Shown: piece by piece, positions 1 to 30,243 of the stretch
Position numbering within the stretch: the first letter of the stretch is position 1
How the letters are laid out: every line of letters begins with the position of its first letter
Source: a virus
IMG/VR virus record: IMGVR_UViG_3300035698_015831
Location: 1-30,243 of that record
Reading direction: 5' to 3' (one strand)
DNA length: 30,243 nt
The notes under the pieces: generated by a model
What the model was told of the DNA's origin: nothing
Seen by the model: the letters and a program-made list of their open reading frames with translations, nothing else
Database searches by the model: none
Program-made: the position numbers and the translations under genes

Positions 1-50
1 GATAGACGCTCAGGGCTAAGCGGTCTAGGTTCACGGTATCTGTTACCCAT
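1..50 (-). CDS. Partial small gene cut by left edge
   Basis: An ATG on the minus strand is followed by 16 open codons (MGNRYREPRPLSPERL) up to the window edge. A GGGAG Shine-Dalgarno lies 5 nt upstream, in a context (GGGAGTCCCA then ATG) like the start leaders at 14-18 kb. Function unknown; only the N-terminus is visible. Confidence 0.45.
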   Translation of the reverse strand, partial: MGNRYREPRPLSPERL

Positions 51-152
51 TGGGACTCCCTGTGTGTGACATGCAGCCAAGATCTTTATCAGTCCGATAT
101 GCGACCTATTGTATACACGCCGTCATTTAATAGTAACTAGAGTTATACAAAC

Positions 153-179
153 CTTACACGTCACAAAAACATGTAAGGT
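153..179 (-). terminator. Hairpin downstream of the 52-aa gene
   Basis: Ten-base arms (CCTTACACGT and ACATGTAAGG on the plus strand) flank a 7-nt loop, with one position that is a G-U wobble in the leftward RNA. The leftward transcript continues with UUUGU. It lies about 70 nt past the stop of the 52-aa gene, so a weak terminator is plausible. A 31-codon ORF (123..218, minus) overlaps it but lacks a good ribosome site. Confidence 0.35.
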
Positions 180-249
180 GCTGACCGTTGGTTTACAGTT
201 CTTGTGGTCATCCGTCATGCACCACCCACACGGTTGAGGCTCGCCTCTA

Positions 250-408
250 TCAGTCATCTGTACTCAGGAAAGCTTTAGTGAAGGCTTTACTCGCTGCAAC
301 AGCACAGTGGGGACAGGCCGCTGGGTAGTAGCTCTTGTCGTATACCGTTTCGCACCAGAAGCACTCGGCCTCGTTCTCGTTCTCGTTCTCGTTCTCGTTT
401 TCAGACAT
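250..408 (-). CDS. 52-aa zinc-ribbon miniprotein with EN repeat
   Basis: The protein begins MSENENENENENEAE, a run of Glu-Asn dipeptides encoded by a hexanucleotide repeat. The compact remainder has two CxxC knuckles, CFWC (residues 16-19) and CPHC (32-35), which suggests one structural zinc site. A GGAGA Shine-Dalgarno lies about 12 nt before the ATG. It is the most distal visible member of the leftward gene block. Many phages encode such single-ribbon proteins and their roles are usually unknown; I assign none. Confidence 0.6.
   Translation of the reverse strand: MSENENENENENEAECFWCETVYDKSYYPAACPHCAVAASKAFTKAFLSTDD
371..401. repeat. Hexanucleotide microsatellite (GTTCTC)n
   Basis: The 6-bp unit CGTTCT recurs in perfect tandem about four times plus partial copies. 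It is in frame and encodes the (Glu-Asn)5 tract of the 52-aa protein. Slippage would change tract length without breaking the frame. Confidence 0.85.
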
Positions 409-460
409 TAGGGCACCCTGTCTCCTTTGACAAGCCGTTATTTACTAACTACGATTATAC

Positions 461-640
461 CTAATCGTTGTTAGTTAATAACTTATCACCGCTTGCCGCC
501 TTCAGCCTGTTAAAAACATCAAGAGCTTCATTTGCACGGGCCGTTACACGAAGGTGCTCGTCCCGGGTTCTGCATAACTTAATGTCTTCTTCAAGCCGGG
601 CCGCATGAGCTCCAGCTACTTCTAGAAGTTCTTTATACAT
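461..640 (-). CDS. Small helical protein, 59 aa
   Basis: The start MYKELLEVAG is preferred because the ATG overlaps the stop of the upstream 346-aa gene by 8 nt and the purine-rich GAGGACGAG sits just before it. A longer reading from 721 would overlap that gene extensively. The sequence is charged and probably helical (LLEVAGAHAARLEEDIKL), like a short coiled coil. Function unknown; it is likely translationally coupled to the upstream gene. Confidence 0.6.
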   Translation of the reverse strand: MYKELLEVAGAHAARLEEDIKLCRTRDEHLRVTARANEALDVFNRLKAASGDKLLTNND

Positions 641-1673
641 TGAGCTCGTCCTCGTCGAATCCGTCAGACTGGATGGCAGCTTCTTCATCCTCGCCGTCAA
701 TCGGGGGTAAAAATTCTGCATGTCCGACGGAATCGATGTTCAAGTTATTCGGAAGTTCATTAGCTGGTTTGTCGGAGCTCGCCGACTTCTCTTCAACTAC
801 TTGACCTTCAATAACCTCAGCTTCGTTTCCTTCAAGCATCTTTCTCATATCCTCGGCACCAGCCGCCAAGCGGGCGAGCCGTTCCTGAACAATTTGAGCA
901 GGTGAGCGACCGTCGGTTACTTCGATATCCAATCCGATATCCATGCCGCCTCTAACACCAGCACGGTCAAGTATCTCCGTTGACGCTTTTAGACGCACCG
1001 GTTCAGACTCAGCGCTCTCCATCAGTTCTTCAAGTTTGTCAACGGCGTAGGGTGCAGACTGCATCAGCTTGCGTCGGGCCCGCTCAACATCCTCGCCGGG
1101 TTTCCGTTGAGTTCGAAGGTGGACTCTACACAGACCGTCATCCTTTAACCGTCCCGACGACCACAACATACAGCGAATACCGTCAGACTTTATTACTCGA
1201 CATCGGTGCGGTTGAGCTAGAGCTGCCCGCCGAGGGTTTGATGGCCCGCCGTTTTCCTGTTCTTTAAGATATTGTCTTGTTGAGTTCACGACCCACGGCG
1301 GCGTTATATTACAAGCCGCTTCGTCAACCATTAAGTCGAGACCCGTTACGTACTCAGAATTTTTATCATCTGGGTCCATAAGAAGCGGCTTCTTCTCAAC
1401 AAGCGCAAGGACACGCCGTTCCCTCATCTGCTCCTTGCTTCGGGCAGAAATCAGGCCGGTCGGCTTTCCTTGCTGGTCGAAGACCGTATCCCAGTTCATA
1501 TGGGCACCACGAAGAACCTGACGGTTCTCATAGGTGTCCTCGACCACGCCCCGTTCGTGCTCTTGCAAGCCGATAGACGAAAGGTCGGGCCGCATGTCAG
1601 CCGTCGTTTCGAGCTGAGGCTCGCTTGGCTCCTCCTCTAGGGGAACCTCGCCGGCTGGGAGGATTTCGTTCAA
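633..1673 (-). CDS. Putative terminase small subunit-like protein
   Basis: A 346-aa protein with three visible parts. The first ~130 residues are acidic and of no recognised family. A putative zinc site follows at about residues 157-186 (HC, GIRC, then LCRVHL). A helical segment then contains ARRKLMQSAPYAVDKLEELM, VRLKASTEILDRAG and SPAQIVQERLARL; this 'RLKA..ILDRAG' pattern is common in small terminase or related DNA-binding subunits of actinophages. The C-terminal ~90 residues are acidic and probably disordered. The start is TTG, with AGGGG 9 nt upstream overlapping the previous gene's stop. It lies 20 kb from TerL, so a role in DNA recognition for packaging is a family-level inference. A scaffold or portal-associated role is also possible. 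Confidence 0.5.
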   Translation of the reverse strand: MNEILPAGEVPLEEEPSEPQLETTADMRPDLSSIGLQEHERGVVEDTYENRQVLRGAHMNWDTVFDQQGKPTGLISARSKEQMRERRVLALVEKKPLLMDPDDKNSEYVTGLDLMVDEAACNITPPWVVNSTRQYLKEQENGGPSNPRRAALAQPHRCRVIKSDGIRCMLWSSGRLKDDGLCRVHLRTQRKPGEDVERARRKLMQSAPYAVDKLEELMESAESEPVRLKASTEILDRAGVRGGMDIGLDIEVTDGRSPAQIVQERLARLAAGAEDMRKMLEGNEAEVIEGQVVEEKSASSDKPANELPNNLNIDSVGHAEFLPPIDGEDEEAAIQSDGFDEDELNV

Positions 1674-1684
1674 AATTTTTACCC

Positions 1685-1894
1685 CTACGGCTGGGTGTTA
1701 AGGTCGAGGTCCGTATTGAGATGTGTGTTGAGCTCTAGCCGCAGCTGCTGCAGCTGGTCAGAAACGAATTTCTTTTCGGTCTTGGTTCGGTAGTCTTCAG
1801 ACTCCATTCGTGCCGTTAACTCTTCAATGTCGGCTTTGAGCTGCAGCTCACGGAGAACGTGGGCCTCAAGCTCTGGCGGTGTGTCTTTTGGCAA
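1685..1894 (-). CDS. Small coiled-coil protein, 69 aa
   Basis: The sequence from residue 8 on (ELEAHVLRELQLKADIEELTARMESEDYRTKTEKKFVSDQ, split here only for reading) is heptad-like and predicts a coiled coil. The start is TTG, preceded by AAGGGGTAAAAA, almost the same leader as the next gene (633..1673). It sits between tRNA-His and the terminase-like gene, all leftward. Function unknown. Confidence 0.6.
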   Translation of the reverse strand: MPKDTPPELEAHVLRELQLKADIEELTARMESEDYRTKTEKKFVSDQLQQLRLELNTHLNTDLDLNTQP

Positions 1895-1950
1895 TTTTTA
1901 CCCCTTATTGGGAAATGTGTGTAGGCACCAGCTGCCTATATATTAGTTAT

Positions 1951-2026
1951 TGGGGTGAGTGGTGGGGCTCGAACCCACGACATCTGCGACCACAACGCAG
2001 CGCTCTACCGCTGAGCTACACCCACC
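1951..2026 (-). tRNA. tRNA-His (GTG)
   Basis: A complete cloverleaf reads on the minus strand. The acceptor GTGGGTG pairs with CACTCAC through one G-U. The D stem is GCTC/GAGC, the anticodon stem CTGCG/CGCAG closes loop TTGTGGT (anticodon GTG), and the T arm is GTGGG-TTCGAGC-CCCAC. The extra 5' G (G-1) opposite C73, the histidine identity element, is encoded, and so is the 3' CCA. It lies 10 nt after the holin stop and so is probably co-transcribed with it. Confidence 0.93.
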
Positions 2027-2036
2027 ATTTCCAGCT

Positions 2037-2345
2037 CTACTTCTTTGTGGGCGTAGCCTTCTTAGCCGCTGGCTTTACAGCAACTGGCACCTCAACCTCA
2101 ACAACGATGGTGTCCGGATGTGTGGACTCGGCTCCCAAGGACGGGCCGGGGTTCTTCCCCAAGTTGGTAGATGCAACTGAGGTAAGTACAGATAGGACTG
2201 CAGCCATAGCTGCAACTGAGACCATGTTTGGCCAATCCACGATGTGGATTCCTACCATCTCTGCGCCTGCGAGGGCGACAATGCTTTGAGCGAAAGTCTT
2301 AATGGCTCTTTCGCCAGATGCCTTCCAGAAATCAATATCGAACAT
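2037..2345 (-). CDS. Holin (r1t-like family)
   Basis: A 102-aa protein beginning MFDIDFWKASGERAIKTFAQ. Two hydrophobic segments follow (about residues 17-35 and 41-58, around VDWPNMVSVAAMAAVLSVLTSVAS). The motif GKNPGPSLG then leads into a basic tail (AVKPAAKKATPTKK). The pattern 'W..ERAIKTFAQS ... DW...A..AAVLSVLTS.AS...G.PSLG' matches holins of actinobacterial phages. It would form inner-membrane lesions that release or activate the endolysins. The SD is weak (AGAGAG, 9 nt before ATG), and an anti-SD-like hairpin leader lies upstream (see 2367..2394). It is the first gene of a leftward unit ending in tRNA-His and downstream genes; the amidase endolysin is 3 kb away on the other strand. Confidence 0.82.
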   Translation of the reverse strand: MFDIDFWKASGERAIKTFAQSIVALAGAEMVGIHIVDWPNMVSVAAMAAVLSVLTSVASTNLGKNPGPSLGAESTHPDTIVVEVEVPVAVKPAAKKATPTKK

Positions 2346-2366
2346 TTGTGTTTTCTCTCTCTTTCG

Positions 2367-2394
2367 TTAAGGAGGTGGGTTTATATTTTTACCC
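2367..2394 (-). promoter_or_regulatory. Holin leader hairpin with anti-SD-like sequence
   Basis: In the leftward RNA, arms GUGGGU and ACCCAC (2389-2394 and 2373-2378) enclose a 10-nt A/U loop. They are followed by CCUCCUU, which completes CACCUCCUU, the same as the 3' tail of bacterial 16S rRNA. It ends 21 nt before the holin ATG and could pair with the weak AGAGAG ribosome site. Confidence 0.4.
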
Positions 2395-2489
2395 ACTACA
2401 ACAGAGTAGACCCGTTGTTCCGGACGAATTTCTGCGTGAGTTGAGAGAGAAACAAGCCCCTTACATAAACAACGGTTGAGGCTTAGGCG

Positions 2490-2515
2490 AAAACCCCCAT
2501 AGAATAAGGGTTTTT
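2490..2515. terminator. Bidirectional intrinsic terminator
   Basis: AAAACCC and GGGTTTT(T) pair around an 11-nt loop. The A-run and T-run flanks make it usable in both directions. It sits just past the end of the leftward gene at 2556..2732 and before the holin leader, separating two leftward units. Confidence 0.6.
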
Positions 2516-2555
2516 AATGTTCGATGAAGTCAGACGCCAAGGAAGAAAAAACGAA

Positions 2556-2732
2556 TCAAAAAGTGCTCTCAAGATTATTTTTGTCGGTGTACTTTTTTTC
2601 AGCCTCCGCATAACCACGCAGGTAAGCGTCATGGATACAGGTGGGCCCACCTACATACTTGGTGTGATAACACACCCCGTATGGGGTTGATATATCTTCA
2701 GTTGCTTCCCGTTCTTCGCCTCTGATTTTCAT
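2556..2732 (-). CDS. Small protein, 58 aa
   Basis: I chose the second of two nearby ATGs (MKIRGEEREA). GAGGAAG lies 6-7 nt before it, whereas the first ATG (2738) directly abuts the SD. The protein has two Cys and two His (GVCYHTKYVGGPTCIHDAYLRGYAEAEKKY). The HDAYLRGY..AE.KY ending is the type seen in many phage small proteins of unknown function. Its start lies inside the upstream gene. Confidence 0.55.
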   Translation of the reverse strand: MKIRGEEREATEDISTPYGVCYHTKYVGGPTCIHDAYLRGYAEAEKKYTDKNNLESTF

Positions 2733-2961
2733 GCACATCTTCCTCTAGCCAGTTGTGATTTATCGTGGAATCTTCGTCAGTCAAGTACTCAGAGAGTTTG
2801 TCAAACACTCCCCAAAAAGTTGGAGCAGTGTATGTACAAACCTCTTCGCCAGTTACATGTAACCGTCCAAGCCAGTGGGTAAGTTCTCCAACAAACTTTG
2901 CTTTTCTAATCGAAAAGAAAATCTCCTCGGAGTCATCAAAAGGAGTATCGGGAATAGACAT
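2698..2961 (-). CDS. Small hypothetical protein, 87 aa
   Basis: Begins MSIPDTPFDD. It has aromatic-rich central segments (FVGELTHWLGRLHV, TAPTFWGVFDKLSEYL) and an acidic-then-basic C-terminus. The start is 1 nt after the TAG of the upstream gene with no clear SD, so termination-reinitiation is likely. The last 35 nt overlap the next gene. No family recognised. Confidence 0.55.
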   Translation of the reverse strand: MSIPDTPFDDSEEIFFSIRKAKFVGELTHWLGRLHVTGEEVCTYTAPTFWGVFDKLSEYLTDEDSTINHNWLEEDVHENQRRRTGSN

Positions 2962-2962
2962 A

Positions 2963-3277
2963 CTACATTTTTTCTGCAGGAAAGTCGTTTGGTGTGTTTT
3001 TTGTTTCTAGTACCGGATATCGGTCGTTAATTGTGACTCCCAGAATTAAGTCCTCAGCACGACGAAGACCTAACGAATAAAAGCTTTCGTCAGCATCCCC
3101 CATCGAACCCTCCCAATCAACAGCCATTTGTCTCAATAGAGCAGAGACATCAGAAGACCATGATGAGATATTTCCATCAACTGCTTCCAGTACCTGAACA
3201 AGTTGCTCCGGAGTAATCACCCCAGACTTGGTTAAGATATTCAGACTTCCTCGGATATCGTCTTTTAGTTTTTTCAT
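2963..3277 (-). CDS. Small helical hypothetical protein, 104 aa
   Basis: The start MKKLKDDIRG was chosen because GAGGAG lies 6 nt upstream and the ATG overlaps the previous stop as ATGA. Residues 5-60 look like a helical bundle (ILTKSGVITPEQLVQVLEA, DVSALLRQMAVDWEG). No family recognised. Part of a translationally coupled run of six leftward genes. Confidence 0.6.
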   Translation of the reverse strand: MKKLKDDIRGSLNILTKSGVITPEQLVQVLEAVDGNISSWSSDVSALLRQMAVDWEGSMGDADESFYSLGLRRAEDLILGVTINDRYPVLETKNTPNDFPAEKM

Positions 3278-3744
3278 CGTAACTCCTCGATACATGAATC
3301 ACATAAGAGTGCGTTTTTTGATGATGCCTCTTCGGCAATCCTGTTATTAGCAGTTAGCGGAACCGGATAGACCGTTTCGGCACTTTGGCATTTATCGCAG
3401 AGTTGAGGGTCGTTAATCCACTTTGCTTCTTTGTCTGCTTCTGCTAGGGCAACCATTCCTCGAATCAAAGCATGTTGAGTTTTTGGCCCCCATGTTTGCC
3501 GAAGAAACACACGGGTGTCTTCCACTTCTAGAACAGCACGAGGTGTGTCGCATGGGCAGTACATTCGAGACGGCTTGCACTCGGTAATCCCCGAATACTC
3601 GTCTGTTCTATGTCGAGCAACAGCGTGTCCGCAACAGCAAATACGGTTGTCCCGCTTCGGTTTCTTGGTCAGCTTCCTATCAGCTTCTATTGCTTCCGAC
3701 AGGTCAATTCCCATCGAAGATAGTGCGTCCTTGGCAGTTGTCAT
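3274..3744 (-). CDS. Double zinc-finger protein, 156 aa
   Basis: The start MTTAKDALSS is chosen because GAGAGGGA sits about 10 nt upstream; an ATG at 3786 would run into the preceding gene. Two cysteine clusters are visible. One, around residues 35-65, is CCCGHAVARH followed by CKPSRMYCPC. A C-terminal pair is CDKC (about 117-120) and CDSC (about 149-152). The first cluster resembles the 'C.CGH....H....C....C.C' signature of small phage zinc proteins. DNA, RNA or protein binding is possible; no specific role can be assigned. Confidence 0.6.
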   Translation of the reverse strand: MTTAKDALSSMGIDLSEAIEADRKLTKKPKRDNRICCCGHAVARHRTDEYSGITECKPSRMYCPCDTPRAVLEVEDTRVFLRQTWGPKTQHALIRGMVALAEADKEAKWINDPQLCDKCQSAETVYPVPLTANNRIAEEASSKNALLCDSCIEELR

Positions 3745-3748
3745 TATT

Positions 3749-3979
3749 TCATTCCCTCTCTCGGTCGTGCTCATCATCGTCGTCAAAGTTCTGAACGATG
3801 TCTATAAAATTAAGTTCAGTCACTATCTTCTTCTCTAGGTCCTCAATCATTCCCTTAAGTTTCTCTTGTTCTCGCTTCTCATTGAGAGCGCTACTCACCC
3901 CGAAGATAATCGTTAGCGAAAAAAAGTTAGTCACAACAAGTACCCCTACCGTTACTAACCACTGGGTCCAACTCATCAT
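3749..3979 (-). CDS. Small membrane protein with coiled-coil tail, 76 aa
   Basis: A hydrophobic span (residues 8-31, WLVTVGVLVVTNFFSLTIIF) is followed by a charged helix (LNEKREQEKLKGMIEDLEKKI) and an acidic tail. This is one TM segment with a cytoplasmic coiled coil. The start MMSW overlaps the previous stop (ATGATGA); either Met is possible. The layout is compatible with a spanin-like or accessory lysis protein, but nothing specific shows this. Confidence 0.55.
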   Translation of the reverse strand: MMSWTQWLVTVGVLVVTNFFSLTIIFGVSSALNEKREQEKLKGMIEDLEKKIVTELNFIDIVQNFDDDDEHDRERE

Positions 3980-4221
3980 TTGTCATTCCATCCTGTCTCA
4001 GATAGGGAGTCCGCCGGAGTACAGGCAGTTAATAACGCTCCGCATCCGAAACATGTAGCCTCAGTCCCCCACGCACTAATCTCATAAGTTTCGCCGTCAA
4101 AAGTGGCTGGAATATTTAGCCAAGACGAACCACAGTTGGGGCACTCCGCAGTGGGAATACCTCGGGCATCTAGCTTAGATTTTTTAGGTTGTTCAGGTTG
4201 TTTAGGTCGTTTAGAACTCAT
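3976..4221 (-). CDS. Zinc-ribbon protein, 81 aa
   Basis: The start MSSKRPKQPEQ is preferred because AGGAG lies 5 nt upstream. A basic, proline-rich N-terminus precedes CPNCGSSW (about 27-34) and CFGCG (about 57-61), a classic two-knuckle zinc ribbon. It leads the six-gene leftward run, behind the promoter at 4245..4274. Function unknown; nucleic-acid binding is the usual role of such ribbons. Confidence 0.6.
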   Translation of the reverse strand: MSSKRPKQPEQPKKSKLDARGIPTAECPNCGSSWLNIPATFDGETYEISAWGTEATCFGCGALLTACTPADSLSETGWNDK

Positions 4222-4244
4222 GTCTCTCCTCGTCACTTTTCTTG

Positions 4245-4274
4245 ACTCTAGACCTTTGTCGGACACTTGTCAAC
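4245..4274 (-). promoter_or_regulatory. Promoter for leftward small-gene run
   Basis: TTGACA (4274-4269), an 18-nt spacer, then TAGAGT (4250-4245), about 24 nt before the ATG at 4221. The -35 is perfect and the -10 matches 4 of 6 and fits TAnnnT. Confidence 0.5.
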
Positions 4275-4281
4275 CAATAGA

Positions 4282-4731
4282 GACTAATTAAAACTATACT
4301 CTTAGACTTCCCCCCTGAGAACCTGCAGAACATCTCTGTCTCCTTATAAAAAACTATTCGACTATTCGACTAGTATACTTGTTTTTGAATACTCTAAGTC
4401 TCGACTATTTTTCTACTACGTGTATGTAGGTATTACGTGGGTAACCATAAATATAGTTACATCTTTACATATTGAAGACTAGTTGACTAGTTGCACTAAC
4501 ATCTTTTTTCACTTTACCAAGAACTTTTTATTGTTAGGCATTTCAAACTTACATGATTTCTAGGCACGAAAAAAACTCGCTATTCTTTGTTAGGTACTTT
4601 TGGAGGAGACCCCAGAAGCTCCCCAAAAAAGTGCATGAAAAAGTAAATATAGTAGACGAGCTATATGTAAAAATCGTAGGTATATGCTACAAGCTATATA
4701 ACTACTACGACTATAAGCGACTAGGTGACTA
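4282..4731 (+). repeat. Strand-biased GACTA motif cluster (iteron-like) in a non-coding gap
   Basis: The 516-nt gap 4222-4737 has no convincing gene. It holds nine GACTA pentamers, all on the plus strand, at 4282, 4360, 4368, 4403, 4477, 4485, 4709, 4719 and 4727; I see no TAGTC. Three groups are in 8-bp tandem register: 4352/4360/4368, 4477/4485/(4493, degenerate) and 4719/4727. The gap is clearly more AT-rich than its surroundings and has long A and T runs and an imperfect hairpin near 4598-4632. This resembles iterons of a replication origin or a multi-site operator, but nothing in the sequence decides between them. Confidence 0.6.
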
Positions 4732-4742
4732 AAAGAGTCACC
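4724..4742 (-). terminator. Perfect hairpin across the glycosyltransferase stop
   Basis: GGTGACT and AGTCACC pair perfectly (7 bp) around a 5-nt loop, spanning the stop codon of the glycosyltransferase gene. There is no U tract beyond it in the leftward RNA, so it may protect the 3' end or act as a weak terminator. It also contains the last GACTA motif. Confidence 0.35.
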
Positions 4743-5409
4743 AATCGAGAGTAAGGACAATTTGCTTATGGTGACCCACCCGCACCGAAGGGTCTACCCA
4801 AATCTGGAACCCAGCATTTTTGGCCTTCATACAGAAACTAAAATCTTCACTGGCGTTTATCTCGGGAAGAGATAGGGCTCTTGTAGGTACAGGCACTTTC
4901 AAAATTTCAAACCACGGGCGAGGCACTTTCTCGAATACCCCCTTCTTCATTGCTACGAAGCCAAAGCCCACACCGTCCACCTCGACAGGGGAGTCTGACA
5001 TCATAAAGGCAATTTTATCCATAATTCGAGGGGTACCCAGCTCCAGATTCATAGCACTTACCTGACCAGCACCACCCACGGCATAAAGACCAGAAACGAT
5101 ATCTAGCTCACTAAGGAGGAGTTTCTCGAAGTTTTCGACCGTCCAGCCTATATCCGAGTCAATCCAGAAAATCTTGTCGTAGGTGAACTTCCCCGAACCA
5201 ATCTCGTTTGTTTCCCAGTTCTGGCTGACCGTTCCCGTTGCGGTCATTTCACGAGCGCTAGACACAAAGGATGAATAATTATTGAGAAGTGTGTATGTGA
5301 AATCTTTCTCATTCAGCCACCGTAGCGTTTCTACTAAGGAATCGACATACGCAGCTTTATAGCTCTCCCCGGGGGTGGCAATCACGACATTGTAGTGAAA
5401 CTTTTTCAT
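4738..5409 (-). CDS. Glycosyltransferase, GT-A fold
   Basis: A 223-aa protein. The N-terminal strand is followed by FWIDSDIGW (residues 81-89), a DxD-type metal and nucleotide-sugar site (D84-S-D86). Then come GLYAVGG (108-114), a GFGFVAMKKGVFE acceptor-side segment (148-160) and NASEDFSFCMKAKNAG (185-200), whose Glu-Asp matches the usual catalytic region. A late VGHH may complete metal binding. The length suits a single catalytic domain without membrane segments, so it acts in the cytoplasm. Phage homologues may glycosylate virion proteins, DNA bases or host glycans; the acceptor cannot be read here. It has no SD; a TAGTAT box lies exactly 6 nt before the ATG. It is divergent from the endolysin gene. 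Confidence 0.8.
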   Translation of the reverse strand: MKKFHYNVVIATPGESYKAAYVDSLVETLRWLNEKDFTYTLLNNYSSFVSSAREMTATGTVSQNWETNEIGSGKFTYDKIFWIDSDIGWTVENFEKLLLSELDIVSGLYAVGGAGQVSAMNLELGTPRIMDKIAFMMSDSPVEVDGVGFGFVAMKKGVFEKVPRPWFEILKVPVPTRALSLPEINASEDFSFCMKAKNAGFQIWVDPSVRVGHHKQIVLTLDW

Positions 5410-5415
5410 AGAGGG

Positions 5416-5445
5416 ATACTATCAAATCTATCACTTTTTTGTCAT
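5416..5445 (-). promoter_or_regulatory. Leaderless-type promoter of the glycosyltransferase
   Basis: ATGACA (5445-5440), an 18-nt spacer and TAGTAT (5421-5416), then 6 nt to the ATG at 5409. Transcription would start at or next to the start codon. Confidence 0.45.
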
Positions 5446-5496
5446 AGAAATAGGTTTAAATGCGATAAACCGGGAAATTTGGACATTTTTATCATG

Positions 5497-5502
5497 TATA
5501 CT
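5497..5502 (+). promoter_or_regulatory. -10 box of the endolysin gene (leaderless type)
   Basis: TATACT is followed by 6 nt (CCTTAC) and the ATG at 5509. No SD and no clear -35 are visible. The spacing also argues for 5509 rather than 5494 or 5395 as the start. Confidence 0.45.
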
Positions 5503-5508
5503 CCTTAC

Positions 5509-6402
5509 ATGAGTTGGAATCCGGAGTATCTAGTCAAAGCTGCTAAAAAGTCTGGTGTCGAGTATGAAGTTGATGCCACATGGCGAAAGGTCGACCCTTA
5601 TGGCAAGGGCTTCCAACCAGTAGGAGTTGTCTGGCACCACACAGCGTGTGGAACATTTTCCAAAGGAAACATGCCATCTCTTAATTGGTGTCGCTTCCCG
5701 GGTCAGTATTCCGGGAAGGCTCGGGCTTGTCACATAGTTGTTGGGCGTGACGGCAAGTTTCAAATAATTGCAGGCAGTGGTGCATACCACGCAGGTGCCG
5801 GTGGTCCTATGAAAGTTAATGGAACCAAGATTCCCAAAGACCTTGGCAACCGCTTCCTAGTAGGTATCGAAATAGAAGCGAGCTCAACAACTAAGGTAAG
5901 GAAGAAGAATCGAACAACTCCAAAATCTGGAATGAACCCCGTTCAGTTTGTTGCTGTTGCCAAATACTGCGCTGCTTTATTCGACCTACTCGATTGGCAG
6001 ACCGAGGCGGCAATCCGCCACAGCGACTGGGCTCCTCGCAGGAAAGTAGATGTCGGAATCTCCCTAAAATCCCTCCGAAACGAAATCGACAAATATCGAA
6101 AGAAGTCGGGGAACCCCCAACCTGAAAAACCGGAAATAAAACCTATCATTCCTCAGGTGGTAAGGCTTTCGAATATTTCGTTTAGAAAAAGAGATGACCA
6201 AATTCTCATTGTTAAGCAAGCTCTTAACACAGAGTTCCGTCATGCTCGTTTACCGATGAGTCCATACTTCGGCAATAAGATGCGTAAACAGTATTCCAAG
6301 TGGCAGAAGTCTCTTGGGTATAAAGGCAAGGATACTGACGGCATTCCCGGTCGTGTATCACTAACGAAACTCGGAAAAAAGCACGGCTTCAAAGTATTGT
6401 AG
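5509..6402 (+). CDS. N-acetylmuramoyl-L-alanine amidase endolysin
   Basis: A 297-aa two-domain endolysin. The N-terminal Amidase_2 domain (about 1-190) has VWHHTA (41-46, zinc ligand His43), AYHAG (93-96), GIEIEA (119-124) and RHSDWAPRRKVDVG (170-183). His171 and Asp181 have the 10-residue spacing of AmpD-type zinc sites. It would cut the MurNAc-L-Ala bond. A Pro/Lys linker leads to a C-terminal peptidoglycan-binding-like domain (about 215-297, ending in AL...YSKWQKSLGYKGKDTDGIPG..SL..LG). There is no signal peptide, so release would need the holin. The start MSWNPEYLVK is favoured by the TATACT box 6 nt upstream; longer in-frame starts lack support. A strong terminator follows. Confidence 0.9.
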   Translation: MSWNPEYLVKAAKKSGVEYEVDATWRKVDPYGKGFQPVGVVWHHTACGTFSKGNMPSLNWCRFPGQYSGKARACHIVVGRDGKFQIIAGSGAYHAGAGGPMKVNGTKIPKDLGNRFLVGIEIEASSTTKVRKKNRTTPKSGMNPVQFVAVAKYCAALFDLLDWQTEAAIRHSDWAPRRKVDVGISLKSLRNEIDKYRKKSGNPQPEKPEIKPIIPQVVRLSNISFRKRDDQILIVKQALNTEFRHARLPMSPYFGNKMRKQYSKWQKSLGYKGKDTDGIPGRVSLTKLGKKHGFKVL

Positions 6403-6403
6403 G

Positions 6404-6445
6404 AAAAAGAAACCCCTCCTCATCCCCGAGGAAGGGGTTCTTTTT
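6404..6445 (+). terminator. Intrinsic terminator after endolysin
   Basis: A long, nearly perfect stem (AAAAAGAAACCCCTCCTC against GAGGAAGGGGTTCTTTTT) with a short ATCCCC loop begins 1 nt after the endolysin stop and ends in TTTTT. The A-rich 5' flank makes it potentially bidirectional. Confidence 0.9.
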
Positions 6446-6500
6446 GTCGTATCCCCTCAACGAGTTACGACCACCTATATCAACCAAGAAAGGAAAAGAG

Positions 6501-7028
6501 ATGAAGCGCTCACTCTTATCTTCAGGCATTACAATCCTAGCATTATTTTTGTCGACTACCCCCGCAATTGCGGACGATGATTCTGCCCAAGAAGGTCGCT
6601 ACTTTTCTAGCAGCTCGATAACTAAGCCTAGAGTTATTTATGGCTACAGCCACTCAACAATGCAGGGCTGGGGAGTCACTTCCTATAAAGGGAAGTACTA
6701 CGTCTCGTCTCAGGAGGAGTGGCGCAAGTGTGTTCAACATCGAGAGTCTAGGTTTCGGTATGGTGCCCAAAATAAAACCTCCACAGCAAAGGGCGCATAC
6801 CAATTTCTCGATTCTCAATGGCGTGACTCTTTAGCTCATATGGTCTACCCAGAGCTTATAGAAATGCATGGAAAATACATAGCAAAAGATATAAAAGAAA
6901 AGTTGTTTTCACAGCCTATTTCTAAGTGGTCCCGAGCTATACAGGACCAAGCGTTTTACACCGTTCTCAACTACAACGGGAAGTGGTCTGGAAAAAAGCA
7001 CTGGAGCCTCCAGTTTAACTACTGCTAG
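6501..7028 (+). CDS. Secreted lysozyme/transglycosylase-like protein
   Basis: The start MKRSLLSSGI has AGGAAAAG upstream. Residues 1-24 form a Sec signal peptide (basic KR, hydrophobic ITILALFLS, cleavage after AIA at 24). The mature part contains WRKCVQHRESRFRYGAQN (74-91) and TAKGAYQFLDSQW (95-107), the 'C..HRES...YGA.N..S.A.GAYQFL..W' pattern of the transglycosylase-like (Rpf/SLT-type) fold. Glu82 is the likely catalytic acid. It would cleave the glycan backbone outside the membrane. A Sec-exported muralytic protein next to a holin-dependent endolysin is unusual. It could give holin-independent wall weakening, or it could be a virion or superinfection factor. Confidence 0.75.
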   Translation: MKRSLLSSGITILALFLSTTPAIADDDSAQEGRYFSSSSITKPRVIYGYSHSTMQGWGVTSYKGKYYVSSQEEWRKCVQHRESRFRYGAQNKTSTAKGAYQFLDSQWRDSLAHMVYPELIEMHGKYIAKDIKEKLFSQPISKWSRAIQDQAFYTVLNYNGKWSGKKHWSLQFNYC

Positions 7029-7043
7029 TTCCCTTTCTAGGTG

Positions 7044-7049
7044 TATGTT
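7044..7049 (+). promoter_or_regulatory. -10 box, leaderless type
   Basis: TATGTT followed by 6 nt and the ATG at 7056. No SD or obvious -35 is present. Confidence 0.35.
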
Positions 7050-7055
7050 GAAGCC

Positions 7056-7373
7056 ATGACTGACAATCTGCCCCCTTGTCCCTATGTCCCCGTACCATCA
7101 GCACCAGCAGTTTCGGGGGCAGGCGTAATCTTTCTTTCTGTGACAAACCCAGAACCCGGTACCCCTTTCTACGTCAAAGATGTCCGGGAGTGGCTTAAGC
7201 GAGTAGACATGGTAAATATCTCAGACGACACCGAGGTCGAAGGCGGTCTTTATCTGTCCTACGACACTCCGGACTTTGGGGAAGAAAACACGTTTGAACC
7301 AGCTCTTTGCGGAGACTGCGACGGGCAAGATATTATTTTGATAAACCACTCCTGCCCCCGCCCCCGCTCCTAA
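7056..7373 (+). CDS. Hypothetical protein, 105 aa
   Basis: Begins MTDNLPPCPYVPVPSAP. It has one hydrophobic stretch (VSGAGVIFLSV) and, near the C-terminus, CGDCDGQ and a final Cys in SCPRPRS; together with PPCP these may form a metal site. The ATG is preferred over an upstream in-frame start at 7041 because a TATGTT box lies exactly 6 nt before it. No family recognised. Confidence 0.5.
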   Translation: MTDNLPPCPYVPVPSAPAVSGAGVIFLSVTNPEPGTPFYVKDVREWLKRVDMVNISDDTEVEGGLYLSYDTPDFGEENTFEPALCGDCDGQDIILINHSCPRPRS

Positions 7374-7444
7374 TCACAACTTCGAGCATTTATTTTTAAG
7401 AAAGCCTTACAACTGCCCACACAGAGCGATAAAATCGGGGCGAC

Positions 7445-7486
7445 ACTAGGGAGAATGTAATGGCAACTAGGGAGAATGTAATGGCA
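7445..7486 (+). repeat. 21-bp perfect tandem duplication carrying SD and start codon
   Basis: Two identical 21-bp units (7445-7465 and 7466-7486) each contain AGGGAG and an ATG 6 nt later. The unit is a multiple of three, so both starts (7460 and 7481) are in frame with the same gene. Confidence 0.95.
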
Positions 7487-7699
7487 CATGCTGATAAATT
7501 TTATCTCGATATGGCATATGAGCAAGACAAACAGAAGTTGACTGAGTACGTTGTGATAAATATTCTTACAGAGCTTGATGAAGTTATCGAGCTCAGCGAA
7601 AACGGCGGAACCAACCGTGACTTTATAGACGGCTTGAAGCGTGCTCGGTCAATTATTGCTCCAGAGCCGGAGTCATTGGACTATCCCCGACTTTTCTAG
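7460..7699 (+). CDS. Small acidic protein with duplicated start, 79 or 72 aa
   Basis: Both ATG7460 and ATG7481 have the same AGGGAG SD, giving MATRENVMAHADKF or MAHADKF. The rest is helical and acidic (KQKLTEYVVINILTELDEVIEL, FIDGLKRARSII). No family recognised. It sits immediately upstream of the RNR gene. Confidence 0.65.
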   Translation: MATRENVMAHADKFYLDMAYEQDKQKLTEYVVINILTELDEVIELSENGGTNRDFIDGLKRARSIIAPEPESLDYPRLF

Positions 7700-7771
7700 A
7701 TAGTTAGTGCCGATGATATTGTCGGCTACTCACCCAAGACTTATTACTACTACGCACGATGGAGTGTACTC

Positions 7772-9838
7772 ATGGCTGTTGCCTTTTCTTTTCGCATATC
7801 CGAAGACTTTGTTTCCTCTTACAAAGACAAGAAAGAACCCTTTGGGTATCGAGACGCTGGAGGGAACTCCGTTGGTGAAATCACGTTTCTTCGAACCTAC
7901 TCAAGATTAAAGGAAGACGGAACTAAAGAGACTTGGGTTGATGTTTGCGAGCGTGTCGTCAATGGTATGTACACGCTGCAGAAGGACCACTGCAAAACCA
8001 ATCGACTTCCGTGGAGCGAGCAGAAGGCTCAGTCATCTGCCAAAGAAGCTTTCGACCGTCTCTTTAATCTGAAGTGGACACCTCCCGGTCGTGGCCTTTG
8101 GGTTATGGGAACCTCCATCGTCAATGAACAATTAAACTCGGCTGCACTTCAAAACTGCGCTTTTGTTTCTACTTTGGAGATGACCAAGCATAATCCAGCT
8201 AAGCCATTTGGGTTTCTTATGGAAGCGTCCATGCTAGGCGTTGGCGTTGGTTTCGATGACAAGGGTGCTGACAAAGACTTCACCATCTTTAAGCCAGAAG
8301 GTTCCATCTCTAAGGTAAAGGGTCCCCCCGAGATTTTTGTTATCCCAGACACCCGTGAGGGTTGGGTTGAGTCCACCACCCTCCTTATCAATTCTTATCT
8401 TCGACCTGACCAACCAAAATACAATTTTGACTACAGCCAGATTCGTCCTCTTGGCGAACCCATCAAGATGTTCGGTGGGACTGCTGCTGGCCCAGAGCCG
8501 TTGATGAAACTACACGACCACATCGACAAACTTTTCAAAGGTCGCAAGGGTAAGAAACTTACTCGCACAGACATTGCTGACATTGGAAATATAATTGGCG
8601 TTTGCGTTGTATCAGGAAACGTTCGGAGGTCGGCTGAGCTTTTGATTGGTCGTATAGATGATGATAACTTCCTTAACTTAAAAAACGCAGAGCGGTTTCC
8701 AGAGCGCAACTCCTATGACCCCGAAGCACCCGGTTGGGGTTGGATGTCCAACAACTCAGTTGATGTTAAAGTTGGTCAAGACCTAGAACCCATCGTTGAA
8801 GGCATTACTCGAAATGGAGAACCCGGCGTTCTTTGGATGGACGTTTCTCGTAAGTACGGACGACTTGCAGACGGCCCCAACAACAAAGACCACAGAGTCA
8901 TGGGGTATAACCCTTGCGCCGAGCAGTCCCTTGAGTCTTATGAAATGTGCACACTCGTTGAGACATACCTCAACCGTCACGATGACCTTGAGGACTACAA
9001 GCGCACTTTGAAGTTTGCGTATCTATATGCCAAGACTGTCACCCTTCTTCCCACCCACTGGGAAGAGACAAACGCAATCATGCAGCGCAATCGACGCATC
9101 GGTACTTCGATGTCAGGTGTTGCGAACTTTGCCGACCGTCAGGGTCTCCCGACTCTTCGCACTTGGATGGACGAGGGCTACAACACTGTCTCTTCCTATG
9201 ACAACATTTACTCCGAGTGGCTTGGCATTCGTGAGTCCATCAAGACAACAACCGTGAAGCCTTCTGGAACCGTCAGCATCCTTGCGGGTGAGTCTCCCGG
9301 TGTGCACTGGACCCCCGGTGGCAAATACTTTCTTCGCACAATCCGTTTCTCAAACACAGACCCGATGCTTCCTCTGTTTAAGATGGCAAACTATAAAGTT
9401 GAAAAAGCAAGCGAATCTCCTAATACGACTTCAGTTGTCTACTTCCCTATTAAGTCTGAAGCAGAACGGGCAGAGCGAGATGTCACTATCTTCGAAAAGA
9501 TGGCGCTTGCAGCACAGGCTCAGCGCTATTGGTCAGACAACTCGGTATCAGTCACCATCTCTTTTGACCCCGAAACAGAGTCTCAACACATTGGCACCGC
9601 TCTTCATATGTATGACGGTCAGTTGAAGACAGTCTCTTTTCTACCTTCAGGAGGTATGACATACCCCCAGATGCCTTACACACAAATCACTGAAAAAGAG
9701 TATGAAAGCTATACCAAGAAGTTATTTACCATTGACTTCACGGGTGTATACCAAGGTATGGCTCAGGATGCTATGGGCGAGGCTTACTGCACCACGGACT
9801 CTTGTGAGATTAAATTTGTGTCAGAAAATCAGAAGTAG
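7772..9838 (+). CDS. nrdJ: Class II (B12-dependent) ribonucleotide reductase
   Basis: A 688-aa monomeric adenosylcobalamin-dependent ribonucleoside triphosphate reductase, which reduces NTPs to dNTPs by thiyl-radical chemistry without oxygen. Residue spacing matches the Lactobacillus leichmannii enzyme. Cys129 (LQNCAFVST) and Cys393 (YEMC) correspond to the active-site dithiol C119/C419. Cys382 and Glu384 in NPCAEQSLE (380-388) are the radical Cys and its partner Glu, with the same C-x-E-x8-C spacing. CTTDSC at the C-terminus (Cys673, Cys678) is the shuttle dithiol with the same 5-residue spacing. KPSGT (496-500) contributes to phosphate binding. The enzyme looks intact. The start has GGAG 7 nt upstream. 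With thyX 10 kb downstream it serves phage DNA synthesis and depends on host cobalamin. Confidence 0.93.
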   Translation: MAVAFSFRISEDFVSSYKDKKEPFGYRDAGGNSVGEITFLRTYSRLKEDGTKETWVDVCERVVNGMYTLQKDHCKTNRLPWSEQKAQSSAKEAFDRLFNLKWTPPGRGLWVMGTSIVNEQLNSAALQNCAFVSTLEMTKHNPAKPFGFLMEASMLGVGVGFDDKGADKDFTIFKPEGSISKVKGPPEIFVIPDTREGWVESTTLLINSYLRPDQPKYNFDYSQIRPLGEPIKMFGGTAAGPEPLMKLHDHIDKLFKGRKGKKLTRTDIADIGNIIGVCVVSGNVRRSAELLIGRIDDDNFLNLKNAERFPERNSYDPEAPGWGWMSNNSVDVKVGQDLEPIVEGITRNGEPGVLWMDVSRKYGRLADGPNNKDHRVMGYNPCAEQSLESYEMCTLVETYLNRHDDLEDYKRTLKFAYLYAKTVTLLPTHWEETNAIMQRNRRIGTSMSGVANFADRQGLPTLRTWMDEGYNTVSSYDNIYSEWLGIRESIKTTTVKPSGTVSILAGESPGVHWTPGGKYFLRTIRFSNTDPMLPLFKMANYKVEKASESPNTTSVVYFPIKSEAERAERDVTIFEKMALAAQAQRYWSDNSVSVTISFDPETESQHIGTALHMYDGQLKTVSFLPSGGMTYPQMPYTQITEKEYESYTKKLFTIDFTGVYQGMAQDAMGEAYCTTDSCEIKFVSENQK

Positions 9839-9879
9839 ACTAATGTTTAGTAGGAGCTAAATAAAAACGTTAGGAAATA

Positions 9880-10839
9880 ATGTCTACTATTCAGTGGCCC
9901 ATTGACGGCAAGTATGGAAAAGATTTCAAAACAACTTCGTCGTTCGGATGGCGTACGCACCCGATTCAGAAAACTCGCAAGCATCACAACGGCGAGGACC
10001 TTTGGAGTTCGAGAGAACCTTGCTACATCGAAGCGATGGCTGACGGTGTTGTTCTCAAAGCTCGCAGGTCCACCCACCCAACAGGCGGTTTTGGTTACTA
10101 CGTAATACTTCAGCACAAAATTGCTGGCAGGTACTACACCTCTTTATACGCTCACATGCGTGCTAATTCAATTCAGGTGAAGGTTGGTCAGAAGGTCAAA
10201 GCAGGAACTGTTCTTGGGAAAATGGGCACCACCGGACATTCCACAGGGAAACACCTCCACTGGGAAATCTGGAGTGGCAAGAAGCATGGTTGGACCTCTA
10301 ACGGAAAAGGTTTCAAAGACCCCGTTGAGTTTATGAAGGAGTTCAGTGGAAAAGAATCTTCAGCTCCAGCTGCACCTGCACCCCAGAAGCCAACAACTTT
10401 CGCAGCTCCAAAAAGTAAACCAGCTCTTAGCGAATACCTCAGCAAGGGTGACCGAAATGTTGAAACTGCGTGGCTGCAGTATGTATTAGAGCTCAAGGTT
10501 GATGGGATTTTTGGGAGTGCTACTCGTAAAGCGGTTATAAGTTTCCAGAAGAAGATGGGACTTAGACCAGATGGGGTAGTTGGTCCTGTAACTTGGCGCA
10601 GGGTACCAGAAGACAAAATTGAAGTACGACAAGACGGAACTATCCCAAAGCCAGCACTCACTTCATGGCTTAAGCAAGGTTCCCGAGGAGAGGAAGTTCG
10701 CTACCTTCAACAAGAACTAGGGAGTAAAGTTGATGGTTTTTTTGGGAGTGCTACTAAATTAGCTGTCCGAAACTTCCAAAGGAGTGTTCGTCTCAAGGTT
10801 GATGGAATTGTTGGCCCGGTGACTTACAGCAGGCTGTAG
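9880..10839 (+). CDS. M23 metallopeptidase with two peptidoglycan-binding domains
   Basis: A 319-aa protein. Residues 1-155 form a lysostaphin/M23 domain with HHNGEDL (zinc ligands His36 and Asp40, H-x3-D), SLYAHM (His92) and GKHLHWE (His125 and His127, HxH), the full catalytic set. It would cut peptide cross-links. An Ala/Pro linker (160-180) leads to two PG_binding_1 repeats (about 184-241 and 261-319), each with a 'VDG.FGSAT..AV..FQ ... DG.VGPVT' core. The two repeats share identical DNA around TTTGGGAGTGCTACT, so the duplication is recent or conserved. There is no signal peptide. It could be a second endolysin or a tail-associated lysin. AGGAAATA precedes the ATG. Confidence 0.9.
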   Translation: MSTIQWPIDGKYGKDFKTTSSFGWRTHPIQKTRKHHNGEDLWSSREPCYIEAMADGVVLKARRSTHPTGGFGYYVILQHKIAGRYYTSLYAHMRANSIQVKVGQKVKAGTVLGKMGTTGHSTGKHLHWEIWSGKKHGWTSNGKGFKDPVEFMKEFSGKESSAPAAPAPQKPTTFAAPKSKPALSEYLSKGDRNVETAWLQYVLELKVDGIFGSATRKAVISFQKKMGLRPDGVVGPVTWRRVPEDKIEVRQDGTIPKPALTSWLKQGSRGEEVRYLQQELGSKVDGFFGSATKLAVRNFQRSVRLKVDGIVGPVTYSRL

Positions 10840-10849
10840 TATTTTCCGT

Positions 10850-11023
10850 ATGCCTAGGTACGAGTACCGCTGCGATTTGGGGCACCTCTATGAGGAGCAG
10901 CGCACTATTCACGAAGAACAGCGAATGTTGCACTGCCCCGACTGTAACGGAGTTCTTAAGAGGGTTTGGAATACTGCAGGTATACAATTCAAAGGCCGAG
11001 GCTTTTATTCAACAGGAGGGTGA
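10850..11023 (+). CDS. FmdB-type zinc-ribbon protein, 57 aa
   Basis: MPRYEYRCDLGHLYEE begins exactly as FmdB-family (Zn_ribbon_8) proteins do. HCPDC supplies the second Cys pair, and the family's 'F.G.GFYST' ending is present (FKGRGFYSTGG). One ribbon Cys of the first knuckle is replaced: C-D-L-G-H instead of C..CG. It starts 10 nt after the peptidase stop without an SD; a TAGTAT sequence overlaps that stop, 7 nt before the ATG. Role unknown; nucleic-acid binding is often proposed. Confidence 0.75.
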   Translation: MPRYEYRCDLGHLYEEQRTIHEEQRMLHCPDCNGVLKRVWNTAGIQFKGRGFYSTGG

Positions 11024-11024
11024 T

Positions 11025-11264
11025 ATGGAAAAGAAGCAAAAAGAAATCTATTACATGCTTGCGTTTGACATGGAATCAAAGAAGTGGATGTCTGCGGACG
11101 CAATGCTCCACCAGCTCAACAAGGGGTCCGGTCAGGTTCTTGAGGGAGACGGAATCGAAGGCAAGTGGCGTCCTATTGAAGATGGCCTAGAGGCAGATGT
11201 TGACTTTGATAATGTTGAAGTTCTTACTGGTTTCCTACGTAGCATAAATGAGGGCAAGGAATAG
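11025..11264 (+). CDS. Small hypothetical protein, 79 aa
   Basis: The start MEKKQKEIYYML has AGGAGG 6 nt upstream and comes 1 nt after the stop of the FmdB-like gene. The sequence (YYMLAFDMESKKWMSADAM, KWRPIEDGLEADVDFDN) suggests a small alpha/beta domain. No family recognised. It is translationally coupled to its neighbours. Confidence 0.65.
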   Translation: MEKKQKEIYYMLAFDMESKKWMSADAMLHQLNKGSGQVLEGDGIEGKWRPIEDGLEADVDFDNVEVLTGFLRSINEGKE

Positions 11265-11265
11265 C

Positions 11266-11352
11266 ATGTCAGAAACAAAAAAAGATATTGAATCTGAAGC
11301 ACTTTACGAGAAAGACAGAATTATCAATCGTCTTCTAAGTCCCGGGGGATGA
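11266..11352 (+). CDS. Micro-ORF, 28 aa
   Basis: MSETKKDIESEALYEKDRII... ends at LLSPGG. AAGGA precedes the ATG, which is 1 nt after the previous stop. Its stop overlaps the next micro-ORF's ATG (ATGA). It may be a short independent gene or the first part of a frameshifted 55-aa gene. Confidence 0.4.
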   Translation: MSETKKDIESEALYEKDRIINRLLSPGG

Positions 11353-11432
11353 AGCGAGAGTCCGTGGAGTCCTTCTGGAAGTACCTCACAACACACCGAG
11401 TAGTTGAGAGTTATACAATCAAAGAGAAGTAG
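11349..11432 (+). CDS. Micro-ORF, 27 aa, overlapping the previous one
   Basis: MKRESVESFWKYLTTHRVVE and seven more residues. It starts by ATGA overlap right after the run CCCGGGGG, which could act as an SD or as a slippage site. tRNA-Thr follows 13 nt later. Confidence 0.35.
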   Translation: MKRESVESFWKYLTTHRVVESYTIKEK

Positions 11433-11445
11433 AGTAATTCTCAAC

Positions 11446-11519
11446 GCCCCCTTAACTCAGCTGGCCAGAGTGCCTCACTTGTACCGAGGAAGTCTGCGGT
11501 TCGAATCCGCAAGGGGGCC
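11446..11519 (+). tRNA. tRNA-Thr (TGT)
   Basis: The acceptor GCCCCCT pairs with AGGGGGC. The D stem is ACTC/GAGT with GG in the loop. The anticodon arm CCTCA-CTTGTAC-CGAGG carries anticodon TGT with U33 and A37. The T arm is TGCGG-TTCGAAT-CCGCA. The bottom anticodon-stem pair is an A31-C39 mismatch. The 3' CCA is not encoded (CTA follows), so it needs the CCA-adding enzyme. Confidence 0.9.
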
Positions 11520-11527
11520 CTAAGCAG

Positions 11528-11533
11528 TATAAT
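11528..11533 (+). promoter_or_regulatory. Consensus -10 box upstream of GH130-like gene
   Basis: A perfect TATAAT lies 36 nt before the ATG at 11570, just after tRNA-Thr. No matching -35 is visible because that position falls inside the tRNA. Confidence 0.4.
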
Positions 11534-11569
11534 AATTGGTAGAAGCAAAACAAACAGACAAAGGACAGT

Positions 11570-12538
11570 ATGAACTCGAAAGACTATCCAACAATTCGCA
11601 GACTCGGCGGTTCTGTTGTTGACGTTCGTAGATTTATTAAGAATGAGATTGTCTATGAGACAGATAAGTTCTGGTCTTGCTTTAACATGTCTATCGGATA
11701 TTGGCCCAAGAAAGGCTACGTTGCCACTTTCCGGTCCGGCAACTTCATATACGACAACCGAGGAACACATCGAATTGTTGACGGCTCAGCAGAGTTCAAA
11801 AATCAACTGTGGTTCTCAGAACTAGATAATAACTTCTCACCCAAAAAGCTTCGTCAGATTGACTTCTCTGAAGTCGAGGAGTACGAATTTAATCGTGGTG
11901 TGGAAGATGCTCGTCTTTTTTATCGAGACGGGGCGTGGAATTTTACTTGTGCTGTTCTAGAGAAGAACCAAGTTGAAAAGACTCGGGTTGCTGTTGCAAG
12001 GCTCGACTCAAAGTGCACAAAGGTCGTAGACTTCGAACTTCTACCGGGTCTTGATGCCTACGTTCCAGAAAAGAACTGGGTAGTTTCATATGAAGAAAAT
12101 GAAAACTTTGATTTCATTTCCGGCCCTAATCAAGTGGTTAAAGATGGGACACTTTATGCGTGGATGACTGACAATCCAGACATCTCGATGCTCCGGGGAA
12201 GCACTAATCTTCACCCCCTCGGCGACGGGACTTATCTTGCAATTATGCACAGGTCCTACACAGAGAGCGGAAGCTACTACGCAGCAGGGAGCTTTGGCAA
12301 CATCAATACAACATCCCGTGATTACGTTCAATACTTTGTTAGATTTAACAACGAGGGTTATATTATTTCCATGTCCGAGGGGTTCAAATTTCACTCTCCC
12401 GGTATAGAGGTCGCTTGCGGTTTGGTCGTTCAAAAAAACGACTTTCTTATGTCATTTGGAAAGAACGACGTTTCTTCCCACGTTGCTCGTCTCCCGATGG
12501 AGGCAGTTATTAAATCACTCAAGGCTGTTGACTACTAA
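11570..12538 (+). CDS. GH130-like five-bladed propeller protein
   Basis: A 322-aa protein whose repeated beta-rich segments and EFNRGVEDARLFYRDGAWNF (about 106-125) recall the 'EDPR/EDAR' motif of glycoside hydrolase/phosphorylase family 130 and related five-bladed propellers. Near the C-terminus GIEVACGLVVQKNDFLMSFG, followed by KND, matches the '..E.acGLv...d.llisfG..D' signature of the same superfamily. Such proteins phosphorolyse or hydrolyse mannosides, or act as uncharacterised glycan-binding partners of glycosyltransferases. There is no signal peptide. The SD is AAGGACAG. It joins three other glycan-related genes in this window. The family is moderately sure; the substrate is unknown. 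Confidence 0.55.
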   Translation: MNSKDYPTIRRLGGSVVDVRRFIKNEIVYETDKFWSCFNMSIGYWPKKGYVATFRSGNFIYDNRGTHRIVDGSAEFKNQLWFSELDNNFSPKKLRQIDFSEVEEYEFNRGVEDARLFYRDGAWNFTCAVLEKNQVEKTRVAVARLDSKCTKVVDFELLPGLDAYVPEKNWVVSYEENENFDFISGPNQVVKDGTLYAWMTDNPDISMLRGSTNLHPLGDGTYLAIMHRSYTESGSYYAAGSFGNINTTSRDYVQYFVRFNNEGYIISMSEGFKFHSPGIEVACGLVVQKNDFLMSFGKNDVSSHVARLPMEAVIKSLKAVDY

Positions 12539-12541
12539 GAT
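12536..12541 (+). promoter_or_regulatory. -10-like box, leaderless type
   Basis: TAAGAT, whose TAA is the stop of the preceding gene, lies 6 nt before the ATG at 12548. There is no SD. Confidence 0.35.
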
Positions 12542-12547
12542 TGTTCT

Positions 12548-12799
12548 ATGTCAGCAAAGGCGATGCACCCATCTGCCCAAAATGAACCAGAGCCAGAGCC
12601 AGAAGAACTTAATGAAATACTTGAATATCTGACAACCCGGGAGCGTTGCGACCAGTGCGGCTTGCAGTCATACTACAAAATCGTCTTCAAGCAGGGGGAA
12701 TTATTTCTCTGCTACCACCACTACAAAAGCCATGAAGACATGTTGTTTGAGGTAGCTGAAGACATCGTTGACGAGTCTGAGCTACTTCACAGACGCTAA
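12548..12799 (+). CDS. DUF7455-like zinc protein, 83 aa
   Basis: After a Pro/Glu-rich N-terminus (NEPEPEPEELNEIL) comes RCDQCGLQSYYKIVFKQGEL, then FLCYHHYKSHEDML. This matches the 'RCD.CGA.A......GEL.FC.HH...h...L' signature of DUF7455, common in Actinobacteria and their phages. It has a CxxC and a C..HH zinc site. Function unknown in the family. Its stop shares CTAA with the convergent gene at 12796. Confidence 0.75.
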   Translation: MSAKAMHPSAQNEPEPEPEELNEILEYLTTRERCDQCGLQSYYKIVFKQGELFLCYHHYKSHEDMLFEVAEDIVDESELLHRR

Positions 12800-13236
12800 G
12801 AGGTTTTTTTCTTCGCCGCTGTCTTCTTCTTGGGAGCAGGCTTTGGCTTTTCTTCTTCCACGGCTTCCTTAGTGTCGTCTGCCTTTTCAATTATTTCTTT
12901 GATAGGAAGGTCGGCACCACCAGCTACATCTTCAAGGATTGCTTCAAAATCTTCTGGGTTAACTAGAATGTCTTCGACAGCCCTAAAAGCAACCGACTGT
13001 GCAAGAACTTTTTTCTCTACCGTCTCAGTATGTATGCGGGGGCGGACAATTTGCATTTCTATGACTGTCTCGCCCTCTTCTTCTGCTTTGACGATGTGAA
13101 GCTCCCCGCTGCGCCAGACGACCACAGGGTCAGGAATCATCCCCATGAGGGGGCCAGAGACCATACAATCCTGCATGTGATTAGCAAGAATACTGGCATT
13201 GTTTGGCATTTGAGAGTAGCCACAGAGACATTTCAT
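12796..13236 (-). CDS. Hypothetical protein with N-terminal C2HC-like finger, 146 aa
   Basis: MKCLCGYS, then about 16 residues to LANHMQDC, gives a CxC...HxxxC zinc finger. A beta-rich middle and an acidic segment follow, and the tail is Lys/Ala/Pro-rich (KPKPAPKKKTAAKKKTS), similar to basic tails of phage structural or nucleoid-binding proteins. A TAGAAT box lies exactly 6 nt before the ATG with no SD. Confidence 0.6.
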   Translation of the reverse strand: MKCLCGYSQMPNNASILANHMQDCMVSGPLMGMIPDPVVVWRSGELHIVKAEEEGETVIEMQIVRPRIHTETVEKKVLAQSVAFRAVEDILVNPEDFEAILEDVAGGADLPIKEIIEKADDTKEAVEEEKPKPAPKKKTAAKKKTS

Positions 13237-13242
13237 ATTTCT

Positions 13243-13248
13243 ATTCTA
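13243..13248 (-). promoter_or_regulatory. -10 box, leaderless type
   Basis: TAGAAT (5 of 6 to consensus) is followed by 6 nt and the ATG at 13236. It lies in the short gap behind the gene at 13253..13573. Confidence 0.45.
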
Positions 13249-13252
13249 CATC

Positions 13253-13573
13253 TTATTTAGAGAGGGCATTCTTCCTTTGTGCTGCAAGGTTCTCTCCGGT
13301 CTTGTTTTTCCAGTGGACTCGTTTAATTCGGTCGGGCCGAAATGACCTGTAGTGCTTAAACCCTTTAGGGCCCCCAACGACATCAATCCACTCAGAGTCA
13401 ACACCGGGACTATAAACGTGTCTGACAAATCGGTACCTGCCTGACTCCCCCGTGATACTCAACTCCGTACCACGCTGAATTTTGCGACCGTTAGCTTCGT
13501 ACTCTTCGGTGACTACCCAGCTGTCGTCGGGGCGTGGTTCCTGTGGCTTACTTGATTTCCTTCGTCGTGCCAT
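13253..13573 (-). CDS. DUF7246-like actinophage protein, 106 aa
   Basis: A basic start (MARRRKSSK) is followed by DSWVVTEEYEANGRKIQRGTE, GRYRFVRHVY, WIDVVGGPKGFKHYRSFRPDRIKRVHWKNKT. This is a conserved pattern I recognise from many actinophages; from memory it corresponds to DUF7246. It is probably a small SH3-like or OB-like beta barrel that binds nucleic acid, though this is not established. It is driven by the clearest leaderless promoter in the window (13580..13608). Confidence 0.7.
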   Translation of the reverse strand: MARRRKSSKPQEPRPDDSWVVTEEYEANGRKIQRGTELSITGESGRYRFVRHVYSPGVDSEWIDVVGGPKGFKHYRSFRPDRIKRVHWKNKTGENLAAQRKNALSK

Positions 13574-13579
13574 GAATGT

Positions 13580-13608
13580 ATCATACCTCTTTTCATTCTA
13601 GAAGTCAA
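13580..13608 (-). promoter_or_regulatory. Leaderless promoter, TTGACT-17-TATGAT-6-ATG
   Basis: TTGACT (13608-13603), a 17-nt spacer and TATGAT (13585-13580), then 6 nt to the ATG at 13573. Both hexamers match consensus at 5 of 6. The expected +1 is the start codon. The -35 and spacer overlap one arm of the inverted repeat at 13596..13648. Confidence 0.7.
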
Positions 13609-13648
13609 ATCGAGTTTCTAAGATAAACTTATAGCATGACTTCTAGAA
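13596..13648. repeat. 12-bp perfect inverted repeat (operator-like)
   Basis: TTCTAGAAGTCA at 13596-13607 and TGACTTCTAGAA at 13637-13648 are exact reverse complements, separated by 29 nt. Each holds the palindrome TTCTAGAA, and the right copy extends to the 12-bp palindrome ACTTCTAGAAGT. The left arm covers the -35 and spacer of the leftward promoter. A repressor site controlling this divergent region is plausible. Confidence 0.6.
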
Positions 13649-13690
13649 GTAACGGATAGATTTGGTCTAATCACTGGCTAGGCCCGCCAT

Positions 13691-13696
13691 TAAACT
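13691..13696 (+). promoter_or_regulatory. -10 box, leaderless type
   Basis: TAAACT, 6 nt, then the ATG at 13703. A competing SD-led GTG start is at 13733 (GAGGAGGAG upstream). Confidence 0.4.
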
Positions 13697-13702
13697 CTCA
13701 AC

Positions 13703-14005
13703 ATGAGCGAGTTAAACGAGGAGGAGAACACAGTGTCCGATTCTTCAGAAGAGAACCCCCCCGAGAACTCCTCGGAAATTGAATTTGACGAAGATGCGTT
13801 TGAAGACGCTATTGGTTATAGCCCCTTGAACGAAGACGCCGTGCAGATGCACGAATTGTTCTTATCTTTTATAAAAGCTGGCTTCCTCGAACACCAAGCT
13901 CTTCGTCTTGTTGCTTTATTGATTAACCAAGCCAATGCCGAATCCATCATATTCGCCACACACGAAGACGAAGAAGAAGAAGACGATGAAGGTGAAGATG
14001 TCTGA
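13703..14005 (+). CDS. Acidic protein, 100 aa
   Basis: A very acidic N-terminus (MSELNEEENTVSDSSEEN) and C-terminus (HEDEEEEDDEGEDV) flank a helical core (AVQMHELFLSFIKAGFLEHQALRLVALLI). Leaderless initiation at 13703 is suggested by the TAAACT box. Alternatively GTG13733 (VSDSSEEN) follows a strong GAGGAGGAG. No family recognised. Confidence 0.55.
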   Translation: MSELNEEENTVSDSSEENPPENSSEIEFDEDAFEDAIGYSPLNEDAVQMHELFLSFIKAGFLEHQALRLVALLINQANAESIIFATHEDEEEEDDEGEDV

Positions 14006-14007
14006 AT

Positions 14008-14021
14008 GGGAGTCTGGAGAA
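14008..14021 (+). promoter_or_regulatory. Conserved start leader, copy A
   Basis: GGGAGTCTGGAGAA directly before ATG14022. One of four copies with identical 14-nt spacing. Confidence 0.7.
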
Positions 14022-14390
14022 ATGGGTTTTGACTCAGACGACTCTGACGACTACAAAGAGCGCTCAGACGAAATATTTCAGATTTTGATTAACACCGGGT
14101 CCCTTGTGATTATGGGCTACGACCATCAAGACGAACCTATCTATAGGTTTACCGAGAAGTGCAAAGAAGTCTTCCCCGAGTTGTATGACATGCATCAGGC
14201 AGAGGTAAACAACACTGCTAATGAGCTTTGGCAGATGGGGCTCATCAGTATTAACTTTACGGAGACCGACATGACGGTTCAAATTAGTCGGGACAACTTC
14301 AACAACATAAGAAACCACACGGGAGAGCTCACCAAAGAACAACTTAGCTTCCTGCATTCACTTGTTGTTCGTAGAGCTATGGATGACTAA
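14022..14390 (+). CDS. Hypothetical protein, 122 aa
   Basis: I prefer the start MGFDSDDSDD because it follows the conserved 14-nt leader shared with three other genes. An earlier ATG at 13998 (MSEWESGE) overlaps the upstream stop and remains possible. After an acidic N-terminus comes a mixed alpha/beta region (SDEIFQILINTGSLVIMGYD, YRFTEKCKEVFPELYDMHQAE, NELWQMGLISINF) that resembles a winged-helix-type fold. No family recognised. The gene ends in a CTAA shared with the convergent gene. Confidence 0.6.
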   Translation: MGFDSDDSDDYKERSDEIFQILINTGSLVIMGYDHQDEPIYRFTEKCKEVFPELYDMHQAEVNNTANELWQMGLISINFTETDMTVQISRDNFNNIRNHTGELTKEQLSFLHSLVVRRAMDD

Positions 14391-14692
14391 GACGGAATGA
14401 GGGGGTAGTCCTCAAGGGTGACTTTGCCTTCTAAGTACCCAATGATGGCCCTAGGAACAACGTACGAGAGAATTTCTCTTCCTTCACATACATTACAGGC
14501 GCAGAATGGCTGACCGCTCTCTGTTTCAGGGTCTGCTTCGGGACTGTCTATGTCAGCCTCCACTGATTCGTAGAGAACCATCATGTACTCCTCAAGACCC
14601 TTTTGCATCTCGACGCCCCATTCGGGGTCTTCAAGAGCAAACTTAATTCCTCGCTTTTCTTCATTATGTGTCATAGAATGAATACTACGCAT
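14387..14692 (-). CDS. Hypothetical protein with CxC..C cluster, 101 aa
   Basis: MRSIHSMTHNEEKRGIKF leads to an acidic helical middle (PEWGVEMQKGLEEYMMVLYE). FCACNVCEGREILSYVVP then carries three cysteines. An alternative start is Met7 at 14674, which has a TAGTAT box 7 nt upstream. No family recognised. Divergent from the gene at 14751. Confidence 0.55.
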   Translation of the reverse strand: MRSIHSMTHNEEKRGIKFALEDPEWGVEMQKGLEEYMMVLYESVEADIDSPEADPETESGQPFCACNVCEGREILSYVVPRAIIGYLEGKVTLEDYPLIPS

Positions 14693-14750
14693 AGTCCATG
14701 CTCATATGCAATACTTTGCGTAGTTATGCTAACTAGAGACGGAGGATGTA

Positions 14751-15008
14751 ATGATTTACTGCAAAATCCCTGAATATGACGTTTGCGTTATGATAGGTCA
14801 GTCTGGTCGCCTTGGTTGTTTTTCGTGCAGTTTCGGTGATGTTATGGAGAATGTGTTTTTAGCAGAGTCCACTCAGGAGATGTTGGACCACCTGTCGTCT
14901 CACGAACGCAAGGGCGACAACGCTCCCCCCGACCTCCACACCCGACTTGTTCAGGACGACCAAACCAACTTCCCCCATAACCCTATGCCCACAGAGCCTT
15001 CCTGTTAG
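14751..15008 (+). CDS. Small conserved-type actinophage protein, 85 aa
   Basis: MIYCKIPEYDVCVMIGQSG, then RLGCFSCSFGD, then STQEMLDHLSSHERKGDNAP. The CxxC followed by HLSSH could bind zinc. I recognise this 'YDVCVM.GQ...L.C.SC......T..ML.HL..H...GD..P' layout from small actinophage proteins, without a known function. A strong GGAGG SD lies 5 nt before the ATG. Confidence 0.65.
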   Translation: MIYCKIPEYDVCVMIGQSGRLGCFSCSFGDVMENVFLAESTQEMLDHLSSHERKGDNAPPDLHTRLVQDDQTNFPHNPMPTEPSC

Positions 15009-15016
15009 AACAAAAA

Positions 15017-15030
15017 GGGAGCCCGGAGAA
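15017..15030 (+). promoter_or_regulatory. Conserved start leader, copy B
   Basis: GGGAGCCCGGAGAA directly before ATG15031, preceded by AACAAAAA as in copy C. Confidence 0.7.
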
Positions 15031-15234
15031 ATGGATTTTGACATTGAGTTCGACACCATGATGTCCAACCAAGAGAAGTTCGAGCGTGCTTACCAGAAGG
15101 GCAAGTGGGATGAGCGTAGGCGCATCCTCGACAAGTTGGCCTATCAAGAAGAGCGATACGGGAACCGCAGGAGACACAGAATGACACCCAAGGAAGCCAT
15201 GCGGGTTATCTTCGGTAGACGGCTTTTTGAGTAA
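15031..15234 (+). CDS. Basic small protein, 67 aa
   Basis: MDFDIEFDTMMSNQEKFERAYQKGKW..., then a strongly basic helical stretch (ERRRILDKLAYQEERYGNRRRHR) and PKEAMRVIFGRRLFE. It may bind nucleic acid; no family recognised. The start is fixed by the conserved leader. The stop abuts the convergent gene with no gap. Confidence 0.65.
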   Translation: MDFDIEFDTMMSNQEKFERAYQKGKWDERRRILDKLAYQEERYGNRRRHRMTPKEAMRVIFGRRLFE

Positions 15235-15477
15235 TTAAGACAGGTTCAATATCCAATCAGTTACAATTTTCTGCCACTGCTTGTATTCAGGTTGACCAGC
15301 CCCGTCGGGAAGGTTGCGATTAGCAAGAACCTCTCTCTGGTAAAGCAACCTATCGTTTAGGTCATAAATCATTAAGTTGGCTCGAAAAGTTGCTTCCCCA
15401 ATTGGGACTACTTTGACTTGGTACTTTCCCCAGACGCCACCCTCCCACAAGGGGCGTGTATCAACTTCATCACTCAT
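15235..15477 (-). CDS. Hypothetical protein, 80 aa
   Basis: The start MSDEVDTRPLWEGG is preferred because GGAGG lies 6 nt upstream; a GTG 3 nt earlier is less likely. Beta-rich sequence (YQVKVVPIGEATFRANLMIYDL). It overlaps the end of the pyruvyl transferase gene by 8 nt, so it is coupled to it and may be functionally linked. Confidence 0.6.
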   Translation of the reverse strand: MSDEVDTRPLWEGGVWGKYQVKVVPIGEATFRANLMIYDLNDRLLYQREVLANRNLPDGAGQPEYKQWQKIVTDWILNLS

Positions 15478-16201
15478 CACTTTCCTCCTTCGAGAGCGAC
15501 CGATACCATTCTCGGCCTTCTACTACATCTTTGCAGAACTTTGGCTCTCCTAGACCTTCGGCAGCCATCCAATCAAACCACTCAGAAGCACAGTCGATAA
15601 AGCCTTCTTCTCCTTTTAGAGGTGCAAATGGGACCCCATAAACATGAGCGACGATGGCTGCGTGTATCGAACCAGTCAGAACAAAGCGAGCTCCGGAAAT
15701 CTTTTGGATAAACTCAATCATGTCTTTTTTTGTCTCGACTACAGGCGAAAACACAGCGTCTGCTTTGAGCTCAAAGATTGAGTCCGGGCTGTAGTCCGAT
15801 GGGTCTGAGATGCTACGGACAACAATGACAAGAGCGTTTGGCCCCCCCTTAGGAACAAAATCGGTAAGTTGGTACGCCGGGTCGTGCGTCACCTCAACTT
15901 CAACACCGTGTCGAGCGAGCTCTTCTTGCGTGCGGGGTCCTCGTGCTCCAATAAACTTGCATTCTTTGATGAGGTCCGACTCAAGCGGCTCACCTCGCCA
16001 CCCGCAGTTAATAAATACCGGAGTCAGGTCTTGGGCAATCGCAGCAATGATATGCCTGTTAGAGATTACGCCTCCAATAGGAAAATATAAGTTGTCCTTA
16101 TCATCATAGAAATCTTTGTATACTCCCTCTGGAAGTAAGACTTCATATAGGGCATCTCCAAAATTACGGGTAGTCCCGTCCATTTTCCATTCGTTAATCA
16201 C
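15470..16201 (-). CDS. Polysaccharide pyruvyl transferase-like protein
   Basis: A 243-aa protein with the PF04230 layout. NFGDAL (13-18) is the N-terminal signature. It is followed by PIGGVISN (41-48), FIGARGPRT (83-91), THDPAYQL (105-112) and TGSIHAAIVAHVYGVPFAPL (176-195), the conserved C-terminal ligand-binding block. Family members transfer pyruvate from PEP to sugars as ketals, or work in related glycan modification. At 243 aa it is shorter than typical members (~300+), mostly at the N-terminus. The start is GTG (MINEWKM) with promoter TTGGCA-17-TAGCCT ending 6 nt before it. A phage-borne copy suggests capping of a surface glycan. Confidence 0.75.
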   Translation of the reverse strand: MINEWKMDGTTRNFGDALYEVLLPEGVYKDFYDDKDNLYFPIGGVISNRHIIAAIAQDLTPVFINCGWRGEPLESDLIKECKFIGARGPRTQEELARHGVEVEVTHDPAYQLTDFVPKGGPNALVIVVRSISDPSDYSPDSIFELKADAVFSPVVETKKDMIEFIQKISGARFVLTGSIHAAIVAHVYGVPFAPLKGEEGFIDCASEWFDWMAAEGLGEPKFCKDVVEGREWYRSLSKEESDE

Positions 16202-16207
16202 TGGGAT

Positions 16208-16236
16208 AGGCTACCGTTTCTTATCTATCTTGCCAA
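16208..16236 (-). promoter_or_regulatory. Leaderless promoter, TTGGCA-17-TAGCCT-6-GTG
   Basis: TTGGCA (16236-16231), a 17-nt spacer and TAGCCT (16213-16208), then 6 nt to GTG16201. This supports GTG as the true start of the pyruvyl transferase gene. Confidence 0.6.
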
Positions 16237-16243
16237 TTAAGTA

Positions 16244-16744
16244 TTAAAGGAAAACGCCGTCAAGCAGAACTGACGACAATACGGCGATGTCTGGGTCAGC
16301 GCAAAGATTTATGTTTTCGTCTGAAATCATTTTGTAGATATCTCCCTCGGGGCTAACGTGTACGACAGAGCCGGAGTGGCCTATCCCCACCTGTGGAGCC
16401 CCGGGAATTAGAATTGCAGCGACTGTTGCGTGTTGCGCTACGTGCAACACTCCCCCACCTAACGAGAAAGGCCCAAAAGAGTCCTTTGTTACTTTTTCGG
16501 GTTCCCTGCGGATTAGTGGAATCTCTACTTCCGCTTGTTTTTCGGTGTTGAGCGGGTCGTCAATCAAAGCAAAGAAGACTGGTCTCTGAAAAAGAGGCTC
16601 CATGTGATTTGTTATATATGTAGTCATTGCTACCGAAGATTGAGCCCACTCAAAGGCAGACTTCGGTTTCCGACCAAAAATTGAGAACCCCCACATAAAA
16701 CCATCAAACTTCTGCGGAACGATGCAGATTTCTTTGGAACCCAT
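16244..16744 (-). CDS. Hypothetical protein, 166 aa
   Basis: Begins MGSKEICIVPQKFDGFMWGF. Beta-rich with several hydrophobic strands (VFFALIDDP, GGGVLHVAQHATVAAILIPG, IAVLSSVLLDGVFL). No family recognised. It lies just upstream of the pyruvyl transferase gene, and a perfect TATAAT lies 6 nt before its ATG. Confidence 0.6.
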   Translation of the reverse strand: MGSKEICIVPQKFDGFMWGFSIFGRKPKSAFEWAQSSVAMTTYITNHMEPLFQRPVFFALIDDPLNTEKQAEVEIPLIRREPEKVTKDSFGPFSLGGGVLHVAQHATVAAILIPGAPQVGIGHSGSVVHVSPEGDIYKMISDENINLCADPDIAVLSSVLLDGVFL

Positions 16745-16750
16745 CGCTAA

Positions 16751-16756
16751 ATTATA
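16751..16756 (-). promoter_or_regulatory. Consensus -10 box, leaderless type
   Basis: TATAAT, 6 nt (TTAGCG), then ATG16744. There is no SD. Confidence 0.55.
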
Positions 16757-16799
16757 CCCGCTTCGGATAAGGCTTTTTATGGCACGGGAGCCTGAAAAA

Positions 16800-16982
16800 T
16801 CAGTTTTCTAGATTCTTGTTTTCCTCTTCAACGATGCCTAGTTCGTTTGACAGCCACAGTTTGTAGTCCTCAAGCAACTTGAGCTGACCTCTTAAACCAT
16901 TGATGTTTTCATTAGTTTCTCGAAGTGCAGTCTGTAGATATTGATTACTGCGCTCAACCTTGAGTTTTGTGCCTTCAATCAT
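16800..16982 (-). CDS. Coiled-coil small protein, 60 aa
   Basis: Nearly the whole sequence (from KLKVERSNQYLQTALRETN to LSNELGIVEEENKNLEN) has heptad hydrophobics typical of a coiled coil. A TAAAAT box lies 6 nt before the ATG. Function unknown. Confidence 0.6.
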   Translation of the reverse strand: MIEGTKLKVERSNQYLQTALRETNENINGLRGQLKLLEDYKLWLSNELGIVEEENKNLEN

Positions 16983-16988
16983 TTACCT

Positions 16989-16994
16989 ATTTTA
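16989..16994 (-). promoter_or_regulatory. -10 box, leaderless type
   Basis: TAAAAT followed by AGGTAA and ATG16982. Confidence 0.45.
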
Positions 16995-17044
16995 GTTCTC
17001 TTTTTTATGTCGCTTTGCGGCTTTTAATTGCATTTTTAACCACT

Positions 17045-17057
17045 GAGAGCCCGAAAA
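17045..17057 (+). promoter_or_regulatory. Orphan copy of the conserved start leader
   Basis: GAGAGCCCGAAAA is identical to the core of copy D (17907-17919), but no ATG or ORF follows. Possibly a relic. Confidence 0.35.
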
Positions 17058-17084
17058 CTTCAACTCTGGTGTTTTTAGTGTTTC

Positions 17085-17090
17085 TATGAT
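17085..17090 (+). promoter_or_regulatory. -10 box upstream of the 86-aa gene
   Basis: TATGAT lies 40 nt before ATG17131, giving a short leader with an AGAAAGA ribosome site. No clear -35. Confidence 0.35.
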
Positions 17091-17130
17091 ACTTTAGTGG
17101 TTTACTAGCTCGAACACAGAAAGACAAAAA

Positions 17131-17391
17131 ATGACTGAAGCACATACCACCTACTCCCACAGCTTAGAGATGATAAGCCTCGTTGAGAAGCGCAAGGAGC
17201 TTCGACTGGAGCGCCAGAACATGCGGGACCATATCGAACAACTTAATAGGAAAGTGGAGCGAACCACAGGCAAGTTAGAAATGCTCCAAGAAACCATGGA
17301 ACAAGTAAGATTCAGGGAGACGCAACACATAAACACGCAAGACACAAACACCCTCCCCGGGTTGGAGCCCGATGAGGGAGAAGACGGATAA
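17131..17391 (+). CDS. Coiled-coil protein, 86 aa
   Basis: The central region (SLVEKRKELRLERQNMRDH and on through QLNRKVERTTGKLEMLQETMEQ) is a continuous amphipathic coiled coil. The tail is polar and acidic. A second coiled-coil protein lies just across the divergent gap (16800..16982). Function unknown. Confidence 0.6.
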   Translation: MTEAHTTYSHSLEMISLVEKRKELRLERQNMRDHIEQLNRKVERTTGKLEMLQETMEQVRFRETQHINTQDTNTLPGLEPDEGEDG

Positions 17392-17397
17392 CAAAAA

Positions 17398-17411
17398 GGG
17401 AGTCCGAAGAA
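17398..17411 (+). promoter_or_regulatory. Conserved start leader, copy C
   Basis: GGGAGTCCGAAGAA directly before ATG17412. Confidence 0.7.
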
Positions 17412-17900
17412 ATGAGTTTTGAAACCTACACCTCAGATGAGCGGTACGTCTTTGATGTTTTAGATGGCCTTGAAGGATGCCCTCGGGTTGGCTTGACGGC
17501 TTCGTGTTTCGACCTCCTCCACGCAGGACACATTCTCATGCTGGAAGAGGCTAAAACAAAGTGTGAATACCTGATTGTCGCTCTGCAGACCGACCCCAGC
17601 ATCGACCGACCAAAGGAGAAAGGGAAACCATTTCAATCTATGGTCGAGAGACAGGTCCAACTTTCGGCGGTCAAATATGTAGACGAAATTGTCGTTTACG
17701 AGACGGAGGAAGACCTTCTCAACATCCTCAAGACCCGCCGCCCTGACGTAAGAATTGTCGGCGAGGAATACATCAATAAGGACTTCACGGGGAAGAGCTG
17801 GTGCGACAAGCATGGCATCCAGATTTATTACAACTCCCGAGCCCACCCCTACTCCACCACTGAACTGGTCCATCGCATCCAAGGCAAGTTATACGGATAA
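17412..17900 (+). CDS. Cytidylyltransferase-like nucleotidyltransferase (TagD/HldE type)
   Basis: A 162-aa protein with GLTASCFDLLHAGHILML (27-44), whose HAGH is the HxGH nucleotide-binding motif. ERQVQLSAVKYVDEIV (79-94) and YSTTELVHRI (147-156) correspond to the family's ER..L....VDevi and the late ST-T motif. It activates a phosphorylated small molecule such as glycerol-3-phosphate, a heptose or a similar compound as a CDP or ADP derivative. TagD (CDP-glycerol, wall teichoic acid) is the closest size match. The start is fixed by the conserved leader. Together with the glycosyltransferase and pyruvyl transferase it points to glycan synthesis or modification. Confidence 0.8.
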   Translation: MSFETYTSDERYVFDVLDGLEGCPRVGLTASCFDLLHAGHILMLEEAKTKCEYLIVALQTDPSIDRPKEKGKPFQSMVERQVQLSAVKYVDEIVVYETEEDLLNILKTRRPDVRIVGEEYINKDFTGKSWCDKHGIQIYYNSRAHPYSTTELVHRIQGKLYG

Positions 17901-17906
17901 CAGAAA

Positions 17907-17920
17907 GAGAGCCCGAAAAA
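17907..17920 (+). promoter_or_regulatory. Conserved start leader, copy D
   Basis: GAGAGCCCGAAAAA directly before ATG17921; the upstream GGATAACA also matches copy C. Confidence 0.65.
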
Positions 17921-18043
17921 ATGGATTCTGAAGCACGACGGACGCAGAGCGATATTGCTCGCTACCTGCAAAAGATTGCCGAAAATATCGAGAAGCAGAA
18001 CCTGCTTCTTGAAAAGGTCGTCGCAGCCCTAAAAGAACGGTAA
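17921..18043 (+). CDS. 40-aa helical miniprotein
   Basis: MDSEARRTQSDIARYLQKIA followed by ENIEKQNLLLEKVVAALKER is one amphipathic helix or short coiled coil. The conserved start leader lies directly upstream and the gene follows the cytidylyltransferase by 20 nt, which is why I accept an ORF this short. Function unknown. Confidence 0.6.
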   Translation: MDSEARRTQSDIARYLQKIAENIEKQNLLLEKVVAALKER

Positions 18044-18100
18044 TTGTACGAAAATCGCTCTTGCCGTACGATATATGAACATTATAGCTTTGCTAAATAG

Positions 18101-18130
18101 TGTACAAAACTAAGTCTAACTCTGTATACT
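18101..18130 (+). promoter_or_regulatory. Promoter for the 18.2-20.6 kb unit
   Basis: TGTACA (18101-18106), an 18-nt spacer and TATACT (18125-18130), followed by a 35-nt leader with AAGGAAGGAAAG before ATG18166. Confidence 0.5.
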
Positions 18131-18165
18131 AAAACCTCAGCAAACAAAAGGAAGGAAAGACGCAT

Positions 18166-18699
18166 ATGGACGAATTAGGCATCGCCGTAACACTTACGCA
18201 TGGTGAATACGCAGCGGCTGGCTATGTCGGGTACCTCCGAGGTGTGGAGTCAAAAAGAGCAGGCTTGCCTGATGCTCACGGTCTTAAAAACCGTGGATGG
18301 AGTGAAAACATAGAAGGCGCTATGGGAGAACAAGCCTTTGCCAAGGCTCTTGGTATCTTCTGGAACAATAGCGTCAATACGTTCAAGGACCCCGACTTCC
18401 CGCCCAATATTCAAATTCGAACACGCCCCCACCCCGAACACGACCTCATTGTGCGTCAGACAGATAACCCGAACGACATCTTTGTTTTGGTTACGGGTGC
18501 GTGTCCTAACTATGTAGTTCGAGGATTTTTCTTCGGGCACGAAACTCGCAAAGAGTGGCTTTTCAATGCGGGTCAGGCCGACCGACCAGACCAGTACTTC
18601 GTCCCTCAGAGATACCTCAGGCCCATTGAAACTCTTAGGGAGGTTTCTCCCGAAATCTTTAATTCACCGTTTATGAAATCTATGGAGGTAGTGATATGA
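18166..18699 (+). CDS. Possible PD-(D/E)XK-like phage protein, 177 aa
   Basis: MDELGIAVTLTHGEYAAAGYVG starts a helix. NIEGAMGEQAFAKALGI then carries a conserved-looking Glu (GEQAF). IQIRTRPHPEHDLIVRQTD and DIFVLVTGACPNYVVRGFFFGHETRKEW supply a strand-Asp-strand and a 'v.G...g.E...W' ending. This is the layout of small phage proteins with a restriction-endonuclease-like fold, though the catalytic E/D-x-K is not clean. It may be a nuclease or a degenerate one. A strong SD precedes the ATG. Confidence 0.45.
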   Translation: MDELGIAVTLTHGEYAAAGYVGYLRGVESKRAGLPDAHGLKNRGWSENIEGAMGEQAFAKALGIFWNNSVNTFKDPDFPPNIQIRTRPHPEHDLIVRQTDNPNDIFVLVTGACPNYVVRGFFFGHETRKEWLFNAGQADRPDQYFVPQRYLRPIETLREVSPEIFNSPFMKSMEVVI

Positions 18700-18890
18700 G
18701 TTGGACAACACCATTTGAATGGGCGTTTCAGATTGCCATGTGGGGCGTCGGATTCTTCCTTATAGCAGTGCTGGTCGCTTTTCTGATTTTGCTTATGTAT
18801 GCAACGGGCAAGGCGTTCACTGTGGCAGTGAAGAATATCCGTGGAAACATAGAAGACAAAGAAAAACCAACCCTTACTGCAGTGGAATAA
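18696..18890 (+). CDS. Small single-span membrane protein, 64 aa
   Basis: MSWTTPFEWAFQIAMWGVGF leads into a long hydrophobic helix (about 10-38, FFLIAVLVAFLILLMYATG) and a polar cytoplasmic tail. GGAGG lies before the ATG, which overlaps the previous stop (ATGA). Function unknown. Confidence 0.65.
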   Translation: MSWTTPFEWAFQIAMWGVGFFLIAVLVAFLILLMYATGKAFTVAVKNIRGNIEDKEKPTLTAVE

Positions 18891-18893
18891 AAC

Positions 18894-19160
18894 ATGAGCA
18901 GCCCCAACAGAGAGCCCCGACCCGAAAGCCCCGAAAGAATCTCTTTGCTAAAGTTCGAGTCAGCCGGGTTTAGTGACGACGGCACAGTTCTTATTACAGC
19001 GACTTTTCGCTATGACACATGGTGCTGTAGTGACAGCCACGAAGTTGTTGCTGGCGTAAATGCTTTATCCAAAGCAATCGAGCAGTCCTACGAGTCGGAG
19101 CAAGCAGCACGGCTCGCAAGGCTCGAAGACGAATACAGATGGATGGGTAGCGATGACTGA
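18894..19160 (+). CDS. Hypothetical protein, 88 aa
   Basis: MSSPNREPRPESPERISLLKF, then a beta-rich stretch (GTVLITATFRYDTWCCSDSHEVV) and a helical tail (AARLARLEDEYRWMGSDD). It overlaps thyX by 8 nt. No family recognised. Confidence 0.6.
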   Translation: MSSPNREPRPESPERISLLKFESAGFSDDGTVLITATFRYDTWCCSDSHEVVAGVNALSKAIEQSYESEQAARLARLEDEYRWMGSDD

Positions 19161-19893
19161 AGTTTGGTTTAAGTCCGACGTTGATGTTGAGCTGGTGAAG
19201 TGCAGTGCAGAAGACATGGATGTTGTCTTCTCAGCAAGAGTCAGCACCGAGGGCGAGCGAAGTAGAGACTATAAAAATGTGGACCGGATGCTGAACTCTG
19301 ATTTTTTCGAGAAAAAGGACAGAGGTCTTATTAACTTTTTAATGAGGGAGCGCCACGGCACCCCCTTCGAACACTCCTATTTCACTTTTTATGTCAATGC
19401 ACCCATTTTTGTATGGCGTGAGCATATGCGTCATCGCATTGCTTCTTACAACGAGGAGTCGGGTCGCTACCGACAGTTAGACCCTGTGTTTTATATGAAA
19501 GGCCGAAGCAGGAAGTTGGTGCAGACAGGCAAGACAGGTGCATACACCTTTGAAGATGGAGACGACTACCAGCACGCTATTACTGCTCAGAAAATACGTC
19601 AAACCTCCGAAATTGCATACAGGAATTACGAAGACATCCTTTCCACGGGTGTAGCCCGTGAGGTTGCTCGAATGGTTCTTCCTGTCAACATATACTCATC
19701 TGCCTACGTCACTATGAACGCTAGAGCTTTGATGAACTTTCTCTCTCTGCGTCGGATTGCGGAGGAGTCACAGTTCCCCTCCTACCCCCAACGTGAAATT
19801 GAGATGGTGGCAGAAAAGTATGAAGAAATATTTGAATACCACATGCCCGTAACCCACGATGCTTTCGTTAAGAACGGAAGGGTGGCACCATGA
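19153..19893 (+). CDS. thyX: FAD-dependent thymidylate synthase
   Basis: A 246-aa ThyX making dTMP from dUMP with methylene-THF, FAD and NADPH. The hallmark RHR-x7-S is intact at 93-103 (RHRIASYNEESGRY), preceded by RERHGTPFEHSYFTFY (65-80). A typical C-terminal RIAEESQFPSYPQREIEMVAE region is also present. The start MTEVWFKSDV overlaps the upstream gene; a longer in-frame reading from 19060 would be implausible. The stop overlaps the serine recombinase start (ATGA). With class II RNR it gives the phage its own deoxynucleotide supply. Confidence 0.95.
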   Translation: MTEVWFKSDVDVELVKCSAEDMDVVFSARVSTEGERSRDYKNVDRMLNSDFFEKKDRGLINFLMRERHGTPFEHSYFTFYVNAPIFVWREHMRHRIASYNEESGRYRQLDPVFYMKGRSRKLVQTGKTGAYTFEDGDDYQHAITAQKIRQTSEIAYRNYEDILSTGVAREVARMVLPVNIYSSAYVTMNARALMNFLSLRRIAEESQFPSYPQREIEMVAEKYEEIFEYHMPVTHDAFVKNGRVAP

Positions 19894-20567
19894 GTGAGGG
19901 AGTTGCGTACTGCTACGCACGAGTATCTACCCACATGCAGGCAGAGGACGGAATAAGTTTGGGGGCACAAGAGAGGCAAATGATTTTAGCTGCTGAGGCT
20001 GCAGGATATGAAGCAACCATCCTTCGTGAAGAGGGGCGCTCGGGTAAGAACATCACCGGAAGACCGATACTCACAAAGGCACTTTCTGATTTAGATGAAG
20101 GTAAGGCACAAGCACTCTATGTGACCCGACTTGACCGGCTTGCTCGCTCAACCCGTGATTTTCTTAGCATCGTTGACCGCTCCCATAAAAATGGATGGCG
20201 CTTGTCAATGCTTGACCTAGGACTTGACACCGCAACCTACCAAGGTCGTTTTGTAGTCACCGTCATGTCAGCCATGGCGGAGATGGAGCGTGGAATGATT
20301 TCCCTGCGTCAAAAAGATGTGCACAAAGATAGGCGGGACTCCGGAAAGATTTGGGGGGTTGATATTGGTCCTAGGTCAAAGGTTTTAGAAGAGACTAAGC
20401 AAATGATTTATGACAAGAGAAAAGCGGGTGTTTCATATGGGTCTATTGCTAACGAACTGAACGCTCGTAAAATCCAGACAGCGCAAGGGGGGAAGCAGTG
20501 GTATGCCTCAACTGTTTCTAGTGTTTACGCTGCTATTTGCAGGGAAATCGACGCTACAAAGAACTAA
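19890..20567 (+). CDS. Small serine recombinase (resolvase/invertase type)
   Basis: A 225-aa protein. The N-terminal resolvase domain has YARVST (9-14, nucleophile Ser13, Arg11), EEGRSGKN (47-54), TRLDRLARSTRDF (79-91, active-site arginines) and AMAEMERGMI (128-137). The C-terminal part (about 160-225) has KAGVSYGSIANELNARKI, a recombinase HTH-like segment. It lacks the long zinc-ribbon region of large serine integrases, so a resolvase, invertase or transposon-type role is more likely. It is translationally coupled to thyX by an ATGA overlap, an unusual pairing. No recombination site is recognisable nearby. Confidence 0.85.
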   Translation: MSEGVAYCYARVSTHMQAEDGISLGAQERQMILAAEAAGYEATILREEGRSGKNITGRPILTKALSDLDEGKAQALYVTRLDRLARSTRDFLSIVDRSHKNGWRLSMLDLGLDTATYQGRFVVTVMSAMAEMERGMISLRQKDVHKDRRDSGKIWGVDIGPRSKVLEETKQMIYDKRKAGVSYGSIANELNARKIQTAQGGKQWYASTVSSVYAAICREIDATKN

Positions 20568-20648
20568 TAAAATTTGGGTATTTGAAAAAGATGTGATAGA
20601 TTTTTCCTAGGGACATGCTTTGGACAAACGACATAAATGGAGAGATAA

Positions 20649-21110
20649 ATGAGCCAAGAGCTCGTAGAAGAATACGCTAACAAAATTGAGCCAATCTTGC
20701 ATTTAGCAAAGAAAGCTTATGGTCGGCGTAATCAAGACACGCCTGCCCACCGAGCAAGCAAGCAATACACCGACCTTCTTAAAGAGTTTCAGGAGAAAGG
20801 CGGGAGTCTTCCCAAGCTTGCTGAGCGCATTAATGTCGCCTACGCAGGTGTTCGACGTCGTGTCGCAATGAGTAATATTGTCGTCAGCGAATACAAACCA
20901 AAGATTCGACTTAGGGAGCAAAACATTGAAGCTGCCTCTGAGCGTGTTCGCTCTGCTAAGGAAAAAGGGACCGACTTCTACCACGACCAGCTTCGTTCCG
21001 AGTACATGTTGGGCATCTCTCTCTCCAACTTGGCGAAGCACATGGGTCTCAGTTCCGCTGCTCCGCTCTATTATGGAGTGCAGAGGAGTCTTCAGCGTCA
21101 GACTAGATAG
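20649..21110 (+). CDS. HTH protein upstream of TerL (candidate small terminase subunit)
   Basis: A 153-aa protein with two helix-turn-helix-like segments, GGSLPKLAERINVAYAGVRRRV (about 51-72) and YMLGISLSNLAKHMGL (about 119-134), joined by a charged helical linker. It is 11 nt upstream of the TerL gene, the usual place of a small terminase subunit. GGAGAG precedes the ATG. A transcription factor role is possible. Confidence 0.6.
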   Translation: MSQELVEEYANKIEPILHLAKKAYGRRNQDTPAHRASKQYTDLLKEFQEKGGSLPKLAERINVAYAGVRRRVAMSNIVVSEYKPKIRLREQNIEAASERVRSAKEKGTDFYHDQLRSEYMLGISLSNLAKHMGLSSAAPLYYGVQRSLQRQTR

Positions 21111-21121
21111 GACAGGGTTTT

Positions 21122-22534
21122 ATGGCTAAGAGTTTGATGGAACAGATAGCCCTCTTGCCTGAGAAGGAAAAACAAGAAGTCCTTGCTGGTCTAGATATGG
21201 ACAGTCTCGTATGGGATTGGTCCGCATGGGCCAGACCCGAGCAAAAACCTCCCGACAGCACCGACTGGAGTATCTGGCTGTACCTAGCCGGTCGTGGTGC
21301 GGGGAAAACGAGAAGCGCAGCCGAGTGGGTTCGAGAGAAGGCTAAAGACACTTCTCAGGGGCAGCTTCGTTTTGCCCTAGTCGCCCGTACTGCAGCAGAC
21401 GTTCGTGACGTTGTAGTCGAGGGTGAGTCAGGTGTTATGAACATCTGCCCCCCATCTGAGCAGCCACACTATGAGCCATCAAAGCGAAGGCTCACATGGC
21501 CCAACGGCAACATGGCCACCCTTTTAACCGCCGATGAACCGGATGGCCTTCGTGGTATTCAGGCTCACTACTCGTGGGCTGATGAGTTGGCAGCTTGGCG
21601 TCAAAGTCCAGATGCTGCTGGCATGACTTCTTGGGATAACCTTCGAGTCGCAACTAGACTTGGGTCAAATCCCCAAATTATTGCAACCACGACCCCAAAA
21701 AGAGTTCCAATTCTCTACTCGTTGATTGCTGAAGCGAAAAAAAGTGGTCTAGTTTATATCTCTAAAGGTTCGACCCTTGATAACGCTGGGAACTTGTCGA
21801 GCACATATCTACAAGCAATTACCGGGGTATACGAGGGAACTCGTCTGGCCCAGCAGGAGCTTTATGGTGAAATGCTCGATGATGTTGAGGGCGCTCTTTG
21901 GACAATTGAAATGATTGAAGAAGCCAGACAAATGATTTTACCCCCCAGCACCCCCCTCAGGTGCATCGGAGTAGACCCGTCAGTTGCCGAAAACCCCCGA
22001 GACGAGTGCGGCATTGTTGTTTGCGCCTCTACTTCAGACCGAGATTTATATAAGCGCCACGCTTGGGTGCTTGAAGATGCAACTATTCACGGGTCACCTG
22101 AGGTATGGGCTAGCAAAGTTGTTGAGATGGCTCGGCGTTGGGGATGTCCCGTTGTAGCTGAGGTCAACCAAGGTGGAGCACTAGTTCGCAACGCTATTAA
22201 TGCGATTGACCCGAATGTGAAGGTTCTAGAAGTCCATTCAAAGTATGGCAAGGCTCTTCGTGCGGAACCCGTTGTTCTTGCTTATGAGCAGAGCCGGATT
22301 CATCATGTCAATTATCTTCCAGACCTTGAGTCTCAGATGACAACATGGATTCCCGGGGAGACCAGAAATTCACCAGACCGGGTAGATGCTTTGGTACACG
22401 CAATGACTGCTTTGCTTGTCAAGCCACCGGCAGGTTTTTCTGGTGGAAAGCTAAAAGCAAAGTCTCCGGCTGCCCGACGTCTTCCATCTCATCGGGGTCC
22501 TCAAGGTGGCGGAAGAGTTTTTACTGCCCGCTAA
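21122..22534 (+). CDS. Terminase large subunit
   Basis: A 470-aa packaging motor. The ATPase domain has a Walker A-type LAGRGAGKTRSA (55-66, Lys62), the Walker B YSWADELAAW (150-159, Asp154 and Glu155) and IIATTTPKR (186-194) as coupling motif. The RNase H-like nuclease domain has GVDPS (Asp285), VAEVNQGG (Glu347) and RVDALVHAMTAL (Asp422), the three expected acids. It is a complete T4/Terminase_6-type protein. It cuts concatemers and pumps DNA into the prohead. It ends exactly where the convergent primase gene ends. Confidence 0.93.
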   Translation: MAKSLMEQIALLPEKEKQEVLAGLDMDSLVWDWSAWARPEQKPPDSTDWSIWLYLAGRGAGKTRSAAEWVREKAKDTSQGQLRFALVARTAADVRDVVVEGESGVMNICPPSEQPHYEPSKRRLTWPNGNMATLLTADEPDGLRGIQAHYSWADELAAWRQSPDAAGMTSWDNLRVATRLGSNPQIIATTTPKRVPILYSLIAEAKKSGLVYISKGSTLDNAGNLSSTYLQAITGVYEGTRLAQQELYGEMLDDVEGALWTIEMIEEARQMILPPSTPLRCIGVDPSVAENPRDECGIVVCASTSDRDLYKRHAWVLEDATIHGSPEVWASKVVEMARRWGCPVVAEVNQGGALVRNAINAIDPNVKVLEVHSKYGKALRAEPVVLAYEQSRIHHVNYLPDLESQMTTWIPGETRNSPDRVDALVHAMTALLVKPPAGFSGGKLKAKSPAARRLPSHRGPQGGGRVFTAR

Positions 22535-25120
22535 TTATCTTGCTAAGTTGCTTGCCGAGTACCAATCAATCTCCGCAGAGAGTGACACCGACCTCATTAC
22601 AATCTTTCTTCCGTAGATTTCTGCTTTTGCTCCAAGACCTTCTACCTTAAGGTTTCGGTCAACTAGTTTTCTGTGGAAAGCAATCTGAGTCATTGCTCTT
22701 TCTCCACGGTCCTCTGACCACCTTCTATAAAGACCGTACAGAGACTTGACTGGAGTTTTTTCTCCCTCAAGTTCTTCTGTTTCTTCTGACAAGAAGATAC
22801 CAATTCGGTCTTCGTTTTTCCGATAGATGTCTGCTGCTTCTGACACAACTGAGCACCACCCGATTGCGTCTTTAGAAGTTGAGTTTAGAATCTTCATCGC
22901 TCCTTCGACAGCCCAAGCTAAAACAGCCGGGAGTGCTCCCTCCGGGTCAAATATATAGTCTTTGAGGTCGGGGTCTGGAACTTCAGGAATTTTCAAAAAC
23001 GGGATTGGTCGGATACGTCGCCACATAGCGTCGTCCGTGATGATGGGTCGATGGTTAGTTGAGACCCACAGTTTTGCTTGCGACTGGAACGTAAAAGGCT
23101 GTTCACCCGGAGAACGTGCTGAGATTTCGGAAGAACCCGTGAGTTTCTTAACCGAGTTCTCCTTCAGTCGCTCAGAGTCTGGCAGTTCGTCCACCCAGAC
23201 GATGCGACGACCACGCAATTGAGCCCAGTGGTAGAGGTCGGTGCTGTTTGCGTTTCCATCTCCTTGAGCAAGAATGCTTGAATCAAGAGGCCACGCATAT
23301 TGCTGAGTGCCTAAGGCTTTAACAATAGCTTCAACAAATGTGTTTTTACCAGAACCAGCGGGACCATAAACCAAGAACATTAAGTCATACTTGTTTGAAC
23401 CCGTGATTGAATACCCAGCTGCACGCTGCAACCAGTCTTGGTACTCTCTATCTCCACCGGTAGCGAAGTTGAGAAACTCTTCCCATCTGGCATTTCTGTG
23501 ACCTGCTGTGTAACCAACGGTAGCACGACGGGTGATATACAGGTCAGGACGACCTTTGAGAAGTTCTCCGGTCTTGAGATTAATTACTCCATTGGCAACA
23601 CCAAGAAGGTTTTGGTCCTTATCCCAGCCTTCGACAGCGACCTCAACACGGGGGTCAGACTTTGCGTTTTCAATGGACCCGTGAAGTCGGGCGTTCGACC
23701 GAGACTGGTGGGCCCACTTAATTACATCGGTTTGTTGAGACTCTGAGTAGCTACCTACGTCAGTAGAAATAATTGACCCAAGCCTTTTGGCAAGCTCTTG
23801 AACCTCAAGGTCTTCACGGTCTGGCTTCCAGTATCCCTCTTTCCAAACAAACCAGCCAAGACCAGTGGTGTACCGAGTACCAGTCCCAAAAACATCGACA
23901 AGGCGACGACCATTACCGGTGTCGGATAAAGAACGCCGTCTCTCATCTCCACCATCTTCAGGATTGAGAGAGTCCGGGTCTTTTGGAATATCCATGTTTG
24001 AGATGCTCGCTGCATCTGAAATAGAATCTCCATGCTCAATAGAAGTAAGAATGGCTTCTTTGCCATAACGCACTATATTCCCACCTTGCACCGGGGAGAC
24101 GACTCCAGTCATAGCTTTAGGTTGCTCATCGGGGGAAAGATTCTTCGCTTGCTTTTGGAGCCACTCGGCTGTTTCCGCAGAGATGATGCCAACCTTCGGG
24201 TTGTCAGCAACAAAATCAATAGCACGGTGAACGTGGTGGAGGAGACCGTTTGTTCCCTCGATGTGAAGCGGTGGTCGAACTTTCTCAGTGTTAAAACGAA
24301 TCATCATCGTTTCAATCATTTGTCGGCCCATCGAGTCTGTTCCATACTTGTTGGCCAAAGAGCATGTAGCTTTGTAAATATCTACGGCACGAGAACCTTC
24401 TTCAATACCCTCTTCCAGCATTTTGTCAACATCGACCGTTGATTCATAATCCAACCAACCCCAGTCGCCTTCGTCGAGAGTGAAACTTGTTTTTCGGGCT
24501 CGTTTGCGAAGAACGGCAAGAAGTTCCTCGGGAGCCTCTGCCATTTCCATCTCCCACGGGGCGTGCCCCTCAACCCATTCGTAACCTACCCCCGAGAAGT
24601 GTCTGCTTGGAGCAACTAATACATACCCGTTGTGCTTAATGTCAATGCCTTTAAGCCCCATGCTTATGAGATTGCCAACCAACCCCTCCGAGCTATCGCA
24701 TCGGTAAAAAATGTGACGACCTCTCTGAGGCTGACCGTTTTCTCCGGTATATGTTCCGGTAATCGCTTCAATTGTCGGAGGCAGAGCACCCTCCACCATC
24801 GCTTCAAACTTTTCAAACGACTTAGGACCACCTGACCGAGGGTCGATATCAATTACAAAAAACCCAGACTTGGAGCAGTGAACCCCAACGTTATAGTGCG
24901 GGTCTTTCTTCCACCACTCTGCGATAGCAGAAAGGTCGCTAGTTGATTTAGTGTTCCATTCGGGCAGGGCGGGATGCTTCCCCACTTCCTTAGGCTCACC
25001 ATGCCCTTTACTGCAGGTACAACGTCCTCCCACGATTCCGTAGCACGGAAGAATGTTCCAGTCGATGCCCCCGTAGAACACTGCTGCTTTGGCTTGCCTC
25101 GTCGTTTCGTCGTTAGACAC
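22535..25120 (-). CDS. Primase-polymerase / SF3-type helicase fusion
   Basis: An 861-aa replication protein. The N-terminus is a bifunctional prim-pol domain: GKHPALPEW (47-55), NVGVHCSKSGFFVIDIDPRSGG (77-98, catalytic Asp91 and Asp93), RGRHIFY (133-139) and KGIDIKHNGYVLVAPSRHFSG (157-177). Cys34/Cys36 may form part of a zinc site. The C-terminus is a D5/P4-like helicase: LVYGPAGSGKNTF (583-595, Lys592), IVWVDELPDSERLKE (640-654, Walker B), LWVSTNHRPI (684-693, sensor 1) and MWRRIRPIPF (699-708, arginine finger region). It would prime and unwind the phage origin. The start is GTG with CGAGGAG upstream. Confidence 0.92.
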   Translation of the reverse strand: MSNDETTRQAKAAVFYGGIDWNILPCYGIVGGRCTCSKGHGEPKEVGKHPALPEWNTKSTSDLSAIAEWWKKDPHYNVGVHCSKSGFFVIDIDPRSGGPKSFEKFEAMVEGALPPTIEAITGTYTGENGQPQRGRHIFYRCDSSEGLVGNLISMGLKGIDIKHNGYVLVAPSRHFSGVGYEWVEGHAPWEMEMAEAPEELLAVLRKRARKTSFTLDEGDWGWLDYESTVDVDKMLEEGIEEGSRAVDIYKATCSLANKYGTDSMGRQMIETMMIRFNTEKVRPPLHIEGTNGLLHHVHRAIDFVADNPKVGIISAETAEWLQKQAKNLSPDEQPKAMTGVVSPVQGGNIVRYGKEAILTSIEHGDSISDAASISNMDIPKDPDSLNPEDGGDERRRSLSDTGNGRRLVDVFGTGTRYTTGLGWFVWKEGYWKPDREDLEVQELAKRLGSIISTDVGSYSESQQTDVIKWAHQSRSNARLHGSIENAKSDPRVEVAVEGWDKDQNLLGVANGVINLKTGELLKGRPDLYITRRATVGYTAGHRNARWEEFLNFATGGDREYQDWLQRAAGYSITGSNKYDLMFLVYGPAGSGKNTFVEAIVKALGTQQYAWPLDSSILAQGDGNANSTDLYHWAQLRGRRIVWVDELPDSERLKENSVKKLTGSSEISARSPGEQPFTFQSQAKLWVSTNHRPIITDDAMWRRIRPIPFLKIPEVPDPDLKDYIFDPEGALPAVLAWAVEGAMKILNSTSKDAIGWCSVVSEAADIYRKNEDRIGIFLSEETEELEGEKTPVKSLYGLYRRWSEDRGERAMTQIAFHRKLVDRNLKVEGLGAKAEIYGRKIVMRSVSLSAEIDWYSASNLAR

Positions 25121-25311
25121 GTACTCCTCGATTCATTTGCAGAAGGATACAACCAATACATCCAGCCAGTCAAGGGTCTTACGGAACGGATTGGAAGTCT
25201 TTCGACTATACACCCATCAGGGCGGTGGTGACACACTTGTTAGAAAATAAGTAGGATAAACTAATAGAGTATTCGCCAAGAAAAAACTAGTTAAGTAGTC
25301 AGGAACTTTTT

Positions 25312-25770
25312 ATGTCTTTTACTGCGCTCGTGGCAGCTGCCGCCGACGAGGCCGGTAATTGGTGGGAGCCGGGGACTCCCAATTTTCTTGATGTTGGTGA
25401 TATCGCTGCGGTGGTAGGTCTTCTTATCACCATCTGTGGCCTAATCTACGGATGCACCAAGTGGTGGATGAAACTGATGCAGAACATGATTCGAGAAGAA
25501 ATTGAAGTTGCAACTGAACCAATACATCCAAACTCAAACGGTGGGCTTAGCCTCGCAGATGTTGCAAGAAGGACTGAAGTACTTGACACCGAGATGAAGT
25601 CGATGAACAAGAAGGTTGACCGTCTCGGTAGGTCGGTGGACCAGTCCAATGAGTTGCTCATTAGATTTTTGAACGAGACCTCCGGGTCGACAGAGTTTGA
25701 TAAAGTGATGAAAGAAGACGAAGCAAAAAAAGCGCCACGCCCGAGGGGCTCTCGGTCCGCAGATAGTTAA
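25312..25770 (+). CDS. Membrane protein with coiled coil (DUF2746-like)
   Basis: A 152-aa protein with one TM helix (about 28-49, DIAAVVGLLITICGLIYGC), then IREEIEVATEPIHPNSNGGLSLADVARR and a heptad region (VLDTEMKSMNKKVDRLGRSVDQSNELLIRFL). The 'I.EEI...T.pI.P..NGG.SLaDV' pattern matches DUF2746 proteins of mycobacteriophages. It may be a lysis or membrane-anchoring accessory. AGGAA lies upstream of the ATG. Confidence 0.65.
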   Translation: MSFTALVAAAADEAGNWWEPGTPNFLDVGDIAAVVGLLITICGLIYGCTKWWMKLMQNMIREEIEVATEPIHPNSNGGLSLADVARRTEVLDTEMKSMNKKVDRLGRSVDQSNELLIRFLNETSGSTEFDKVMKEDEAKKAPRPRGSRSADS

Positions 25771-25953
25771 TTTGTATTATACCTCTGGTCTCTGACCGTT
25801 TTCGGGCACTTTTTTAGACACGCCGTTCAGTGGTTTTTTCCTGATATCCCTCTAGAAACAACTCGCCAGTGCTAGGGTTTCTACCGACGTAACCAATGGT
25901 CTTGCGAAGAGACTTTAGACTACGGTAGAAGAAAGACTGACTGGAGGAAATCT

Positions 25954-26244
25954 ATGAGCCTAGCGGACAAGCTAAACAACGCAAAGCGAAGTGAAACAGG
26001 TCTCCCCTGCGGAGTAGCAAAGTTGCTTTCCGAGGTTCAAGGAGAGGACAAGGAGGCTCTTGATTTGGTATTTCAGTCACGCTCCGTTTCGGGCACCATT
26101 TCCAATCGGCAAATCTACGACATCCTTCTAAGCGAAAAACACGATATCTCGTATTCTTCGGTTGCTCTACACCGCAGGCAACAGTGCCGATGCTTTGTCG
26201 GGAGAAATAGTCGAACTAGACAACAGTTGACCGAGAAGGCTTGA
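25954..26244 (+). CDS. Small HTH-type protein, 96 aa
   Basis: MSLADKLNNAKR..., then a short Cys-containing segment (LPCGVAKLLSEV) and an HTH-like unit (SNRQIYDILLSEKHDISYSSVALHRRQQCRC) with a basic end. This is a recognisable actinophage small-protein type ('...V...L..eGhdis..tv..HRR..C'). GGAGG lies before the ATG. It is 1 nt upstream of the metallophosphoesterase, so the two are probably coupled. DNA binding is likely; the target is unknown. Confidence 0.6.
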   Translation: MSLADKLNNAKRSETGLPCGVAKLLSEVQGEDKEALDLVFQSRSVSGTISNRQIYDILLSEKHDISYSSVALHRRQQCRCFVGRNSRTRQQLTEKA

Positions 26245-26245
26245 T

Positions 26246-27448
26246 ATGTCGGAGCTCACAGAGCGTTTAGAGGCTTTGGTATCACCGGGACCAAGCGGTT
26301 CTGATATAAAAGCTCTTAATACTCCTGAATCATGGAAGCCTCGTCTTGAGGTTGACCCAAATGGCGGGTACCTCATTTCAACTCCTCGACCAGCGGGGGA
26401 AGTTCCCGATGCGGAACAACTACTTCACGAGTTTGACTTAGACCCCATGATGTGGTCCGTCACATCGCTCCGTAAGTCCAGATGGCAGACTTATGGCGGC
26501 GAGTGGCTTGAAGCGTACCGAGCCACCCTTGTCCCGGTTCAGTCAATAAACACACAGTCGGACTTTGACCTAGAGCAGCTTATTCAAGAAGTTTCTAAGT
26601 GGAAACCGTCAAAAGGTTCTAAAAAACAGACAGGAGAGTTGGCATATCTGTTTGTACCAAGTGACCAGCAAATTGGAAAAAAGCAGGGATACGATGGCAC
26701 CAAGACCACCGTCTCTCGTTTGTTTGAAATGACCGATGGAGCCGTCCAAAGGCTTAAAGACCTTAGAAAAATTGGAAGAAGTATTGGAACAGTCGTCATT
26801 GCATTGCCCGGAGACCATGTAGAGGGCAATACCTCTCAAAATGGCAAGCTTCAGAGCCAAGCAGCATCAGATTTGGGCCTAACCGAGCAAACCCGAGTGG
26901 CAAGACGGCTTTTGCTTGCTCAAATCAAGGCTTTTGCACCTTTAGCCGACCGAGTGATTGTCCCTGTTGTCAATGGAAACCACGATGAAGTTACAAGGCA
27001 GGTCCATGCTGACCCCTCGGATGGTTGGAATGTAGAGATTGCCTCTGCGGTTCAAGACGCATGTGCTGAAAACGAAAATCTTGCTCATGTTGAGTTTAGA
27101 TTTCCAGAAAAATCTCATCAAACTCTTGCTGTAGAGGTTTGCGGAACAATGCTTGGGCTATTCCACGGTCATCAGACTGGAAGCAATGTTTTGCCGTATT
27201 TGCAGAAGCAATCAGCAGGTCAAACAGCTCTGGGCCTGTGTGATGTTTGGGTTTCTGGGCATTATCACAACTTCAAATGCATGGACATTGGAGAGCGTTT
27301 ATGGCTTCAAGCCCCCACAACTGATGTGGGAAGTGCTTGGTTTAGGGACCGACATGGGCTAGAATCCCTCCCGGGCATTCTAACAATGGTGATAGGAGAG
27401 GGCTATAATCCAAGAAATGATATTAGCGTTATTTCGGGCACTCGTTAG
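26246..27448 (+). CDS. Mre11/SbcD-like metallophosphoesterase
   Basis: A 400-aa protein with all core calcineurin-like motifs: PSDQQIGK (138-145), GDHVEG (189-194), GNHDE (244-248), GLFHGH (304-309) and SGHYHNF (337-343). Unlike the canonical D-x-H, motif I is D-x-Q. Together they bind two metals for phosphodiester cleavage. The first ~130 residues are unlike Mre11 and may bind a partner or DNA. No SbcC-type ATPase is in this window. A nuclease role in replication, repair or host DNA breakdown is likely. Confidence 0.8.
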   Translation: MSELTERLEALVSPGPSGSDIKALNTPESWKPRLEVDPNGGYLISTPRPAGEVPDAEQLLHEFDLDPMMWSVTSLRKSRWQTYGGEWLEAYRATLVPVQSINTQSDFDLEQLIQEVSKWKPSKGSKKQTGELAYLFVPSDQQIGKKQGYDGTKTTVSRLFEMTDGAVQRLKDLRKIGRSIGTVVIALPGDHVEGNTSQNGKLQSQAASDLGLTEQTRVARRLLLAQIKAFAPLADRVIVPVVNGNHDEVTRQVHADPSDGWNVEIASAVQDACAENENLAHVEFRFPEKSHQTLAVEVCGTMLGLFHGHQTGSNVLPYLQKQSAGQTALGLCDVWVSGHYHNFKCMDIGERLWLQAPTTDVGSAWFRDRHGLESLPGILTMVIGEGYNPRNDISVISGTR

Positions 27449-27559
27449 GGAGCAATTCCCCACTCGGGCTCCTAGTAACAGCGTACAATATAAAAGGTCG
27501 AGGAAACTGTTGCCTGTGCAGTTGTCCCGCAGATGCCTGTATAGCTTGGAGTGCTGCAC

Positions 27560-30243
<2,684 letters not shown>

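Follow-up and report, generated by a model that had tools for sequence, protein, structure and literature searches.

We analysed a 30,243-base IMG/VR virus record, a fragment of a virus of aquatic actinobacteria (the whole stretch is called the window below), and found that about one gene in five carries a leaderless box, the hexamer TAnnnT followed by 6 nt and the start codon, at positions -12 to -7. These boxes are very probably -10 elements of leaderless promoters, used by the RNA polymerase of the host together with the main (SigA-type) sigma factor, as judged from the signals that accompany them in the window and its relatives. All ten boxes proposed in the first-pass annotation were read directly from the window sequence and match letter for letter in hexamer, spacing and start codon, and both proposed -35 elements were likewise found at 17 nt. 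The last two entries below, which have a 7-nt spacer, are probable further leaderless starts, predicted because the wider set of starts shows a 2.3-fold enrichment at offset -13.

5416..5421, minus strand: putative -10 box TAGTAT, 6 nt before ATG 5409(-) of gene 4738-5409 (phrog_1574)
5497..5502, plus strand: putative -10 box TATACT before ATG 5509(+) of the endolysin/amidase gene 5509-6402
7044..7049, plus strand: putative -10 box TATGTT before ATG 7056(+), a gene with no informative orthologs
12536..12541, plus strand: putative -10 box TAAGAT before ATG 12548(+) of the DUF7455 gene
13243..13248, minus strand: putative -10 box TAGAAT before ATG 13236(-)
13580..13585, minus strand: putative -10 box TATGAT before ATG 13573(-) of the DUF7246 gene
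13603..13608, minus strand: putative -35 element TTGACT, 17 nt from the -10 box of 13573(-)
13691..13696, plus strand: putative -10 box TAAACT before ATG 13703(+)
16208..16213, minus strand: putative -10 box TAGCCT before GTG 16201(-) of the polysaccharide pyruvyl transferase-like gene
16231..16236, minus strand: putative -35 element TTGGCA, 17 nt from the -10 box of 16201(-), absent from the orthologs
16751..16756, minus strand: putative -10 box TATAAT before ATG 16744(-)
16989..16994, minus strand: putative -10 box TAAAAT before ATG 16982(-)
10837..10842, plus strand: TAGTAT with a 7-nt spacer before ATG 10850(+)
14682..14687, minus strand: TAGTAT with a 7-nt spacer before ATG 14674(-)

The window was scanned with a fixed list of 47 genes, taking every ATG, GTG or TTG within the first 35 codons as a candidate start. 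TAnnnT stood at -12 in 9 of the 47 genes, against a mean of 1.28 and a maximum of 4 at the other 29 offsets (binomial P = 4e-6); the tenth site, 5509, lies 38 codons inside the longest open reading frame and hence outside the scan rule. The wider set comprised 1930 leftmost-ATG starts, free of redundancy, drawn from the window together with about 165 related viral loci; because the leftmost ATG was used, individual start assignments in this set may be wrong. The box was found at -12 in 193 of these starts (10.0%) versus a mean of 34 at other offsets, with 1-2% at the neighbouring offsets and 0.9% at -12 of the 6013 internal ATGs that served as control. A lesser shoulder stood at -13 (68 starts versus 29.5 expected, 3.5%), and the -12 spike was seen in every relatedness group, being weakest for DSL-LC01 (4/120). 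The first-pass annotation had proposed such a position scan over the phage and its relatives and had named a lack of enrichment at -12 as the outcome that would count against it; the scan gave a spike at this single position. Its estimate of about one chance hit per fifty genes is accurate or a little high, given a background of 0.7-2.1% per offset at other offsets. Its word "pervasive" holds insofar as 10 of the 47 genes (21%) have the box, but is too strong, as most other genes have SD-like (Shine-Dalgarno) sequences or no clear signal.

Box-bearing starts also differ from other starts in marks that the first-pass annotation had not used in this way, namely the initiator pyrimidine, the extended -10, the -35 spacing and ortholog conservation. 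Within the 193 boxes the interior favours G or T at -10, A at -9 (58%) and A at -8 (64%), giving a TA[G/T]AAT-like hexamer. The TG of an extended -10 precedes 46 of the 193 box-bearing starts versus 89 of the 1737 others (P 1e-15), and a TTGACA-like -35 lies at 17-18 nt in 16/193 versus 23/1737 (P 3e-7), with no excess of -35 elements among box-bearing starts at the control spacings of 12-13. A pyrimidine occupies -1 in 150 of the box-bearing starts (78%) and in 694 of the others (40%; P 6e-24), the share being 41-42% both for internal ATGs and for other starts that have no SD. SD motifs occur in 12% of box-bearing starts, which equals the background (11%, internal ATGs), versus 47% of other starts. 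As read from the letters, these marks are separate signs of transcription beginning on the A of the ATG. At the ten window sites, the pyrimidine at -1 is present in seven, being absent at 16201, 16744 and 16982, and a clear -35 is found at two.

When orthologs were aligned at the starts of the ten window genes, the flanking sequence was seen to vary around a box that keeps its place at -12. Orthologs of 5409(-) have TAnnnT at -12 in 7 of 14 starts and at -13 in two more, and the family of 13703 has it at -12 in all four distinct starts. At 13573 the box is kept in five orthologs (L162, L083, L096, L131 and L115) down to about 50% protein identity, and four of them have TTG at the -35 place at 17 nt (TTGACT in L162 and L083, TTGCTT in L096, TTGATT in L131). 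All five orthologous starts of 16201 are GTG with TAnnnT at -12, again down to 50% protein identity; TATAAT occurs in the same place in all three orthologs of 16744 (L162, L164, L167), and the box of 16982 is kept in both of its orthologs, as TAACAT in L163 and TAAGTT in L167. Other genes exchange the box for an SD: orthologs of 13236 have the identical box in L162 and L083 and an SD (GGAGGA) in L117, L118 and L085, and those of 5509 have TATAGT with a 7-nt spacer in L082 and SD-like sequences instead in L083 and L111. In all, 34 families hold both leaderless and SD members. Across all families, leaving out pairs whose upstream 30 nt were more than 70% identical, the box is common to ortholog pairs at -12 in 24-63% by identity bin versus 4-9% at other offsets, figures that are effect sizes and not tests because the pairs are not independent. 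By these comparisons the box is real and conserved in the phage family. The idea that leaderless promoters travel as portable modules of accessory genes was rejected, the rate being 7-13% whether a family occurs in one locus or in more than 30.

The clustering of boxes between 12.5 and 17 kb noted in the first-pass annotation is real but post hoc (7/12 genes versus 3/35 elsewhere, Fisher P = 0.001). Strands alternate in this stretch, where seven of the 12 genes would have a leaderless start of their own, and divergent starts have the highest box share in most of the related groups; because of this, the clustering fits a stretch of short transcription units. The TAA of the box at 12536 is at the same time the stop codon of the gene 11570-12538, and orthologs of 12548 have TAGACT, also on a TAG stop, in L162 and TAGGCT on TAG with an 8-nt spacer in L083. 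A stop codon doubling as the TA of a -10 was nevertheless rejected as a general arrangement, the needed T being found in 22% versus 20%. A gap of 9 is common in tandem genes, mostly because TAA or TAG runs into GGAG.

Apart from the boxes, the window has a start-associated SD module, GGGAGYCYGRAGAAATG, followed by similar first few codons, in four plus-strand copies at 14008, 15017, 17398 and 17907; no exact copy of the module was found among the fetched relatives. Gene 7460 has its SD and start duplicated by a tandem copy of actagggagaatgtaatggc at 7447-7487. The region 4270-4737 is AT-rich with few genes and repeated gactag/ctagt motifs, and may be an origin or have a control function. The stretch 27900-30243 has long coding repeats of the collagen-like Gly-X-Y type, which run past the window end; DSL-LC01 likewise has collagen-like genes.

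A megablast search of the window against named phages gave no match. Among named phages, Actinomycetia phage DSL-LC01 and the ~190 kb Microbacterium phages A3Wally, Zooman and Pumpernickel are its closest relatives, with A3Wally and DSL-LC01 nearest by terminase and primase (terminases 62% and 78% identical, respectively). With start positions as deposited, TAnnnT occurs at -12 in 16 of the 141 annotated A3Wally starts versus 1.35 expected, several with TTGACA 17-18 nt upstream, and in 5/85 of GodonK; the 3/150 starts of DSL-LC01 are not significant. No -12 spike was found in Arthrobacter phage Atuin (1/77 starts) or in the control coliphage T4 (1/87), and these two counts rule out a universal phage property. 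Several ~2 Mb genomes from the class of Actinotalea have a tRNA that matches the tRNA-Thr(TGT) at 11446-11520 (+) with 96-97% identity over 76-81 bases, the next best among 395 genomes being 83%, and the tRNA-His at 1951-2025 (-) reaches 94% in the same ~2 Mb actinobacterial genome family. Both matches hint at this family as the host. In one ~2 Mb genome of the likely host lineage (52% GC), TAnnnT lies at -12 in 7.7% of starts versus 0.8% elsewhere; with the same spike in that genome, the phage would be following the start grammar of its probable host, and about as often. The first-pass view of such a phage region as unusual is weakened accordingly, given that actinobacterial hosts, the likely host-lineage genome and cultured A3Wally share the habit.

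Were the mRNA to begin with the start codon itself, T-12, A-11 and T-7 would be placed exactly where the main sigma factor needs them. The host RNA polymerase with this factor would open the DNA at the box and begin on the codon's first base, giving a leaderless mRNA with AUG or GUG at its 5' end, on which host ribosomes would begin by the leaderless route that uses no Shine-Dalgarno sequence. A compact promoter would stand before every gene of this kind, or before the leading gene of a short run. The sequence evidence supports the predicted opening at the box and the start on the codon's first base, and we infer that the actual start sites lie at the start codons; the identity of the sigma factor and the translation step would follow from what is known of actinobacteria. 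It is quite improbable that true -10 elements are followed by very short leaders, with transcription starting a few bases upstream or translation at a start codon downstream: the enrichment at -13 gives the spacing some play, but the spike at -12 is sharp, the pyrimidine preference falls directly before the A of the ATG, and, with no SD to carry, a very short leader would bring no gain.

There is only a very slight chance that the box acts in the mRNA, as a signal for translation that replaces the SD, and is no promoter at all. Such a signal would agree with the tie of the box to the start codon, with its replacing the SD and with the alternation of the two among orthologs, but the -35 elements at 17-18 nt, the extended -10 TG and the initiator pyrimidine enriched with it are features of DNA promoters. 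Barely credible is chance combined with a choice of start codons that fit the motif, an explanation to which the one chosen start inside a longer frame (5509) lends something; the scans already refute it (P about 4e-6 for the window, and a much larger excess among its relatives), and orthologs keep the box. The leaderless promoter reading, with the mycobacterial geometry claimed for it in the first pass, is borne out at sequence level by the -12 spike, initiator pyrimidine, extended -10, -35 spacing and ortholog conservation together.

Leaderless genes with TANNNT make up ~20% of actinobacterial genes, and bacterial orthologs switch between leaderless and SD (Zheng 2011, PMC3160421), while transcription start sites mapped in M. 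tuberculosis prefer a purine at +1 and a pyrimidine at -1, and TANNNT lies 7-12 bp before them (Cortes 2013, PMC3898074). The phage genes resemble them in having TANNNT ~12 nt before the start without SD, the pyrimidine at -1 and purine at +1, a share of ~20% of genes and ortholog switching. They differ in the -35: the M. tuberculosis map has no conserved -35 motif and mycobacteria do not require one, whereas the phage set is enriched in the extended -10 and has some -35 elements at 17-18 nt, the latter also in excess. In Deinococcus, TANNNT adjoining the open reading frame of leaderless genes was tested as a -10 element (PMC12340547), in cellular genes of another phylum and not in phage genomes. 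A survey of leaderless genes in actinophages was not found in the open literature searched, which does not disprove that one exists. The signal is thus of an already known host type and, as far as the searched literature goes, undescribed in this phage lineage.

Most genes of uncultured actinophages have no annotated regulation, and gene callers that expect an SD will misplace leaderless starts; the box offers a simple, sequence-only rule for locating promoters, for placing transcription starts and for choosing the right start codon in these phages. Cultured A3Wally offers a test bed for the fate of leaderless genes in infection. A further and rather unlikely possibility is that across a whole lineage of large actinophages leaderless mRNAs form a second gene class under selection, with 10-20% of starts and fixed in individual genes among orthologs, whose expression in infection is separate from that of the SD-led genes. 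Such a class may serve, for example, when SD-dependent initiation is limiting.
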